Shown here: positions 1 to 64,000 of the stretch, piece after piece
Layout: each line of letters starts with the position of its first letter
How positions within the stretch are numbered: the stretch's first letter is position 1
Source: Streptomyces sp. GESEQ-4
GTDB taxonomy: Bacteria > Actinomycetota > Actinomycetes > Streptomycetales > Streptomycetaceae
Assembly (NCBI RefSeq): GCF_017948455.1
Contig: NZ_JAFFSU010000012.1
Span: 186,001 to 250,000, forward strand
Direction of reading: 5' to 3'
DNA length: 64,000 nt
The notes under the pieces: model-generated
Told to the model about the DNA's origin: nothing
What the model saw: the letters and a program-made list of their open reading frames with translations, nothing else
The model's database searches: none
Program-made: the position numbers and the translations under genes

Positions 1-389
1 CGATCGGCGTGGCGACCCCGGGCCATGTCCTCGAACTGCTCAGGGCACTCAATGAACAGCACGTCCCGACCAGCGCCTTGGGCGTGCACTTCCACGACAC
101 GTACGGCCAGGCGCTGGCCAACACCCTGGCCGCGCTGCAGCACGGCGTCACCACCGTCGACGCCTCGGCGGGCGGCCTCGGCGGCTGCCCGTACGCCAAG
201 TCCGCCACCGGCAACCTCGCCACCGAAGACCTCGTGTGGATGCTCCAAGGACTCGGCATCGACACCGGAGTAGACCTCGGCCGTCTCGTCGCCACCAGCG
301 TCTGGATGGCCGCCCACCTGGGCCGACCCAGCCCGTCCCGCGCCGTCCGCGCACTCGGTACCACACCACAGCCCCACAAGGAGCAGTGA
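1..389 (+). CDS. hmgL: hydroxymethylglutaryl-CoA lyase, C-terminal part (truncated by window edge)
   Basis: About 128 C-terminal codons are visible, read in frame from base 3; the gene starts before the window. The text runs from IGVATPGH through GVHFHDTYGQALAN and ASAGGLGGCPYAKSATGN. The HxHD motif and the GGLGGCPYA loop carrying the flexible catalytic cysteine are hallmarks of HMG-CoA lyase in the DRE-TIM metallolyase family. The enzyme splits 3-hydroxy-3-methylglutaryl-CoA into acetoacetate and acetyl-CoA, the last step of leucine breakdown. The stop lies six bases before the acyl-CoA dehydrogenase start, so the two are almost certainly one operon. The missing N-terminus cannot be judged. 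Confidence 0.9.
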   Translation, partial: IGVATPGHVLELLRALNEQHVPTSALGVHFHDTYGQALANTLAALQHGVTTVDASAGGLGGCPYAKSATGNLATEDLVWMLQGLGIDTGVDLGRLVATSVWMAAHLGRPSPSRAVRALGTTPQPHKEQ

Positions 390-395
390 TCTGCC

Positions 396-1556
396 ATGGA
401 CCACCGTCTGTCCCCCGAACTCGAAGAACTCCGGCGTACGGTCGAGCAGTTCGCACACGACGTGGTCGCCCCCAAGATCGGCGAGTTCTACGAGCACCAT
501 GAATTCCCGTACGAGATCATCCGCGAGATGGGCCGCATGGGCCTGTTCGGGCTGCCGTTCCCGGAGGAGTACGGCGGTATGGGCGGCGACTATCTGGCGC
601 TGGGCATCGCCCTGGAGGAACTCGCCCGCGTGGACTCCTCGGTGGCCATCACCCTGGAGGCCGGCGTCTCGCTCGGCGCGATGCCGATCCACCTCTTCGG
701 CACCGAGGAGCAGAAGCGCGAGTGGCTCCCCCGCCTGTGCACCGGCGAGATCCTCGGCGCCTTCGGCCTGACCGAACCGGACGGCGGCAGCGACGCGGGC
801 GCGACGCGGACGACGGCCCGGCTGGACGCCGAGACGGACGAATGGGTGATCAACGGCACGAAGTGCTTCATCACCAACTCCGGTACGGACATCACGGGTC
901 TGGTGACGGTCACGGCGGTGACGGGCCGCAAGCCGGACGGCAGGCCGCTGATCTCCGCGATCATCGTCCCGTCGGGAACCCCGGGCTTCACCGTCGCCCC
1001 GCCCTACTCGAAGGTCGGCTGGAACGCCTCCGACACCCGCGAGCTGTCCTTCTCCGACGTCCGGGTTCCGGCGGCGAACCTGCTGGGTGAACAGGGCCGG
1101 GGCTACGCCCAGTTCCTGCACATCCTCGACGAGGGCCGTGTCGCCATCGCGGCCCTGGCGACGGGCCTGGCCCAGGGCTGTGTGGACGAGTCACTGAAGT
1201 ACGCGAAGGAACGGCACGCGTTCGGCCGCCCGATCGGCGCCAACCAGGCGATCCAGTTCAAGATCGCCGACATGGAGATGAAGGCCCACACATCCCGACT
1301 GGCCTGGCGTGACGCGGCCTCCCGCCTGGTCGCCGGGGAACCCTTCAAGAAGGAGGCGGCCCTGGCCAAGCTCTACTCGTCGACGATCGCGGTGGACAAC
1401 GCCCGCGAGGCGACCCAGATCCACGGCGGCTACGGCTTCATGAACGAATACCCGGTGGCCCGCATGTGGCGCGACTCGAAGATCCTGGAAATCGGTGAGG
1501 GCACCAGCGAGGTCCAACGGATGCTGATCGCACGGGAGTTGGGGCTGACCACCTGA
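396..1556 (+). CDS. acdH: acyl-CoA dehydrogenase (isovaleryl/branched-chain type)
   Basis: A 386-residue protein of normal family length. It has the acyl-CoA dehydrogenase N, middle and C domains in order: an N-terminal helical part with EEYGGMGGDYLALG, the FAD-binding segment GAFGLTEPDGGSDAG near residue 125, and the C-terminal signature IHGGYGFMNEYP followed by EIGEGTSEVQRMLIARE. It oxidises acyl-CoA to enoyl-CoA with FAD, passing electrons to ETF. The position just after HMG-CoA lyase points to leucine/isovalerate catabolism (the liu type of operon); the substrate is inferred from context. A GGAG-like site overlaps the end of the upstream gene. Confidence 0.9.
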   Translation: MDHRLSPELEELRRTVEQFAHDVVAPKIGEFYEHHEFPYEIIREMGRMGLFGLPFPEEYGGMGGDYLALGIALEELARVDSSVAITLEAGVSLGAMPIHLFGTEEQKREWLPRLCTGEILGAFGLTEPDGGSDAGATRTTARLDAETDEWVINGTKCFITNSGTDITGLVTVTAVTGRKPDGRPLISAIIVPSGTPGFTVAPPYSKVGWNASDTRELSFSDVRVPAANLLGEQGRGYAQFLHILDEGRVAIAALATGLAQGCVDESLKYAKERHAFGRPIGANQAIQFKIADMEMKAHTSRLAWRDAASRLVAGEPFKKEAALAKLYSSTIAVDNAREATQIHGGYGFMNEYPVARMWRDSKILEIGEGTSEVQRMLIARELGLTT

Positions 1557-1620
1557 AACCGCAGGTCACAGGGTGCGCACAGGCTTCGGACCGGGGGGCG
1601 ACCCACCCCTGGACAAGTGG

Positions 1621-1639
1621 TGAGGTTAGGCTAACCTAC
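1621..1639 (+). promoter_or_regulatory. iron box (DmdR/IdeR operator) before desE
   Basis: The 19-bp sequence TGAGGTTAGGCTAACCTAC matches the actinobacterial iron box TTAGGTTAGGCTAACCTAA at 17 of 19 positions. It lies 51 bp before the desE ATG, where a DmdR1/IdeR repressor bound to ferrous iron would block transcription. Iron repression of des genes through such boxes is established in Streptomyces; binding here is inferred. Confidence 0.85.
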
Positions 1640-1689
1640 GTTCGAACTTGTCCGGCGGGCGCTTCGCCCCGTTCGAAAGCAGTCACACC

Positions 1690-2736
1690 ATGTCCAACGC
1701 CAGAGCCACCCACTTCACCCGCCGTGGCATCCTCGCCGCCGGTGGCGCCCTCGGCCTCGGTGCCGCGCTCGCGGCCTGCGGAGACGACGACGCGAAGAGC
1801 GGTGGCTCTGAGTCGACGGCCTCCGCGAAGGCTACCGGCCCCTGGTCGTTCAAGGACGACCGCGGTACGACCGTGAAGCTGGACGAAGTCCCCACGAAGA
1901 TCGTCGCCTTCACCGGTGTCGCCGCCGCCCTCTACGACTACGGCATCGAGGTCAAGGGCGTCTTCGGCCCGACCAAGACCAAGTCCGGCAAGGCGGATGT
2001 GCAGGCCGGCGACATGGACGTCAGCAAGCTGACGGTCTTCGGCAACGTCTGGGACGCGTTCAACGTCGAGCAGTACGCCGCCTTCCAGCCCGACGTCCTC
2101 ATCTCCACGACCTTCGACAGCGCCGGCACCCTCTGGTACGTCCCCGAGGCGTCCAAGGACAAGATCGCCAAGCTCGCGCCGAGCGCCGCCATCTCGGTCT
2201 ACGACCGGCAGCTGACCAAGCCGCTGGCGCGCATGTGGGAGCTGGCCGAGTCGCTCGGCGCCGACATGACGGCCGACAAGGTCGTCCAGTCCAAGAAGAA
2301 GTTCGAGGACGCGGCCGCCCGGCTGCGGGCCGCGGCCAAGTCGAAGCCCGACATCAAGGTGCTGGCCGGCTCCGCGAGCGCGGACCTCTTCTACGTGTCC
2401 GGCACCAACTTCTCCATCGACCTGGAGTACTTCAAGGCTCTCGGCGTGAACTTCGTCGAGCCCCCGGAGAAGGCGAAGGAGGCGACCGGTGGTTGGTTCG
2501 AGAGCCTCAGCTGGGAGAACGTCGACAAGTACGGGGCGGACGTCATCATGATGGACGACCGGTCTTCGACGATTCAGCCGGCGGACATCGCTGAGGGCAC
2601 GTGGAAGCAGTTGCCGGCGGTGAAGGCGGGGCAGGTCATTGCTCGGTCGCCGGAGCCGATTCTGTCGTATGACAAGTGCACGCCGCTTCTTGAGAACCTT
2701 GCGGAGGCTCTTGAGAAGGCGAAGAAGGTCAGCTGA
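1690..2736 (+). CDS. desE: ferrioxamine-binding lipoprotein DesE
   Basis: A 348-residue substrate-binding protein of the FecB/periplasmic-binding fold. The start at 1690 gives a clean lipoprotein signal: twin arginines in TRRGILAAGG, a hydrophobic stretch, and lipobox LAAC with the lipidated cysteine at residue 30, so probable Tat export. The mature part has two lobes with the usual class III features (TKIVAFTG, FQPDVLIST, KSKPDIKVLAGSA, YGADVIMMDDR). It captures ferrioxamine at the membrane for an ABC importer that is not encoded here. The identity rests on the iron box and on its place beside the desferrioxamine biosynthetic genes. An in-frame start at 1648 is rejected because it would extend the signal needlessly. 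Confidence 0.88.
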   Translation: MSNARATHFTRRGILAAGGALGLGAALAACGDDDAKSGGSESTASAKATGPWSFKDDRGTTVKLDEVPTKIVAFTGVAAALYDYGIEVKGVFGPTKTKSGKADVQAGDMDVSKLTVFGNVWDAFNVEQYAAFQPDVLISTTFDSAGTLWYVPEASKDKIAKLAPSAAISVYDRQLTKPLARMWELAESLGADMTADKVVQSKKKFEDAAARLRAAAKSKPDIKVLAGSASADLFYVSGTNFSIDLEYFKALGVNFVEPPEKAKEATGGWFESLSWENVDKYGADVIMMDDRSSTIQPADIAEGTWKQLPAVKAGQVIARSPEPILSYDKCTPLLENLAEALEKAKKVS

Positions 2737-2777
2737 TCAGGGGTGGTTGAGCTTGGTGGGGTGACTGCGGGCCCGCT

Positions 2778-2807
2778 GTGGCTGGTCGCGCAGTTCCCCG
2801 CGCCCCT
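2778..2807 (+). repeat. intergenic repeat copy 1 (GTGGCTGGTCGCGCAGTTCC family)
   Basis: First of five near-identical ~30-bp copies in this window; the others are at 8856, 15316, 25172 and 37917. It reads GTGGCTGGTCGCGCAG followed by TTCCCCGCGCCCCT and lies 41 bp after the desE stop and before the siderophore-interacting protein gene. Function unknown; a partial GGGGC/GCCCC pairing may form a small hairpin. Confidence 0.85.
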
Positions 2808-2845
2808 GGGTCAGTTCCCCTGACGCCCATTCAGGAGTTACCCCC

Positions 2846-3655
2846 ATGTCTACCGCCGTCGTCGCCCCCTTCCGGTTCTTCTCCCTCCACGTCGTACGGA
2901 CTCAGCGGCTCGGGCCCTCTCTGGTCCGGGTCACCTTTGCCGGGGACGAGTTGCGGGACTTTCACTCCGACGGGTGTGACCAGTCGCTGTCGTTGTTCAT
3001 CCCCGCCGAGGGCCAGACCGAGCCCCGCGTCCCCGCCGAGCTCGGCGACGGCTGGTGGCAGGCGTGGCGCGAACAGCCCGACGACGTGCGGGCCGTGATG
3101 CGGTCGTACTCACTCCGGTCTCTGCGCCGGAACCCCGACGAGATCGACATCGACTTCGTGCTGCACGAGCCTGCCGGACCTGCCTCCCGGTGGGCCTCGC
3201 GGGCCGCCGCCGGGGACAAGGTGCAGCTGCTCGGACCAGCGATCGCCGACAACCGGGCCATTCGGTTCCGGCCGCCCGCCGACACCGACCTCGTGGTGAT
3301 CTGGGGCGACGAGACCGCCGTACCGGCCGTCTCCGCCATCGTCGAGTCGCTGCCGGCCGGTACCCGTGCCCGGGTCTGGCTGGAGGTGCACCATGCCGGT
3401 GACATCCAGGACCTGGTGACGGAGGCGGACGCCGAGATCACCTGGCTGGTCCGGGAGAACGCCCTCGATGCGATCCGCGCCGCCGAACTCCCCGCCGCCG
3501 AGCGCCCGTACGTCTGGATCGCCGGTGAGTCCGGCTGTGTGAAGGAGCTGCGCCGGCATTTCGTCGGTGAACGCGGGATCGACCGGCGCCGGGTGACGTT
3601 CGTCGGCTACTGGCGGCACGGCATGACCGAGGAACAGCTGCGCGCAGCCGAATAG
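2846..3655 (+). CDS. siderophore-interacting protein (FAD-dependent ferric-siderophore reductase, ViuB/SIP family)
   Basis: A 269-residue protein with the two-domain SIP layout: an N-terminal FAD-binding barrel (FRFFSLHVVRTQRLGPSLVR, then MRSYSLRSLRR, which matches the RxYSxR flavin motif, near residue 95) and a C-terminal NAD(P)H-binding SIP domain (WIAGESGCVKELRRHF, RRRVTFVGYWRHG). Such cytosolic reductases release iron from imported ferric siderophores, here presumably ferrioxamine. It sits between desE and desA. There is no iron box directly before it, so it may be read through from desE. The GGAG before ATG 2846 supports the start. Confidence 0.9.
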   Translation: MSTAVVAPFRFFSLHVVRTQRLGPSLVRVTFAGDELRDFHSDGCDQSLSLFIPAEGQTEPRVPAELGDGWWQAWREQPDDVRAVMRSYSLRSLRRNPDEIDIDFVLHEPAGPASRWASRAAAGDKVQLLGPAIADNRAIRFRPPADTDLVVIWGDETAVPAVSAIVESLPAGTRARVWLEVHHAGDIQDLVTEADAEITWLVRENALDAIRAAELPAAERPYVWIAGESGCVKELRRHFVGERGIDRRRVTFVGYWRHGMTEEQLRAAE

Positions 3656-3714
3656 TCGCCACCGGGACCGAAGTGATCACGGTCACGGGCGAGGCCGCCC
3701 TTAGCCTGCGTTAC

Positions 3715-3733
3715 TTAGGTTAGGCTAACCTAA
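3715..3733 (+). promoter_or_regulatory. iron box (DmdR/IdeR operator) before desA
   Basis: TTAGGTTAGGCTAACCTAA is an exact match to the consensus iron box and nearly a perfect palindrome. It ends 28 bp before the desA ATG (3762) and would place the desABCD operon under iron repression. Confidence 0.93.
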
Positions 3734-3761
3734 GTTGACGCCCCATCGGAGGACACCCCAC

Positions 3762-5204
3762 ATGCGCTCGCACCTGCTCAATGACACGACCGCGGAGCGG
3801 TATCGCAGCTCCGTGACCGAGGGAATCGAGCGGGTGGCGGCCAAACTCGCCACCACCGACCGTCCGTTCACCGGCATCACGGTCGACGCCCTCGCCCCCC
3901 GTATCGACGCGATCGACCTCGACCGGCCGCTGCACGACACCGCCGCGGTCCTCGACGAACTGGAGGACGTCTACCTCCGGGACGCGATCTACTTCCACCA
4001 CCCCCGCTACCTCGCCCACCTCAACTGCCCGGTCGTCATCCCGGCCGTGGTCGGCGAGGCGGTCCTCTCCGCCGTCAACTCCTCCCTGGACACCTGGGAC
4101 CAGTCGGCCGGCGGCACCCTCATCGAGCGCAAGCTCATCGACTGGACCACGGCCCGTATCGGCCTCGGCCCGGCCTCCGACGGGGTGTTCACCTCCGGAG
4201 GCACGCAGTCCAACCTCCAGGCGCTGCTGCTGGCCCGCGAGGAAGCGAAGTCCGACTCCTTCGCCAAGCTGCGGATCTTCGCCTCCGACGTCAGCCACTT
4301 CAGCGTGAAGAAGTCCGCGAAGCTGCTCGGCCTGAGCCCCGACTCCGTCGTCTCGATCCCCGTCGACCACGACAAGCGCATGCAGACCGTGGCACTCGCC
4401 CATCAGCTGGAGCGCTGCAAGAAGGACGGCCTGGTCCCCATGGCCGTCGTCGCCACCGCCGGCACCACCGACTTCGGCTCCATCGACCCGCTGCCCGAGA
4501 TCGCCGAGCTGTGCGAGCAGTACGGCACCTGGATGCACGTCGACGCCGCGTACGGCTGCGGACTCCTCGCCTCGATCAAGTACCGCGACCGCATCGACGG
4601 CATCGAGCGCGCCGACTCCGTCACCGTCGACTACCACAAGTCCTTCTTCCAGCCGGTGAGTTCATCGGCCGTGCTGGTCCGCGACGCCGCCACCCTGCAG
4701 CACGCCACCTACCACGCGGAGTACCTCAACCCGCGCCGGATGGTGCAGGAGCGCATACCCAACCAGGTCGACAAGTCCCTGCAGACCACCCGCCGCTTCG
4801 ACGCGCTCAAGCTGTGGATGACGCTGCGGACGATGGGCGCCGACGGGATCGGCCAGCTCTTCGACGAGGTTTGCGACCTGGCCGTCGAGGGCTGGCAGCT
4901 GCTCGCCGCCGACCCGCGCTTCGACGTGGTCGTTCAGCCGTCGCTCTCCACCCTCGTCTTCCGCTACATCCCGGCCGCCGTCACCGACCCCGCCGAGATC
5001 GACCGGGCCAACCTGTACGCCCGCAAGGCCCTGTTCGCCTCCGGTGACGCGGTGGTCGCGGGCACCAAGGTCGGCGGCCGCCACTACCTGAAGTTCACCC
5101 TGCTCAACCCCGAGACACAGGCATCCGACATCGCCGCCGTCCTCGATCTGATCGCCGGCCACGCCGAGCAGTACCTGGGAGAGACCGTTGTCCGCGCTTC
5201 CTGA
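3762..5204 (+). CDS. desA: lysine decarboxylase DesA (desferrioxamine biosynthesis)
   Basis: A 480-residue PLP-dependent group II decarboxylase. The PLP-binding lysine is in [10 protein letters not shown] (Lys293); the preceding [10 protein letters not shown] holds the Asp that contacts the pyridine nitrogen, and [16 protein letters not shown] is the phosphate-binding region. It makes cadaverine from L-lysine, the first step of desferrioxamine synthesis. ATG 3762 is chosen because GGAGGA (3748-3753) lies eight bases upstream; the in-frame TTG at 3735 would sit at the edge of the iron box. It overlaps desB by 17 bases, consistent with translational coupling. Confidence 0.95.
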
Positions 5205-6465
5205 AGCCTCTGCAAAGACCCTCGACTTCGTCGGGATAGGCCTCGGCCCCTTCAATCTCGGCCTGGCCTGCCTGACCGAGCCCATCGACGAACTCGACGG
5301 GATCTTCCTGGAGTCGAAGCCCAACTTCGAGTGGCACGCGGGCATGTTCCTGGACGGCGCCCACCTCCAGACCCCGTTCATGTCGGACCTGGTCACCCTC
5401 GCCGACCCGACGTCGCCGTACTCCTTCCTCAACTACCTCAAAGAACAGGGCCGGTTGTACTCGTTCTACATCCGCGAGAACTTCTATCCCCTGCGCGTCG
5501 AGTACGACGACTACTGCCGCTGGGCCGCCGGCAAACTCAGCAGCGTCCGCTTCGGCACGACGGTGACGGAAGTGACGTACGAGGACGATCTTTACGTCGT
5601 GAAGACAGCGGCCGGCGACACCTTCCGCGCCCGCCACCTGGTCCTCGGCACCGGCACCTCGCCGTACTACCCCGAGGCGGTGCGCGAACTGGGCGGCGAC
5701 TTCTTCCACAACTCCCGCTACATGCAGAACAAGGCGGAGCTGCAGAAGAAGGACTCGATCACACTCGTCGGCTCCGGCCAGTCCGCCGCGGAGATCTACT
5801 ACGACCTCCTCAGCGAGATCGACGTCCACGGCTACCGGCTGAACTGGGTGACCCGCTCCCCGCGCTTCTTCCCGCTGGAGTACACCAAGCTCACGTTGGA
5901 GATGACGTCGCCGGAGTACGTCGACTACTTCCACGCGCTGCCGGAACAGACCCGCTACCGCCTCACGAGCGAGCAGAAGGGCCTGTTCAAGGGCATCGAC
6001 GGCGACCTGATCAACGAGATCTTCGACCTGCTCTACCAGAAGAACCTCGGCGGCCCGGTGCCCACACGCCTGCTCACCAACTCCTCGCTGAACAGCGCAC
6101 GGTACGAGAACGGCACGTACACGCTGGGCCTGCGCCAGGAGGAGCAGCAGAAGGAGTACGAGATCGAGACCCAGGGCCTGGTCCTGGCCACCGGCTACCA
6201 CTACGCCGAGCCGGAGTTCCTGAAGCCCGTGCGCGACCGGCTGGTCTACGACTCGCAGGGCAACTTCGACGTCGCCCGCAACTACTCGATCGACACGACC
6301 GGCCGCGGCGTCTTCCTGCAGAACGCCGGCGTCCACACCCACAGCATCACCAGCCCCGACCTGGGCATGGCCGCGTACCGCAACAGCTACATCATCCGCG
6401 AGCTGCTCGGCAGCGAGTACTACCCGGTCGAGAAGACCATCGCGTTCCAGGAGTTCGCCGTATGA
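5188..6465 (+). CDS. desB: cadaverine N-monooxygenase DesB
   Basis: A 425-residue class B flavin N-hydroxylase of the lysine/ornithine monooxygenase family. FAD motif [12 protein letters not shown] is at residues 16-27, the NADPH motif [13 protein letters not shown] near 194-206, and the family's ATGYHY near 334. It converts cadaverine to N-hydroxycadaverine using FAD, NADPH and O2. The start is TTG 5188, preceded by GGGAGAG at 5177-5183 and lying inside the end of desA. The desC start overlaps its stop as ATGA. Confidence 0.95.
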
Positions 6466-7007
6466 GCCCCATGACGAGCCCCCTCACCTTCACCTTCCGC
6501 CCGCTCGACCCCCTGACCGACGCCGAGCTGCTGCACACCTGGGTCACGCACCCCAAGGCGGCCTACTGGATGATGCAGGACGCGAAGTTGCAGGACGTCG
6601 AGCGTGCCTACATGGAGATCGCGGCCGACGAACACCATCACGCCCTGCTCGGACTGCGCGACGGCGAACCCGCCTTCCTCATGGAGTACTACGACCCCGC
6701 ACACCGTGAACTGGTCGGCCTGTACGACCCGCAGCCCGGCGACGTCGGCATGCACTTCCTCGTGCCGGCCACCCACCGGCCCGTGCACGGCTACACCAAG
6801 GCCGTCATCACCGCCGTGATGGCCCACCTCTTCGAAGACCCGCGCACCGCCCGCGTCGTCGTCGAGCCGGACATCGCCAACAAGGCCGTCCACGCCCTGA
6901 ACGAAGCCGTCGGGTTCGTCCCCGAGCGGGAGATACAGAAGCCGGAGAAGAAGGCGTTGCTGAGTTTCTGCATCCGCGACCACTTCGAGAAGGCGGTGCA
7001 CGGATGA
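6462..7007 (+). CDS. desC: N-hydroxycadaverine acyltransferase DesC
   Basis: A 181-residue GNAT-fold acyltransferase of the siderophore type (RhbD/AlcB/IucB-like). Visible features are [20 protein letters not shown] at the start, [32 protein letters not shown] (the CoA-binding and helix region) and the end [15 protein letters not shown]. It transfers acetyl or succinyl groups from CoA to N-hydroxycadaverine. ATG 6462 overlaps the desB stop by four bases. Much longer frames covering this strand are read-through of another frame and not real. Confidence 0.93.
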
Positions 7008-8773
7008 CCCTCGCCGACGCCACGGCCCACCTCTCCCCCGAGCGCTGGGAGCGGGCCAACCGCCTCCTCGTCCGCAAGGCGCTCGCCGAGTTCGCGCACG
7101 AGCGGCTGATCACCCCCGAGAAGGACGGTGACCGGTACGTCGTCCGCAGCGACGACGGCCTGACCCGGTACACCTTCACGGCAGTCGTCCGCGCCCTCGA
7201 CCACTGGCAGGTCGACGCCGACTCGATCTCCCGCCGCCGCGACGGCGCCGAACTCCCCCTCGCCGCCCTCGACTTCTTCATCGAGCTGAAGACATCACTC
7301 GGCCTGAGCGACGAGGTCCTGCCGGTCTACCTGGAGGAGATCTCCTCCACCCTCTCCGGCACCTGCTACAAGCTCGCCAAGCCGCAGGTCACGTCGGCGG
7401 AGCTGGCCCGGAGCGACTTCCAGGCCATCGAGACCGGCATGACCGAGGGCCACCCCTGCTTCGTCGCCAACAACGGCCGGCTCGGCTTCGGCATCCACGA
7501 GTACCTCTCGTACGCCCCCGAGACCGCCAGCCCGGTCCGCCTGGTCTGGCTCGCGGCCCACCGCTCACGCGCCGCGTTCACGGCCGGTGTCGGCATCGAG
7601 TACGAGTCCTTCGTACGGCAGGAGCTCGGCGAGGACACCGTCGCGCGCTTCTACGACGTCCTGCGCGACCAGCACCTCGACCCCGCCGACTATCTCCTCA
7701 TCCCCGTCCACCCCTGGCAGTGGTGGAACAAGCTGACGGTGACCTTCGCCGCCGAGGTCGCCCAGAAGCACCTGGTCTGCCTCGGCGAGGGCGACGACGA
7801 GTACCTGGCCCAGCAATCGATCCGCACCTTCTTCAACAGCACCAGCCCTGAGAAGCACTACGTCAAAACAGCGCTCTCGGTCCTCAACATGGGCTTCATG
7901 CGCGGACTCTCGGCCGCCTACATGGAGGCCACCCCCGCCATCAACGACTGGCTCGCCCAGCTCATCGACAACGACCCGGTCCTCAAGTCCACCGGCCTGT
8001 CGATCATCCGCGAACGCGCCGCCGTCGGCTACCGGCACCTGGAGTACGAGAAGGCGACGGACCGCTACTCGCCGTACCGCAAAATGCTCGCGGCCCTGTG
8101 GCGCGAAAGCCCGGTCGCGTCCCTCCAGGACGGCGAGTCCCTGGCCACCATGGCCGCCCTCGTCCACGTCGACCACGAGGGCACGTCCTTCGCGGGCGCC
8201 CTGATCGAGCAGTCCGGCCTGACGCCGACGGAGTGGCTGCGCCGCTACCTGCGGGCGTACTTCACCCCGCTCCTCCACAGCTTCTACGCCTACGACCTGG
8301 TGTTCATGCCGCACGGCGAGAACGTCATCCTCGTCCTCAAGGACGGCGTAGTGGAACGCGCGATCTACAAGGACATCGCCGAGGAGATCGCCGTGATGGA
8401 CCCGGAGGCGGTCCTGCCGCCGACGGTCGAGCGGCTCCGCGTGGAGGTCCCGGAGGACAAGAAACTCCTCTCCATCTTCACGGACGTCTTCGACTGCTTC
8501 TTCCGCTTCCTCGCCGCGAACCTGGCAGCCGAGGGAATCCTGGACGAGGCCGCCTTCTGGCGCACGGTCGCCGAAGTCACCCGCGACTACCAGCACTCGG
8601 TGCCCGAACTCGCCGACAAATTCAAGCAGTACGACATGTTCGCCCCCGAGTTCGCCCTCTCCTGCCTCAACCGCCTCCAACTCCGCAACAACAAGCAGAT
8701 GGTGGACCTGGCGGACCCGGCGGGCGCACTCCAGCTGATCGGAAACCTGAAGAACCCGATCGCAGGGCTGTAG
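7004..8773 (+). CDS. desD: desferrioxamine synthetase DesD (NIS synthetase, IucA/IucC family)
   Basis: A 589-residue NRPS-independent siderophore synthetase. It has the IucA/IucC core (IPVHPWQWWNKL near residue 230, STSPEKHYVKTALSVLNMGFMRG with the ATP-binding region, and LLHSFYAYDLVFMPHGENV near 425) and the C-terminal FhuF-like domain. With ATP it joins N-hydroxy-N-succinylcadaverine units and closes the ring to give trihydroxamates such as desferrioxamine E or B. It starts in an ATGA overlap with desC and is the last gene of the operon; a strong hairpin follows. Confidence 0.95.
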   Translation: MTLADATAHLSPERWERANRLLVRKALAEFAHERLITPEKDGDRYVVRSDDGLTRYTFTAVVRALDHWQVDADSISRRRDGAELPLAALDFFIELKTSLGLSDEVLPVYLEEISSTLSGTCYKLAKPQVTSAELARSDFQAIETGMTEGHPCFVANNGRLGFGIHEYLSYAPETASPVRLVWLAAHRSRAAFTAGVGIEYESFVRQELGEDTVARFYDVLRDQHLDPADYLLIPVHPWQWWNKLTVTFAAEVAQKHLVCLGEGDDEYLAQQSIRTFFNSTSPEKHYVKTALSVLNMGFMRGLSAAYMEATPAINDWLAQLIDNDPVLKSTGLSIIRERAAVGYRHLEYEKATDRYSPYRKMLAALWRESPVASLQDGESLATMAALVHVDHEGTSFAGALIEQSGLTPTEWLRRYLRAYFTPLLHSFYAYDLVFMPHGENVILVLKDGVVERAIYKDIAEEIAVMDPEAVLPPTVERLRVEVPEDKKLLSIFTDVFDCFFRFLAANLAAEGILDEAAFWRTVAEVTRDYQHSVPELADKFKQYDMFAPEFALSCLNRLQLRNNKQMVDLADPAGALQLIGNLKNPIAGL

Positions 8774-8790
8774 AGCCCCAACAGGCAGGC

Positions 8791-8821
8791 GGGCCCCCGG
8801 AGTACGGTCCTCCGGGGGCCC
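8791..8821 (+). terminator. hairpin terminator between desD and the hexosaminidase gene
   Basis: GGGCCCCCGGA (8791-8801) pairs perfectly with TCCGGGGGCCC (8811-8821), 11 bp with a nine-base loop. It lies between convergent genes and can serve both strands. Confidence 0.85.
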
Positions 8822-8855
8822 GTCGCTGTTTCCGGCGCGGGGAGGGCGCCCCTTT

Positions 8856-8883
8856 AGGGGCGCGGGGAACTGCGCGACCAGCC
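8856..8883 (-). repeat. intergenic repeat copy 2
   Basis: AGGGGCGCGGGGAACTGCGC plus GACCAGCC is the reverse complement of copy 1. It lies after the desD terminator and before the 3' end of the convergent hexosaminidase gene. Confidence 0.85.
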
Positions 8884-8903
8884 CCCACCGCCCCGCAGCC
8901 GAA

Positions 8904-10505
8904 TCACGACACCGATTCCCACGGAACCTGCGGAGACCGGTAGTACCCAATCCCCATCGCATCCCACCGCAGGCCCTGCGCAGCAAGCCGCACCCTGTAG
9001 TCACCCCAGTCATGCGTGGAGGCCGGCGACCACCCCAACTCAGCCACCCCCGCCAACCGCGGAAACGCCATGTACTCGATATCCGCGGACTTGCTGATCG
9101 TCTCGCTCCACAGCGGCGCCTCAACACCCCGAACAGCCGACGCAGGCACCCCCGCGAGATACTCCCCGGGATCCCAGTCATACGCCCGCTGCACCTCGAC
9201 ATACCCCGCCCACGACAACCCCAGCGGAGTATTCGCGTCGTACTTCATGTCGAGGTAGATCCGGTCGGCCGGCGAGAGGACAATCCCGGTCCCGCCGCGC
9301 GCCGCCGCAGCGACCTGCGCCTTCTCCTCCGCACTGGTGGAGTCGAGCCCCCAGTACTGAGCAAGCGCCCCCTTCACCGGAGTGGCCCCGGTCAGCTGAT
9401 GCCAACCCACCACCGTCTTCCCGTACTTCGCGACGATCGGCTGCACCCGATCCATGAACTTCACGAAATCCTCATGGCTGGTGGAATGCGCCTCATCCCC
9501 ACCGATGTGCAGATACCGCCCCGGCGTGATCGCCGCCAACTCCCGCACCACGTCGTCCACGAAGTCGTACGTGACCTCCTTGTCCACGCACAGCGAGCTG
9601 AAGCCGACCTCCGTGCCGGTGTAGAGCGGCGGAGCCACCCCGTCGCAGTTCAGCTCGGCGTACGAGGCCAGCGCGGCGTTCGTGTGGCCGGGCATGTCTA
9701 TCTCGGGGACGACCTCCAGATGGCGGGAGCCCGCGTACCGGACGATCTCCTTGTAGTCGGCCTTGGTGTAGTAGCCGCCGGGGCCACCGCCGACCTGCGT
9801 GGAGCCGCCGTACGTCGTCAGCCGCGGCCAGGAGTCGATGGCGATGCGCCAGCCCTGGTCGTCGCTGAGGTGCAGATGCAGCTTGTTCATCTTGTACAGG
9901 GCGAGCTGGTCGATGTAGCGCTTGACCTGGTCGACGGTGAAGAAGTGCCGGGAGACGTCGAGCATGGCGCCGCGCCAGCCGTACCGCGGGGTGTCCTTGA
10001 TCGTGCCGCCGGCGATCAGCCACGGCCCGGGCTGCACGGAGTCCTTCTCGACGGCGGCGGGGAGGAGCTGACGCAGGGTCTGGACGCCGTGGAAGAGCCC
10101 GGAGGGCCCCGCCGCCGTGATGGTGACGCCCTTGCTCCCGCTGTCCAGGCGGTAGCCCTCCGCACCGAAGGAGCCCTTGCCGAGCCGGAGTTGGATGCCT
10201 CCGGAGCCGGACGTCGTGACCGGCAGTCGATAACCGGTCGAGGGACGCAGGACGTCCGCCAGATACTCGCCGACCCGGCGTGCCTCGCGCGAGCCGTCGA
10301 CACGGATACGGGTGGAGTCGGTGATGCGGTACGGCGATCCGCCCGCGTCGACCGAGGTGGGGGCCGGGATCACCCGGTCCAGCGGCGTCGCGGCGGCCCG
10401 CGGGGCCGGTGCCGCGCCGCCGGCGAAGGCGCCGGCCGCCGTCACCAGCAGCAGCGAACCGAGGAGCCGGAACATACGGGGAGTCGTTCTGTGGTGCCGT
10501 CTCAC
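8904..10505 (-). CDS. hexA: secreted beta-N-acetylhexosaminidase (GH20)
   Basis: A 533-residue enzyme with a basic N-terminus and hydrophobic signal segment (MFRLLGSLLLVTAAGAFAGG), an N-terminal GH20b-type domain (residues ~45-165) and a GH20 TIM barrel. The catalytic Asp-Glu pair is in LHIGGDEAHSTS at Asp337-Glu338; VPEIDMPGHTNAAL and DDQGWRIAIDSWP are further family motifs. It removes terminal GlcNAc from chito-oligosaccharides outside the cell. The GTG start at 10505 follows AGGGAG; in-frame sequence further upstream is not coding. A DasR-like site lies 17 bp before the start. Confidence 0.93.
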   Translation of the reverse strand: MRRHHRTTPRMFRLLGSLLLVTAAGAFAGGAAPAPRAAATPLDRVIPAPTSVDAGGSPYRITDSTRIRVDGSREARRVGEYLADVLRPSTGYRLPVTTSGSGGIQLRLGKGSFGAEGYRLDSGSKGVTITAAGPSGLFHGVQTLRQLLPAAVEKDSVQPGPWLIAGGTIKDTPRYGWRGAMLDVSRHFFTVDQVKRYIDQLALYKMNKLHLHLSDDQGWRIAIDSWPRLTTYGGSTQVGGGPGGYYTKADYKEIVRYAGSRHLEVVPEIDMPGHTNAALASYAELNCDGVAPPLYTGTEVGFSSLCVDKEVTYDFVDDVVRELAAITPGRYLHIGGDEAHSTSHEDFVKFMDRVQPIVAKYGKTVVGWHQLTGATPVKGALAQYWGLDSTSAEEKAQVAAAARGGTGIVLSPADRIYLDMKYDANTPLGLSWAGYVEVQRAYDWDPGEYLAGVPASAVRGVEAPLWSETISKSADIEYMAFPRLAGVAELGWSPASTHDWGDYRVRLAAQGLRWDAMGIGYYRSPQVPWESVS

Positions 10506-10521
10506 ATGCGCTCCCTTCACA

Positions 10522-10537
10522 ATTGGTAGAGACCACT
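10522..10537 (-). promoter_or_regulatory. candidate DasR-responsive element (dre) before hexA
   Basis: ATTGGTAGAGACCACT matches the published dre consensus (A/T)(C/G)TGGTCTAGACCA(G/C)(A/T) at 13 of 16 positions, with TGG and AGACCACT intact. It lies just upstream of the hexA start. DasR is the GlcNAc-responsive GntR repressor of chitin-use genes; binding here is inferred. Confidence 0.55.
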
Positions 10538-10568
10538 CTCTCGCAGAAGCGATGAAACAATCCCTCCC

Positions 10569-11453
10569 ATGGCGGAAATCATCCAGAAGGACGGCACCTG
10601 GGCCTTCGACGGCGACGCCCTGCGACTGACCCCAGGACGGGACAAGAACGTCAGCCTGCTCCGCAAGACCCTGGGTGAACTGGTCGTCCCCCTGGGCGCG
10701 TTGGCGGGCATCTCCTTCGAGCAGGGCAGGAAGTCCGGGCGGCTCAGGCTCCGGCTGCGCGACGGCGCCGACCCGCTGCTGCACGCCACCGGCGGACGGC
10801 TGTCCGAACCCCACGACCCCTACCAACTGATCGTCGACGCCGACCGCTACGGCGTCGCCGAGTACTTCACGGACGAGGTCCGCAACGCCCTGCTCCTGGA
10901 CGAGGTGCCGTCCGACCCCGTCTCCGAGTATCTGCTGCCGGGCCCCGCGGTCCCGCTGTCGGTCTCCGCCGGCGACGGCACCGCCACCTTCGACGGCGAG
11001 CGCATCCGCCTGGAGTGGAACTGGAAGACCGAGGACGCCAAGGCCGCCGCCGGCACCCGCACGCTCACCCTGTCCGACCTGACCGCCGTCGAATGGCACC
11101 CGGCGGCCGGCCTGGAGAACGGCTATCTCCGCTTCACCGTGAAGAACGCCCCCACCAAGGCCCCGCCCAAGTACGACCCCAACTCCGTCGAGCTGTGGGG
11201 CTTCAAGAAGGACCCGCTGATGGCCCTGGTCGCGGCGGCGGTCCAGGCCAGACTTCCGCATCCGGCCCAGGCCGCCGCCGTCGACGTACACGACGCACGA
11301 CCGGAAGTGCCCTCTCCTCCGGTGGCCTCCGCCGAGGACGACCATGACGCCCTCCTGCGCCGGCTGCGCGAACTCGGCGAGCTGCACCGGTCGGGCGTGC
11401 TGACGGACGAGGAGTTCACCGTGGCCAAGCAGGCGATCCTCAAGCGGATGTGA
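10569..11453 (+). CDS. DUF4429 protein with C-terminal SHOCT domain
   Basis: A 294-residue cytoplasmic protein without signal or membrane segments. Two related modules of about 110 residues are visible: GTWAFDGDALRLTP near the start and DGTATFDGERIRLEWNWK from about residue 137, each a predicted beta-rich PH-like unit. A linker rich in Ala and Pro leads to HDALLRRLRELGELHRSGVLTDEEFTVAKQAILKRM-type text, a SHOCT motif (short C-terminal oligomerisation domain). Function is unknown in this family. It is divergent from hexA with 63 bp between starts, so the dre-like site could affect both. Confidence 0.75.
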   Translation: MAEIIQKDGTWAFDGDALRLTPGRDKNVSLLRKTLGELVVPLGALAGISFEQGRKSGRLRLRLRDGADPLLHATGGRLSEPHDPYQLIVDADRYGVAEYFTDEVRNALLLDEVPSDPVSEYLLPGPAVPLSVSAGDGTATFDGERIRLEWNWKTEDAKAAAGTRTLTLSDLTAVEWHPAAGLENGYLRFTVKNAPTKAPPKYDPNSVELWGFKKDPLMALVAAAVQARLPHPAQAAAVDVHDARPEVPSPPVASAEDDHDALLRRLRELGELHRSGVLTDEEFTVAKQAILKRM

Positions 11454-11466
11454 GCGGCGTGCGGGG

Positions 11467-13041
11467 CTACTTCGCCCTGCGCGCCACCGTGAAGTGGTCG
11501 ATCCGGTCACCGGTCTCGGCGATGCCCGACACCTTCAGCCTGGCGTAGTGGCCGCGCGGAGCGGGCTCGACGTCCACGCGCAAGAAGGAGTAGTCGAGGT
11601 AACGCACCCGGGACCAGGCGACGGTCTCATCGACCTTGCCGTCCTTGGTGTTGACGAACGAGGCCACGGAGTCGACCTCGTGCGGGTGCCCCTCGTAGGA
11701 GTCCGGCGCGCTGAACGCGTACAGGCTGCGGCCCGCCGCGCCCGCCGTCACATAGACGACGCCCTCGGTCTCGGGGTAGGCCGTGTCGCCGATGGCGAGC
11801 TTCTTGGCGACCTTGTTGCCCTTGATGACGTCGGTGCGCTCGTACTGGTGGTTGTGGCCGTTGATGACCAGGTCCACCGTGTACTTCTCGAACAGCGGCA
11901 CCCACTCCTGGCGCACGCCTCCCTCCGAGGCGTGCGAGGTGGACGTGCAGTAGGCGCAGTGGTGGAAGAACACGACGATGAAGTCGATGTCGTGCGCGGC
12001 CCGGTACTTCTTCAGCTGCGCCTCGAACCACGTGGTCTGGGTGCCGCCGGAGAGGCCGAGGTTGGCGGGGATCTCGTACGACACGTCGTTCGGGTCGAGC
12101 GAGATGACCGCGGTGTTGCCGTAGACGAAGGAGTACACGCCCGGCAGGTTCGCCTTGTCGGGCCCGTTGTCGGGGAGCGTGAAGCGGGCCTCCTCGCCGC
12201 CGTAGCCGTTGGGCGAGTACCAGGCTTCCATGTCGTGGTTGCCGTAACTCACCATCCACGGCACGGACTTGGCGACCGACTCGGTCTGGGCGAGGAACTG
12301 GTCCCACACCCGCGAGTCGAAGCCGGTGTCGGCACTCTTGCCCGCGCCGGCCGGGTCGGCGTAGGCGATGTCGCCGGCGTGCAGATGGAAGACCGGGTCC
12401 TGGCCGAGGATCAGGCTGTCGTTGGCGAGGCCGTGGTAGCTGACGCCCTGGTCGCCGAAGGCGGTGAAGGTGAACGGCTTCTTGTGGCCGGGGCCGGTGG
12501 TGAAGGTGCCCAGGGTGCCGAGCAGATGCGGCTCGGCCGGGTCGAAGCCGTCGTGACCGACGCCGTAGTAGTACGTGCTGCCGGGGCGCAGATGGGTCAG
12601 CTTGGCGTGCACGTAGTACTGGGTGTGGTCGGCGCTGACGCCGACGCCGGCCGGGGTGTGGAGGGTGCGCACCTCGGCGTCGATCTTGCGGGAGAGGTCC
12701 CAGGGGCGGGCGCCGATCCGGATGAACGGCTTCCTGACGGCGACCGGGACCTGCCAGGAGACGGTCATCTCGGTGCGCGCGTCGTTGCCGTAGGCCAGGT
12801 GGCGGCCGAAGGGGGCGACGAGCGCGCCGTCGACGGTCTCGGTGCTCGTCCGCTGCGTCGGCACCGCGGCCTGGGCGGTGGCACCGGGTACGAACGCGCC
12901 ACCCGCGACGGCGCCCAGCGTGACGGCGCCGCCTCTGATCATCGTGCGCCGTGAGAAGCGCGTGCGCAGGTACTCGTGCTGCTCGGCCATGCTCATGCGC
13001 TCGGCCAGCCGCTCCGGTACTCCCATGCGAGGAATGTCCAT
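11467..13041 (-). CDS. Tat-exported purple-acid-phosphatase-like metallophosphoesterase
   Basis: A 524-residue protein. A Tat signal (RTRFSRRTMIRGG, then a hydrophobic stretch ending near TAQAA) is followed by a fibronectin-III-like domain (TEMTVSWQVP) and a calcineurin-like phosphoesterase domain. The metal-binding motifs appear in order: AFGDQG, LHAGDIAYAD, VSYGNHDME, VVFFHH and INGHNHQYERT. This is the purple acid phosphatase layout, so it probably releases phosphate from organic phosphates outside the cell. The substrate cannot be told. ATG 13041 is chosen because the signal begins shortly after it. It is convergent with the DUF4429 gene, only 13 bp apart. Confidence 0.85.
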   Translation of the reverse strand: MDIPRMGVPERLAERMSMAEQHEYLRTRFSRRTMIRGGAVTLGAVAGGAFVPGATAQAAVPTQRTSTETVDGALVAPFGRHLAYGNDARTEMTVSWQVPVAVRKPFIRIGARPWDLSRKIDAEVRTLHTPAGVGVSADHTQYYVHAKLTHLRPGSTYYYGVGHDGFDPAEPHLLGTLGTFTTGPGHKKPFTFTAFGDQGVSYHGLANDSLILGQDPVFHLHAGDIAYADPAGAGKSADTGFDSRVWDQFLAQTESVAKSVPWMVSYGNHDMEAWYSPNGYGGEEARFTLPDNGPDKANLPGVYSFVYGNTAVISLDPNDVSYEIPANLGLSGGTQTTWFEAQLKKYRAAHDIDFIVVFFHHCAYCTSTSHASEGGVRQEWVPLFEKYTVDLVINGHNHQYERTDVIKGNKVAKKLAIGDTAYPETEGVVYVTAGAAGRSLYAFSAPDSYEGHPHEVDSVASFVNTKDGKVDETVAWSRVRYLDYSFLRVDVEPAPRGHYARLKVSGIAETGDRIDHFTVARRAK

Positions 13042-13154
13042 GGTGACTGAAACTCGTCCCCTTGGGCAACGAGCCGAGTGCTCCCGGATGGACAGCTCGC
13101 GAACAGGTGTCCATGACGGATTCAACGTTCTCCCAAAGAGATTCAACTGGCCAA

Positions 13155-13170
13155 TGCCCGATATCGGGCA
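13155..13170. promoter_or_regulatory. perfect 16-bp palindrome between divergent genes
   Basis: TGCCCGATATCGGGCA is perfectly self-complementary. It lies 114 bp before the phosphatase start and ends six bases before the proposed start of the small gene ahead of glmS, so it may be an operator or, in RNA, a structure near that ribosome site. No regulator is recognised. Confidence 0.5.
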
Positions 13171-13176
13171 GGATTC

Positions 13177-13470
13177 TTGCGAAAGAGCCGCCGGTACCCC
13201 AGGATCTACCGGGTGCACGACGAACTCGTAGATCATCTGACGCGCTCCACGCCCCTCAGCCGGGGCGAGGCGCTGCGCGTGATCCAGGACGTGCTCGCCT
13301 ACTTCGACGAGACGACCGAGGACTACGTCCGTCGCCGCCACCGTGAGCTGCAGGCCCAGGGCCTGGTGAACGCGGAGATCTTCGAACGGATCGAGGCGGA
13401 CCTCACATACAGGGCGGTCGCACCCCCGGAGCTCACCCTCCGGCAGCTGCGCCGCATCGTCTACGGCTAG
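13177..13470 (+). CDS. conserved-looking small helical protein upstream of glmS
   Basis: A 97-residue charged protein with no signal or membrane segment. The central part (ELVDHLTRSTPLSRGEALRV, AYFDETTEDYVRRRHRELQ) is predicted mostly helical, and it ends in LTLRQLRRIVYG. I do not recognise the family. The proposed start is TTG 13177, with GGCAGGAT just upstream; GTG 13213 is an alternative. The stop lies 12 bases before glmS, so the two are likely cotranscribed and the small protein may act with amino-sugar supply; this is inference from position only. Confidence 0.65.
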   Translation: MRKSRRYPRIYRVHDELVDHLTRSTPLSRGEALRVIQDVLAYFDETTEDYVRRRHRELQAQGLVNAEIFERIEADLTYRAVAPPELTLRQLRRIVYG

Positions 13471-13482
13471 GAATACCTCTAC

Positions 13483-15300
13483 ATGTGCGGAATTGTCGGA
13501 TACATCGGTAAGCGTGACGTCGCCCCCCTGCTCCTGGAGGGCCTCCAGCGTCTGGAGTACCGCGGCTACGACTCGGCCGGCATCGTCGTGACCACCCCCA
13601 AGTCCTCAGGCCTGAAGATGGTCAAGGCCAAGGGCCGGGTCCGCGACCTGGAAGCCAAGGTGCCGGCCCGCTTCAAGGGCACCACCGGCATCGCCCACAC
13701 CCGCTGGGCCACCCACGGCGCCCCCTCCGACGTCAACGCCCACCCGCACCTGGACGCCGAGGGCAAGGTCGCCGTCGTCCACAACGGCATCATCGACAAC
13801 GCCTCCGACCTGCGCCGCAAACTGGAGGCCGACGGCGTCGAGTTCCTCTCCGAGACCGACACCGAGGTCCTCGTCCACCTCATCGCCCGCTCGCAGGCGG
13901 AGAAGCTCGAGGACAAGGTCCGCGACACCCTCCGCGTCATCGAGGGCACCTACGGCATCGCCGTCCTGCACGCCGACTTCCCCGACCGCATCGTCGTCGC
14001 CCGCAACGGCTCCCCGGTCGTCCTCGGCATCGGTGAGAAGGAGATGTTCGTCGCGTCGGACATCGCGGCCCTGGTCACCCACACCCGGCAGATAGTGACG
14101 CTGGACGACGGCGAGATGGCCACCCTCAAGGCCGACGACTTCCGCACGTACACGACGGAGGGCACGCGTACGACGGCGGAGCCCACCACCGTCGAATGGG
14201 AAGCCGCCTCCTACGACATGGGCGGCCACGACACCTACATGCACAAGGAGATCCACGAGCAGGCCGACGCCGTGGACCGCGTCCTGCGCGGCCGCATCGA
14301 CGACCGCTTCTCCACCGTGCACCTCGGCGGCCTCAACCTGGACGCCCGCGAGGCCCGCCAGATCCGCCGCGTCAAGATCCTCGGCTGCGGCACCTCGTAC
14401 CACGCCGGCATGATCGGCGCCCAGATGATCGAGGAGCTGGCCCGCATCCCCGCGGACGCCGAGCCCGCCTCCGAGTTCCGCTACCGCAACGCGGTCGTCG
14501 ACCCCGACACCCTGTACATCGCGGTCTCCCAGTCCGGTGAGACGTACGACGTCCTGGCCGCCGTGCAGGAGCTGAAGCGCAAGGGCGCACGGGTGCTGGG
14601 CGTGGTGAACGTCGTCGGCTCGGCGATCGCCCGCGAGGCGGACGGCGGCATCTACGTGCACGCGGGCCCCGAGGTCTGCGTCGTCTCGACCAAGTGCTTC
14701 ACCAACACGACGGTCGCCTTCGCGCTCCTCGCCCTGCACCTGGGCCGCACCCGCGACCTCTCGGTCCGCGACGGCAAGCGCATCATCGAGGGCCTGCGCA
14801 AACTCCCCGCCCAGATCGCCGAGATCATGGAGTACGAGGGCGAGATCGAGAAGCTGGCCCAGAGTTACGCCGAGGCCCGCTCGATGCTCTTCATCGGCCG
14901 CGTCCGCGGCTACCCGGTCGCCCGCGAGGCCTCCCTGAAGCTCAAGGAGGTCTCCTACATCCACGCGGAGGCCTACCCCGCCTCAGAGCTCAAGCACGGC
15001 CCCCTGGCCCTCATCGAGCCCGCCCTCCCCACGGTCGCCATCGTCCCCAACGACGACCTCCTGGAGAAGAACCGCGCCGCCATGGAAGAGATCAAGGCCC
15101 GCAGCGGCAAGATCCTCGCGGTGGCCCACCAGCACCAGGAGAAGGCCGACCAGACGCTCGTAGTCCCGAAGAACGAGGACGAGTTGGACCCGATCCTGAT
15201 GGGCATCCCCCTCCAACTCCTCGCCTACCACACGGCATTGGCACTCGGCAGGGACATCGACAAGCCGAGGAACCTCGCCAAGTCAGTAACGGTGGAGTAG
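13483..15300 (+). CDS. glmS: glutamine-fructose-6-phosphate aminotransferase (isomerising)
   Basis: A 605-residue enzyme of standard length. The N-terminal nucleophile Cys2 (MCGIVGYIGKRDVAPLLLEG) starts the glutaminase domain, followed by YRGYDSAG and HTRWATHG. Two SIS sugar-isomerase domains follow: CGTSYHAGMIG and VSQSGETYDVLAAV near residues 305-360, and LFIGRVRGYPVAREASLKLKE in the second; it ends AKSVTVE as usual. It makes glucosamine-6-phosphate for cell wall synthesis. A glmS ribozyme, as in Firmicutes, is not seen upstream. ATG 13483 follows a GGAA-type ribosome site. Confidence 0.96.
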   Translation: MCGIVGYIGKRDVAPLLLEGLQRLEYRGYDSAGIVVTTPKSSGLKMVKAKGRVRDLEAKVPARFKGTTGIAHTRWATHGAPSDVNAHPHLDAEGKVAVVHNGIIDNASDLRRKLEADGVEFLSETDTEVLVHLIARSQAEKLEDKVRDTLRVIEGTYGIAVLHADFPDRIVVARNGSPVVLGIGEKEMFVASDIAALVTHTRQIVTLDDGEMATLKADDFRTYTTEGTRTTAEPTTVEWEAASYDMGGHDTYMHKEIHEQADAVDRVLRGRIDDRFSTVHLGGLNLDAREARQIRRVKILGCGTSYHAGMIGAQMIEELARIPADAEPASEFRYRNAVVDPDTLYIAVSQSGETYDVLAAVQELKRKGARVLGVVNVVGSAIAREADGGIYVHAGPEVCVVSTKCFTNTTVAFALLALHLGRTRDLSVRDGKRIIEGLRKLPAQIAEIMEYEGEIEKLAQSYAEARSMLFIGRVRGYPVAREASLKLKEVSYIHAEAYPASELKHGPLALIEPALPTVAIVPNDDLLEKNRAAMEEIKARSGKILAVAHQHQEKADQTLVVPKNEDELDPILMGIPLQLLAYHTALALGRDIDKPRNLAKSVTVE

Positions 15301-15315
15301 AGGCTTTTTGCTTTT

Positions 15316-15343
15316 AGGGGCGCGGGGAACTGCGCGAGCAACC
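15316..15343 (-). repeat. intergenic repeat copy 3
   Basis: AGGGGCGCGGGGAACTGCGC followed by GAGCAACC, slightly diverged from copy 2 and in the same orientation. It begins 16 bases after the glmS stop. Confidence 0.8.
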
Positions 15344-15374
15344 CCCACCCACCCGCAGAGGCCACACAACACAA

Positions 15375-15412
15375 CGGACCCCCACGTGCCGCCACCAAGC
15401 ACGGGGGGTCCG
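15375..15412. terminator. bidirectional hairpin terminator between glmS and the convergent membrane protein gene
   Basis: CGGACCCCC (15375-15383) pairs with GGGGGTCCG (15404-15412), with inner CGTGC/GCACG pairing lengthening the stem. Confidence 0.75.
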
Positions 15413-15456
15413 TCAGTTCGCCGGGGCCGCCCAATACCCCGACGTCGGCTGCCATT

Positions 15457-16023
15457 TCAGCCGTGGGCCGTCACGCCCCGACCAGCAGCACGTCGAGAAA
15501 GAGCCGTCGGCCAGTGAGCCAACGCCGCAGTCGCCGCATACCAAGCCACCGCGCCGGACGCGACAGCGAACCACCCACCCACCTTGGTGAGCCCGTCATT
15601 GTCGGCGAAATGGGCGATAGCCATGAGCACCAGGGCGACGAAGAACAACCCGTACATCCCCTGACCGAGCTGATCTCCACCCGCGAGGGTGAGGGTCAGC
15701 GCCACCAGGGCGAAGAGCAGCAGGAACAACCCGGCCGCGTTGGCGGAGACTTGGGCGTCGGCGGAGACGGCCCAGGTGAACCAGAGCGCACCGAGCGCGG
15801 CGAACGCGGTCCCGTTCGCGGCGTCACGATCCCGAAAAGCCATCAGGCCGGCGACGAAGAGGGCGACACCGCCCACGTACTGGGCGATTGATACGGCGTC
15901 AGCGGCCGACACCCCGTCGATCACGTCGGTGTACCCCAGCCCGAAGGCCAACAGGGTGATTCCCAGGGCGAGTCGGCCGACCACGGTGGTGATTCCGCTT
16001 CCCGCAGAGACGTCGTTGTCCAC
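15457..16023 (-). CDS. GPR1/FUN34/YaaH-type (acetate uptake transporter-like) membrane protein
   Basis: A 188-residue protein with about six hydrophobic segments spaced like AceTr family members (VVGRLALGITLLAFGLGYTD, ALFVAGLMAFRDRDAANGTA, AALGALWFTWAVS, GLFLLLFALVALTLTLA, YGLFFVALVLMAIAHF, GGWFAVASGAVAWYAATAAL). The family imports acetate or succinate. The N-terminal NPAPLGL motif of classical members is not visible, so the transport role is uncertain. The GTG start 16023 has AGGGAG eight bases upstream. Confidence 0.65.
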   Translation of the reverse strand: MDNDVSAGSGITTVVGRLALGITLLAFGLGYTDVIDGVSAADAVSIAQYVGGVALFVAGLMAFRDRDAANGTAFAALGALWFTWAVSADAQVSANAAGLFLLLFALVALTLTLAGGDQLGQGMYGLFFVALVLMAIAHFADNDGLTKVGGWFAVASGAVAWYAATAALAHWPTALSRRAAGRGVTAHG

Positions 16024-16174
16024 GGCGGGCTCCCTTCATGCATGTGCAGTTGTGCGGTGACCGGTATATGCCCTTCACAAGGGCACAAACACCTCTACGC
16101 ACGAGTAGTTTTACGCTCTGCACAAAGGGGGTCAGGCCACGCGAACTCCACGTCTCACCAGGGACAACGGCGAG

Positions 16175-16702
16175 TTACGGAATGACAACGACGGGCCGCT
16201 TCGCACGCTTGGCGAGCCGCCCGGCGACGGACCCGAAGAGCCGTCCGACGATGCCCTGCGTGGACCCGACGACGATCGCGTCCGCCTCGTACTCCCGCCC
16301 GACCTCTTCGAGTTCATGGCAGATGTCGCCGCCGCGCTCGACGAGGATCCAGGGCACCTCGGCGAGATAGTCCGCGCAGGCGAGCTCGAGACCGAGCACC
16401 TCGGTGCGATGGTCCGGGACGTCGACGAAGACGGGTGGCTCGCAGCCGGCCCACACGGTGGTCGGCAGCCGGTTGGCCACATGGACGATGATCAGGCCCG
16501 ACCCGGAGCGATGGGCCATGCCGATGGCGTACGCGAGGGCCCGCTCACTGGAGGTGGAGCCGTCGAAGCCGACGACGACGCCGTGCTTGAAAGCGGGATC
16601 GCAGGGATGGCGTGACTCTTCCGCCGCCAGGGGATCGGCCGCCGTGTGATCGGCGACCGGTCGCTTGCGGTCCGCGGGTTCGAAGAATTCGTGACCGGCC
16701 AT
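16175..16702 (-). CDS. universal stress protein (UspA domain)
   Basis: A 175-residue cytoplasmic protein with one Usp domain after a polar N-terminal tail of about 40 residues. HGVVVGFDGSTSSERALAYA marks the first strand and nucleotide-contact region, and AIVVGSTQGIVGRLFGSVAG holds the C-terminal G...GS phosphate-binding part, though the spacing is shorter than in the standard G-2x-G-9x-G-S motif, so ATP binding is not assured. ATG 16702 is preferred; the frame stays open upstream to 16807 but the added sequence looks non-coding. Usp proteins respond to stress and stasis. Confidence 0.82.
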   Translation of the reverse strand: MAGHEFFEPADRKRPVADHTAADPLAAEESRHPCDPAFKHGVVVGFDGSTSSERALAYAIGMAHRSGSGLIIVHVANRLPTTVWAGCEPPVFVDVPDHRTEVLGLELACADYLAEVPWILVERGGDICHELEEVGREYEADAIVVGSTQGIVGRLFGSVAGRLAKRAKRPVVVIP

Positions 16703-17019
16703 GGCTGTCTCGGCGTTGTGATCCTTTTGGGAGGGACGACAGTGTGCGGCGGAGCTGTGTCCGGGAATAATCTTCCCAACCCCATACCCCCAAGGGTACG
16801 GCGTCACGCCTCCTTAAGCCCAGATCCCGCGCAACCTCCGCGGGGGTTCCAGGGAGCATGCACGAGGCCACGCCCGCAACGCAATGGTTGCTGCGCCGTA
16901 CAGGCGGTTTGCACAGCGTTCACCTGCCCGGCCCGCGCGGGGCCGGAGCAGCACGTACAGTGACCGACGCCTCGAACACGCGTTGAACCCGGCGACCGAC
17001 CGACCCCCGGGAGCACGCA
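16703..17019. other. divergent intergenic region, 317 bp
   Basis: This stretch separates the leftward usp gene from the rightward small membrane protein gene and should hold both promoters. A small inverted repeat, TACCC-CCAA-GGGTA at 16785-16798, and CCCGCG/CGCGGG at 16826-16844 are visible. I see no credible gene in it. Confidence 0.5.
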
Positions 17020-17340
17020 ATGTCCGGCCCACGTTCCACCCCCGAGGCCCCCCACTCCCAGGACACCGCGACCGACGTGGTCCGCTGGGCGGCCTTCAGC
17101 TGTGTACTCGTCCCCGTCGTCCTTGTCGTGTACGGCACCTCGCTCGCCGGCGCCACGGGTACGGCCCTCGGCCTGGCGGCCGTCACCGCCGTCTGCCGGG
17201 TGCTGCTGCGCCAGTCCGAGCGCAGCGCCGCGCGGCCGCTCACCGACGAACCGGCGCCGCACCGGGGCCGTCACCACAGGAGCGGAACGGGGGCCCACCG
17301 AGGCGGACGTCACACTGGGGGAAACTCACCGGTCGACTGA
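17020..17340 (+). CDS. small membrane protein upstream of adpA
   Basis: A 106-residue protein with two probable membrane segments (WAAFSCVLVPVVLVVYGTSL and GATGTALGLAAVTAVCRVLL) and a long basic tail rich in Arg, His and Gly. ATG 17020 follows GGGAG at the usual distance. Family and function are unknown. Its stop lies inside a short inverted repeat (CCGGTC/GACCGG, 17329-17344) that may form a weak terminator before the adpA leader. Confidence 0.65.
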   Translation: MSGPRSTPEAPHSQDTATDVVRWAAFSCVLVPVVLVVYGTSLAGATGTALGLAAVTAVCRVLLRQSERSAARPLTDEPAPHRGRHHRSGTGAHRGGRHTGGNSPVD

Positions 17341-17718
17341 CCGGTTTCCATACCCCCAACCGCTTCTTTTCAGCCAACTTCTGGCTACCGCACGCCCCTT
17401 GCCCTGAGCACCCCCCACGCCCCGTTCCACCTGCACGGAAAGGGCCTCGGAGGGCGTGCGCACCCTACAGGGATTGGCCACTGCGACGAGGCGCACTTCC
17501 CTGCACGCCCCGCGAGTGCAACGCTTCGTGATCGAATGCTTCACGCCAAGTTGCCAAGTCGACAATGTGCCGGGTGATGAACTGGTCACCCCGGCACCAC
17601 GGGACGCAGTAGATTCGATCTTGACTGTCTTACGGCGGGGGACTCGTGCAGGACCGAGGGGAAACGTGCAGGAGCGACACAACCGAGGAGCCGCGACCAC
17701 CGAGGGGGGCTTAGCAGT
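17341..17718 (+). promoter_or_regulatory. long adpA leader/promoter region
   Basis: 378 bp with no credible gene before adpA. Long leaders with AdpA self-binding are known for adpA in other Streptomyces. One near match to the AdpA site TGGCSNGWWY occurs on the minus strand: CTTCACGCCA at 17539-17548 reads TGGCGTGAAG, 9 of 10 positions. No BldD-type box was seen. Confidence 0.5.
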
Positions 17719-18981
17719 ATGAGCCACGACTCCACTGCCGCGCCGGAAGCCGCGGCCCGGAAACTTTCCGGGCGACGCCGCAAGGAGATCGTCGCGGTGC
17801 TGCTGTTCAGCGGCGGCCCCATCTTCGAGAGTTCCATACCGTTGTCGGTGTTCGGGATCGACCGCCAGGACGCCGGCGTACCGCGCTACCGACTGCTGGT
17901 GTGCGGTGGCGAAGAAGGACCGCTACGGACCACGGGGGGCCTGGAGCTCTCCGCACCGCATGGCCTGGAAGCGATCTCGCGGGCGGGCACGGTCGTCGTG
18001 CCTGCCTGGCGCTCGATCACTTCCCCGCCACCGGAGGAGGCGCTCGACGCACTCCGCCGGGCACATGAAGAGGGCGCCCGCATCGTAGGGCTGTGCACCG
18101 GCGCCTTCGTACTGGCGGCGGGCCTGCTGGACGGCCGCCCCGCGACCACCCACTGGATGTACGCGCCGACGCTGGCCAAGCGCTATCCGTCGGTGCACGT
18201 CGACCCACGGGAACTCTTCGTGGACGACGGCGACGTACTGACGAGCGCGGGCACCGCGGCCGGAATCGACCTGTGCCTGCACATCGTGCGGACGGACCAC
18301 GGCAACGAGGCGGCGGGCGCGCTCGCCCGGCGCCTGGTGGTCCCGCCGCGCCGGAGCGGCGGCCAGGAGCGCTACCTCGATCGATCTTTACCAGAGGAGA
18401 TCGGCGCCGACCCGCTGGCCGAGGTCGTCGCCTGGGCGCTGGAGCATCTCCACGAGCAGTTCGACGTGGAGACGCTCGCCGCGCGCGCGTACATGAGCCG
18501 TCGTACGTTCGACCGCCGGTTCCGCTCGCTGACGGGAAGCGCCCCGCTGCAGTGGCTGATCACGCAGCGGGTGCTCCAGGCGCAGCGGCTGCTGGAGACG
18601 TCGGACTACTCGGTGGACGAGGTCGCCGGCCGCTGCGGCTTCCGTTCGCCGGTGGCGCTGCGCGGGCACTTCCGCCGCCAGCTCGGCTCGTCGCCCGCGG
18701 CGTACCGGGCCGCGTACCGGGCGCGCAGGCCGCAGGGCGAGAAGCAGCCGGTGGACACCGACGGAGCGCCGGCCGCGACCGGCTCACCGGGCTCCCCGAG
18801 CCCGGCACCCGCGCTCCATTCGGAGGGCCCTGGCGCGGTCCCGATGCAGACCCGCCGTACCGCGGCGGCGAACGCGGTCGGACCGTCGCCGTCGCTGGCG
18901 GCGACCGCCTCCGGCGAGCACGGCCGTGAGGCGTACGCGGGAAGCCGGGCGACATTGCCGGGGCAGCGCAGCGGGTCGTAG
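17719..18981 (+). CDS. adpA: AdpA, AraC/XylS-family master regulator of development
   Basis: A 420-residue protein. Residues ~22-200 form a DJ-1/PfpI/ThiJ-like domain (IVAVLLFSGGPIFESSIPLS, VGLCTGAFVLAAGLLDGR); residues ~235-335 form the AraC-type double helix-turn-helix (LAARAYMSRRTFDRRFRSLT and DEVAGRCGFRSPVALRGHFR); the tail is a low-complexity Pro/Ala/Gly stretch. Codon 224 (18388-18390), in the linker between the domains, is TTA, the rare leucine codon read by the bldA tRNA; this is the conserved place for it in AdpA. The protein switches on aerial growth, sporulation and secondary-metabolism genes. A strong hairpin lies after the stop, before ornA. Confidence 0.97.
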   Translation: MSHDSTAAPEAAARKLSGRRRKEIVAVLLFSGGPIFESSIPLSVFGIDRQDAGVPRYRLLVCGGEEGPLRTTGGLELSAPHGLEAISRAGTVVVPAWRSITSPPPEEALDALRRAHEEGARIVGLCTGAFVLAAGLLDGRPATTHWMYAPTLAKRYPSVHVDPRELFVDDGDVLTSAGTAAGIDLCLHIVRTDHGNEAAGALARRLVVPPRRSGGQERYLDRSLPEEIGADPLAEVVAWALEHLHEQFDVETLAARAYMSRRTFDRRFRSLTGSAPLQWLITQRVLQAQRLLETSDYSVDEVAGRCGFRSPVALRGHFRRQLGSSPAAYRAAYRARRPQGEKQPVDTDGAPAATGSPGSPSPAPALHSEGPGAVPMQTRRTAAANAVGPSPSLAATASGEHGREAYAGSRATLPGQRSGS

Positions 18982-18991
18982 GCCGATGTCG

Positions 18992-19027
18992 ATGGTGAGG
19001 GGCGGGGAACTCCACGCCCCTCACCAT
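18992..19027 (+). terminator. perfect 12-bp hairpin between adpA and ornA
   Basis: ATGGTGAGGGGC (18992-19003) pairs perfectly with GCCCCTCACCAT (19016-19027) around a 12-base loop. There is no T-run, so it may be an attenuator or an mRNA processing/stability element in an adpA-ornA transcript rather than a full terminator. Confidence 0.7.
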
Positions 19028-19098
19028 GGCGGCCGGCGTGAGGAGCTCGGCGCCACCGCGGGGCCCTCATAAGCGGAGGTCGGCTTTAGGGTGGTCGC

Positions 19099-19701
19099 AT
19101 GAACGATCGTATGGTCTGGATCGACTGCGAGATGACCGGCCTCTCGCTGTCCGACGACGCACTCATCGAAGTGGCCGCCCTCGTCACCGACTCCGAGCTG
19201 AACGTACTCGGCGAGGGTGTGGACATCGTCATCCGTCCGCCGGACTCCGCGCTGGAGACGATGCCGGACGTGGTGCGTCAGATGCACACCGCCTCCGGAC
19301 TGCTCGACGAGCTCCCGGCCGGTACGACTCTGGCGGACGCCGAGGAGCAGGTGCTCGCCTACGTCCGGGAACACGTCAAGGAGCCCGGCAAGGCCCCGCT
19401 GTGCGGCAACTCCGTCGGCACCGACCGCGGTTTCCTCCTGCGGGACATGCCGAAGGTCGAGGAGTACCTCCACTACCGCATCGTCGATGTGTCGTCGATC
19501 AAGGAGCTGGCCCGGCGCTGGTACCCGCGGGCGTACTTCAACAGCCCCGAGAAGAACGGCAACCACCGCGCCCTCGCCGACATCCGCGAGTCCATCGCGG
19601 AACTGCGCTACTACCGCGAGGCCGTCTTCGTCCCCCAGCCCGGCCCCGACTCCGACACGGCGAGGACGATCGCCGCGAAGTACGTTCTGCCTGCTCAGTA
19701 G
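19099..19701 (+). CDS. ornA: oligoribonuclease (DEDDh 3'-5' exoribonuclease)
   Basis: A 200-residue enzyme with the DEDDh motifs: [14 protein letters not shown] (Asp/Glu of Exo I), [16 protein letters not shown] (Exo II) and [12 protein letters not shown] (His and Asp of Exo III). It degrades 2-5-nt RNA fragments and pGpG, the breakdown product of c-di-GMP, which links it to the cdgA gene further along this window. It follows adpA in the arrangement known from S. coelicolor. Confidence 0.96.
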
Positions 19702-19828
19702 GCAGATCAGGGACAGATCAGGGACCTTGAGGGGGGCGCCGCGAAAGCCAGGCGCGAGCACCCCTTCGGACCCTGTACACTTTTTCTCGGCCGGTCGGGG
19801 AGGTAACACTCGTCGAATCGCCGGTCAT

Positions 19829-19902
19829 GGTGGGTGTAGCTCAGCTGGTAGAGCACCTGGTTGTGGTCCAGGATGCCGCGGGTTCGAGTCCCGTCACTCA
19901 CC
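19829..19902 (+). tRNA. tRNA-His (GTG)
   Basis: The cloverleaf is complete: acceptor GTGGGTG (19830-19836) pairs with CACTCAC, the D arm begins at GCTC, the anticodon GTG lies in TTGTGGT at 19863-19865, and the T loop is TTCGAGT. The extra 5' G (19829) opposite discriminator C (19902) is the histidine identity pair. CCA is not encoded. Confidence 0.97.
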
Positions 19903-19909
19903 CTGAGTG

Positions 19910-19949
19910 ATCAGCCGGTGACTTCGAGAAATCGAAGTCACCGGCTGAT
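19910..19949 (+). terminator. 18-bp perfect hairpin after tRNA-His
   Basis: ATCAGCCGGTGACTTCGA (19910-19927) pairs without mismatch with 19932-19949 around a GAAA tetraloop, seven bases after the tRNA end. The next bases (TCCGTTTCC) are only weakly T-rich. Confidence 0.85.
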
Positions 19950-19968
19950 TCCGTTTCCGGGGGTCCTG

Positions 19969-20460
19969 TTGCACACCGAACCGATCCGCACCGCCCGCCT
20001 GGACCTGCTCCCCCTGCGCGTCGAGCACGCCACCGAGATGGCCGCCGTACTCTCCGACCCGGCCCTGCACACCTACATCGGCGGCGCCCCGAGCACCCCC
20101 GAAGCCCTCCGCGCCCGCTACGAACGCCTCGTCGCCGGCTCCCCCGACCCGGCCGTCTCCTGGTGCAACTGGGTCCTGCGCCACCGCACCGACTCCCGCC
20201 TCATGGGCACCGTCCAGGCCACGGTCACGGGACCGACCGCGGAGGTCGCCTGGGTCGTGGGCACGCCGTGGCAAGGACGCGGTTATGCCTCCGAGGCGGC
20301 GCGGGGGCTCGTGACCTGGCTACGGGAGCGATCCCTGGCTCTCACAGTGATCGCCCACATCCACCCGGCCCACCACGCCTCCGCCGCTGTGGCCAGGACC
20401 GCCGGCCTGTCTCCCACGGACGAGGAACACGACGGCGAGATGCGGTGGCGGCTCTCGTGA
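19969..20460 (+). CDS. GNAT-family N-acetyltransferase (RimJ/RimL-like)
   Basis: A 163-residue acetyltransferase: PIRTARLDLLPLRVEHATEM at the start, then the strand-loop AEVAWVVGTPWQGRGYASEA whose QGRGYA is the acetyl-CoA pyrophosphate-binding motif A, and a final HASAAVARTAGL helix. The substrate is unknown. I chose TTG 19969 with GGGGG before it; longer frames would run back through the hairpin and the tRNA-His gene. It ends 28 bp before the convergent cebR. Confidence 0.8.
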   Translation: MHTEPIRTARLDLLPLRVEHATEMAAVLSDPALHTYIGGAPSTPEALRARYERLVAGSPDPAVSWCNWVLRHRTDSRLMGTVQATVTGPTAEVAWVVGTPWQGRGYASEAARGLVTWLRERSLALTVIAHIHPAHHASAAVARTAGLSPTDEEHDGEMRWRLS

Positions 20461-20487
20461 GTGGCTGTGACGAACCGGCGCCGCGCC

Positions 20488-21543
20488 TCACGACGACGTA
20501 CGCGGCACCAGTTCCGTAGCCAGGACCAGCTGGCGGCGCTCCAGGCCTCGGGAGGCCGGGGGGCGGCGGTCGGCTATCTCGGTGAGGAGGAGGTCGATCA
20601 TGGTGCGGCCCATTTCCTGTATGGGCTGGCGGACGCTGGTGAGGGGCGGGTCCATGTGGCGGGCGATGGCGGAGTCGTCGTAGCCGACGAGGGCGACGTC
20701 GTCGGGGATGCGGCGGCCGGCCTCGCGGAGGACCTGGCGGGCGCCGGCCGCGGTGACGTCGGAGGCGGCGAAGACGGCGTCGAGGTCGGGGCAGCGGTCG
20801 AGGAGCGCGGCCATCGCCCGGTGGCCGCCCTCCTCCGTGAAGTCGCCGGGTTCGATGAGGCGGTCGTCGGCCTCGTGGCCCGCGTCGCGCAGGGCGTCGC
20901 GGTAGCCGTCGACGCGGCGCTGGGCGCCGTAGACGTCCTGGCGGCCGGTGATGTGGGCGATCGTGCGGCGGCCGCCGGCGAGGAGGTGCTCGACGGCTGA
21001 GCGGGCGCCGCCGTAGTTGTCGGAGTCGACCGAGGTGAGCGTCTCGGCGGCCGACCTGGGGCCGCTGATGACCGCGGGTATCTCCAGTTGGGCGAGGAGG
21101 TCGGGGAGCGGGTCGTCCGCGTGGACCGAGACCAGCAGGACGCCGTCGACGCGGTGGGCGGCGAGGTACTGGGCGAGGCGGGCGCGCTCCCGGTCGCTGC
21201 CGGCGAAGATCAGCAGCAACTGCATCTCGGTGTCGGAGAGTTCGGCGCCGACGCCCTTCAGGATGTCCGAGAAGTACGGCTCCGAGAAGAAGCGGGTCTC
21301 CGGCTCGGGGACGACCAGGGCGACGGCGTCCGTCCGGTTGGCGGCGAGGGCGCGGGCGGCCGTGTTCGGGACGTAGCCGAGCTCCGCGACCGCCGCCTCG
21401 ACGGCCGCGCGGGTGGCGTCGCTGACCCGGGGCGAGCCGTTGATCACCCGGGAGACCGTGCCACGGCCGACTCCGGCGCGGGCGGCGACCTCTTCGAGGG
21501 TGGGCCGGCCACCGCTCCGGCCCCGCGCTCCATGGATTGCCAT
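20488..21543 (-). CDS. cebR: LacI-family repressor of cellobiose use, CebR
   Basis: A 351-residue regulator. The N-terminal LacI helix-turn-helix is GRPTLEEVAARAGVGRGTVS followed by the hinge VPNTAARALAANRT; the rest is a periplasmic-binding-like effector domain (VALVVPEPE, FFSEPYFSDILKG, DAVFAASDVTAAGARQVL, DDVALVGYDDS). ATG 21543 has GGAG before it. It is divergent from cebE, and a perfect CebR box lies between them. The family binds TGGGAGCGCTCCCA and is released by cellobiose or cellotriose. The assignment rests on this operator and on the cebEFG-bglC neighbours. Confidence 0.93.
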   Translation of the reverse strand: MAIHGARGRSGGRPTLEEVAARAGVGRGTVSRVINGSPRVSDATRAAVEAAVAELGYVPNTAARALAANRTDAVALVVPEPETRFFSEPYFSDILKGVGAELSDTEMQLLLIFAGSDRERARLAQYLAAHRVDGVLLVSVHADDPLPDLLAQLEIPAVISGPRSAAETLTSVDSDNYGGARSAVEHLLAGGRRTIAHITGRQDVYGAQRRVDGYRDALRDAGHEADDRLIEPGDFTEEGGHRAMAALLDRCPDLDAVFAASDVTAAGARQVLREAGRRIPDDVALVGYDDSAIARHMDPPLTSVRQPIQEMGRTMIDLLLTEIADRRPPASRGLERRQLVLATELVPRTSS

Positions 21544-21740
21544 GTGGCTCCGCCTTTCCGCCGTCACCGCGCCGGCCTGGAATCTAACAGCCCCGGCTGA
21601 CATGGTGACCTTCCGAGCCGCCCCCCGACGGGTCGGGCCGTGCCGCCGAGGCTCAGTTAACGTCCCGATAACTGAACGCATATCTCCGCGCCCGCTCCCT
21701 TGACACCCCCGCTCGGACCGACGAGTCTTCAACTCATCAC

Positions 21741-21760
21741 CTGTGGGAGCGCTCCCACAG
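21741..21760 (+). promoter_or_regulatory. CebR operator between cebR and cebE
   Basis: CTGTGGGAGCGCTCCCACAG is a perfect 20-bp palindrome holding the canonical CebR box TGGGAGCGCTCCCA (21744-21757). It lies 113 bp before cebE and about 200 bp before cebR, so it probably controls cebEFG and perhaps cebR itself. Confidence 0.93.
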
Positions 21761-21872
21761 TACCTGACACATACACATCCCGCACGTTCCCCGCCCGAGC
21801 CGCAGCGAGAACCAACGGGCCCAACAGTGCAGTTGGCCGGGGGGTCGGCACGTCAGGCAACAGGAGGACGCA

Positions 21873-23195
21873 ATGCGCACGAGTACCCGCCGGTCCCGCA
21901 GACTGTCGGCCCTAGCGGTCGCCGCCGCGCTGACTACGGGCCTGCTGGCCGGCTGCGCCGAGGACTCGGACGGCTCCGGCTCCAACGAGGGCGGTGGCAA
22001 CGCCGAGGGCAAGACCACCCTGACGGTCGGCACGTTCGGCACCTTCGGCTACAAGCAGGCCGGTCTCTATGACGAGTACATGAAGCTCAACCCCGACATC
22101 AACATCAAGGAGAACGTCACCACCCGGACCGACGTCTACTGGCCCAAGGTCCTCACCCGACTGCAGGCCGGCTCGGGTACCGACGACATCCAGGCGATCG
22201 AGATCATGAACGTCACGGAGGCGGTGGAGACCCAGGCCGACAAGTTCGTCGACCTCGGCAAGGAAGTCGACAAGTCCCAGTGGCTGGACTGGAAGAACGC
22301 CCAGGCCACCACCAAGGACGGCAAGCAGATCGGACTCGGCACCGATGTCGGCCCGATGGCGATCTGCTACCGCAAGGACCTGTTCGAGAAGGCCGGCCTC
22401 GAGACCGACCGCACCAAGCTCGCCGAGCAGTGGAAGGGCGACTGGAGCAAGTACGTCGATCTGGGCAAGGAGTACATGAAGAAGGCGCCCAGCGGCACCA
22501 AGTTCGTGGACTCCGCCTCCTCGGTCTACAACGCGGCCCTCGGCGGCGAGCCCGAGCGCTACTACGAGACCGACGGCACCGTCATCTGGGACAAGTCGCA
22601 GAGCGTCAAGAAGGCCTGGGACGTCGCCATGGAGGTGGCGACCAGCGACATGTCGGCGAAGCTGAAGCAGTTCGACAAGCCGTGGGACCAGGGCTACGCG
22701 AACGGCACCTTCGCGACCGTGGCCTGCCCGGCCTGGATGATCGGCTACATCCTGGAGAAGTCCGGCGACTCCGGCAAGGGCAAGTGGGACGTGGCGGCGG
22801 CGCCGACCGCGGCCAACTGGGGCGGCTCGTTCATCGGCGTACCGACGGCGAGCAAGAACCAGAAGGAGGCCGTCGCGCTGGCGAAGTGGCTGACCGCGCC
22901 CGAGCAGCAGGCGAAGGTCTTCGCCAAGCAGGCCAGCTTCCCGTCGACCCCGTCGGCGTACTCGACCCTGAAGCCGGCGACGGACACCACGGCGTACTTC
23001 TCGAACGCGCCGCTCACGGAGATCTTCTCGGCCTCGGCGGAGACCATCCCGAGCCAGTACTTCGGCATCAAGGACCAGCCGATCAACACCGCGCTCACCG
23101 ACGTCGGCATCCTCCAGGTAGAGCAGAAGGGCGCGTCGCCGGACGAGGGCTGGGACGCGGCGTCCGAGGAGATCAAGGACGTGCTCGGCCAGTGA
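21873..23195 (+). CDS. cebE: cellobiose/cellotriose-binding lipoprotein CebE
   Basis: A 440-residue family 1 solute-binding protein. The signal (LSALAVAAALTTGLLAGC) ends in lipobox LAGC, giving a membrane-anchored lipoprotein. Mature motifs of sugar-binding proteins are present (LTVGTFGTFGYKQAGLYDEY, WGGSFIGVPTASKNQKEAVA, LAKWLTAPEQQAKVF). It captures cello-oligosaccharides for the CebFG permease. AGGAGG at 21862-21867 fixes ATG 21873. It is first in the operon; cebF overlaps its stop as GTGA. No ATPase is encoded here; in Streptomyces the shared ATPase MsiK usually serves such importers. Confidence 0.92.
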   Translation: MRTSTRRSRRLSALAVAAALTTGLLAGCAEDSDGSGSNEGGGNAEGKTTLTVGTFGTFGYKQAGLYDEYMKLNPDINIKENVTTRTDVYWPKVLTRLQAGSGTDDIQAIEIMNVTEAVETQADKFVDLGKEVDKSQWLDWKNAQATTKDGKQIGLGTDVGPMAICYRKDLFEKAGLETDRTKLAEQWKGDWSKYVDLGKEYMKKAPSGTKFVDSASSVYNAALGGEPERYYETDGTVIWDKSQSVKKAWDVAMEVATSDMSAKLKQFDKPWDQGYANGTFATVACPAWMIGYILEKSGDSGKGKWDVAAAPTAANWGGSFIGVPTASKNQKEAVALAKWLTAPEQQAKVFAKQASFPSTPSAYSTLKPATDTTAYFSNAPLTEIFSASAETIPSQYFGIKDQPINTALTDVGILQVEQKGASPDEGWDAASEEIKDVLGQ

Positions 23196-24220
23196 CAAGC
23201 TCCAAGCAGGCTCTCGCGCACACCGCGTCGAGTGCCGAGGCCGCGCCCGGCGACAAGCCGGGCGCGGCCCGGGGCGCTCACGGTCGCGGTACGCCGCCCC
23301 CGGGCCCGGGTTCCTGGCGGAGCCGGCTGTACCGCTGGGACATGAAGGCGTCGCCGTACGCGTTCATCGCCCCCTTCTTCATCGTGTTCGGGGCGTTCAG
23401 CCTCATCCCGCTGCTCTACACGGCCTGGTATTCGCTGCACAACGTGCAGCTGTCCAGCCTGGACGACCAGAAGTGGGCGGGGCTGGACAACTACCAGAAC
23501 CTGCTGTCCTCGGACTTCTTCTGGAACGCCCTGTGGAACACCTTCACCATCGGCGTGATCTCGACCGTGCCGCAGCTGATGATGGCGATCGGCCTGGCGC
23601 ACCTGCTCAACTACCGGCTGCGCGGCTCGACGATGTGGCGGGTCGTGATGCTCACCCCGTACGCCACCTCGGTGGCGGCGGCGACGCTGGTGTTCGTGCT
23701 GCTGTACTCCTGGGACGGCGGCGCGATCAACTGGATGCTCGGCGGCATCGGCATCGATCCGATCAACTGGCGTGAGTCGGACTGGGGTTCGCAGTTCGCC
23801 GTGTCGTCGATCGTGATCTGGCGGTGGACCGGCTACAACGCGCTGATCTACCTGGCCGCGATGCAGGCGATCCCGGCCGACCTGTACGAGTCGGCGTCGA
23901 TCGACGGTGCGAACCGCTGGCAGCAGTTCATCCATGTGACGATCCCGCAGCTGCGGCCGACGATCCTGTTCACGGTGGTCGTCTCCACGATCGGCGCGAC
24001 CCAGCTCTTCGGTGAGCCCCTGCTGTTCGGCGGGGTCAGCGGCTCCAAGGGCGGCTCCGACCACCAGTACCAGACGCTCGGTCTGTACATGTACGACCAG
24101 GGCTGGATCATCGGCAACCTCGGCAAGGCGTCCGCGATCGCGTGGTCGATGTTCCTGATCCTCGTGATCATCGCCGTGATCAACCTGCTGATCACCCGAC
24201 GTCTGAGGAAGTCCCAATGA
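23192..24220 (+). CDS. cebF: cellobiose ABC transporter permease CebF
   Basis: A 342-residue membrane protein starting at GTG 23192, which overlaps the cebE stop by four bases. A cytoplasmic tail of about 50 polar residues precedes six membrane segments, the first being YAFIAPFFIVFGAFSLIPLL. The EAA loop that contacts the ATPase is ESASIDGANRWQQFIHVTIP near residue 230. Sequence upstream of 23192 in this frame is a shadow of cebE. Confidence 0.92.
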   Translation: MTSSKQALAHTASSAEAAPGDKPGAARGAHGRGTPPPGPGSWRSRLYRWDMKASPYAFIAPFFIVFGAFSLIPLLYTAWYSLHNVQLSSLDDQKWAGLDNYQNLLSSDFFWNALWNTFTIGVISTVPQLMMAIGLAHLLNYRLRGSTMWRVVMLTPYATSVAAATLVFVLLYSWDGGAINWMLGGIGIDPINWRESDWGSQFAVSSIVIWRWTGYNALIYLAAMQAIPADLYESASIDGANRWQQFIHVTIPQLRPTILFTVVVSTIGATQLFGEPLLFGGVSGSKGGSDHQYQTLGLYMYDQGWIIGNLGKASAIAWSMFLILVIIAVINLLITRRLRKSQ

Positions 24221-25116
24221 CCACAAGTGAACTGACGCGACCTCAGACGCCGGTGAAGAGCGCTGGGCGAAGGCGCTCCCGGATCATGGGCGCGGGCAAG
24301 CAGCTGCACGCGGGCCCGGTCACCTACATCGTCCTGACCGTCTTCGCGCTGGTCTCGCTGGCCCCGCTGGTGTGGACCGCGATCGCCGCCTCGCGTACCG
24401 ACCGGCGGCTCGCGGAGACCCCGCCGCCGCTGTGGTTCGGCGGGAACCTGTTCAAGAACATGGAGACGGCGTGGGAGGAGGCGGGTCTCGGCACGGCGAT
24501 GTTCAACACAACCCTCGTCGCGGGCACGATCACCGTCTCCACGGTGCTGTTCTCCACGCTCGCCGGGTTCGCCTTCGCCAAACTGCGGTTCAAGTTCTCC
24601 GGTGTGCTGCTGCTGCTGACCATCGGCACCATGATGATTCCGCCGCAACTGGCGGTCGTACCCCTGTACTTGTGGATGGCGGACCTCGGCTGGTCGAACC
24701 AGCTGCAGACGGTCATCCTGCCCACCCTGGTCACCGCGTTCGGCACGTTCTTCATGCGGCAGTACCTGGTGCAGGCGCTGCCGAGCGAGCTGATCGAGGC
24801 GGCGCGGGTGGACGGGGCGAGCAGCCTGCGGGTGGTGTGGCACGTGGTCTTCCCGGCGGCGCGGCCCGCGATGGCCGTACTCGGGCTGCTGACCTTCGTG
24901 TTCGCCTGGAACGACTTCCTGTGGCCGATCATCGCGCTCAACCAGGAGAACCCGACCGTGCAGGTCGCCCTCAACTCCCTCGGTACCGGCTATGTTCCCG
25001 ACCAGGCAGTGATCATGGCGGGCGCGTTGATCGGCACGCTGCCGTTGCTGATCGCGTTCCTGCTGTTCGGTAAGCAGATTGTGGGCGGCATCATGCAGGG
25101 CGCGATCAAGGGGTAA
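24217..25116 (+). CDS. cebG: cellobiose ABC transporter permease CebG
   Basis: A 299-residue partner permease with six membrane segments; ATG 24217 overlaps the cebF stop (ATGA), with GAGGAAG upstream. The EAA motif is IEAARVDGASSLRVVWHVVF near residue 190, and the end GKQIVGGIMQGAIKG is typical of MalG-type permeases. It is the last gene of the cebEFG unit; a repeat and a CebR box separate it from bglC. Confidence 0.92.
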   Translation: MTTSELTRPQTPVKSAGRRRSRIMGAGKQLHAGPVTYIVLTVFALVSLAPLVWTAIAASRTDRRLAETPPPLWFGGNLFKNMETAWEEAGLGTAMFNTTLVAGTITVSTVLFSTLAGFAFAKLRFKFSGVLLLLTIGTMMIPPQLAVVPLYLWMADLGWSNQLQTVILPTLVTAFGTFFMRQYLVQALPSELIEAARVDGASSLRVVWHVVFPAARPAMAVLGLLTFVFAWNDFLWPIIALNQENPTVQVALNSLGTGYVPDQAVIMAGALIGTLPLLIAFLLFGKQIVGGIMQGAIKG

Positions 25117-25171
25117 CCGAGCGCTCCGCTTGAAGTGCCGCGATGTGTTGTCGGTTCGGTGCCGCGCCGTC

Positions 25172-25201
25172 GTGGCTGGTCGCGCAGTTCCCCGCGCCCC
25201 T
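25172..25201 (+). repeat. intergenic repeat copy 4
   Basis: GTGGCTGGTCGCGCAGTTCC plus CCGCGCCCCT, identical to copy 1 over this core. It lies 55 bp after cebG and runs into GCGCCCCTTCGGGGCGC, a short perfect hairpin. Confidence 0.88.
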
Positions 25202-25250
25202 TCGGGGCGCGGTCCTTCCCCCCTTCCCCCTACTCCGGTCTTCACCGTCT

Positions 25251-25263
25251 TGGGAGCGCTTCC

Positions 25264-25264
<1 letters not shown>
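25251..25264 (+). promoter_or_regulatory. CebR operator overlapping the bglC ribosome site and start codon
   Basis: TGGGAGCGCTTCCA differs from the perfect CebR box by one base. Its GGGAG is also the only Shine-Dalgarno sequence for bglC and its last base is the A of the ATG (25264), so operator and translation start coincide. Confidence 0.85.
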
Positions 25265-26691
<1,427 letters not shown>

Positions 26692-26701
26692 GCGGGGGGG
26701 C

Positions 26702-26736
26702 GGGGCGCGGCATGCGGTGGGGGCATGCCGCGCCCC
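26702..26736. terminator. 14-bp perfect hairpin, bidirectional terminator
   Basis: GGGGCGCGGCATGC (26702-26715) pairs perfectly with GCATGCCGCGCCCC (26723-26736) around seven bases, between convergent bglC and the beta-galactosidase gene. Confidence 0.9.
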
Positions 26737-26753
26737 GGTCTGTTCTGTGCCTT

Positions 26754-28760
26754 TTAGTGGGGCTGCCGTACCACCGCGATCTCTCCCGGGGGCACCTCGA
26801 CCGTGCCCGACGTGACCGGCTTCCCCGTGAGGAGTTCGGTGGCGTCGGATGCGACCTGGACCTCGGCTCCCTTCCCTCCGTGGTCGATCAGGAAGAGGTA
26901 GTCGGCGTCCGTGCCGCGTCGCAGCACCGCCTCGATGCCCTCGGGGACGGCGTCCAGCACCGGCCGTACGCCCGCCTCGGTGCGGATGCGGTGCAGGAGG
27001 GCGGCGAGGGTGTCGGGGTCGGGGCGGGTGGAGACGTACCAGGTCGTGCCCGCCCCATGGGAGTTGCGGGTCACCGCCGGGAGTCCGGCCAGGGGGCCGT
27101 CCGTGTACGACTCCACCGCCTCGGCGCCTTCCAGGCGGACGCGCTCCGACCACAGGGTCGCGGTCGCGTCGCCGCCGAGGGCGACCTTCTCGCCCGGCAG
27201 CAGGGGGAAGAGTTCGTCGGTGCGGATGCCCAGGGCCTCGCGGAAGGCGCCGGGGTAACCGCCCAGCCGTACATGGCAGTTCTCGTCGACCATCCCGCTG
27301 TGGAAGCCGACGGCCAGCGTGCCGCCGCGTTCGGCGAAGCCGGTGAGGTTGGCGGTGCCCGCGTCGTCGATCAGGTAGAGGCTGGGGGCGAGGACCAGGC
27401 GGTACGACGACAGGTCCGCGTCCGGGCGTACGAAGTCCACGGCGATGCCCGACCGCCACAGGGGCTCATACCAGGAGCGGACGAGGTCGAGGTATCGGAC
27501 CATCTCGCTGGGCTGGGAGGGGAGTTCGAGGGCCCAGCGGGCGTCCCAGTCCCAGACGACGGCCACTTCAGCCGTGCCCGTGCTGCCGCGTACCTCCGCC
27601 AGGGCCTTGAGGTCGGCGCCGAGCCGGACGACGTCACGCCAGATCTGGCTGTCCGTGCCCGCGTGCGGCAGCATCGCCGAGTGCCACTGCTCGGCGCCCG
27701 CCTTGGCGGCCCGCCACTGGAAGTAGGCGATGCCGTCCGCGCCGTGGGCGACATGGGCGAGGGCGTTGCGGCGCAACTCGCCCGCGTTCTTGGCCCGGTT
27801 GACCGGCTGCCAGTTCACCGCGCCCGTCGAGTGCTCCATCAGCAGCCAGGGGCCGCCCGCGAGGGAGCGCATCAGGTCGCCGCTGAGGGCGATGTCGATC
27901 TCCGACTCGGGGTCGGTGGAGCCGAGGTAGTGGTCGTTCGAGACGACGTCCAGTTCCGGGGCCCAGCGCCAGTAGTCCAGGGCGTCGAAGTTGTACATCA
28001 CCATGAAGTTGGTGGTGGCGGGCAGAGCCGGGGCCGCCTCGCGCAGGACGTCCCGTTCCGCCTTGTACAGCGACAGCAGTGCGTCGCTGCAGAAGCGGCG
28101 CCAGTCCAGCTGGTGGGTCGGGTTGGGGACGGCGCCCGTCGGGCGGGGCGGGATGATCTCGTCCCAGTCGTAGTACCACTGGCTCCAGAAGGTGGTGCCC
28201 CAGGCGTGGTTGAGGGCAGCCAGGTCGTCGTACTTCGCCCTCAGCCATACGCGGAACGCCGCCGCGCTCTCGTCGCAGTAGCACTCCGCGTTGTGGCAGC
28301 CGTACTCGTTGTGGACGTGCCACATCACCACGGCCGGATGGTCGGCGTACCGCTCGCCGAGCGCGCCCGCGATCCGCAGGGCGGCCTCGCGGTAGGCGGG
28401 GCTCGACGGGCAGAACGTCTGGCGACTGCCGTACGACAGCCTGCGCCCGTCCTTGTCGACGGGCAGCGCCTGAGGGTGCTTGCGGAAGAACCACGCCGGG
28501 GGTGCGGCCGTCGGGGTCGCCAGGTCGGCGGCGATGCCGTTCTCGTGGAGCAGGTCGAGGATCTTGTCCATGCGGGAGAAGTCGTACGCGCCCTCGGACG
28601 GCTCGAGCAGCGCCCAGGAGAAGATGCCGACGCTGACCATGGTCACGCCGGCCTCGCGCATCAGGCGTACGTCCTCGGCCCAGACCTCCTCGGGCCACTG
28701 CTCGGGGTTGTAGTCGCCGCCGTAAGCGATGCCCGGAAGGTTCAGTGCGCGCTTGCTCAT
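26754..28760 (-). CDS. GH42 beta-galactosidase
   Basis: A 668-residue enzyme of typical GH42 length without signal. IAYGGDYNPEQWPEEVWAED is the characteristic N-terminus; the acid/base is Glu152 in WHVHNEYGCHN and the nucleophile is Glu309 in LLMEHSTGAVNWQP; the Cys cluster around CHNAECYC may be the zinc-type site of some members. Trimerisation and C-terminal domains follow. ATG 28760 overlaps the stop of the upstream alpha-galactosidase gene. It is last in a leftward operon for galactoside uptake. Confidence 0.93.
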   Translation of the reverse strand: MSKRALNLPGIAYGGDYNPEQWPEEVWAEDVRLMREAGVTMVSVGIFSWALLEPSEGAYDFSRMDKILDLLHENGIAADLATPTAAPPAWFFRKHPQALPVDKDGRRLSYGSRQTFCPSSPAYREAALRIAGALGERYADHPAVVMWHVHNEYGCHNAECYCDESAAAFRVWLRAKYDDLAALNHAWGTTFWSQWYYDWDEIIPPRPTGAVPNPTHQLDWRRFCSDALLSLYKAERDVLREAAPALPATTNFMVMYNFDALDYWRWAPELDVVSNDHYLGSTDPESEIDIALSGDLMRSLAGGPWLLMEHSTGAVNWQPVNRAKNAGELRRNALAHVAHGADGIAYFQWRAAKAGAEQWHSAMLPHAGTDSQIWRDVVRLGADLKALAEVRGSTGTAEVAVVWDWDARWALELPSQPSEMVRYLDLVRSWYEPLWRSGIAVDFVRPDADLSSYRLVLAPSLYLIDDAGTANLTGFAERGGTLAVGFHSGMVDENCHVRLGGYPGAFREALGIRTDELFPLLPGEKVALGGDATATLWSERVRLEGAEAVESYTDGPLAGLPAVTRNSHGAGTTWYVSTRPDPDTLAALLHRIRTEAGVRPVLDAVPEGIEAVLRRGTDADYLFLIDHGGKGAEVQVASDATELLTGKPVTSGTVEVPPGEIAVVRQPH

Positions 28761-30070
28761 CGGGCAACTCCGCTCAGGAGACGGCGTGTTGTGGTCACGC
28801 CCCACTCGTCGAGCGACAGCAGCCGGTCGCTGGACGCCATCAGGCCGCCCGTCGCCTCCACGTGCACCGCCCAGCGTTCGCGGGTCTCGACCGCCGGACG
28901 GGCCATCAGGCAGTCGGGGTCGTTGATCCAGAGGCGGCCGTGCTGCCACTGCCGTCCGACGCCGGTGAACTCGGCGGCGTCCTGGCCGGGCTGGCTGTAG
29001 TCGTCCGCCTTGGGGCGACGGTACGGCGCGGTGTCCGCGCTGACCCGCATCGCGTCGAACAGGCCGATGGACGGAAGGGTCGGGGCGCCGCAGCCCAGCA
29101 GGTAGGCGTCGTCGCCGATCGCCTCGCGGATGAGGGTGATGCCCTCGCGGTACGCGGTGAGCGGGTCCGCGCCGGAGTGCCGTACGCCGTCCAGGGCGCC
29201 CGCGTAGAGGAAGTCGACCTTGAAGTAGTCGTAGCCCTCGGCGCGGAGGGTGGTGAACACTTCGACCAGGTAGGCCGCCGCCTGAGGGTGGGTGGTGTCC
29301 AGGGCGTACAGGTCGTGGCCCCAGTTGACGCCGGCGTGCAGGGGCGTGCCGTCCGCGTCGCGCACCAGCCAGTCGGGCTGTGTGGCGGCCAGTTCGCTGC
29401 TCGGGTCCACCAGGAACGGTGCCGTCCAGATGCCGGCCCGGCGGCCCCGGGCGCGGATCGCGTCGGCGATGCCCGCGCGGGAGCGGAAGCGGCCGGAGAG
29501 GGTGAGCCAGTCGCCCAGCTTGCTCTGGTAGCCGTCGTCGATCTGGACGACGTCGATGGGCAGGTCGAGGGTGTCCATCGCACGGAGGTTCTCGTGGATG
29601 TCGTCCTCGGTGACGTCGGTGAAGTACTCGTACCAGGAGCACCAGACGGTCGGCGCCGGGCGGGGGGCCGGTATGCCCAGGCCCTCGGCCCAGTCCGCCA
29701 GCACCGACTGGATGTCCGTCCCGGTCAGCAGCTTCACCGGCCCGTCGGCGCTGATCTCCGCCCGGTCGCCCTGGACGGTCAGCCGGATGGACGGGACCGA
29801 GTGCCGCGGGTCCGGCGCCGCCCACAGCCGGACCGGTGAGCCGTCACCCGGGTCGAGCGCCAGCAGGCCCTCCCCCTGGAAGGTCCCGGCGGGGACGGTG
29901 ACGCTGGGGCGGTAGCAGACCGTCGCCCAGTTGTCGTTGGTCGGGCGGTGGGGGGTGTCGCCGAGGGCGTAGGCGCCGCTGGGGCTCCAGGACTGCCAGC
30001 CCTCCTCGTGGACGCGGGCGGTGCTCGGGTCCACGGGGACGGTGGCGACCGGGGTGAAGGGGTTGTGCAC
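28757..30070 (-). CDS. alpha-galactosidase-like glycosidase (GH36/MelA type)
   Basis: A 437-residue protein with a GH-D clan barrel: VHEEGWQSWSPSGAY, WCSWYEYFTDVTEDDI, IDVVQIDDGYQSKLGDW, and GYDYFKVDFLYAGAL, where Asp286 fits the catalytic nucleophile; VSADTAPYRRP near residue 345 fits the acid/base. It is shorter than classical GH36 enzymes (about 700 residues), missing much of the N-terminal beta domain. No signal, so it acts on imported sugar. The start is GTG 30070. Linkage specificity is inferred. Confidence 0.82.
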   Translation of the reverse strand: MHNPFTPVATVPVDPSTARVHEEGWQSWSPSGAYALGDTPHRPTNDNWATVCYRPSVTVPAGTFQGEGLLALDPGDGSPVRLWAAPDPRHSVPSIRLTVQGDRAEISADGPVKLLTGTDIQSVLADWAEGLGIPAPRPAPTVWCSWYEYFTDVTEDDIHENLRAMDTLDLPIDVVQIDDGYQSKLGDWLTLSGRFRSRAGIADAIRARGRRAGIWTAPFLVDPSSELAATQPDWLVRDADGTPLHAGVNWGHDLYALDTTHPQAAAYLVEVFTTLRAEGYDYFKVDFLYAGALDGVRHSGADPLTAYREGITLIREAIGDDAYLLGCGAPTLPSIGLFDAMRVSADTAPYRRPKADDYSQPGQDAAEFTGVGRQWQHGRLWINDPDCLMARPAVETRERWAVHVEATGGLMASSDRLLSLDEWGVTTTRRLLSGVAR

Positions 30071-30094
30071 GGGGTTCTCTTTCGGGAAAGGGGG

Positions 30095-30979
30095 TCAGCC
30101 CTTGTTGGCGCCGAGCGTGAGGCCGCTGACGAACTGCCGCTGGAGCACGAAGTACACGATCAGCGTCGGGATCGCGGTGAGCAGGGCGCCGGCGGCGACC
30201 AGGTTGGGGTCGGTGAAGTACGCCCCGGTGAGGTTGTTCAGCGCCGAGGTGATCGGCATGTTCTCGCCGGTGGAGATCAGGACGAGGGCCCAGAAGAAGT
30301 CGTTGTAGATCCAGATGGACAGCAGTGTGGCCAGGGCGGCCATCGCCGGGCGGCACAGCGGCAGCACGATCTGCCAGTACATGCGCCACACCGAGGCGCC
30401 GTCGACCAGCGCGGCCTCGGTCAGCTCGTGCGGCAGCGAGCGCATGTAGTTGCTGAGCACGAAGGCGCAGAAGCCGGACTGGAACGCGACATGGATGAGG
30501 ACCAGGCCGAGCGCGGAGTCGTACAGCTTGCCGGACATGGTGATGCCGGGCAGGTCGATCAGCAGGTACAGCCGGTACAGCGGGGTGATGATGACCTGCT
30601 GCGGGAGCAGGTTGCCGGCCGTGAAGACGAGCAGCAGCGCGATGTTGAGGCGGAAGTCGAAGCGGCTGACGTAGAAGGCGACCATCGACGACAGGAACAG
30701 CGTCAACAGCACCGCCGGAACGGCGATGATCATCGTGTTGACGAAGTAGTGGCTCATGTCCGACTGCGTGAACGCGTTGGTGAAGTTGTCGAAGTTCAGC
30801 GTGTCCGGCCAGGACACGTATCCCTTCTCACTGGTCTCCGCGTAGGGCCGCATGGCCGAGTACAGCGCCCACGCCAGCGGTGCGAGCCAGGCCAGGGAGG
30901 CGCCCGCGAGGAAGAGGTGCAGCAGGATCCGGGCGGGGCGGACGGGCGTACGGGGCTTGGTCGCGACGGTGGTGCTCAT
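30095..30979 (-). CDS. sugar ABC transporter permease (MalG type)
   Basis: A 294-residue membrane protein with six hydrophobic segments; first LLHLFLAGASLAWLAPLAWA. The EAA motif TEAALVDGASVWRMYWQIVL lies near residue 190. ATG 30979 overlaps the preceding permease stop (ATGA). It follows the binding protein and first permease and precedes the two galactosidases, so the cargo is probably a galactoside. No ATPase is present in the operon. Confidence 0.9.
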   Translation of the reverse strand: MSTTVATKPRTPVRPARILLHLFLAGASLAWLAPLAWALYSAMRPYAETSEKGYVSWPDTLNFDNFTNAFTQSDMSHYFVNTMIIAVPAVLLTLFLSSMVAFYVSRFDFRLNIALLLVFTAGNLLPQQVIITPLYRLYLLIDLPGITMSGKLYDSALGLVLIHVAFQSGFCAFVLSNYMRSLPHELTEAALVDGASVWRMYWQIVLPLCRPAMAALATLLSIWIYNDFFWALVLISTGENMPITSALNNLTGAYFTDPNLVAAGALLTAIPTLIVYFVLQRQFVSGLTLGANKG

Positions 30980-31953
30980 GCGCGCCGCTCCTTCCGGAAG
31001 GTGGCCACCAGGTACGGAATGATCACGACGAGGGAGATCAGCAGCAGGACGACCGCGATCGCGGAGCCGTATCCGATGCGGCTGGACTCGCCGATGATGT
31101 TGTTGGTGACCAGGATCGAGAGCAGCTCGGTGCCCTCGGCGCCCTTGTTGAAGACGAAGACCAGGTCGAAGGCGCGCAGGGCCTCGATGATGGTGACGAC
31201 GAGGACGACCGTGTTGGTGGGGCGCAGGGTGGGGAAGATGACGTTCTTGAACGTCTGCCACTCGTTGGCGCCGTCCAGTGCGGACGCCTCCCGCAGGGAG
31301 GGGTCGACGCCCTTCAGGCCGGCCAGGTAGAGGATCATCATGTAGCCGGTGTGGCGCCAGGACGCGGCGATGAGGATGGCCCACAGGTTGAGGTCCGGGT
31401 CGCCGATCCAGTCGATGTACTTGCCCGGCTCGTTGGCCCCGATGATGCTGTTGATCAGGCCGGTGTCGGGGTTGTAGATCAGCTGCCAGACGAAGCCGAT
31501 CACGGCCATCGACAGGACGACGGGCAGGAAGAACGCCGTCTGGTAGACGCGGCTGAAGCGGATCTTCTTGTCCAGCTGCACGGCCAGGAACAGGCCGAGC
31601 GGCGTGGGGATCGCGATCAGCACGACGAACCAGATGACGTTGTGCTGGACGGCGGGCCAGAACTGCGGGTTCTGCTCGAACAGTTCCTTGAAGTTCTGCA
31701 GCCCGACCCACTGGATCGAGTCGAAGCCGATGCCGTCCCAGGTGGTGAAGGCCAGCGCGATCGAGGCGAACGCGGTGACCCAGACGAGGGCGATGTGCAG
31801 GATCGTCGGCAGACCCGCCATGAAACCGAGGGTGATCCGGTCACGGCGGGTGAGCAGACGGCGGTGGCCGTTCGAGGCCTTGGGCGCGGGGGCAACGCCC
31901 GGAGGCGGCACGGCGGCCGCCTCCGGGATCTCCTTGGTGGTCTCGGTTGTCAT
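30976..31953 (-). CDS. sugar ABC transporter permease (MalF type)
   Basis: A 325-residue membrane protein: a polar N-terminal stretch of about 40 residues, then six membrane segments beginning ITLGFMAGLPTILHIALVWV. The EAA motif REASALDGANEWQTFKNVIF is near residue 220. It overlaps the binding-protein gene upstream and the second permease gene downstream, each by four bases. Confidence 0.9.
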   Translation of the reverse strand: MTTETTKEIPEAAAVPPPGVAPAPKASNGHRRLLTRRDRITLGFMAGLPTILHIALVWVTAFASIALAFTTWDGIGFDSIQWVGLQNFKELFEQNPQFWPAVQHNVIWFVVLIAIPTPLGLFLAVQLDKKIRFSRVYQTAFFLPVVLSMAVIGFVWQLIYNPDTGLINSIIGANEPGKYIDWIGDPDLNLWAILIAASWRHTGYMMILYLAGLKGVDPSLREASALDGANEWQTFKNVIFPTLRPTNTVVLVVTIIEALRAFDLVFVFNKGAEGTELLSILVTNNIIGESSRIGYGSAIAVVLLLISLVVIIPYLVATFRKERRA

Positions 31954-33263
31954 GACTGGGCGAAGATCGTCTTCTTCTGGCGCTCGATCGAGGACAGCAG
32001 GCTGTCGACGCCCTTGGGGTCACGGATGAACTTCTGCAGCGCGGGCTGCATCACGGTCGAGGTGAAGTCCGGGCGGCTGTCGCGGTCCATGAACTGCGTC
32101 AGGGACTTGGCGCCGGAGATCATGTCGTACGCCTTCTTCTGGATGGCGGTGTACGACGACGTGTCGGCCTTGCTGGAGGCGTGGACCACGCTCGGGTCGG
32201 ACTTGAGGTAGATGTCCTCGGCGTCCGGGGTGCCCAGGTACTCGAGCAGCTTGACGGCCTCGGCCTTGTTCTTCGGGCTCTTGCTCATCATGAAGCCGTC
32301 GGTCGGCGCCTCGACGGTGTCCTGCCCGTGCGCCGGGTCGATCTCCGGGAAGGCGAAGAAGTCGAGGTCGTCGAGGGCGGCCTTGTCGGTGAACTGCTGC
32401 GCCACGAAGGTGCCCAGGATGTACATGCCGGCCTTCTTGGAGGCCAGGGTCTGGGCGGCGTCCTGCCAGGTGCGGCCGACGGCGCCCTCCTGGTGGTAGG
32501 GGAGGATCTCGGCCCACAGGTCGAAGACCTTGCGCACCTTGGCGTCGGTCCAGGACGCCTTGCCCGCCATCAGCTCGACATGGAAGTCGTAGCCGTTCTG
32601 GCGGAAGTTGATCTGGTCGAAGGTGCCGAGCGCGGGCCAGGCGTCCTTGTCGCCGAAGGCCATCGGGACCAGCTTGTCCTTCTGCATCTGCTTGCACAGC
32701 GCCACGAAGTCGTCCCAGGTGGTGGGGACTTCGTAGCCGTACTGCGCGAAGACGCTCTTCCGGTAGAAGACCGCCCAGGGGTACGTGTACAGCGGCACGA
32801 AGTAGTACTTGCCGTCCTCACCCTTGCTGAGCTTCTTCATCGCCTCGGGGAAGTTGGCCCCGATGGTCTGCCACACGTCGTCGATCGGGGTGGCGAGGCC
32901 CTTGGCCGCGAAGAACTGCATCCGGTACCCGGCGAACCAGGTGAACACGTCGTCCGGCGTGCCCTGGAGGTAGGAGTTGATCTGCTCCTGGAAGGTGTTG
33001 GAGTCCTTGGTGTTCACGTCGACCGTGATGCCGGACTTCTTCTTGTAGGCCGCGTAGATGTCGGCGAACGCCTTCTTCGGCACCGGGTCCGACGCCTTCG
33101 AGCCCAACGAGACCGACTTCGGATCGGCGGCCGTACCGCTGCCGCCGCACGCGCTGAGCAGGGGTATGCCGGCACCGAGCACGGCCGCGCCGCCTATGCC
33201 GCGCAGCAGGGTGCGGCGGGTGGGCGCGGGGAGGCTGAGGCCCGAGGGGGAGAGATCGTGCAT
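31950..33263 (-). CDS. sugar-binding lipoprotein of the galactoside operon
   Basis: A 437-residue family 1 solute-binding protein. The start at ATG 33263 follows GGAG and leads to a Tat-like lipoprotein signal (PTRRTLLRGIGGAAVLGAG, lipobox near LLSAC). Mature features include DVNTKDSNTFQEQINSYLQG, YTYPWAVFYRKSVF and FVAQQFTDKAALDDLDFF-type text. It is the first gene of the five-gene leftward operon. The ligand is inferred from the GH36 and GH42 genes that follow. Confidence 0.88.
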   Translation of the reverse strand: MHDLSPSGLSLPAPTRRTLLRGIGGAAVLGAGIPLLSACGGSGTAADPKSVSLGSKASDPVPKKAFADIYAAYKKKSGITVDVNTKDSNTFQEQINSYLQGTPDDVFTWFAGYRMQFFAAKGLATPIDDVWQTIGANFPEAMKKLSKGEDGKYYFVPLYTYPWAVFYRKSVFAQYGYEVPTTWDDFVALCKQMQKDKLVPMAFGDKDAWPALGTFDQINFRQNGYDFHVELMAGKASWTDAKVRKVFDLWAEILPYHQEGAVGRTWQDAAQTLASKKAGMYILGTFVAQQFTDKAALDDLDFFAFPEIDPAHGQDTVEAPTDGFMMSKSPKNKAEAVKLLEYLGTPDAEDIYLKSDPSVVHASSKADTSSYTAIQKKAYDMISGAKSLTQFMDRDSRPDFTSTVMQPALQKFIRDPKGVDSLLSSIERQKKTIFAQS

Positions 33264-33406
33264 GAACGGCTCCAGGGGTGAGGGTTCGACCATGAGCGAG
33301 CCGCATCGAGTTCCGTCGTAATCACTCAGAAACCAACTTGACCGAACATGGGTGGCGTAATAACAGCCGTATGTCCGGTCATGCGTCAAGGGTTTGCGGC
33401 CCCAGT

Positions 33407-33425
33407 TGTCGAAACGTAATCGACA
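33407..33425 (-). promoter_or_regulatory. candidate operator of the galactoside operon
   Basis: TGTCGA-AACGTAA-TCGACA is a perfect six-base inverted repeat with a seven-base spacer whose centre (GAAACGTAATC) resembles LacI-type operators. It lies 144 bp before the operon's first start codon. No regulator gene is adjacent, so the binder is unknown. Confidence 0.4.
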
Positions 33426-33451
33426 TCACCGGGCGCCTCTCAGAGCACACA

Positions 33452-33491
33452 AAGGGGGCGTACGGCCGCCGGTGCGGCTGTACGCCCCCTT
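33452..33491 (-). terminator. hairpin terminator after the chitinase gene
   Basis: AAGGGGGCGTAC (33452-33463) pairs with GTACGCCCCCTT (33480-33491), and the inner GCCGC/GCGGC extends the stem. It begins 24 bases after the leftward chitinase stop. Confidence 0.85.
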
Positions 33492-33515
33492 GGAGACGTT
33501 GGAGACGGCCCTGAC

Positions 33516-34979
33516 CTACTGGTACGCGGCGAACGCCTTCGAGAACGCGTGCTCGTCCTGGACGATCGAGCTGCACGTCGCGTCGGCGGCGGGCTTGGCG
33601 CCGCCCGGGCACTGCTTGTCGCGGGTCGCGGACCACATCGACAGCCAGCCGAGGCCCTTGGACTTGGCGAAGTTCACCAGCTGGGTGGCGTCCTCGACCT
33701 TGAAGATCTCGGTCACGACGTCGTTGACGCCGATCATCGGGGTGACGGCGACCGTCTTCCAGGCCGCGCTGTCGGAGAGCCCGAGGACGCTCTTGACCTG
33801 GGCCTGGGTGGCGGTGGCGGCCTGCTCGGCGTAGGTGCCCATGTCGTCGCTGTACGCCGGCCCGTAGTCCATCGCCATGATGTTGACCGTGGTGATGTCA
33901 ACGCCGTTCTGCTTGGCGTCGGACAGGAGGTCGACGCCCGGCTGGGTCAGGCCCTCGGGCATGACCGGGAGGGTGTAAGAGACGTCCAGGTCGGGGTGGG
34001 CCTGCTGGAGCTTGGCGATGGCCTGGGCGCGACGCGTGTTCGCCGCCTTGTCCGGCAGCGCGCCGCCCTCCACGTCGAAGTCGACCTTGGTGAGCTTGTA
34101 CGCGTCCACGACCTTGCCGTACGCCGCCGCCAGCGCGTCCGCCGACGAGCAGGTCGTGGCCAGCTCGGAGCCCGCCGCACCGCCGAAGGAGACCCGCACG
34201 TCGCCGCCCTTGGCCCGCAGGTCGCCGATCTGCGCGGCCACCGCGTCGCTCGCCAGGTCGCTCACGCCGCCCCACTTGGGGGTGCAGCCGCCGCCGTCGG
34301 TGATGAAGGCGAGGTTGTAGTCCTTCACGCCGGTGGCCTCGGCGGTGCCGACCAGGTCGAAGGCCGGGTAGAGGGAGGTGTCCACGTACGGGGCGAAACC
34401 GGAGCCGGCGGTGGTGCCGTTGCCGGTGCTCTCCGACGGGGACGCGGAGGGTGAGGCGGTGGCGGTCTCGGTGGGCTTGGCTGTCGGGGTCGGAGCCTGC
34501 GTGGGGGTGGAGGTCTGCGTCGGGCGTCCGCTCGGCTCGGGCGTGGCGCCCTCGTCGGCGGAGCACTTCGCGCCGTCCACCAGGCAGCCGGTCGGGGCGC
34601 CGGTGCCGTTGACGACGAAGCCGACGGTGACGGACTCGCCGGCCGCGAGGCCGTCCTTGTCCCAGGACGGCGGCTTCACGGTGACGCGCCGACCGCTCAC
34701 GCTCGACTCGGCGTTCCAGAGGGAGCTGAGCTTGCTGCCGGACGGCAGGTCGAACTCCAGCGCCCAGTCGCTCTTCGCCTCACCGCTGTTGTTCGTGACG
34801 ACGTACTGCGCGGTGTAGCCCGTCGACCAGTCACTGGTCTTGGTGTAGGCAGCGCCGACGCCGGCCGCCTGCGCGGTCCCGGTGAACAGGATCGCGCCAC
34901 CGCCGGCCACGGCCGCCGCGACCAGGCCGCCGATCACCTTGTTCCTGCCACTGATCCTGCGCCGGTGCGTGCTGCTCAT
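33516..34979 (-). CDS. secreted chitinase: CBM2 plus GH18
   Basis: A 487-residue modular protein. A signal peptide (KVIGGLVAAAVAGGGAILFTG, cleavage near AQAA) leads to a CBM2-type domain (residues ~38-145, with KSDWALEFDLPSGSKLSSLW), a Ser/Thr/Pro linker (TPTQAPTPTAKPTETATAS) and a GH18 catalytic domain from about residue 195. The active-site strand is KVDFDVEGG, keeping the DxDxE core with the catalytic Glu, although the usual leading DG is replaced. It cleaves chitin outside the cell. A DasR-like site lies upstream, matching the hexA pattern. Confidence 0.88.
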   Translation of the reverse strand: MSSTHRRRISGRNKVIGGLVAAAVAGGGAILFTGTAQAAGVGAAYTKTSDWSTGYTAQYVVTNNSGEAKSDWALEFDLPSGSKLSSLWNAESSVSGRRVTVKPPSWDKDGLAAGESVTVGFVVNGTGAPTGCLVDGAKCSADEGATPEPSGRPTQTSTPTQAPTPTAKPTETATASPSASPSESTGNGTTAGSGFAPYVDTSLYPAFDLVGTAEATGVKDYNLAFITDGGGCTPKWGGVSDLASDAVAAQIGDLRAKGGDVRVSFGGAAGSELATTCSSADALAAAYGKVVDAYKLTKVDFDVEGGALPDKAANTRRAQAIAKLQQAHPDLDVSYTLPVMPEGLTQPGVDLLSDAKQNGVDITTVNIMAMDYGPAYSDDMGTYAEQAATATQAQVKSVLGLSDSAAWKTVAVTPMIGVNDVVTEIFKVEDATQLVNFAKSKGLGWLSMWSATRDKQCPGGAKPAADATCSSIVQDEHAFSKAFAAYQ

Positions 34980-35115
34980 GCGCGTGCCTGCCTTCGCTGT
35001 TCAAGGGGGGTGGGGGTGCGGCAGCACGCTAGCGATCCGGAATCGGGCAAAGCGCCTGATCCGGACGGGGGTTGGGGATCTTAGGGCTCGCTTAAGGAGG
35101 GGATCGGGGACGGTT

Positions 35116-35131
35116 AAAGGTCAAGACCAAT
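35116..35131 (-). promoter_or_regulatory. candidate DasR-responsive element before the chitinase gene
   Basis: AAAGGTCAAGACCAAT keeps the GGTC..AGACCA core of the dre consensus (12 of 16 positions). It lies about 140 bp before the chitinase start, within the range seen for chitinase genes. Confidence 0.45.
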
Positions 35132-35162
35132 CCGGCCCCCTGGGGGCCGGGCCGACGAACGT

Positions 35163-36542
35163 TCACTTCACGGAAGCCGACCGCCTCCGCCGCCGTACCG
35201 TCCTCCCTCGATGCCCCCTGCGCTCCGGTGCCCGCCCGTCCAGCTGGATCCAGATCCGCACCTCCGTGCCGCCGAGCACCGAGGAGCCGATGCGCACGTC
35301 GCCGCCCGTCGACTCGGCGAGGCGCCGCACGATGTCCAGTCCGAGGCCGGTCGAGCCGGCGCTCCCCGAGCCGCGCCCGCGGGCCATCGCGGCCTCGGGG
35401 TCGATGATGCCGGGCCCCGCGTCGGAGACGAGCACGATCACCGCGTCCTCGCCGTTGTGCACGTCGACCGCGAACGCCGTGCCCTCGAGGGTGTGCCGGA
35501 AGACATTGCCGAGCAGGGCGTCCAGCGCGGCCGCCAGATCCGCCCGGGCCACGGGTATCCGCACCGGCCGGTCGACCCCGGCCACCCGCACCTTGCGCCC
35601 TTCGTCCTCGGCGAGCGCCGACCAGAACCCCATCCGCTCCCGCACCACCTCGGCCGCGTCGCACCCGGCCCCGGCACCGGGCGCCGCCGTCTGCGGCTTG
35701 GCCTCCCGCGCCGTCTGGATGATGGTGTCGACCTCCCGCTCCAACTGCGCGACGGCGGCCCGCGTCTGCTCGGCGGCGGGCCCGTCCCCGAGCGAGGCGG
35801 CGTTGAGCCGAAGCACGGTCAGCGGGGTGCGCAGCCGGTGCGACAGATCGGCCGCCAACTCCCGCTCATTGGCCAGCAGTTGTACGACCTGATCGGCCAT
35901 GGAGTTGAACGCGACCGCCGCCAGTCGCAGTTCGGTCGGCCCCTCCTCCGGCACCCGGGAGCCCAGCTTCCCCTCCCCCAGTTCATGCGCACCCTCGACC
36001 AGCCGCTGCGCCGGCTGCACCATCCGTACGCCCAGCCGGTCGGCGACCGCGACCGAGCCGACGATGAGCGCGACGCCCACCGCGGCCAGTACGGCCCACG
36101 CCGTGTCGACGCCGTTCGTCACCTCGGACTCGGGGACGTACACCTCGACCACGGCGATCTCGCCGGAGCTCAGCGCGACCGGCTGCAGCAGCGTGGACCC
36201 GCCGGGCACCTCGGTGGTGGAGGCCCGGCCCAGCTTCCGCACGGTCGCGATGTCCTCGTCGGCGGCGCGCTGCTTGCCCAGGCCGACGGCGGCGGCACCG
36301 TCGGAGGCCGGTATGTGCACGGCCATCCCGGCATCCGAGCCCGCGGAGGCGACGACGCGCTCGAGCTGGTCACGGTCGGTGGTGATGGACAGCGCCGGGG
36401 CGACGGCCGCGGCCTCCCGCTCGGCGTTGGAGAACGCGCGGTCCCGGGCCATCTCCTTGATGACGAGGCCCAGCGGCACCGCGAAGGCGACCACGACCAT
36501 GGCGGTGACCGCCAGCGAGACCTTGACCAGCGCCCACCTCAT
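35163..36542 (-). CDS. two-component sensor histidine kinase
   Basis: A 459-residue membrane kinase. Two membrane segments (VKVSLAVTAMVVVAFAVPLG and VDTAWAVLAAVGVALIVGSV) flank an extracytoplasmic sensor of about 110 residues; then come HAMP, the DHp helix with the phospho-accepting His in LAADLSHRLRTPLTVL, and the ATPase with N box NVFRHT, G1 DAGPGI and G2 GSTGLGLDIV. The signal sensed is unknown. The start is ATG 36542 with GGTGGAG before it, placed by a 20-bp tandem duplication that also carries the regulator's stop. Confidence 0.9.
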   Translation of the reverse strand: MRWALVKVSLAVTAMVVVAFAVPLGLVIKEMARDRAFSNAEREAAAVAPALSITTDRDQLERVVASAGSDAGMAVHIPASDGAAAVGLGKQRAADEDIATVRKLGRASTTEVPGGSTLLQPVALSSGEIAVVEVYVPESEVTNGVDTAWAVLAAVGVALIVGSVAVADRLGVRMVQPAQRLVEGAHELGEGKLGSRVPEEGPTELRLAAVAFNSMADQVVQLLANERELAADLSHRLRTPLTVLRLNAASLGDGPAAEQTRAAVAQLEREVDTIIQTAREAKPQTAAPGAGAGCDAAEVVRERMGFWSALAEDEGRKVRVAGVDRPVRIPVARADLAAALDALLGNVFRHTLEGTAFAVDVHNGEDAVIVLVSDAGPGIIDPEAAMARGRGSGSAGSTGLGLDIVRRLAESTGGDVRIGSSVLGGTEVRIWIQLDGRAPERRGHRGRTVRRRRRSASVK

Positions 36543-36570
36543 GGCTCCACCGCCCACCTCATGGCTCCAC
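36531..36570 (-). repeat. perfect 20-bp tandem duplication at the regulator/kinase junction
   Basis: On the plus strand CGCCCACCTCATGGCTCCAC occurs twice, head to tail (36531-36550, 36551-36570). On the coding strand each unit carries GTGGAGCCATGA, that is a ribosome site plus an ATGA stop-start overlap. The upstream unit now supplies the regulator stop and the downstream unit the kinase start. Confidence 0.95.
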
Positions 36571-37257
36571 CCCTGGTGGCTCCAGCTTCACGCCGACCCC
36601 GCGCAGGGTGTGCAGATAACGCGGTCGCGCCGCCGTCTCCCCCAGCTTCCGGCGCAGCCACGACAGATGGACGTCGATGGTCTGGTCGTCGCCGTACGAC
36701 TGCTGCCACACCTCGGCGAGCAGCTCCTTGCGCGGCACGACGACACCGGGCCGCCCGGCCAGGAAGGCGAGCAGGTCGAACTCGCGCCGGGTCAGGTCGA
36801 GGCGTACGCCGTCCAGCTCGGCCTGGCGGCGCAGTGGATCCACGGTCAGCCCGCCGACGCGGATCACGGTGTCCGGGGGCGCCTCCCCCGCCGCGGCACG
36901 GGACCGCCGTAGCACCGCGGCCATCCGGGCGGAGAGATGGTCGACCGAGAACGGCTTGGTCAGGTAGTCGTCCGCGCCCGCGTTCAGCAGCCGGACGATC
37001 TCCGTCTCGTCGTCCCGCGCGGTGGCGATGATCACCGGGACATCGGTGATGCCGCGCAGCATCTTCAGCGCCTCGGACCCGTCCAGATCGGGCAGACCGA
37101 GGTCGAGAATGACCACGTCGAAACGGAAATGGGCGACCTCGCGCAGCGCCTCGAGCGCGGTGCCGACGCTGCGCACGGTGTGCGCGGCATCGGTCAGATG
37201 CCGGATGAGGGCCGAGCGCACGAACTGGTCGTCCTCGACCACGAGCACACTTGCCAT
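36559..37257 (-). CDS. OmpR/PhoB-family response regulator
   Basis: A 232-residue regulator: receiver domain with acidic pocket VVEDDQ, phospho-accepting Asp in VVILDLGLPDLDG and Lys in YLTKPFS, then a winged-helix DNA-binding domain (RREFDLLAFLAGRPGVVVPR, DDQTIDVHLSWLRRKLGE). It pairs with the kinase encoded directly downstream. ATG 37257 is chosen; the ten codons open upstream look non-coding. Confidence 0.93.
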   Translation of the reverse strand: MASVLVVEDDQFVRSALIRHLTDAAHTVRSVGTALEALREVAHFRFDVVILDLGLPDLDGSEALKMLRGITDVPVIIATARDDETEIVRLLNAGADDYLTKPFSVDHLSARMAAVLRRSRAAAGEAPPDTVIRVGGLTVDPLRRQAELDGVRLDLTRREFDLLAFLAGRPGVVVPRKELLAEVWQQSYGDDQTIDVHLSWLRRKLGETAARPRYLHTLRGVGVKLEPPGVEP

Positions 37258-37367
37258 GCGCCGCACCGTACGCCATGCGATGGACACCGGTCCGGCGCCT
37301 GTGGATAACTCCAGGCGGTGCGCATCCGGGCGACACCGGTGGGACGCGTGAGGCAGTATGGCGCGCG

Positions 37368-37880
37368 ATGCGCAGAGGTCTCATACACGTACTCGCGTGG
37401 ACGCTCGCCACGGGCGCGGCGGTCACGCTGTCGTGGTGGGGTGTCCACACGGTGATGGCGGGCACGGCCTACGACCCGCCGCGCGCCCTCCCCATCACGT
37501 CCGGCGACGCGACCACGCAGGAGTCGAAGCCGCTGGCATCCTCTACGGCACGGACGCGGACTCCGTCGAGCGAGCCGCCGTCGACGCCGACGCCGACGCC
37601 GCGTGGGACGCCCTCGACGACACCGACGCGGGAGCCCAGCCCCTCTCCCACCGCCTCCGGCCGGGTCAAGAGCTACGACACCGAGGGTGGGCGGGCGGTC
37701 TTCGACCTGGGTGAGAGTTCCGCGACGCTGGTGTCGGCTTCGCCGGCCGCGGGGTGGTCGATGCAGGTGTGGAAGACGGAGACGTGGATTCGGGTGGAGT
37801 TCGCGCAGGGGGCGGATCGGGTGTCGGTGTTCTGTACTTGGCACGACAGTGCGCCTCGGGTGGACATCGGGACGTATTAG
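37368..37880 (+). CDS. membrane-anchored protein with Ser/Thr/Pro linker
   Basis: A 170-residue protein: an N-terminal membrane segment or signal (HVLAWTLATGAAVTLSWWGV), a 50-residue linker rich in Pro, Thr and Ser (TPTPTPRGTPSTTPT), and a C-terminal domain of about 60 residues with several aromatic residues (AAGWSMQVWKTETWIRVEFA, VFCTWHDSAPRVDIG). The family is not recognised; the form suggests an extracytoplasmic sensor or wall-associated protein. It is divergent from the two-component system with 110 bp between, so it may be a target of that regulator. Confidence 0.7.
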   Translation: MRRGLIHVLAWTLATGAAVTLSWWGVHTVMAGTAYDPPRALPITSGDATTQESKPLASSTARTRTPSSEPPSTPTPTPRGTPSTTPTREPSPSPTASGRVKSYDTEGGRAVFDLGESSATLVSASPAAGWSMQVWKTETWIRVEFAQGADRVSVFCTWHDSAPRVDIGTY

Positions 37881-37916
37881 CTCCGCGGTGGGTCGTGTGT
37901 CGTCTGCGGGTGCGTT

Positions 37917-37946
37917 GTGGCTGGTCGCGCAGTTCCCCGCGCCCCT
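37917..37946 (+). repeat. intergenic repeat copy 5
   Basis: GTGGCTGGTCGCGCAGTTCC plus CCGCGCCCCT, identical to copies 1 and 4 over this core, 37 bp after the anchored-protein stop. The flanking GACGGGGCGC gives a short hairpin. Confidence 0.88.
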
Positions 37947-37972
37947 GACGGGGCGCTATTGCACCGGCGTTT

Positions 37973-38842
37973 TCAGCGGAAGACCGATGGTGGTGGGGCC
38001 GGGGACGCTACCGCCGCCTCGTCCGTCACCGGTGTGGCTCCGCCGGTGAAGTCGGTCAGGGGCTTGCCGTGTTCGACTCTGCCTGGATGGGGGTCGGAGG
38101 CGGCTCGGCGGGTCAGTTCGGGGATCGGGAGGGGGTGGTCGGAGGCTACGAGGATTGCGTTGCCGAACCGTTTTCCCCGCAGCACGGTCGGGTCGGCCAC
38201 GAGTGCCAGCTCCGCGAAACGGGCGGACGCGGTGGCGATCTGGCCCCGGAGGTGGGTCAGCGGCGGGCCGTCCGCGAGGTTGGCGGCGTACCAGCCACCC
38301 GGCCTGAGCGCTCTGCGTACCTCGTCGAGGAACTCCGTCGAGGTGAGGTGGGCGGGCGTGCGGGCCCCGCTGTACACGTCGGCCACGATCAGGTCGGCCC
38401 ACCCGTCGGGCACCTTGGCCAGCCCCTCCCGCGCGTCCACGGACCGCACCCGGATACGCGTCCCCGGCTCCAACGGCAGCTGCCTGCGCACCAGTTGTAC
38501 GAGGGTGGCGTCCCGTTCGACTACCTGCTGGGTCGACCGGGGGCGGGTGGCCGCGACATAGCGGGCCAGCGTCAGCGCCCCACCGCCGAGATGCACGACG
38601 TGAACGGGGCTGCCGGGTGGGGCGACGAGATCGACGACGTGGCCGAGCCGCCGCTGGTACTCGAAGGAGAGATGGGCGGGGTCGTCCAGGTCCACATACG
38701 ACTGCGGCGCCCCGTCGATGAGCAACGTCCAGCCCCGGCTGCGATCCCGATCCGGTATGAGCTCGGCCAGCCCCCCGTCCACAGCCTCGACGACAGCCGC
38801 GTCACCCACACCCCGCCGCCGCGAGTTCCTGGACTTTCCCAT
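37973..38842 (-). CDS. spermidine synthase-like methyltransferase-fold protein
   Basis: A 289-residue Rossmann-type protein. VHVVHLGGGALTLARYVAAT is the nucleotide-binding motif I, QQVVERDATLVQLVRRQL follows with the acidic loop, and WADLIVADVYSGARTPAHLT matches the polyamine-synthase active loop. Such proteins transfer aminopropyl or methyl groups; without a neighbouring SAM decarboxylase the substrate is unknown. ATG 38842 (MGKSRNSRRRG) is preferred over the longer frame. It is convergent with the anchored-protein gene. Confidence 0.8.
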   Translation of the reverse strand: MGKSRNSRRRGVGDAAVVEAVDGGLAELIPDRDRSRGWTLLIDGAPQSYVDLDDPAHLSFEYQRRLGHVVDLVAPPGSPVHVVHLGGGALTLARYVAATRPRSTQQVVERDATLVQLVRRQLPLEPGTRIRVRSVDAREGLAKVPDGWADLIVADVYSGARTPAHLTSTEFLDEVRRALRPGGWYAANLADGPPLTHLRGQIATASARFAELALVADPTVLRGKRFGNAILVASDHPLPIPELTRRAASDPHPGRVEHGKPLTDFTGGATPVTDEAAVASPAPPPSVFR

Positions 38843-38896
38843 TGCCCCATTATCGAGGCACCCGCCCCCGCCCGCCCCAGCTGCGGGCACCGCACG

Positions 38897-39361
38897 TCAC
38901 CGACAGTTGTCCGCCGCCTCGATCAACCGAGCCGCCTCCCCCAGCGCCGCCCGCAGCACCGCGGGATCCGTCGCCAGGTCGGCCTCGCCGGGGGGCAGCA
39001 ACCAGTCCGACCCCTCCACCGGCGGCTCGGGGTTCAGACACGACCCCCGCCCGTCCGTCTCCGTACACGTACTCCCCGGGACGTCCCACCCCGCCGCCGT
39101 CCCAGCCGGGACCACGAACCCCAGGGTGTCGCAGCCGTCGTCGTGCAGCACCGGCCCCACCGAGTCCCCGGCCCCCCGCCGCAGGATGTCGACCGCCTCC
39201 AGCCCCTGCCGAGCGGGCACCGTCACCAGGTCGCACCCGTCCGCGTCGGCGGCGAACGGCGTCGCGCTGCTCTCCGGGGTCGGTGCATGCCGCGCCGTCG
39301 TCACCGGAGCACTCGGCACACACGCCTCGACGCTCTGACTGGTCTCCATCCCGGCCTGCAC
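38897..39361 (-). CDS. hypothetical protein, possibly PrimPol-N-like
   Basis: A 154-residue cytoplasmic protein. The middle (DSVGPVLHDDGCDTLGFVVP, AAGWDVPGSTCTETDGRG) and the end (GSDWLLPPGEADLATDPAVL) recall small Streptomyces proteins grouped with N-terminal primase/polymerase domains, but I see no clear catalytic acidic triad. It starts at GTG 39361 or 39364, both just after AGGAGGGG. Function unknown. Confidence 0.65.
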   Translation of the reverse strand: MQAGMETSQSVEACVPSAPVTTARHAPTPESSATPFAADADGCDLVTVPARQGLEAVDILRRGAGDSVGPVLHDDGCDTLGFVVPAGTAAGWDVPGSTCTETDGRGSCLNPEPPVEGSDWLLPPGEADLATDPAVLRAALGEAARLIEAADNCR

Positions 39362-39636
39362 CACGGAACCCCTCCTAGGGCGAGCGGGTCGGGAGTCGGG
39401 CGGCTCCCGGTCCACAGAGTCCAACGCGTCGCCGCGTCAACGGCTACGCGAGAAGTCAGCCGCAAAGGATGGCAGTTCATGGCAGATCACGGATGAGATA
39501 TCCGGTTTGTAGCCAAACACCGCGTGGTGGCTCCGACACAGCAGGTACGTTCTTGCCCGCCGGACACAGGGGTGCCTCACGGACAACCAGCCCTATATCC
39601 GGCATGGTTCGACGGTTCGCACGAGAGGACCCGGCC

Positions 39637-41076
39637 ATGGCGTCGTCCGAAGTGACCTCGTCTCAGTCTCCCCGGCCACCGCGGCCGAATCTCGCGTTCC
39701 GGCAGTTGCGCGCCCAGCGCTCGCCGGCCGAGTTCGCCGCGGCGGTCCGGCGAGCCGCCCGCGAGATCGGTGAGCGGGTCAGCTGTGACGCGCGCTACAT
39801 CGGTCGAGTCGAGGCGGGTGAGATCCGCTGCCCCAACTACGCGTACGAGCGGGTGTTCCTGCACATGTTCCCCGGCCGCACGCTCACCGACCTGGGCTTC
39901 GCGCCCCGCGCATCCGTACGCGGACGCGGGGCGCGAAACCCCGAGGACGCGCCCCCCTTGCACACCACAAGCCCGGCGTACGAACCCGGTGAGACGGAGG
40001 GGGCGTACGAGCCGTATGACCCGCAGAAGCCCTACGAGACGCACGAGAACCACGAGGAGAGCGACGTGCTACGTCGCGCATTCATGACCGGCGGTGGCGC
40101 CACGGTGGCCGCCGCCCTGGGCCCCATCGGGCTCGCCGTCGACGCATCGGCCGCCCAGCGCCCGGCCCGCCGCTCCGGAGCGGGCGAGGCGGACGCCCTG
40201 GAGGAGGCCGTGCGCAGAATCCGGCTGCTCGACGACCGGCACGGCGCGGACGGCCTCTACCAGCGCGCGGCGGCCCCGCTGCGCGCCGCATACGCGCTGC
40301 TCGACGCCGGAGCGACCCGGCAGAAGACCGCGGACCGCCTCCACTCGGGCGCCGGTGAGCTGGCCATCTCGGTGGGCTGGCTGGCCCATGACTCGGGCCG
40401 GTTCGACGACGCGCGCTCGCACTACGCGGAGGCGCTCGCGACCGCCCGGATGTCCGGCGATCCCGGCCTCGAGGCGCACGCCTTCTGCAACACGGCGTTC
40501 CTCGCGCGGGACGCGGGACGGCCGAGGGAGGCGTTGCGCGCCGCGCAGGCCGCGCAACGCGTCGCACGCCCGCTGGGCTCCGCACGCCTGATGTCGCTGC
40601 TCGCACTGCGTGAGGCGGGCGGCTGGGCGGGGCTCGCCGACCGCACCGGCTGCGAGCAGGCACTGGCCCGCGCCCAGGCCCTGTACGACCGCGGCCCCTC
40701 GGAGGACGACCCCGAGTGGATGAGCTTCTACGGCGAGGCCGAACTGGAGGGCCTGGAGGCGCAGTGCTGGTCCACCCTGGGCGACTGGCCCCGCGCGGCC
40801 CGCCACGCCCGGCGTGCGGCCCAGCTCCAGGACCGGCACTTCACCCGCAACATCGCCCTGTACACCGCCGAACTGGCCGACGACCTCGCCCGCGGCGGCC
40901 ACCCCGACGAGGCGGCCCTGGCCGGCATGCGCGTCCTGGATCTCCTCAACGAGGTCCAGTCGTCCCGGATCCAGACGATGCTGGCGGGAACCGCGCGCGT
41001 GCTGCTCCCGCACCGCCGCGCCTCGGATGTGTCGGCCTTCCTGGAGCGGCACGCGTCCCTCCCGCGTACGGCATGA
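39637..41076 (+). CDS. XRE-type regulator with TPR-like C-terminal region (NsdA-like)
   Basis: A 479-residue protein. The N-terminus carries a helix-turn-helix (FRQLRAQRSPAEFAAAVRRA, then VSCDARYIGRVEAGEIRCPN). Residues ~145-175 hold RRAFMTGGGATVAAALGPIG, an arginine pair plus hydrophobic stretch common in the middle of this Streptomyces regulator family. The rest is helical TPR-like repeats (GELAISVGWLAHDSGRFDDA, HAFCNTAFLARDAGRPREAL). NsdA and relatives repress antibiotic production and sporulation; this role is inferred. ATG 39637 follows GAGAGGAC; a longer start at 39604 lacks a ribosome site. Confidence 0.82.
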   Translation: MASSEVTSSQSPRPPRPNLAFRQLRAQRSPAEFAAAVRRAAREIGERVSCDARYIGRVEAGEIRCPNYAYERVFLHMFPGRTLTDLGFAPRASVRGRGARNPEDAPPLHTTSPAYEPGETEGAYEPYDPQKPYETHENHEESDVLRRAFMTGGGATVAAALGPIGLAVDASAAQRPARRSGAGEADALEEAVRRIRLLDDRHGADGLYQRAAAPLRAAYALLDAGATRQKTADRLHSGAGELAISVGWLAHDSGRFDDARSHYAEALATARMSGDPGLEAHAFCNTAFLARDAGRPREALRAAQAAQRVARPLGSARLMSLLALREAGGWAGLADRTGCEQALARAQALYDRGPSEDDPEWMSFYGEAELEGLEAQCWSTLGDWPRAARHARRAAQLQDRHFTRNIALYTAELADDLARGGHPDEAALAGMRVLDLLNEVQSSRIQTMLAGTARVLLPHRRASDVSAFLERHASLPRTA

Positions 41077-41091
41077 GCGGTCCCGCAGGCC

Positions 41092-41688
41092 CTACCCGCC
41101 CAGGTGCCCCAGGTCGTTCCAGCTCTCGATCGCCGGCTCGCCGTACGCCCACCCGAGCACCGACAGCGACGTGGGATTGAGCCGTATCCGGGCCGCGAAA
41201 TCGAGCGGCAGGCCCAGCCATCGCGCGCCGATGGACCGCAGGATGTGCCCGTGGGCGAAGACCAGCACATCCCGGTCCGCCGCCCGCGCCCAGGCGACGA
41301 CCTCGTCCGCTCGGGCCGTCACCTCGGCGAGGCTCTCCCCGTCGGGCACCCCGTCGCGCCAGATCAGCCAGCCGGGCCGGCCGGACTGGATCTCGTCGGG
41401 CGTCATGCCCTCGTACGCGCCGTAGTCCCACTCCATGAGCACGTCCCAGGCACGCGCGCGTTCCCCCAACCCGGCCAGTTCGCATGTCTCACGCGCGCGT
41501 GCCAGGGGGCTGGTGCGCACCTCGACGCCGGGGAGACCGTCGTACGGTGCCCGGTGCAGCCGCTCGCCGAGCAGTTTGGCGCCGCGGCGGCCCTCCTCGA
41601 GCAGAGGGACGTCGGTCCTGCCGGTGTGTCTGCCGGACAGCGACCAGGCCGTCTGTCCGTGTCTGGCCAGCAGGATGCGCGGTGCCAT
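41092..41688 (-). CDS. histidine phosphatase superfamily (phosphoglycerate-mutase-like) protein
   Basis: A 198-residue enzyme. The catalytic histidine is in [19 protein letters not shown] (RHG motif); the second conserved His is in [34 protein letters not shown] and [16 protein letters not shown] hold the Arg and Glu of the phosphate pocket. The substrate may be a small phosphate ester such as a sugar phosphate. ATG 41688 follows GAAAGG. It is convergent with the XRE regulator, 15 bp apart. Confidence 0.88.
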
Positions 41689-41702
41689 GGAAGACCTTTC
41701 CA

Positions 41703-41742
41703 GAGGGATTCCATGAGGAATCGAGGGATTCCATGAGGATTC
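41703..41742 (-). repeat. 20-bp tandem duplication in the phosphatase leader
   Basis: GAGGGATTCCATGAGGAATC (41703-41722) is followed directly by GAGGGATTCCATGAGGATTC, one mismatch. It lies 14 bp before the phosphatase start codon, inside the expected promoter or leader. Confidence 0.9.
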
Positions 41743-41906
41743 GAGTGGGACCCCTTCATCATCGCCTACGGCACACACGGGCAACCCGCCGGGCGATCTC
41801 TGCGTCTATCAGGGCCGGGGGCGCCACTCGGGGGCTCGCGCATACACCGTAAAGTGGCACGTCCGGAGCGCCGGGGCCGCGCGACGAGAAGGGGGAGGGC
41901 GATCGG

Positions 41907-42860
41907 ATGCCGCACGCCGAGACGCTGGGCACCGAGGCAGCCCTACGGCCCCGCCCGCGCTGGTGGACCGAACTGCCGCTGATTGTGCTGGTGTACGCCT
42001 GCTACTCCGGGGGCCGGCTGCTCGTCGGGGGCGATGTCTCCAAGGCCGTCGACCACGGCCTGGCGATCCTGAAGATCGAGAAGGTCCTCCATCTCAACGC
42101 GGAGCATCCGCTCAACCGCCTGTTCACCCGCGAGCCCTGGATCGGCGTCCCGGCCGACTTCTGGTACGCGTCGCTGCACTACGCCGTCACGCCCGCGATC
42201 CTGATCTGGCTCTTCCGGTCCCGTTCCCGGCACTACCGCGCGGCCCGCACCTGGCTGATGACGTCCACCTTCATCGGCCTGATCGGCTTCACGCTGCTGC
42301 CGACCTGTCCGCCCCGTCTGCTCGACGCGAGCCACGGCTTCGTCGACACGATGGCGCAGTACAGCTCGTACGGCTGGTGGGGCGGCGACGCGAGCGCGCC
42401 GAAGGGGCTGGGCGGCCTGACCAACCAGTACGCGGCGATGCCGAGCCTGCACTGCGGCTGGGCGCTGTGGTGCGGCGTGATCCTCTGGCGGTACGGCGGG
42501 ACGCGTCTGACCAAGGTCGCCGCCGTCGTCTACCCGCTGGTGACGACGATCGTGGTGATGGGCACCGCGAACCACTACTTCCTCGACGCGGTCGCGGGCG
42601 CGGCCGTCATGGGCGCCGGGTTCCTGCTGACGCCGTACGTGTTGCGGGTCGCCGGCCTCGTCCGGACCCGGCTGACGGCGCGGGTCGTGCCCGTCACAGC
42701 GGGCACTGTCGACGCACCCGCCTCAATTGTCAGTGGCGGATGCCAGACTTCCACGGGTGAGCGACTTCCACGGCAGCGCGAGTCCCGGTTCGGATCCGGA
42801 GCCGAGCCGAGTGCCGTCCCCCAGGACGCGGGGGACAGCACTCCGGCACCGGCTCGCTGA
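41907..42860 (+). CDS. PAP2-superfamily membrane phosphatase/phosphotransferase
   Basis: A 317-residue protein with about five or six membrane segments (LPLIVLVYACYSGGRLLVGG; LIGFTLLPTCPPRLLDASHG; VVYPLVTTIVVMGTANHYFL). The phosphatase motifs are PSLHCGWALWCG (His of motif 2) and GTANHYFLDAVAGA (motif 3), as in PAP2_3 inositolphosphotransferase-like proteins. The last 60 residues are polar. It probably acts on a lipid or inositol phosphate at the membrane. Its 3' end overlaps the proposed start of the nuclease gene by about 104 bases in another frame. Confidence 0.82.
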   Translation: MPHAETLGTEAALRPRPRWWTELPLIVLVYACYSGGRLLVGGDVSKAVDHGLAILKIEKVLHLNAEHPLNRLFTREPWIGVPADFWYASLHYAVTPAILIWLFRSRSRHYRAARTWLMTSTFIGLIGFTLLPTCPPRLLDASHGFVDTMAQYSSYGWWGGDASAPKGLGGLTNQYAAMPSLHCGWALWCGVILWRYGGTRLTKVAAVVYPLVTTIVVMGTANHYFLDAVAGAAVMGAGFLLTPYVLRVAGLVRTRLTARVVPVTAGTVDAPASIVSGGCQTSTGERLPRQRESRFGSGAEPSAVPQDAGDSTPAPAR

Positions 42861-43947
42861 GCTGCGCGGCCCCGACGTACCGGCCAAGGCACTGGACGCC
42901 CGTGCCCTGGCCGCACTCGCCGCCAACCCCGGCTGCAAGCGGCGCGCGATCCTCGACGGCGCCGGGGTGGACAAGGCGGCGCTGGCGAGCGCGCTGGGCG
43001 CCCCGTCGGCCTTCGGGCAGTCGCAGTTCGCGTTCGTCCGGGGCAACGCGTTCGAGGCGAAGGTCAAGGCCGACGGCGGCGCGGAGCTGCTGCGGCTGGT
43101 GCACGAGAAGCTGGACCGAGGCGCCGAACCGCCCGCACGCGCGCACGTGCCCGACCTGTCCGCGATCGGCCCCGAGGGGCGGTCCGCGCGTACGGCGCTG
43201 GCGCTGCGCGAGGCCGTGGAAGCCGGTGACTGGACGCTGCTCGACCATCCGATGCTCGCCCTCGACGTCGCCGGGTCGCCCGCCTTCCTGGAGCCGGACG
43301 CGGTGGTCGTGCACCCGGACGGCAGCTGGACGGTCGTGGAGATCAAGTCCTTCCCCATGCTGGACGGCTCGGCGGACCCGGCGAAGGTGGGCGCGGCGGC
43401 CCGCCAGGCCGCGGTGTACGTCCTGGCACTGGAGCAGGTCGCGGCCCGCCTCACCCCCGCCCCGCGCGTACGCCATCGGGTGCTGCTGGTCTGCCCGAAG
43501 GACTTCTCCAACCTGCCCACGGCGTCCGCCGTCGACGTGCGCAAGCAGCGCGCGGTGACCGGCCGCCAGCTGGCCCGGCTCACCCGCATCCAGGACATCG
43601 CCGACGCGCTCCCGGAGACCACCTGCTTCTCCCCCGAGCTGCCCGTCGGCGAGCTGACCGCGGCCGTCGAGTCGGTTCCGGCGACCTACGCGCCCGAGTG
43701 CCTGTCCGCCTGTGAGCTGGCCTTCCACTGCCGTGACCGCTCCCGCGCGGCCGGCGCGGTGACCTCCCTGGGCCGTTCGGTACGGGCCGAGCTGGGCGGG
43801 CTGACGACAGTCGGGGACGTGCTCGCGGCGGCCCGCGGCGAGGCCGGCGACCCGGACGACCCGGCGGTGGCGGCGCTGCGCCGGGCGGCGGAGCTACGGG
43901 CCGAGGCGCTCGACCGGCGCGTAGGGGAGGCCGCCCCGTGTCGCTGA
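42757..43947 (+). CDS. PD-(D/E)XK nuclease with Cas4/AddB-like four-cysteine signature
   Basis: A 396-residue protein. The RecB-like core is EPDAVVVHPDGSWTVVEIKS: Asp181, then Glu195-x-Lys197, preceded by HPMLALDVAG. Four cysteines sit as in iron-staple nucleases (Cas4, AddB, Dna2): Cys60 in NPGCKRR before the core, and Cys315-x3-Cys319-x5-Cys325 (ECLSACELAFHC) after it, so a 4Fe-4S cluster is likely. The start is uncertain: GTG 42757 is used, with GTG 42733 or TTG 42727 possible, none having a good ribosome site. The next gene overlaps it by ten bases. It probably works with the helicase two genes on, in DNA end processing. Confidence 0.8.
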   Translation: MSDFHGSASPGSDPEPSRVPSPRTRGTALRHRLAELRGPDVPAKALDARALAALAANPGCKRRAILDGAGVDKAALASALGAPSAFGQSQFAFVRGNAFEAKVKADGGAELLRLVHEKLDRGAEPPARAHVPDLSAIGPEGRSARTALALREAVEAGDWTLLDHPMLALDVAGSPAFLEPDAVVVHPDGSWTVVEIKSFPMLDGSADPAKVGAAARQAAVYVLALEQVAARLTPAPRVRHRVLLVCPKDFSNLPTASAVDVRKQRAVTGRQLARLTRIQDIADALPETTCFSPELPVGELTAAVESVPATYAPECLSACELAFHCRDRSRAAGAVTSLGRSVRAELGGLTTVGDVLAAARGEAGDPDDPAVAALRRAAELRAEALDRRVGEAAPCR

Positions 43948-45527
43948 TCTCCACCCTCGCCCGTCTCGAAGCCGTCGCCACCGGTCACGCCCAGCCCGCC
44001 GCCACGGTCCGGCACCGGCATCTGTCCGACCACCCCCTGGTCTTCGTGCCGCTCACCACGGCCGGTGAGGCCGGCGCCCCGCTCGGCGCGCTGGTGGGCA
44101 CCGACCGGGACGCGCCGCGCCTGCTGGTCGTACCGCAGCCACGCGACCGCGACCTGAGGTTCGCGTTCCTGGCGGAGCTGGCGGATGTCGTGCTGCCGTA
44201 TGTCGACGGGTACGCCGAGGCGGTCGAGGCCGCCGAGCGCTCCGAGACGGACCCCGAGACCGGCAAGCGGGTCAAGGTCGAGGTCGAACTGTGCGCGGAC
44301 GCCCCGCAGTTGATCGTCCCGAGCCGCGCGGGCGTCGATTTCGTACGACTGCTCGGACGCTCCATGCGCTTTCGGCGCACGGCGGAGCAGGACCCGGAGA
44401 CCCCGTATCCGGCGCCGCCCCGGGTTCCGCTGCTCGGCCGGTGGCTGACCCACTTCGGGGAGCGGGCCCGCGTGCCCGGCTCCTCGCTGCTGCTGGCCAT
44501 GACGGACGTGCTGGCCCGGCACTGGGAGACCGGCCAGTCCAGCCTCGAGGACCAGCACCTCGGCGCGCTGCTCGCGTGGATCGACCCCCCGGAGGGCGAG
44601 CAGGGAGCCGAGGCCGCCCTGCGGGCCGAGCTGGCGCGGGACCGGCAGGGCCAGCTGCTGTGCCCGCCCGCCGGTCCGGCCACCGACCCGGCGTTCGACA
44701 ACAGGCTGCTCGCGCCCGCGATCGAGCGCTACGACCGTGCGCGCACCGCCCTCGCCGCCGCCGAGGACGGCCTGCAGGCGGACGACCGGCTCGGTGAACT
44801 CACCGCCGCCGAGCGGGAGATCCGCGATCTTGTGCTGAGCCGTACGCTGCCCACCTGGCAGAAGGTCTGGCAGGGCCTCGACCTGCTGCGCGCCCTGCCC
44901 ACCGGCGCGCACATCGAGGAGCGGTGGACGCGCGACCGCTGGTCCTTCACCGCCCACCGCGACCGGATCGTGGCCGGCGAGCCCCCGCAGCCGCGCCGCG
45001 ACGACGCGGTCACCGCGGCCAACAAGCTCGCCGCGCGCGAGCGGGAGCAGGCCCGTCTGGAGGCCCAGGAGGCGCTCGACGACCCGCTGGTGATGGCCGG
45101 GCGGCGGCTGTCCGGAGAGGCGTTCGCGGGCGAGGTCACGGATGTCGTCATGGCGTACAGCGAGAGCAAGCGCCCCAGCCCGCGCCCGCTGATCACGGTC
45201 CGCACCGGCGACCGGCCGCATCTCGGTGAGCGGGTCAGGGTGTACCGGTCGCTGGGCGGGAAGCCGCAGGCGGCGGAGTTCGTCGAGCGCGCCGGGGACG
45301 ACCTGATCGTGCTGCGGATCGTCGACAAGATGGGCCGCGGCAAGGTGCCGGAGGAAGGTTCGGTGCCGGACAAGGGCGACGCGGTCTGCTTCACGCTCTT
45401 CGAGCACGAACAGCGGGGCGGCGCCAAGCTGCCCGATCCCGAGCAGACCCCGTGGACCCATGGCGGGCCGCCCGGCGAGGCGGTCCTCCCCGAGGCTGAC
45501 CCGATGACCGCGGAGGACGTGCTGTGA
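43938..45527 (+). CDS. unrecognised 529-residue protein between the nuclease and helicase genes
   Basis: No known family is recognised. It is cytoplasmic and acidic, with a mixed N-terminal half (STLARLEAVATGHAQPAATV, FAFLAELADVVLPYVDGYAE), a long charged helical region near residues 345-385 (ANKLAAREREQARLEAQEAL), and a beta-rich C-terminal part of about 110 residues (PLITVRTGDRPHLGERVRVY, EFVERAGDDLIVLRIVDKMG) that could be a small barrel. GTG 43938 follows GGGGAGG at ideal spacing. It overlaps both neighbours, so it is probably a subunit of the same complex. A role as the DNA-binding or 1B-barrel part of a split Dna2-like machine is speculation. Confidence 0.75.
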   Translation: MSLISTLARLEAVATGHAQPAATVRHRHLSDHPLVFVPLTTAGEAGAPLGALVGTDRDAPRLLVVPQPRDRDLRFAFLAELADVVLPYVDGYAEAVEAAERSETDPETGKRVKVEVELCADAPQLIVPSRAGVDFVRLLGRSMRFRRTAEQDPETPYPAPPRVPLLGRWLTHFGERARVPGSSLLLAMTDVLARHWETGQSSLEDQHLGALLAWIDPPEGEQGAEAALRAELARDRQGQLLCPPAGPATDPAFDNRLLAPAIERYDRARTALAAAEDGLQADDRLGELTAAEREIRDLVLSRTLPTWQKVWQGLDLLRALPTGAHIEERWTRDRWSFTAHRDRIVAGEPPQPRRDDAVTAANKLAAREREQARLEAQEALDDPLVMAGRRLSGEAFAGEVTDVVMAYSESKRPSPRPLITVRTGDRPHLGERVRVYRSLGGKPQAAEFVERAGDDLIVLRIVDKMGRGKVPEEGSVPDKGDAVCFTLFEHEQRGGAKLPDPEQTPWTHGGPPGEAVLPEADPMTAEDVL

Positions 45528-46864
45528 CGGCCCAGGCCGCTTTCGACCCGGGTGCGGAGGCCGCCCGCGCGACCGACGCGATCCTCGCCGACACCCTGCA
45601 CGGCACCCATCGGGGCGTCGTCGTCGACTCCCCGCCCGGTGCCGGCAAGTCCACGCTCGTCGTCCGTGCGGCGCTGGAACTGGCCGATGCCGGGCGCCCG
45701 CTGATGGTCATCGCGCAGACGAACGCCCAGGTCGACGACCTGGTGCTGAGACTCGCCGAGAAGAACCCCGAGCTGCCGGTCGGCCGGCTGCACAGCAGCG
45801 ACACCGACCCGTACGACAAGGCGCTGGACGATCTGCCGCAGGTACGGAAGTCCGCGAAGGCCGGCGAGCTGACCGGCCTCCCGGTCGTGGTCTCGACGGC
45901 CGCCAAGTGGGCGCACGTCAAGGTCGACGAACCGTGGCGGCACGCGATCGTCGACGAGGCGTACCAGATGCGCTCGGACGCGCTGCTCGCCGTGGCCGGG
46001 CTGTTCGAGCGGGCGCTGTTCGTGGGCGACCCGGGGCAGCTGGACCCGTTCTCGATCGTGGGCAGCGAGCAGTGGGCGGGCCTGTCGTACGACCCGTCCG
46101 GCTCCGCCGTGACCACCCTGCTCGCCCACAACCCCGAGCTGCCGCAGCACCGCCTCCCGGTGTCCTGGCGGCTCCCGGCGTCCGCGGCGCCCCTGGTGTC
46201 GGACGCCTTCTACCCGTACACACCGTTCCGCAGCGGCACGGACCACGGCGACCGGCGGCTGACCTTCGCGGTCCCCTCGGACGGCTCCGGCCCCGACCGG
46301 GTGATCGACGAGGCGGCCGCGTCGGGCTGGGGCCTGCTGGAGCTGCCCGCCCGGCGCACCCCGCGCACCGATCCGGAGGCGGTACGGGCCGTCGCGACGG
46401 TCGTACGACGACTGCTGGACCGGGGCGGTGCGGCCACGTCGGAGCGGTCGGACGGCCCGGCGCCCCTGACCGCCGACCGGATCGCGGTCGGCACGGCACA
46501 CCGGGACCAGGCGGCGGCGGTACGGGCAGCACTCGGCGATCTGGGCGTCGCCGACGTCACGGTCGACACCGCGAACCGACTCCAGGGCCGCGAGTACGAC
46601 GTCACGGTGATCCTTCACCCCCTGTCAGGCCGCCCCGACGCGACCGCCTTCCACCTGGAGACCGGACGACTCTGCGTCCTCACCTCCCGCCACCGGCACG
46701 CCTGCATCGTGGTCTGCCGGGCCGGGGTGAGCGACCTGCTGGACGAATATCCGTCGACCGAGCCGGTACAACTGGGGACGGTCGTGAAGTTCCCTGACGG
46801 CTGGGAGGCGAACCACGCGGTGCTGGCGCACCTGGCCGAGCGGCGGGTGGCGTGGCGGCCGTGA
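45524..46864 (+). CDS. SF1 helicase, Upf1/Dna2-like
   Basis: A 446-residue helicase with all main motifs: Walker A SPPGAGKSTLVVRA (Lys42), Ia VIAQTNAQVDDLV, II IVDEAYQMRSD (Asp144-Glu145), III LFVGDPGQLDPF, IV QHRLPVSWRLP, V DTANRLQGREYDVTV, VI LCVLTSRHRHACIV. The spacing between motifs I and II is short, so the 1B insertion of larger Upf1-like helicases is reduced. GTG 45524 overlaps the upstream stop as GTGA, with GGAGGA before it. With the nuclease two genes back this forms a split nuclease-helicase set. Confidence 0.9.
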   Translation: MTAQAAFDPGAEAARATDAILADTLHGTHRGVVVDSPPGAGKSTLVVRAALELADAGRPLMVIAQTNAQVDDLVLRLAEKNPELPVGRLHSSDTDPYDKALDDLPQVRKSAKAGELTGLPVVVSTAAKWAHVKVDEPWRHAIVDEAYQMRSDALLAVAGLFERALFVGDPGQLDPFSIVGSEQWAGLSYDPSGSAVTTLLAHNPELPQHRLPVSWRLPASAAPLVSDAFYPYTPFRSGTDHGDRRLTFAVPSDGSGPDRVIDEAAASGWGLLELPARRTPRTDPEAVRAVATVVRRLLDRGGAATSERSDGPAPLTADRIAVGTAHRDQAAAVRAALGDLGVADVTVDTANRLQGREYDVTVILHPLSGRPDATAFHLETGRLCVLTSRHRHACIVVCRAGVSDLLDEYPSTEPVQLGTVVKFPDGWEANHAVLAHLAERRVAWRP

Positions 46865-47069
46865 CCGGCTCCCGGGCAGCGCACCAGCAAGCGCCGCAGA
46901 CGACGCCGCCCACCGCCGGACGGAGTCCGGCACGCCGCCGGAGGCGGCCAACGAATACAGCGCCTGTGCCGGTGCCATGTGCCGGGGGCCCACTTGCGGA
47001 GGCGCGAGACAATGGACGGTGGCCCGCTCCACAGGCCGGTCGTCCATGACGTACGAGGAGGAGACAGAC

Positions 47070-47441
47070 ATGGCGGAGCCCACGCCGCGTCGGAACGAAC
47101 CGCGGCTACGCCCCGCGCCACTGCTCTTCGAGCCCGCGCAGGTGGCGGACGATCCGGAGCACTTCTTCGATCTGGAGTCGATCGAGGATCCGCGCGCGTT
47201 GCTGGCGCGGGCGACAGAGCTGACGCAGGCGTTTCGGGCGGCTACGGACCGTGCGGTGGAGTTTCAGGCGATCGCGGCCGCGCAGTTGGCCGACCCTCGG
47301 CGGTTCGATCGGCTGACGGCGGCGGATATCGCTGAGCGGGCCGAGTGGACCGAGGACTACGCGAAGAAGATGGTCGAGTTCGGGCGGGATCTCTTGCGGG
47401 GGGTTGCCGGGGACGGGCGAGGTACTGCGGATCCGGTGTGA
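47070..47441 (+). CDS. small hypothetical protein with possible helix-turn-helix
   Basis: A 123-residue protein. ATG 47070 is preceded by GAGGAGGAG (47055-47063), an excellent ribosome site. The N-terminus is Pro/Arg-rich; the centre (PRALLARATELTQAFRAATD) is helical; LTAADIAERAEWTEDYAKKM near the end could be a helix-turn-helix. It follows the helicase gene by 205 bp, so it is probably a separate unit. Family not recognised. Confidence 0.65.
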   Translation: MAEPTPRRNEPRLRPAPLLFEPAQVADDPEHFFDLESIEDPRALLARATELTQAFRAATDRAVEFQAIAAAQLADPRRFDRLTAADIAERAEWTEDYAKKMVEFGRDLLRGVAGDGRGTADPV

Positions 47442-47635
47442 GTGACGTGAACGCCGGCTGGTGCGGGCCGGGGGTGGGTCGCGCGGCCCGGCGCTGACGG
47501 GTGCCGCCTACGCCCACCCGCGTCACCCCTGCCGGCATATGCCAGGCGGGCAAGATACTCCCTCCCGTTGCTCTCTGTCCCCGTTTCCGGCAACCCTCCG
47601 GGACTGGCTGCTCACCGGCGGTAGATCTGGACGGT

Positions 47636-48226
47636 ATGAGCAGCAGCACCCGCAATGAGACGTTGTCCGATCGATTCGACGTATCCGGTGTCACCGCGGA
47701 CGGTGCGGCGTGGCTGGCGTCGGCCGGTGTGTACCCGCGGAGCGCTCTCGCACTGTGGGAGGAGCGGCCGGACGCGCCGGTCGTGCTGCCGTGCGGTACC
47801 GCCTTCGATGTCGTGAGCGTGCCCGCGGTCTTCGGGCGGCAGATGCTGGACCGGTTGTGGGACGAGGGACCGGGGTCCGGGCCGGTCGCGGTGTTCCGGG
47901 GGCGGATGCTGCTGTTCGCCGGGCCGGGAACGGCACACCGGCTGCCGTCGCTGCTGGACTGGGAGGAGTGGGCCGGCCGTACCGGCGGAATCCCGCCACT
48001 GCTCTGCCACGGCCATGGCGACGCCGTAACCCTCCCCGCACCCCTCGGCGCGGTCGGCCTCCACTCCCGCTGGCTCGTCGCCCCCGACACCCGTCACCCC
48101 TGGCTGCCGGGGCCGGAAATCCTGCTGTGGGCGGCCGTGCGGGCGGCCCGGACCACCGTACGGATATCGATTTTTCCTCCCGCCGATCAGGGTGCTAAGG
48201 TCTACGACGTCAGCAGGCGCCGCTAG
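47636..48226 (+). CDS. PrimPol-N-like hypothetical protein whose 3' end overlaps tRNA-Lys
   Basis: A 196-residue protein. ADGAAWLASAGVYPRSALAL, PCGTAFDVVSVPAVFGRQML and RHPWLPGPEILLWAAVRAAR resemble Streptomyces proteins annotated as bifunctional primase/polymerase N-terminal-like, although a full catalytic triad is not evident. The ATG at 47636 is used; the frame is open further upstream. The last ten bases, including the stop TAG (48224-48226), lie inside the tRNA-Lys gene, so the tail DVSRRR is encoded by the tRNA acceptor stem. Confidence 0.7.
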   Translation: MSSSTRNETLSDRFDVSGVTADGAAWLASAGVYPRSALALWEERPDAPVVLPCGTAFDVVSVPAVFGRQMLDRLWDEGPGSGPVAVFRGRMLLFAGPGTAHRLPSLLDWEEWAGRTGGIPPLLCHGHGDAVTLPAPLGAVGLHSRWLVAPDTRHPWLPGPEILLWAAVRAARTTVRISIFPPADQGAKVYDVSRRR

Positions 48227-48290
48227 CTCAGTTGGTTAGAGCAGCTGACTCTTAATCAGCGGGTCCGGGGTTCGAGTCCCTGGCGGCGCA
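48217..48290 (+). tRNA. tRNA-Lys (CTT)
   Basis: Acceptor GCGCCGC (48217-48223) pairs with GCGGCGC (48283-48289); the D arm starts at GCTC, anticodon stem GCTGA/TCAGC holds loop CTCTTAA with anticodon CTT (48251-48253), and the T loop is TTCGAGT. Discriminator A at 48290; CCA is not encoded. Confidence 0.97.
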
Positions 48291-48298
48291 CCGACCGG

Positions 48299-48328
48299 AA
48301 GGCCTCTCACTCAGGTGGGAGGCCTTTT
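48299..48328 (+). terminator. Rho-independent terminator after tRNA-Lys
   Basis: AAGGCCTCTCAC (48299-48310) pairs with GTGGGAGGCCTT (48315-48326) with one G-U pair and a TCAG loop, ending in TTTT. Confidence 0.9.
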
Positions 48329-48362
48329 GCGTGCCCCCCAAAAAAAACACAACCGACGGGGA

Positions 48363-49676
48363 TCACGCCCTCGTGATTCTCACCGTCCACGCCCCCGCCG
48401 CCGTCCGCCCCTCCACCTCCACCCTGACCCCTTCGCCCGGCACGGTGAAGGTCTCGCCGAGGGCGACCGGGGCGTCCGCGAGGGGTGGGTAGACGGAGTT
48501 CGCCCAGCAGGCCTCGGTGCGGGGGTGGGCGTCGATGACCTGGATCGGGCCGCCGCCGGACGCCTCGCCGCTGCGGACGCGGTAGACGAGGATGCCCTGG
48601 CGGCAGGCCGTCGCGTCGTTGCCGACGGGGCCACGGGCCTCGAAGGCGAGGGCCGTGTCGGCGCCGGTGCGGACGATGGCCACCTTGGTGCCGTTGCCCA
48701 GGCCGAAGGACGGGGCGCCCGCGGCGCCGGTCGCCGGGTCATCCGGGCCCGCCGCGAGCGGCTCCAGGGTCAGCCGGGTGGGCCCGCTGCCCTGCACGCA
48801 TCTCACCTGACGGCCGTCCAGCCAGCCCAGCTTCCACTTGTGCCAGCCGAACAGGTCGGGTGCCAGGCCGAATTGGCTGCCCATCAGGTCCCAGTCGCCG
48901 ACATAGGTGTCCCAGTCGCCCTCGTCGTCCGTCGGCCGGTGGTACAGGTCGGGCAGGTCGAAGACATGCCCGGTCTCATGGGCCAGGACCAGCCGGTCCG
49001 GCGGGTGCTGTTCGAAGACCGTGACGACGCGGCGCAGGTCTGTGCCGTCGGCGCGCAGCGGAGTCTCCAGGTTGACGACCTTCGTCGCGTCCGAGTCGAC
49101 GCCGGGGGCGTGCGGATCGGCGACGAAGTAGACGATGTCGTAGCGGGAGAAGTCGACGTGCGGGTCGGCCACCCGCATGGCGTCGCGCAGGAACGCCGCC
49201 CGGTGCGCGGAATTCCAGTCGCGCTGTATGGCGTACGACCTCGACGAGTGCGGCATCCGGAGCCAGTGCCGGAGCGGGTGCGGGCGCAGGGTGAAGCGGC
49301 CGTAGGAAGAGCGTTCGAAGAAGCGGCTGGTGACCGGGAAGTGGTCGGCGGTCAGTTCGGCGGGGGTGGTGAGCGGGGCGGAGTCCGGGAAGGACAGGAA
49401 CACCATCACCGCGTCAAGCCGGCGGGCCGGGCGCGGGTAGGCGGCGTTCCAGGTGTCGACGCCCTCCGAGTGATGGGCGTCGGTGCGGTGCAGGGCGCAC
49501 GAGGCCGGCGAGAAGGGCTCGGCGACCGAGGGGCCGGTGATCAGGGAGGTCGCGGCGAGCGCGGACATCGTGGTGAACACCGCGGCCGTACTGCGCAGTC
49601 GGGGCCGCGCCGCCGCCCAGCCGAACCCTCGGCGGACCCCATGGGTGAGTCCGGTGAGGGAGAGCTGACGTGGCAC
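48363..49676 (-). CDS. secreted M6-like zinc metalloprotease
   Basis: A 437-residue protein with a late signal peptide (AAVFTTMSALAATSLITGPS, residues ~33-55). The zinc motif is LVLAHETGHVFDLPDLYH (HExxH plus the downstream Asp typical of M6/immune-inhibitor-A-like proteases), followed by WDLMGSQFGLAPDLFGWHKW with the Met-turn. The C-terminal part is a beta domain. It likely digests proteins outside the cell. GTG 49676 follows GGAGG at six bases; the longer frame lacks such a site. Confidence 0.85.
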   Translation of the reverse strand: MPRQLSLTGLTHGVRRGFGWAAARPRLRSTAAVFTTMSALAATSLITGPSVAEPFSPASCALHRTDAHHSEGVDTWNAAYPRPARRLDAVMVFLSFPDSAPLTTPAELTADHFPVTSRFFERSSYGRFTLRPHPLRHWLRMPHSSRSYAIQRDWNSAHRAAFLRDAMRVADPHVDFSRYDIVYFVADPHAPGVDSDATKVVNLETPLRADGTDLRRVVTVFEQHPPDRLVLAHETGHVFDLPDLYHRPTDDEGDWDTYVGDWDLMGSQFGLAPDLFGWHKWKLGWLDGRQVRCVQGSGPTRLTLEPLAAGPDDPATGAAGAPSFGLGNGTKVAIVRTGADTALAFEARGPVGNDATACRQGILVYRVRSGEASGGGPIQVIDAHPRTEACWANSVYPPLADAPVALGETFTVPGEGVRVEVEGRTAAGAWTVRITRA

Positions 49677-50065
49677 GGGCACCTCCGGGTGCGGTTCGCG
49701 GGACACCGCATCCAGCCTGTGCGAGATTGTCGTATTACGTCCTGTTTGTCTGGCCCAGATGAGTGAGATACCCGAGAGACCGTCAGAAGAGAGGACCAGT
49801 GGCAACAGCCGAAGCCGACACCCCCGAATCGCTCACGGAACGTCACATGCGATCGGGGGCCCGAAGAACCCGCCCATGTGCGGGCAGAAACGATCTGCCA
49901 GAAAGGCCGGTCCGTCGGGGACACTGGACTGTGGCTGGAAGGGCCCGGGGCCAGCCTCTATGATCGGCACACTTTCCAGCCCGGACACGGCCCGGAGGCC
50001 TTCCTCCCCGGACGGCCATCCCGACGAGACCCATCCGAAGATCGAGTGCACTGCGGGAGCGAGCG
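49677..50065. other. 389-bp intergenic region before cdgA
   Basis: This separates the protease gene from cdgA and should contain both promoters. A short frame from GTG 49799 (VATAEADTPESLTERHMRSG, about 55 codons to 49963) has an AGAGGA ribosome-like site, but its codon use and length do not convince me. No tRNA or hairpin of note was seen. Confidence 0.4.
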
Positions 50066-51931
50066 GTGAGCGGAACGTCCGAAGGGCCGGCGCCCACGGC
50101 AGATCTCATGCAACTTGCCGTCACAGAGAGTGATGAAATGTTGTCGTCCGGCACCACCCCGGACACTCTGACCCCACCAGTCGACTTCCGTTCCGCGTTC
50201 TCCGCGGCCCCGCTCGCGATGGCCGTGGTCGACCGCGAGGGCCTGGTCGTCAGCGCCAATGAAGCGCTCGGCGCTCTACTCGGCGCGCAGGCAGAGGTGT
50301 TGACCGGCAAACTGGCCGCCGATCTGGTGGACCTGGCGTCCGACGCCCGTACCTGGCACGCGTATCGCGAGGTGCTGCGCGGGCGGCAGGCGCGGCTGCG
50401 CTGTACGCGTCGAATCAAGCATCCCGACGGGCAGGCGGTGTGGGTGCAGGTCACGGTCGGGCCGCTGCCGGACCGGGCCGAGGCGGTGCTGCTGTCCGTC
50501 TCCGACATCAGTGCCCGGCGTGAACTCCAGGCGCGGCTGCGGCACTTGCAGATGCACGACCCGGTGACCCGGCTGCCCAACCGCACGCTGTTCTTCGAGC
50601 GTCTGTCGTCCGCGCTGGAGGCGGATGCGTACGCCGAGGGCGGCACCGGACGGATCGGGTTGTGCTACCTGGATCTCGACGGCTTCAAGGCGGTCAACGA
50701 CACGCTCGGCCACCGGGTCGGTGACCGGCTGCTGGCCGCCGTGGCGGAGCGCCTCAATCGCTGTGCGGACGACGCCGGTTACGCCAGAGCGAGCGCGCCG
50801 CTGGTGGCGCGGCTCGGCGGGGACGAGTTCGCCCTGCTGGTCGAGGACTCGACCGGTACCGAGCAACTCGCCGATCTGGCCGAGTCCGTACTGCGGTCCC
50901 TGCAGGCGCCGTTCGACCTGTCCGGGCAGCGGCTGTCCGTCTCGGCGTCGATCGGAGTGGTGGAACGCCGGGCCGCCGGGACCACGGCGACCGGTCTGAT
51001 GCAGGCCGCCGACACCACGCTGTACTGGGCGAAGGCCGACGGCAAGGACCGCTGGACGCTGTTCGACCCGGAGCGCAACGCCCACCGCATGACCCGCCAG
51101 GCCCTGGCCTCCACCCTCCGCCCGGCCATCGAGCGCGGTGAATTCACCCTCGAATACCAGCCGTTGGTGGGCATGGAGGACGGACGGCTGCGCGGGGTCG
51201 AGGCGTTGGTCAGATGGAACCATCCACAGTTCGGCGTACTGACGCCGAATCGGTTCATCGGATTGGCGGAGGAGGACGGTTCGATCGTTCCGCTGGGCCG
51301 CTGGGTGCTCGCCACGGCCTGCCGGCAGGCGCGGCGCTGGCAGGTGGAGCACCCCGACGAGCCCCCGCTGTTCGTCAGCGTCAATGTGGCGGTCCGCCAG
51401 GTCTGGGACTCGGACCTGGTGGCGGACGTGGCCGAGACGCTGGCGGAGACGGGACTCGCGCCGCATCTGCTCCAGCTCGAACTCACCGAGTCCGCGGTGA
51501 TGGGCTCGGCGGGCCGCCCCCTCCAAGCGCTCCAGGCGCTCAGCGAGATGGGCGTGGGCATCGCGATCGACGACTTCGGCACCGGCTACTCGAACCTGGC
51601 CTACCTCAGCCGGCTGCCGGTGTCGGTGCTGAAGCTCGACGGGTCGTTCGTACGGGGTTTCCAGTACGACAGCACCGACAGCACCGCCGACAAGGCCGTC
51701 GCGCCCAACCCGGCGGACGAGGTCATCGTCGAGGCGATGATCCAGCTCGCCCACCGGCTGGGGCTGACCGTCACGGCGGAGTGCGTGGAGACGTCGGCGC
51801 AGGCCACCCGGCTCAGGCACATCGGCTGCGACACCGGGCAGGGGTGGCTGTACTCCCGTCCGGTGTCGCCGGATCGTATCTCCGAGCTACTGGCCCCGCC
51901 GGAGGTTCAGGCGACGGTCGGCAACCCGTAG
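50066..51931 (+). CDS. cdgA: CdgA, PAS-GGDEF-EAL cyclic di-GMP enzyme
   Basis: A 621-residue protein: PAS domain (residues ~35-155, with FSAAPLAMAVVDREGLVVSA), an intact GGDEF motif in RLGGDEFALL (251-255), and an EAL domain with EAL at 379-381 (VEALVRWNHP), SVNVAVRQ, ELTESAVM and IDDFGTGYSNLAYL. The inhibitory RxxD site is not seen before GGDEF. Both synthase and phosphodiesterase residues look complete. In S. coelicolor this protein affects development and its gene is a BldD target. GTG 50066 has GGGAG eight bases before; ATG 50108 and 50138 are alternatives, and a BldD-like box at 50121 lies just inside. Confidence 0.92.
   Translation: MSGTSEGPAPTADLMQLAVTESDEMLSSGTTPDTLTPPVDFRSAFSAAPLAMAVVDREGLVVSANEALGALLGAQAEVLTGKLAADLVDLASDARTWHAYREVLRGRQARLRCTRRIKHPDGQAVWVQVTVGPLPDRAEAVLLSVSDISARRELQARLRHLQMHDPVTRLPNRTLFFERLSSALEADAYAEGGTGRIGLCYLDLDGFKAVNDTLGHRVGDRLLAAVAERLNRCADDAGYARASAPLVARLGGDEFALLVEDSTGTEQLADLAESVLRSLQAPFDLSGQRLSVSASIGVVERRAAGTTATGLMQAADTTLYWAKADGKDRWTLFDPERNAHRMTRQALASTLRPAIERGEFTLEYQPLVGMEDGRLRGVEALVRWNHPQFGVLTPNRFIGLAEEDGSIVPLGRWVLATACRQARRWQVEHPDEPPLFVSVNVAVRQVWDSDLVADVAETLAETGLAPHLLQLELTESAVMGSAGRPLQALQALSEMGVGIAIDDFGTGYSNLAYLSRLPVSVLKLDGSFVRGFQYDSTDSTADKAVAPNPADEVIVEAMIQLAHRLGLTVTAECVETSAQATRLRHIGCDTGQGWLYSRPVSPDRISELLAPPEVQATVGNP
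50121..50133 (+). promoter_or_regulatory. candidate BldD box at the start of cdgA
   Basis: TCACAGAGAGTGA fits the BldD inverted repeat TnAC-N5-GTnA exactly. It lies 55 bases after the proposed GTG start and five bases before ATG 50138. BldD bound to c-di-GMP is known to repress cdgA in Streptomyces. Confidence 0.6.
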
Positions 51932-52998
51932 GCGTCCGCGATGAGTTCGTAGCTGCGGACGCGGACGGCTCCGTCGTGGGCGTGCGAGGTGAGCATCAAC
52001 TCGTCGGCCCCGGTGCGCTTTTGGAGGTCGTCGAGGCCGGCGCGGACCTCGTCGGCGGTGCCGTGGATGATGTTGGAGTTCCAGGAGCCGATGAACTCCC
52101 GCTCCATGGGGCTGAATTCGTGGGCCTCGGCTTCCTCTGGGGTGGGGACGAGGCCGGGACGTCCGGTGCGCAGGCGGATCATGTTCAGGGCGCCGGCCAT
52201 GACCTGGCGGCGGGCCTCCTTCTCGTCGTCGGTGGCGAGCGCGGAGACGCCGATGAGGGCGTAGGGCTCGGCCAGGAGCGCCGACGGCTGGAAGGACTCG
52301 CGGTAGATCTCCAGGGCCGGGATCGTGTTCTGCGCGGAGAAGTGGTGCGCGAAGGCGAAGGGCAGGCCGAGGGCGGCGGCGAGACGGGCGCTGAAGCCGG
52401 AGGAGCCGAGCAGCCAGACCGGGGGGCGGTGCGGGGACTGGACGCCGCCGGGGCTGGTCGCCTGGACCGGGCCGGGGACGGCGTGGATCCGGCGGTAGGG
52501 GTGGCCGTCGGGGAAGTCGTCGTCCAGGAAGCGGACCAGCTCGGCGAGCTGCTGGGGGAAGTCGTCGGCGCCCTCGTTGAGGTGGTCCGTGCGGCGGAGG
52601 GCTGCCGCGGTGGCGCCGTCCGTGCCCGGGGCTCGGCCGAGGCCCAGGTCGACGCGGCCCGGCGCCATCGCCTCCAGCGTGCCGAACTGCTCCGCGATGA
52701 CGAGCGGGGCGTGGTTCGGGAGCATCACGCCGCCCGAGCCGAGGCGGATGCGGCTGGTGTGGGCGGCCAGATGGGCGAGGATCACGGCCGGCGACGAGGA
52801 GGCCACGCCCGGCATGGAGTGGTGCTCGGCGACCCAGTAGCGGTGAAAGCCGCGCTTTTCGGCGAGGCGGGACAGCTCGACGCTGGTACGGAGGGCCTCG
52901 GTGGCGGTGTGTCCCGCACCGACGGTCACCAGGTCCAATACGGAGAGGGCGGTGGGGGCCGTGCCCTGCGCTGTGCCCCGTATCTCGTCTGCCGTCAC
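51907..52998 (-). CDS. luciferase-like (LLM class) flavin-dependent oxidoreductase
   Basis: A 363-residue TIM-barrel protein: VLDLVTVGAGHTATEALRTS, RYWVAEHHSMPGVASSSPAV, LGSGGVMLPNHAPLVIAEQF, then RVDLGLGRAPGTD and the C-terminal WNSNIIHGTADEVRAGLDDL. This is the alkanal-monooxygenase-like group that uses FMN or F420; the substrate is unknown. GTG 52998 follows AGGAGG. Its 3' end overlaps the convergent cdgA by 25 bases. Confidence 0.88.
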   Translation of the reverse strand: MTADEIRGTAQGTAPTALSVLDLVTVGAGHTATEALRTSVELSRLAEKRGFHRYWVAEHHSMPGVASSSPAVILAHLAAHTSRIRLGSGGVMLPNHAPLVIAEQFGTLEAMAPGRVDLGLGRAPGTDGATAAALRRTDHLNEGADDFPQQLAELVRFLDDDFPDGHPYRRIHAVPGPVQATSPGGVQSPHRPPVWLLGSSGFSARLAAALGLPFAFAHHFSAQNTIPALEIYRESFQPSALLAEPYALIGVSALATDDEKEARRQVMAGALNMIRLRTGRPGLVPTPEEAEAHEFSPMEREFIGSWNSNIIHGTADEVRAGLDDLQKRTGADELMLTSHAHDGAVRVRSYELIADAYGLPTVA

Positions 52999-53062
52999 GG
53001 TGAAGCCTCCTGTGTTGATGCCGTGCGCTGTCCGCACGGGAACAACAGGAGGCTGTCTCCGC

Positions 53063-54463
53063 TTATTCCCGAGGGTTGTTCCGAGGGCCGGCGCCTCCTG
53101 CCTCGTAGAGCGCATGCGCCGCCCGCAGCACCACATCGTCCCGGTGCCGTGCCCCCACGATCTGCATCCCGATCGGCAGCCCCTCCGCGTCCGTCCCCAC
53201 CGGCACCGTCGCCGCCGGCTGCTGGGTCATGTTGAACGGGTAGGTGAACGGCGTCCAGCCGGTCCACCGCCGGTGGCCCGACCCCTTGGGCACCTCGGCG
53301 CCCGCCTCGAACGCGGTGATCGGCAGGGTCGGCGTGACCAGCAGGTCGTACGACTCGTGGAACTGACCCATGCGGCGCCCGAGTTCCATGCGGACGTCGA
53401 CGGCGGCGAGGTAGTCCAGCGCGCTGTAGCGGGCGCCGAGGGTGCAGATCTCTCGGAGTCCGGGATCGAGCAGCTCGCGCTGGTGCGGCCCGAAGTGCTG
53501 GGTCACGCGGGCCGCGCCGCTGAACCACAGGGTGTGGAAGGCGTCCACCGGGTCGGTGAAGTCGGGGTCGGTCTCCTCGACGTACGCGCCGAGCCCGGCC
53601 AGGCGTTCCACGGCCCGCCGTACGGCCGCGGCGACCGCGGGACGGACCGCCACCTGGCCGCCCAGCGCGGGCGAGTACGCGACCCGCAGGCCGCGGACGC
53701 CGCCCGCGAGGGCCTGGACGAAGGAGGTGGTCGGTGCGAGCGCCGACCAGTCCCGGGCGTCGGGGCCGCCGATCACGTCCATCAGCAGCGCCGCGTCAGC
53801 CGCGTCCCGCGTCATCGGCCCGACGTGCGCCAGCGTGCCGAAGGCGCTCGCGGGATACAGCGGCACCCGTCCGTACGTCGGTTTCAGCGCGAAGATCCCG
53901 CAGAAGGCGGCCGGGATACGGACACTGCCGCCGCCGTCCGTGCCGAGCGACAACGGCCCTGCGCCCAGCGCCACGGCCGCCGCGCTTCCGCCGCTCGAAC
54001 CGCCCGCGGTGCGCGAGGTGTCGTGGGGATTGCGGGTCACCCCGGACAGCGGTGAGTCCGTGACGCCCTTCCAGCCGAACTCGGGCGTCGTGGTCTTCCC
54101 GAGGAACACGGCACCGTGCTCGCGCAGCCGGGCGACGGAGGGGGCGTCCTCGTCCCAACGGCCGTCCGGATCAATAGCCTTGGAGCCCTTGAGCGTCGGC
54201 CCGCCCCGCATCAGCAGGATGTCCTTCACCGTCACCGGCACCCCGTCCACCAGCCCGGCCGGCTCCCCGCGCCGCCACCGCCGCTCCGACTCGGCGGCCC
54301 GCGCGAGCGCGTCCTCGGGGTCGAGGCGTACGAACGCGTTGACGACCGGCTGCAGTTGCTCGGCGCGTTCCAGGGCCGCGCGGGTCGCCTCGACGGGGCT
54401 GAATTCGCCCTTTCGGAAGCCGTTGACGAGTTGTACGGCGGTCAGCTCGGTGAGCTCCGACAT
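53063..54463 (-). CDS. amidase-signature-family hydrolase
   Basis: A 466-residue amidase with the Ser-Ser-Lys triad: Lys in VPVTVKDILL near residue 79, the cis-Ser and nucleophile in RTAGGSSGGSAAAVALG and LGTDGGGSVRIPAAFCG. It hydrolyses an unknown amide to acid and ammonia. ATG 54463 follows GGAGG at eight bases. The dehydrogenase gene ends 19 bases upstream on the same strand, so the two form an operon, with racemase-like genes divergent from it. Confidence 0.9.
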   Translation of the reverse strand: MSELTELTAVQLVNGFRKGEFSPVEATRAALERAEQLQPVVNAFVRLDPEDALARAAESERRWRRGEPAGLVDGVPVTVKDILLMRGGPTLKGSKAIDPDGRWDEDAPSVARLREHGAVFLGKTTTPEFGWKGVTDSPLSGVTRNPHDTSRTAGGSSGGSAAAVALGAGPLSLGTDGGGSVRIPAAFCGIFALKPTYGRVPLYPASAFGTLAHVGPMTRDAADAALLMDVIGGPDARDWSALAPTTSFVQALAGGVRGLRVAYSPALGGQVAVRPAVAAAVRRAVERLAGLGAYVEETDPDFTDPVDAFHTLWFSGAARVTQHFGPHQRELLDPGLREICTLGARYSALDYLAAVDVRMELGRRMGQFHESYDLLVTPTLPITAFEAGAEVPKGSGHRRWTGWTPFTYPFNMTQQPAATVPVGTDAEGLPIGMQIVGARHRDDVVLRAAHALYEAGGAGPRNNPRE

Positions 54464-54482
54464 GCAGCAACCTCCAGGGACG

Positions 54483-55442
54483 TCAGCGTCCGGGTACGTA
54501 CCCGCGCTTCTTGTCGACCACGTTCAGCAGTGATCTGCCCGCCTCCCAGCGTTCGTACAACTCCAGGAACTGCCGGCCCAGTTCGTCCCGCCAGCCGATC
54601 GTGTCGCCGCTCATGTGCGGGGACACGATCAGGCCGGGCAACTGCCACAACGGGCTGTCGGGAGTGAGGGGTTCGTGCTCGAAGACGTCCAGGGCGGCGC
54701 CCGCGATCCACCGCTTGGCCAGCGCCTCGGCGAGCGCGTCCTCGACGACCAGCTGGCCGCGGCCGACGTTGATGAAGCGGGCGGAGGGCTGCATCATGCC
54801 GAAGCGGCGGGCGTCGAACATGCCGTGCGTCTGCTCGGTGAGCGGCGCGGCGGCGATCACCCAGTCGGCGCGGGCCATCAGCCGGTCGAGGTCTTCGGGG
54901 CCGTGGACGCCGGTGCGCGAGGTGCGTCCGACGAGCGCGGTCGTCACTTCGAGGGCCTTGAGGGTACGGGCGATCGTCCGCCCGATCGGGCCGGAACCGA
55001 CGATGCACGCGCGCGTGCCCGCGACCCGCTGTGACTCGCGGTGGCGCCACTCCCGGGCGCGTTGGAGCTCCCACGTCCGCGGCAGATCCTTGGCCATGGC
55101 GAGGACGAGCGCGGCGACGTACTCGGCGATGGGCTGGTCGAAGATGCCGCGCGCGTTGGTGACCACCGTGTCGGACTCGGCCAGTTCCGGGCACATCAGA
55201 TGGTCCACGCCCGCGCTCGCCGTGTGCACCCAGCGCGGGCGCGGTCCCCCGCCCGGCCAGGCCTCGCGCACGGCGTGCGAGGTGAAGTCCCAGACCAGGA
55301 GCACGTCGGCGTGCGGGAGGCGCTCGGCGAGGGTCGCGGGTTCCGCGTGTTCGATGCGCGCGCGGCCGGTGAGGCGGCCGAGGCGGGGCGGTGGCTCGGC
55401 GTCGAGGACGAGGAGGGTGGGGGCGGACGGGGATGAGGTCAT
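54483..55442 (-). CDS. D-isomer-specific 2-hydroxyacid dehydrogenase
   Basis: A 319-residue NAD(P)-dependent enzyme: catalytic-domain part HTASAGVDHLMCPELAES, the Rossmann fold CIVGSGPIGRTIARTLKAL, then RFINVGRGQLVVEDALAEAL with the substrate Arg region, LDVFEHEPLTPDSPLWQLPG with the Glu and VSPHMSG with the catalytic His. It reduces a 2-keto acid or oxidises the D-hydroxy acid. ATG 55442 is preferred; the frame is open upstream without a ribosome site. First gene of the leftward pair with the amidase. Confidence 0.9.
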   Translation of the reverse strand: MTSSPSAPTLLVLDAEPPPRLGRLTGRARIEHAEPATLAERLPHADVLLVWDFTSHAVREAWPGGGPRPRWVHTASAGVDHLMCPELAESDTVVTNARGIFDQPIAEYVAALVLAMAKDLPRTWELQRAREWRHRESQRVAGTRACIVGSGPIGRTIARTLKALEVTTALVGRTSRTGVHGPEDLDRLMARADWVIAAAPLTEQTHGMFDARRFGMMQPSARFINVGRGQLVVEDALAEALAKRWIAGAALDVFEHEPLTPDSPLWQLPGLIVSPHMSGDTIGWRDELGRQFLELYERWEAGRSLLNVVDKKRGYVPGR

Positions 55443-55647
55443 TCGGGGGCCGTTTCTCGGCGTCTTCTCAACGATTTCTCGGCGATGACAGTCGTCTGAC
55501 GTGGGCGGTGATGTGCCGGTAACGACACGTTGACCTGCGGGCGACATGCGAGGATTGACCACGCTCGCACCCGAACCTACCTTCGTCAACATGGGCGGGC
55601 GTTGGGTCCGCTGCCCTCTCGTTCCTCATGTGAGGCCGGTGCCTGCC

Positions 55648-56511
55648 ATGGATGTCTCCTTTCTGGGTGGACCGCGCCCTCAGCGCGGTGTCGGTGTAGT
55701 CGCTCCCTTCGACTTCGCGCTGGACCGCGAGCTGTGGCGGTGGGTACCCGACGAGGTCTCCCTCCACCTCACACGCACGCCCTTCGTACCCGTCGAGGTC
55801 AGCCTCGACCTGGCCCGGCTGGTCAGCGAGCACGAGACGCTCGGCGACGCCGTGCGCACCCTGAACGCCGTCACGCCCGAGGTCGTCGCCTACGCCTGCA
55901 CCTCCGGCAGCTTCGTCGGCGGCATCGCGGGCGAACGCGCGATGTGCGAGGCGATGACCCGCGAGGGCGCCGTGCCGTCCCTCACGACGTCCGGCGCGCT
56001 GCTGGAGGCGCTGGCCTCGCTGGGCGCGCGAAGGGTGGCGCTGGTGACGCCGTACACGGTGTCGGTGACCCGCTCGCTGGAGCAGTACGTGGCGGAGGCG
56101 GGCGTCACGGTCACGGGCTGCGAGTTCATGGGCCTGACCCGGCACATCTGGAAGGTGCCGTACCGGAACGTGGCGGACATGGCGCGGCAGGCGGTGAGCC
56201 GGGGCGGGGCGGACGCGCTGTTCATCAGCTGCACCAACCTGCCCACGTACGACGTCATCCCCCAACTCGAGGCGGAACTGCGCCTGCCGGTGCTGTCGGC
56301 CAACCAGGTGACGATGTGGGCGGCACTGCGCCGACTGGGTACCCGAGCGGTGGGGCCGTATCAGCGGCTGATCGATCCGGCCGCGCGTGTCGGCCCCGTA
56401 CTGCCGGAGAGTTCTGGCGCCGTGGTGCCGGAGAGTTCCGGCGCCGTACTGCCGGAGGGTTCCGGCCCCGTACTGCCGGAGGAAGAGCAGCAGCAGGAAG
56501 GGTGGACATGA
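55648..56511 (+). CDS. Asp/Glu racemase superfamily protein (maleate-isomerase/AMDase-like), two-cysteine paralogue
   Basis: A 287-residue protein of the maleate cis-trans isomerase/arylmalonate decarboxylase group. RGVGVVAPFDFALDRELWRW opens the fold; the two active cysteines are in VVAYACTSGSFVGG and ALFISCTNLPTYDVI, and VLSANQVTMWAALRRLG closes it. It probably racemises or isomerises a dicarboxylate or hydantoin-like compound. The C-terminus carries 8-residue tandem repeats. The start is uncertain (ATG 55648 used; 55546 and 55591 are longer options). The next gene overlaps its stop as ATGA. Confidence 0.8.
   Translation: MDVSFLGGPRPQRGVGVVAPFDFALDRELWRWVPDEVSLHLTRTPFVPVEVSLDLARLVSEHETLGDAVRTLNAVTPEVVAYACTSGSFVGGIAGERAMCEAMTREGAVPSLTTSGALLEALASLGARRVALVTPYTVSVTRSLEQYVAEAGVTVTGCEFMGLTRHIWKVPYRNVADMARQAVSRGGADALFISCTNLPTYDVIPQLEAELRLPVLSANQVTMWAALRRLGTRAVGPYQRLIDPAARVGPVLPESSGAVVPESSGAVLPEGSGPVLPEEEQQQEGWT
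56392..56487 (+). repeat. 24-bp tandem repeats in the end of the racemase-like gene
   Basis: Four units with a 24-base period (starts 56392, 56416, 56440, 56464) encode GPVLPESS, GAVVPESS, GAVLPEGS and GPVLPEEE. They form a repetitive tail after the catalytic fold. Confidence 0.9.
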
Positions 56512-57239
56512 CAGCACTCGGATTCCTCTACCCGGGCCACTCCGCCGAGGACGACTATCCACGCATCGAGCAGCTCCTGGGCAGCGACATCCGGCTCGAC
56601 GTGATCCACACGGACATCGGCGAGGACGCCCACCGCGTCGACGCGCTGCTCCGGATGGGCTCGGTGGAACGACTCGCGGCGGGCACCGAGGCCCTCCGCC
56701 TGACCGGCGCCGAGGCGGTGGTGTGGGCCTGCACCAGCGGCAGCTTCGTCTACGGCTGGGAGGGCGCCCACGACCAGGTCCGCAGCCTCGCGCTCGCGGC
56801 CGGCATGCCCGCCTCCTCGACGTCCTTCGCCTTCGTGCACGCGGTGCGGGAGCTGGACGTGCGGCGGGTCGCGGTCGGCGCGACGTATCCCTCGGACGTG
56901 GCGGACCTGTTCGCTCAGTTCCTGCGGGCCGGCGGCGCTGAGGTGCTCTCCGTCCGTGGCTCCGGCATCATCACGGCGGCCGAGGTCGGCACCTGGGGCG
57001 AGGAAGAGGTCCTGACGCTGGCGCGCGAGGCGGACCACACGGACGCGGAAGCGGTCCTCCTCCCGGACACCGCCCTGCACACCGCCTCCCATCTCCCCGC
57101 CCTGGAGAAGGAACTGGGCAAGCCGGTCCTCACCGCGAATCAGGTCACGGTCTGGGAGGCCCTACGACTGACGGACCGGCGGGTGAACGCGCCGGTGCTG
57201 GGATCCCTGTTCACGAGGGAGCCGATCGTGCAGGCGTGA
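56508..57239 (+). CDS. Asp/Glu racemase superfamily paralogue lacking the second cysteine
   Basis: A 243-residue paralogue of the preceding protein: ALGFLYPGHSAEDDYPRIEQ, VVWACTSGSFVYGWEGAHDQ with the first cysteine, and VLTANQVTVWEALRLTDRRV at the end. Where the partner has ISCTNLPTYD this protein reads LLPDTALHTAS, so the second catalytic cysteine is missing. It may be a one-base enzyme, a partner subunit or a binding protein. ATG 56508 overlaps the upstream stop. Its 3' end overlaps the convergent PucR gene by 29 bases. Confidence 0.82.
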   Translation: MTALGFLYPGHSAEDDYPRIEQLLGSDIRLDVIHTDIGEDAHRVDALLRMGSVERLAAGTEALRLTGAEAVVWACTSGSFVYGWEGAHDQVRSLALAAGMPASSTSFAFVHAVRELDVRRVAVGATYPSDVADLFAQFLRAGGAEVLSVRGSGIITAAEVGTWGEEEVLTLAREADHTDAEAVLLPDTALHTASHLPALEKELGKPVLTANQVTVWEALRLTDRRVNAPVLGSLFTREPIVQA

Positions 57240-58440
57240 CGGCGGGGTTGCCGGGTGCGGCGCCGGGTGCGGCGGTGATGCCGTCGGTGTGCAGCAGCCA
57301 GGTCAGGGTGATCATGAGGTCGAGTCGGTCGGCGGGATCGTAGACCCGGCTTCCGGTCAGTTCCGCTATGCGGCGCAGCCGGTAGCGGACGGTCTGTTCG
57401 TGGACCTGGAGCCGGGCGCTCGTGATCACGGCGTTGTCACCGCACTGGAGATAGGTGAGGAGCGTGGTCAGCAGCGGCACCCGGCGGCGCGGCGGCAGGG
57501 CGAGGATCGGGGCCAGGAACACGGCCGAGGTGGTGTCGATGAGGTCCTCGACCATGGCGGCGGCCAGGAGCGCGGTGTGGTCGGCCGCCCGCTGCGGCCG
57601 GTCGGACGGCAGCACACCGCGCTCCATGAGGGCGACGGTGCGCCGGGCCCAGCGGAGCGACACTGCGGTGCGCTCGGCCGGCACCGTCGGCCCGATGGCG
57701 GCGGCACCCAGCGGGACCAGCAGGGTGGGCAGCCATTCCCGCCCTGCCGAGTCGGGGTCGGGGACGATCAGATACGACGCGTCCCAGTCGGCGAGCACAT
57801 CGGGAGGCAGGATGCGGCTCGGCGGATGGGCGGCGGAGACCAGGGCGACCGCCGCGACCGTGCCGGGCACCCGCCAGTCGGCCGCCCTGGCCTGCTCGTG
57901 GATCATGCCGGGGTCGGGCGGCAGCTCGCGGACCAGCAGATTACGCAGTCGTCGGCGCCGGCGCTCCCGGTCGGTGGCCAGCTCACCCTGCTGACGCGCG
58001 TACCCCTGGGCGCCGGCGTCGGCCGCCTGGGCGAGGAGCCCGAAGAGGCCGTCGGTGAGCGAGGAGAGGGTCTCCTTGGGCCAGGAGAACCGGTAGGCGT
58101 CCTTGATGAACCGGCGGCAGGCGACCTGCCCGCTCAGCCTGAGCGCGGTCTGCAGCCGGTCGAGGCTGTAGCCCCGACAGGCCGCCTCGGCTCCCAACTG
58201 GCTGTAGAGCTCGGTCAGTCGGGTGGAGTCCGTGGCGGGCCGGCCGAGTGAGTCGACGAAGTGGGCGACGGTTTCGTCGATGACCTGACGGACGGCTCTG
58301 CGGTAGTCGGCGTCCACGGGCGGACCGCCCTCGTGCACATGCACCCGGACCTCGCGCTCGATCTCCTCGACGGCGTCCGGGAGGTGCGGCCGGAGCATGT
58401 CCGACAGCGACTTCGCCAACGGTGGGTCGATGACAGTCAC
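57211..58440 (-). CDS. PucR-family transcriptional regulator
   Basis: A 409-residue regulator. The N-terminal half is helical and unrecognised apart from RGYSLDRLQTALRLSGQVA; the middle is a GGDEF-like CdaR region; the C-terminal PucR helix-turn-helix is LLTTLLTYLQCGDNAVITSA then LQVHEQTVRYRLRRIAELTG. PucR proteins control purine and amine catabolism. GTG 58440 is chosen because GAGG lies seven bases before; ATG 58446 is too close to it. It may govern the adjacent amidase/racemase genes. Confidence 0.85.
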   Translation of the reverse strand: MTVIDPPLAKSLSDMLRPHLPDAVEEIEREVRVHVHEGGPPVDADYRRAVRQVIDETVAHFVDSLGRPATDSTRLTELYSQLGAEAACRGYSLDRLQTALRLSGQVACRRFIKDAYRFSWPKETLSSLTDGLFGLLAQAADAGAQGYARQQGELATDRERRRRRLRNLLVRELPPDPGMIHEQARAADWRVPGTVAAVALVSAAHPPSRILPPDVLADWDASYLIVPDPDSAGREWLPTLLVPLGAAAIGPTVPAERTAVSLRWARRTVALMERGVLPSDRPQRAADHTALLAAAMVEDLIDTTSAVFLAPILALPPRRRVPLLTTLLTYLQCGDNAVITSARLQVHEQTVRYRLRRIAELTGSRVYDPADRLDLMITLTWLLHTDGITAAPGAAPGNPAVTPARSAPS

Positions 58441-58667
58441 AAGCATCCTCTTCCGTCCCCCCGGATGGTCCCGGCACCTCGTTCACCCGGTCAACTCACC
58501 TGCGTGACAAGGTGAGTTGATCGTTTTGTCGGTGCCGCGCCAACCTTGTCGGAGACCGACAAACAAGGCCGCGAATTGCCCGGCGTCACATGCAGAACGC
58601 CGGTCTCCCTGATTCCACGATGTCCTCTCGAAACCCCCACACCCCCACACTCACGAGAGGACTCTCC

Positions 58668-59543
58668 GTGAAACCAGCGCTGAGAAAAAGGTTAGGAGTA
58701 CTGCTCACCGGTGTGTCCCTGACCGTGTTGCTGGGCGTCAACTCCCCGGCCGGGGCGGCACAGAACCCGTACGAGCGCGGCCCCGCCCCCACGCAGGCCA
58801 GTGTCATCGCCGCCCGCGGTCCGTTCGCCATCGGCCAGGTCACCGTGGAGTCCGGCAGCGGCACCGGCTTCAACGGCGGCACGATCTACTACCCGACCGA
58901 CACCAGTCAGGGCACGTTCGGCGCGGTCGCGGTCATTCCCGGTTTCGTCTCGCCCCAGTCCGTGGTCCAGTGGCTGGGCCCCCGTCTGGCCTCGCAGGGC
59001 TTCGTCGTCTTCACCCTGGACTCCAACGGGCTGTTCGACCAGCCGCAGAGCCGCGGCAGCCAACTGCTCGCCGCGCTGGACCATCTGACCACGAGGAGTC
59101 CGGTCCGCGATCGCGTCGACCCCAGCCGCCTCGCGGTCATGGGGCATTCGATGGGCGGCGGGGGCTCGCTGTGGGCGGCGCAGAACCGCTCGTCCCTGCA
59201 GGCGGCGATTCCGCTCGCGCCCTGGGAATCCGACGCCACCTGGGAGAATGTCTCAGTACCTACGATGATCATCGGAGGCCAGTCCGACACCATCGCCCCG
59301 GTCGCCTCCATGTCGATCCCGATGTACACGTCCATGACGGCCGCGCCCGAGAAGGCGTACCTGGAAATGCTGAACGGCAGCCATTTCGCCCCCGTCAGCG
59401 AGAACGTCACCACCGCCAAGTACGCGCTGTCCTGGCTGAAGCGCTTCGTCGACAACGACACCCGCTACGACCAGTTCCTCTGCCCGGCACCCACCCCGAG
59501 CACGGCGATCAGCCAGTATCGGGACACCTGCCCCAACACCTGA
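58668..59543 (+). CDS. secreted cutinase/polyester hydrolase (PET hydrolase-like)
   Basis: A 291-residue alpha/beta hydrolase with a signal peptide (LLTGVSLTVLLGVNSPAGAA) and a mature start QNPYERGPAPT as in Thermobifida cutinases. The nucleophile is Ser161 in GHSMGGGGSL, with Asp207 in GGQSDTIAP and His239 in NGSHFAP. The motif KRFVDNDTRYDQFLCP and a final Cys pair (FLCPAP...YRDTCPNT) match the C-terminal disulfide. The oxyanion-hole aromatic of cutinases is Phe here (PGFVSPQS) and the substrate-clamp Trp is in PLAPWESD. GTG 58668 follows GAGAGGAC; an earlier ATG at 58590 lacks a site. Confidence 0.92.
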   Translation: MKPALRKRLGVLLTGVSLTVLLGVNSPAGAAQNPYERGPAPTQASVIAARGPFAIGQVTVESGSGTGFNGGTIYYPTDTSQGTFGAVAVIPGFVSPQSVVQWLGPRLASQGFVVFTLDSNGLFDQPQSRGSQLLAALDHLTTRSPVRDRVDPSRLAVMGHSMGGGGSLWAAQNRSSLQAAIPLAPWESDATWENVSVPTMIIGGQSDTIAPVASMSIPMYTSMTAAPEKAYLEMLNGSHFAPVSENVTTAKYALSWLKRFVDNDTRYDQFLCPAPTPSTAISQYRDTCPNT

Positions 59544-59554
59544 CCCGCCGCCGC

Positions 59555-59590
59555 GGCCCGGCCCTCCCCTCTCCCCGGGAGGGTCGGGCC
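59555..59590. terminator. 14-bp hairpin between convergent genes
   Basis: GGCCCGGCCCTCCC (59555-59568) pairs with GGGAGGGTCGGGCC (59577-59590), one G-U pair, between the hydrolase gene and the DUF3830 gene. Confidence 0.85.
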
Positions 59591-59609
59591 AACCCTGCGG
59601 CAAGGCACG

Positions 59610-60104
59610 TCACGCCCTCCGGAAGCTGAGGCTCTCCCCCGCCGCCCCCGTCCGCCACAGGTCGTTGCAGCCCTCCGCCATTTCCGTGAGGCCCTCGACC
59701 ACCGTCCCCCACACGATCCCCGGTACCCACCCCACGTCGGCGTTGAGCAGCAGGTTGTTGCGTTCGTAGAAGAGGGCGAGGTCGACGAGGGTCGTGCCGG
59801 GGCGGACCTCGCGGTCGTAGCCGTACGCCTGCGTGCCCAGTTCCGCTCCCGCGAAGGAGAAGTAGCAGAGGTCCCCCGGGATGGGGGTCACCGTCGGATT
59901 CTCCAGAGGGGGCTCCGCGTCCGCGAACGGTGCGAAAAGGGCGTAGATCTCATTGCGCGCGTATTTCGCGTGGTAGACGTCGCCGGAAAGCGGCAGGGAA
60001 TCCCAGACGGCGGCGCAGGTGATCGGTGCGCGGTCGTCGAGCAGCCGGGCCCGGCAGGTGATTCCGCGCTTGACCAGCGATACTTCGATGTAGCGATCAG
60101 CCAT
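59610..60104 (-). CDS. DUF3830 family protein (cyclophilin-like fold)
   Basis: A 164-residue protein without signal. DRYIEVSLVKRGITCRARLL opens it, PITCAAVWDSLPLSGDVYHA and PIPGDLCYFSFAGAELGTQA are typical, and it ends near GCNDLWRTGAAGESLSFRRA. Function unknown; such genes often lie near racemases, hydantoinases and transporters of small acids, as here. ATG 60104 is used; a second ATG lies nine bases upstream. It is divergent from ehuB. Confidence 0.78.
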   Translation of the reverse strand: MADRYIEVSLVKRGITCRARLLDDRAPITCAAVWDSLPLSGDVYHAKYARNEIYALFAPFADAEPPLENPTVTPIPGDLCYFSFAGAELGTQAYGYDREVRPGTTLVDLALFYERNNLLLNADVGWVPGIVWGTVVEGLTEMAEGCNDLWRTGAAGESLSFRRA

Positions 60105-60200
60105 GCAGTCCATGGTGCACCGCCGGTCAAGAGGGCGTGGCCAGGAACGGGGCTCAAATCGGCCCGCATAACTCGCATGAGGTCGGGTAGCTGCGCCGCC

Positions 60201-61124
60201 ATGGCTCCATCACTGGAACATGGCTCAGATATGTCCGGGCCCACGCGTATGTCCGGGCCCACGCGCCGGTCGCTGCTCGCGGGGGTGGCGGCGGTCGGCG
60301 CGCTGGGCGCCGCGGGCTGCTCACGCGTGGCCTCGGCCTCGTCCACGGAGGGCGGTGATCTCCTCGACCGGCTGAAGGCGCAGGGTGTCGTACGGCTCGG
60401 GATCGCGGGCGAGATACCGTTCGGATACATCGACACGAACGGCGAACTCACCGGTGAGGCACCGGAGTTGGCGAAGGTGATCTTCAAACGGCTCGGCGTG
60501 GACAGCGTGCAGGCCGTGCCGACGGAGTTCGGGTCGCTCATTCCGGGGCTGAACGTGCAGCAGTTCGACGTCGTGGCGGCGGGGATGTACGTCAATCCCG
60601 AGCGCTGTGCGGAGGTGATCTTCGCCGATCCGGACTACCAGATGCTCGATGCCTTCATCGTGCGCAAGGGGAATCCGAAAGGGCTGCACAACTACAAGGA
60701 CGTCGTCGAGAAGAAGGCGAAGTTCGCGACCGGGACCGGTTACGCGGAGATCCAGTACGCCGTCGAGGCGGGGTACAAGGAGAGCGACATCATGATCGTC
60801 CAGGATCAGGTCGCCGGGCTGAACGCGGTGGAGGCGGGGCGCGTCGACGTCTTCGCCGGAACCGCGCTCACCACTCGCGAGGTGGTGAAGAAGTCCGCCA
60901 AGGCCGAGTCGACCGAGCCGTTCAAGCCGATCGTCGGCGGCAAGCCGCATGTCGACGGGGGCGCCTTCGCGTTCCGCCCGACGGAGACGAACCTCCGCGA
61001 CGCCTTCAATGTCGAGCTGCGCAAGCTCAAGGAGAGCGGAGAGCTGCTCCGCATCCTCCGGCCCTTCGGCTTCACCCAGGCGGAGATGACCGACCTCACC
61101 GCGAAGGAGCTGTGCGGCGGATGA
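60201..61124 (+). CDS. ehuB: ectoine/amino-acid-binding lipoprotein EhuB-like
   Basis: A 307-residue family 3 solute-binding protein. A Tat-type signal (TRRSLLAGVAAVGALGAAGC) ends in lipobox AAGC. The mature part has VVRLGIAGEIPFGYIDTNGE, GLNVQQFDVVAAGMYVNPER and ATGTGYAEIQYAVEAGYKES, close to the ectoine-binding EhuB pattern. The start is uncertain: ATG 60201, 60231 or 60249, the last two on an 18-bp tandem duplication. First of ehuBCDA; next gene overlaps as ATGA. Confidence 0.85.
   Translation: MAPSLEHGSDMSGPTRMSGPTRRSLLAGVAAVGALGAAGCSRVASASSTEGGDLLDRLKAQGVVRLGIAGEIPFGYIDTNGELTGEAPELAKVIFKRLGVDSVQAVPTEFGSLIPGLNVQQFDVVAAGMYVNPERCAEVIFADPDYQMLDAFIVRKGNPKGLHNYKDVVEKKAKFATGTGYAEIQYAVEAGYKESDIMIVQDQVAGLNAVEAGRVDVFAGTALTTREVVKKSAKAESTEPFKPIVGGKPHVDGGAFAFRPTETNLRDAFNVELRKLKESGELLRILRPFGFTQAEMTDLTAKELCGG
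60231..60266 (+). repeat. 18-bp in-frame tandem duplication at the ehuB start
   Basis: ATGTCCGGGCCCACGCGT (60231-60248) is followed by ATGTCCGGGCCCACGCGC, encoding MSGPTR twice and giving two candidate start codons. Confidence 0.93.
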
Positions 61125-61822
61125 CCTCGGGACTGTGGGAACTGGTACTCAAGGGCCTCTGGGTCACGATCCAGCTGCTCGTCTTCAGCGCGCTGCTCGC
61201 GGCGGCCGTGTCGTTCATTGTCGGCACGGCCCGCGTCCACCGGTCGCGGATCGTCCGCTTCCTCGCGGGCTTCTACACCGAGGTGTTCCGCGGGACCTCG
61301 GCGCTGGTCATGATCTTCTGGGTGTACTTCGTGCTGCCGCCCGCCTTCGGCTGGCAGCTGGTGCCCATGTGGGCGGGCACGCTGGCGCTCGGACTGACCT
61401 ACGGGGCGTACGGCTCCGAGATCGTGCGCGGCGCGCTGGCCGCCGTCGACCCGGCGCAGAAGGAGGGCGGGATCGCGCTCAGCTTCACGCCCTGGCAGCG
61501 GATGCGGCTGATCCTGCTGCCGCAGGCGGTGCCGGAGATGATCCCGCCGTTCTCCAACCTGCTGATCGAGCTGCTCAAGGGCACCGCGCTGGTGTCGATC
61601 ATGGGCATGGGCGATCTGGCGTTCAGCGGCAGCCTGGTGCGGCTCGCGCTGCAGGAGAGCGCGGAGATCTACACGTACATCCTGCTGATCTACTTCGTGA
61701 TCGCCTTCCTGCTGACGCGTGTGATGCGCGGACTGGAGAAGAAGTTGAAGGCCGGGGTCGGCAAGAAGCCGGAGAAGAAGGTGTCCGCGGTGCGCGTGCC
61801 TGAGGGGAGTGGTGTCGCGTGA
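61121..61822 (+). CDS. ehuC: polar amino acid/ectoine ABC permease EhuC
   Basis: A 233-residue HisM-type permease. It starts with WELVLKGLWVTIQLLVFSAL and has GLTYGAYGSEIVRGALAAVD with the EAA region (EGGIALSFTPWQRMRLILLP) and LKGTALVSIMGMGDL. ATG 61121 overlaps the ehuB stop. The last 25 residues are basic. With EhuD it forms the membrane channel. Confidence 0.88.
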   Translation: MTSGLWELVLKGLWVTIQLLVFSALLAAAVSFIVGTARVHRSRIVRFLAGFYTEVFRGTSALVMIFWVYFVLPPAFGWQLVPMWAGTLALGLTYGAYGSEIVRGALAAVDPAQKEGGIALSFTPWQRMRLILLPQAVPEMIPPFSNLLIELLKGTALVSIMGMGDLAFSGSLVRLALQESAEIYTYILLIYFVIAFLLTRVMRGLEKKLKAGVGKKPEKKVSAVRVPEGSGVA

Positions 61823-62469
61823 ACTGGGACTGGGGAGCGGTCGCCGACTTCATGCCGCACTTCTGGGACGGCCTGCTGGTCACCCTCCAGGCGCTGGTGC
61901 TCGGCTCGCTGATCTCGTTCGCGCTGGGTCTGGTGTGGGCGCTGCTGATGCGGGTGCCCTCGCGCTGGGTGACCTGGCCGGTCGGGGTCCTCACGGAGTT
62001 CGTGCGCAACACCCCGCTGCTGGTGCAGCTGTTCTTCCTCTTCTACGTGCTGCCCGAGTGGAACATCACCTTCTCCGCGCTGACCACCGGCGTCTTCGCG
62101 ATCGGCCTGCACTACTCGACGTACACGATGCAGGTCTACCGGGCCGGTATCGAAGCGGTGCCCGTCGGCCAGTGGGAGGCGGCGACCGCGCTGAACCTGC
62201 CGCTCAGGCGGACGTGGACCGTGGTGATCCTGCCGCAGGCGATCCGCCGGGTCGTGCCGGCGCTCGGCAACTACGTGATCGCGATGCTCAAGGACACGCC
62301 GCTGCTGATGGCCATCACCGTGCTGGACATGATGGGCGAGGCACGGCTGTTCTCTCAGCAGACCTTCCGGTTCACCGAGCCGCTGACCGTGATCGGCGTG
62401 GCCTTCATCCTCATCTCCTATCTCGCATCCGTCCTGCTGCGCACCCTGGAGCGACGCCTTGTCCGTTGA
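61819..62469 (+). CDS. ehuD: polar amino acid/ectoine ABC permease EhuD
   Basis: A 216-residue partner permease: MPHFWDGLLVTLQALVLGSL at the start, YSTYTMQVYRAGIEAVPVGQ then WEAATALNLPLRRTWTVVILP (EAA), and LKDTPLLMAITVLDMMGEAR. GTG 61819 overlaps the ehuC stop by four bases (GTGA). The ehuA start lies inside its last codons. Confidence 0.88.
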   Translation: MNWDWGAVADFMPHFWDGLLVTLQALVLGSLISFALGLVWALLMRVPSRWVTWPVGVLTEFVRNTPLLVQLFFLFYVLPEWNITFSALTTGVFAIGLHYSTYTMQVYRAGIEAVPVGQWEAATALNLPLRRTWTVVILPQAIRRVVPALGNYVIAMLKDTPLLMAITVLDMMGEARLFSQQTFRFTEPLTVIGVAFILISYLASVLLRTLERRLVR

Positions 62470-63241
62470 CACCGAAAAGAACCCGACCGACGTGCCCGCC
62501 TCCTCGTCCGAACTGATCCGCCTGGAGAACGTGACCAAGCGGTTCGGCGAGAACACGGTCCTCGACCATCTCGACTTCTCCGTGAGCGCGGGCAAGCACG
62601 TCACCCTGATCGGCCCGTCCGGCTCCGGCAAGACCACGATCCTGCGGCTGCTGATGACGCTGACCAAGCCCGACGAGGGCACCATCACCGTGGACGGGGA
62701 GCAGCTGTTCCCCGCGCCGGAGAAGCAGGTCCGCGAGGTCCGCAAGAAGATCGGGATGGTCTTCCAGCAGTTCAACCTGTTCCCGAACATGACGGCCCTC
62801 AGGAACATCACCGAGGCGCCGGTCACCGTGCTCGGCATGTCCAAGGACGAGGCGGAGGAGCGGGCGCGCGGGCTGCTGGACCTGGTGGGCCTGGCCGACA
62901 AGTGCGACGCGCGGCCGACCCAGCTCTCCGGCGGCCAGCAGCAGCGTGTCGCGATCGCGCGGGCGCTGGCGATGCGGCCGCAGGTGCTGCTGCTCGACGA
63001 AGTGACGTCGGCGCTGGACCCGGAGCTGGTCGCCGGTGTCCTCGACGTCCTCCGGGACATCGCCCGTTCCACGGACATCACGATGCTCTGTGTGACCCAC
63101 GAGATGAATTTCGCCCGCGACATCTCGGACCAGGTCCTGATGTTCGATTCCGGCCGGGTCATCGAGGCCGGGCCGCCGGAGAAAATCTTCAGCGACCCGG
63201 AGCAGGACCGAACGCGGGAATTCCTCAGCGCGGTTCTCTGA
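62459..63241 (+). CDS. ehuA: ectoine/amino acid ABC transporter ATP-binding protein EhuA
   Basis: A 260-residue ABC ATPase: Walker A GPSGSGKTTILR, Q-loop MVFQQFNLFPNMTA, signature LSGGQQQRVAIA, Walker B VLLLDEVTSALDPE and switch His in LCVTHEMNFA. It powers EhuBCD uptake. TTG 62459 follows GGAG at eight bases and overlaps ehuD by 11 bases. A terminator follows. Confidence 0.92.
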   Translation: MSVDTEKNPTDVPASSSELIRLENVTKRFGENTVLDHLDFSVSAGKHVTLIGPSGSGKTTILRLLMTLTKPDEGTITVDGEQLFPAPEKQVREVRKKIGMVFQQFNLFPNMTALRNITEAPVTVLGMSKDEAEERARGLLDLVGLADKCDARPTQLSGGQQQRVAIARALAMRPQVLLLDEVTSALDPELVAGVLDVLRDIARSTDITMLCVTHEMNFARDISDQVLMFDSGRVIEAGPPEKIFSDPEQDRTREFLSAVL

Positions 63242-63262
63242 TTGCACGAGGTGAAGGCGGAC

Positions 63263-63292
63263 GGGCTGTCGGTACACAACCGACAGCCCTTT
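63263..63292 (+). terminator. Rho-independent terminator after ehuA
   Basis: GGGCTGTCGGT (63263-63273) pairs with ACCGACAGCCC (63279-63289) around ACACA, then TTT. Confidence 0.92.
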
Positions 63293-63448
63293 CCTCTGGC
63301 ATATGCCAGAGTGTCAGTCCCCCTGCTGAGAGGGCCGGAATCTCGTCAACAACCGCTCACTACAAGCCTCTTGGCGGCTATCGTGGAGAGGATCCGCTGA
63401 CCGGATTGCGGCCCAAGAGCGAGCCAAGAGCGAGCGCAGGGGGAAACC

Positions 63449-64000
63449 GTGGCGCTGATGAACGAGCCGACCGCGCCGTACCACTCGGCCCAGGACGCCC
63501 TGCGCGTCCTGGAGACGGTGGCGCGACACTCCGCCGGAGTCACCGACGCAGAGCTCGCCCGGCACACCGGCCTCGGCGCCGAGCGGCTGACCGCGCTGCT
63601 GCGGATGCTGCGCCGTGAGGGGTACGTCGAGCAGGGCGCCGACGGTGCCTATGTCACCGGCGCCGCCCTCACCCGCCTCACCTCCACGCACGGCCGCGAG
63701 GAGGCCCTGCGCGAAAAGCTTCAGGGCACCCTCGACCGGCTGCGCGACTCGGTGGGCGCGGCCGTCTACATCAGCCGGTACGTCGACGGCGAGATCAACG
63801 TCACGCAGTACGCCGACGGCCCCACCACCCCCGCGGTCAACGAGTGGGTGGACTTCCGCTACTCCGCCCACGCCACCGCGATCGGCAAGAGCCTGCTCGG
63901 CCAGCTCGACCACAATGGCCGCCGGGACCATCTCTCCCGGCACAAGATGGCCCGGCTCACCTCGCGCACGATCACCAGCGACAAGCTGCTGCTCTCCCGC
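63449..64000 (+). CDS. IclR-family transcriptional regulator (truncated at window end)
   Basis: The first 184 codons are present. An N-terminal winged helix-turn-helix (SAQDALRVLETVARHSAGVT, DAELARHTGLGAERLTALLR) is followed by the start of the IclR effector domain (VGAAVYISRYVDGEINVTQY, YSAHATAIGKSLLGQL). GTG 63449 follows AGGGGGAAA. It lies after the ehu operon and could regulate it, but the terminator in between suggests a separate transcript. The C-terminus lies outside the window. Confidence 0.88.
   Translation, partial: MALMNEPTAPYHSAQDALRVLETVARHSAGVTDAELARHTGLGAERLTALLRMLRREGYVEQGADGAYVTGAALTRLTSTHGREEALREKLQGTLDRLRDSVGAAVYISRYVDGEINVTQYADGPTTPAVNEWVDFRYSAHATAIGKSLLGQLDHNGRRDHLSRHKMARLTSRTITSDKLLLSR

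Follow-up and report, generated by a model that had tools for sequence, protein, structure and literature searches.

A three-gene actinomycete operon likely to encode a dissected Dna2-like helicase-nuclease, with a core copy in Streptomyces and accessory copies in defence islands

What do the three overlapping genes at positions 42757-46864 encode in the 64,000-nucleotide stretch of Streptomyces sp. GESEQ-4 DNA analysed here (the window; contig NZ_JAFFSU010000012.1)? The initial annotation, made from sequence alone, had read them as a PD-(D/E)XK nuclease, an unrecognised protein and an Upf1/Dna2-like helicase, together a dissected Dna2/AddAB-type machine for repair or defence. The open reading frames lie exactly where it placed them: NUC (42757-43947, 396 aa), MID (43938-45527, 529 aa) and HEL (45524-46864, 446 aa), all on the forward strand. 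NUC and MID overlap by 10 nt and MID and HEL by 4 nt, and with few exceptions the Streptomyces core loci show the same overlaps. The start of NUC at 42757 falls within the last part of the PAP2 gene that precedes it (41907-42860), no clear ribosome-binding site is seen in the sequence there, and the first ~20 residues are of low confidence in the AF2 model. A GTG at 42811 is an alternative, and possibly the true, start.

All residues on which the nuclease assignment rested are present on the forward strand, namely Asp181 and Glu195-x-Lys197 (43297-43347), Cys60 (42934-42936), and Cys315, Cys319 and Cys325 (43699-43731). Lack of cysteine conservation in orthologues would have refuted the proposal; instead, the four cysteines are invariant in an alignment of 46/46 complete relatives and in 79/79 further named loci. 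Glu195 and Lys197 are kept in 79/79 and Asp181 in 78/79 of these loci, and in the 46-relative alignment the catalytic residues are conserved except in six paralogues, all of one clade (class B, below). Model matches and conserved residues show the D, E-x-K and Q/Y motifs of the PD-(D/E)XK fold, with the cysteines bracketing the nuclease core as in iron-staple nucleases. Their spacing, C-x3-C-x5-C, deviates from the canonical C-x2-C-x5-C, in conserved columns of the relatives too. The AF2 model of NUC (pLDDT 86.6) is best matched by Cas4 (7mi4; Z 10.7, 201 residues, 4.9 Å), followed by RecE, Exo5, AddAB, AdnAB and Dna2 (nuclease domain, Z 7.0), the top matches being PD-(D/E)XK nucleases. NUC is thus predicted to fold like the Cas4/AddB/Dna2 nucleases, and its four cysteines probably hold an Fe-S cluster, an inference for which there are no Fe-S data. 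A search for NUC relatives in a phage collection gave no match, and matches of the NUC profile to designed proteins in the PDB were rejected as compositional.

HEL is a minimal Upf1-like SF1 helicase comprising RecA domains 1A and 2A. The AAA_11 and AAA_12 motor domains (Pfam, 1.8e-11 and 7e-8) are present with Walker A and B, and the Walker A motif PPGAGKST (residues 37-44; 45632-45655, forward strand) is nearly invariant in 115 sequences. PDB searches returned SMUBP-2 (5e-8) and Dna2 (6e-6), and the nearest solved structures are IGHMBP2, Dna2 and Upf1. No UvrD family occurs among the Pfam matches, that is, the SF1A motor type of AddAB, AdnAB and RecBCD is not met, and the 'AddAB-type' part of the original proposal is therefore less apt; PADLOC returned only weak generic helicase matches. 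HEL begins just before Walker A, leaving too short a sequence for the stalk/1B domain. Because its alignment starts only at IGHMBP2 residue 208 and Dna2 residue 648, we propose that the absent segment is carried by MID.

MID, left unrecognised by the initial annotation, can now be assigned two parts by fold comparison (AF2 model, pLDDT 86.8; VIA-align), both of them predictions, and this comparison supports the idea of a dissected Dna2-type machine. Residues 31-387 (44028-45098, forward strand) resemble an RNase H-like domain of the DnaQ exonuclease type, matching the 3'-5' exonuclease domain of B-family polymerases with Z ~9 over 170-200 residues at 3.5-4.9 Å. The matches comprise some 40 entries of a single family and hence are not independent. 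At the positions onto which the exonuclease motif-I acids fall when the numbering is shifted as in the structural match (MID 31 = polymerase 135), the window protein has Val37 and Leu39, and V/I/L and L/M occupy them in 126/126 sequences. Owing to this replacement the predicted domain is inferred to be non-catalytic; Glu204-Asp205, which may represent motif III, hardly varies among the 126 MID sequences. Residues 385-492 (45090-45413, forward strand) match the stalk and 1B barrel of Upf1-like helicases, with Z 9.2 and 2.6 Å over 88 residues for IGHMBP2 (4b3f, residues 36-143) and Z 8.5 for Senataxin (8ftm). Since unrelated FNR-type barrels reach Z 8.0-8.4, within about 1 of the IGHMBP2 score, the barrel match does not settle the matter by itself; the 1B reading is favoured because the segment corresponds to the part missing from HEL. 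On this prediction, MID makes up for the absence of the stalk and 1B barrel from HEL. Foldseek alone gave no match to the MID model below E 0.003, the MID profile found no relative in the PDB, and a Pfam CtaG match (E 0.033, below cut-off) was rejected as compositional.

That the trio is not a chance assembly follows from the dN/dS values of NUC, MID and HEL against five orthologues (0.09-0.27), which indicate purifying selection. Frequent separation of the genes, a further finding that would have spoken against a joint system, proved mostly untrue. A survey of 198 actinomycete genomes detected MID in 29, exactly those that also encode full-length HEL, and NUC in 30; the surplus NUC match (G141; E 5e-4, 72 residues, without MID) was treated as spurious, leaving co-occurrence complete in 29 genomes. 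A scan of contigs yielded 80 named loci, every one actinomycete, from Nocardia, Actinomadura, Micromonospora, Streptosporangium, Nonomuraea, Frankia and others. All three genes are present in 70/80, and in 66 of these 70 they are adjacent (within 400 nt). HEL is unlinked in G095 and G197, ~37-50 kb from NUC-MID, and in ten Micromonospora-like loci it was not found within the ~19 kb fetched around NUC-MID.

Within Streptomyces, MID is found in 187/199 genomes. Ten of the 12 genomes without it were re-searched: G302 and G293 retain all or part of HEL, G345 gives only a marginal 52-residue HEL match, and in the other seven, including the well-assembled G233 and G374, HEL is absent too. None of the ten encodes a protein above the cut-off for TIGR03491, the TM0106 family discussed below. 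Since both MID and HEL are absent, without a TM0106 substitute, from five or more near-complete Streptomyces assemblies, the core trio is dispensable, its loss being rare yet tolerated. The 16 core copies examined occupy one syntenic locus among ordinary genes, in the order response regulator, TPR, His-phosphatase, PAP2, trio, small gene, PrimPol-N and GGDEF/EAL, which holds for the sampled Streptomyces with some losses. No defence gene was identified among the neighbours of the window trio. Shortly after the operon lies a double hairpin (46917-46948, forward strand), identical in two other species (1 match vs 0 expected) and likely to be a terminator or leader element. A tRNA-Lys gene follows the trio neighbourhood in the window.

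Other copies are accompanied by a fourth gene of ~280 aa, CC. It has matches in 18/199 Streptomyces genomes, 17 of which contain a complete CC-NUC-MID-HEL operon, and it precedes NUC in 65/80 named loci, that is, in most loci of other families. A search of the whole window genome for a relocated CC gave no match, and domain searches with CC returned only weak UVR and FliJ coiled-coil matches. In a concatenated tree, core (16), class A (13) and class B (6) copies form three supported clades that are jointly monophyletic. A divergent SbcD gene adjoins CC in 13/13 class A loci, usually together with SbcC (the SbcD/SbcC neighbour is fragmentary in L087 and L112), and a separate SbcD is encoded elsewhere in the class A host genomes tested. 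Directly downstream of HEL, six class A loci carry Wadjet genes, split equally between types I and II (three loci each). Two of the 13 copies are plasmid-borne. Several lie near replicon ends, at 4.7 kb in G285, at 24 kb in G319 and G245 at both ends, and at ~12 kb from the end of a linear plasmid in L086, unlike G300 at 0.5 Mb. Wadjet is enriched in Streptomyces chromosome arms (PMC10482375), and the terminal position alone may therefore reflect this enrichment.

Each of the six class B operons has, as its divergent neighbour, a nuclease gene with a DinG gene behind it. For L223, L224 and L225, the three loci in which enough flanking sequence was covered, a ~960-aa gene comes after DinG, and the two such genes tested encode pPIWI_RE; these neighbours are the three-gene pPIWI-RE island of PMC3702460. 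Class B NUC carries H164R and K197R, plus either E195L/E100H or D181Q, while retaining Cys60, Cys315, Cys319 and Cys325 with a dN/dS of 0.15-0.28. As read from an alignment, the nuclease of the island has an intact D...E-x-K and the canonical C-x2-C-x5-C. Retention under selection of a catalytically dead NUC beside an intact nuclease is what would be expected if NUC were also a structural subunit. HmaA/HmaB adjoin one class B locus, and a PD-Lambda-1 gene adjoins another. The question of repair or defence thus looks to be answered by both, with a vertical core copy and accessory copies in defence islands.

On the basis of these results, we consider it likely that the trio forms one composite ATP-dependent helicase-nuclease, a machine like Dna2 or the bacterial enzyme Bad dissected into subunits, to which we assign proposed roles. 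Gene order, co-occurrence, invariant residues and genomic contexts are shown directly, and the folds are predictions; complex formation, the Fe-S cluster, polarity, substrate, activity and physiological role are inferred without biochemical data. In this model, HEL would provide the two motor domains, the C-terminal part of MID would dock onto them and stand in for the absent stalk and 1B barrel, and the degenerate RNase H-like domain of MID would hold NUC. The NUC cysteines, probably through an Fe-S cluster, would clamp the PD-(D/E)XK domain closed on single-stranded DNA. Loading of the complex might take place at a free end or a flap of DNA, after which, by analogy with Upf1/Dna2-type motors and on the basis of Bad (PMC7430649), it would move 5'-to-3' and cut the threaded strand. 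The core copy would serve general end or flap processing as an accessory to AdnAB, and the CC-associated copies would process or degrade DNA acted on by Wadjet, SbcCD or pPIWI-RE. The targets that Wadjet cuts are circular plasmids, linear DNA being left intact (PMC10586767), and we hypothesize that SbcCD and the trio beside it could process its linear product. The most economical evolutionary reading is a widespread, mostly vertical core copy from which accessory copies stand apart as repeated recruits to defence islands.

A purely anti-phage or anti-plasmid system, with the core copy of Streptomyces as a fixed defence locus too, would accommodate the accessory copies next to Wadjet I/II, pPIWI-RE, Hma and PD-Lambda-1 genes, and loss is evidently possible, given the 12 sampled Streptomyces without a MID match. 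We nevertheless regard it as unlikely: the core copies are syntenic among ordinary genes and form one clade, presence of MID in 187/199 Streptomyces is untypical for defence genes, and no defence gene was identified beside the core window copy. Less probable still is an RNA- or R-loop-directed helicase-nuclease. Upf1/Senataxin-like motors frequently work on RNA or hybrids, similarity to IGHMBP2 and Senataxin is seen for both HEL and the barrel of MID, and class B adjoins pPIWI-RE, which with DinG was proposed to target RNA-DNA hybrids (PMC3702460). Against this, iron-staple PD-(D/E)XK domains are of the DNA-nuclease type among characterised relatives, and the class A partners SbcCD and Wadjet target DNA. 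Least probable, in our judgement, is that NUC, MID and HEL merely share an operon and act separately. The distance of tens of kb to HEL in G095 and G197 and its absence near NUC-MID in 10/80 named loci would fit, but co-occurrence in the survey is perfect, unlinked cases included, the reading frames overlap, and neither HEL nor MID alone makes up a complete Upf1-like core.

A bolder version of the composite helicase-nuclease model, which in our view could as well fail as hold, sees in the trio a modular complex of a new type for processing DNA ends, with the accessory versions as the degradation arm of composite immune systems. Class A would act together with SbcCD, the two forming a bacterial pair of the Mre11-Rad50 and Dna2-like type, to destroy DNA linearised by either Wadjet type; in class B, the iron-staple nuclease of the Argonaute-like pPIWI-RE island would have replaced the inactivated NUC, which would remain as a structural adaptor. 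If the composite model is correct, it adds a near-universal, undescribed helicase-nuclease to Streptomyces, in which end processing is of particular interest because the chromosomes are linear, and offers an example of a Dna2-like enzyme split into subunits. It would also physically link end resection by SbcCD and a Dna2-like motor to Wadjet and pPIWI-RE islands, hinting at the fate of cut DNA, and the dead-nuclease class B clade would be a natural experiment on the structural role of the Fe-S staple versus catalysis.

How does the trio relate to known systems? No named system of this make-up was found in the libraries and open-access papers searched, the subscription literature being outside our scope, and the remaining potential objection of the initial annotation, a match to a described system, did not materialize in those libraries. 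NUC and MID gave nothing meaningful against Pfam, NCBIfam, PADLOC and PHROGs. The closest architecture is that of TM0106 family (TIGR03491) proteins, which score above the cut-off in other actinomycetes as single chains of ~1150 aa. In these proteins a RecB-like nuclease, in which cysteines are clustered, is followed by RNase_H_2 and then by an Upf1-like helicase, the order of NUC-MID-HEL; unlike the trio they are fused, and their RNase H motif I looks intact (FFDFEG). Comparison by hhalign gives a probability of 99.4% for HEL, 4% for NUC and 0.1% for MID, and the TIGR03491 cut-off is not met by NUC or MID, which have no NCBIfam match. As NUC and MID are without sequence homology to TM0106, the likeness is architectural, and family membership is not shown. 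Trio and TM0106 proteins almost exclude each other: a TM0106 protein occurs in 1/29 trio genomes compared with 59/198 overall (Fisher p=3e-4; weakening to p=0.06 without Streptomyces), although genomes are not independent and no phylogenetic correction was applied.

AddAB and AdnAB share with the trio the nuclease-domain fold of NUC and a multi-subunit organization, but use UvrD-like motors where HEL is Upf1-like. AdnAB is reported to be the main helicase-nuclease in Streptomyces (PMC5869714), and the core trio is therefore presumably accessory. Cas4 is the best structural match of NUC and has the four-cysteine arrangement; in contrast to Cas4, NUC is coupled to helicase genes, with no cas genes identified beside it. 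Bad, the bacterial DNA2-like helicase-nuclease of Geobacillus stearothermophilus, combines 5'-to-3' helicase activity with an Fe-S nuclease preferring 5' overhangs (PMC7430649). Whereas Bad and eukaryotic Dna2 are one polypeptide, the trio is three open reading frames, its cysteine spacing is x3 rather than x2, and MID brings an extra RNase H-like domain. Like both enzymes, the trio pairs an iron-staple RecB-family nuclease with an SF1B helicase.

A 31-bp double hairpin lies 3' of the helicase gene HEL (window 46864-46948), and an identical copy occurs in the trio loci of two other Streptomyces (L052 and L053). In both of these loci the double hairpin is part of tandem repeats (L052 11230-11740; L053 6320-6845), the units of which, 169 and 269 bp long, also take in the final ~70 bp of the helicase gene. 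Within HEL, motif VI is flanked by Cys384 and Cys394 (window 46673-46705), which are near-invariant among 115 HEL sequences and to our knowledge have no assigned role.

Downstream of the trio, a small unrecognised gene, a gene with a PrimPol-N domain and a tRNA-Lys follow (window 46977-48292). The first two are syntenic with the trio in most core loci, the syntenic Streptomyces copies; neither is found near the trio in L052. MID, the proposed scaffold gene, and HEL are separated by 1-2.4 kb in four other actinomycete loci (L181, L182, L189, L200). At the upstream side, a 17-bp imperfect tandem repeat (window 42746-42781) spans the point, within the end of PAP2, where NUC, the nuclease gene, is annotated to begin.

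In accessory copies, SbcCD and CC-NUC-MID-HEL operons, CC being the fourth gene preceding NUC, are situated 5-25 kb from linear replicon ends (L109, L117, L118, L086), and two species among these carry them near both ends. In trio copies adjoining pPIWI-RE islands (L054, L119-L123), NUC has lost catalytic residues and retains all four cysteines.
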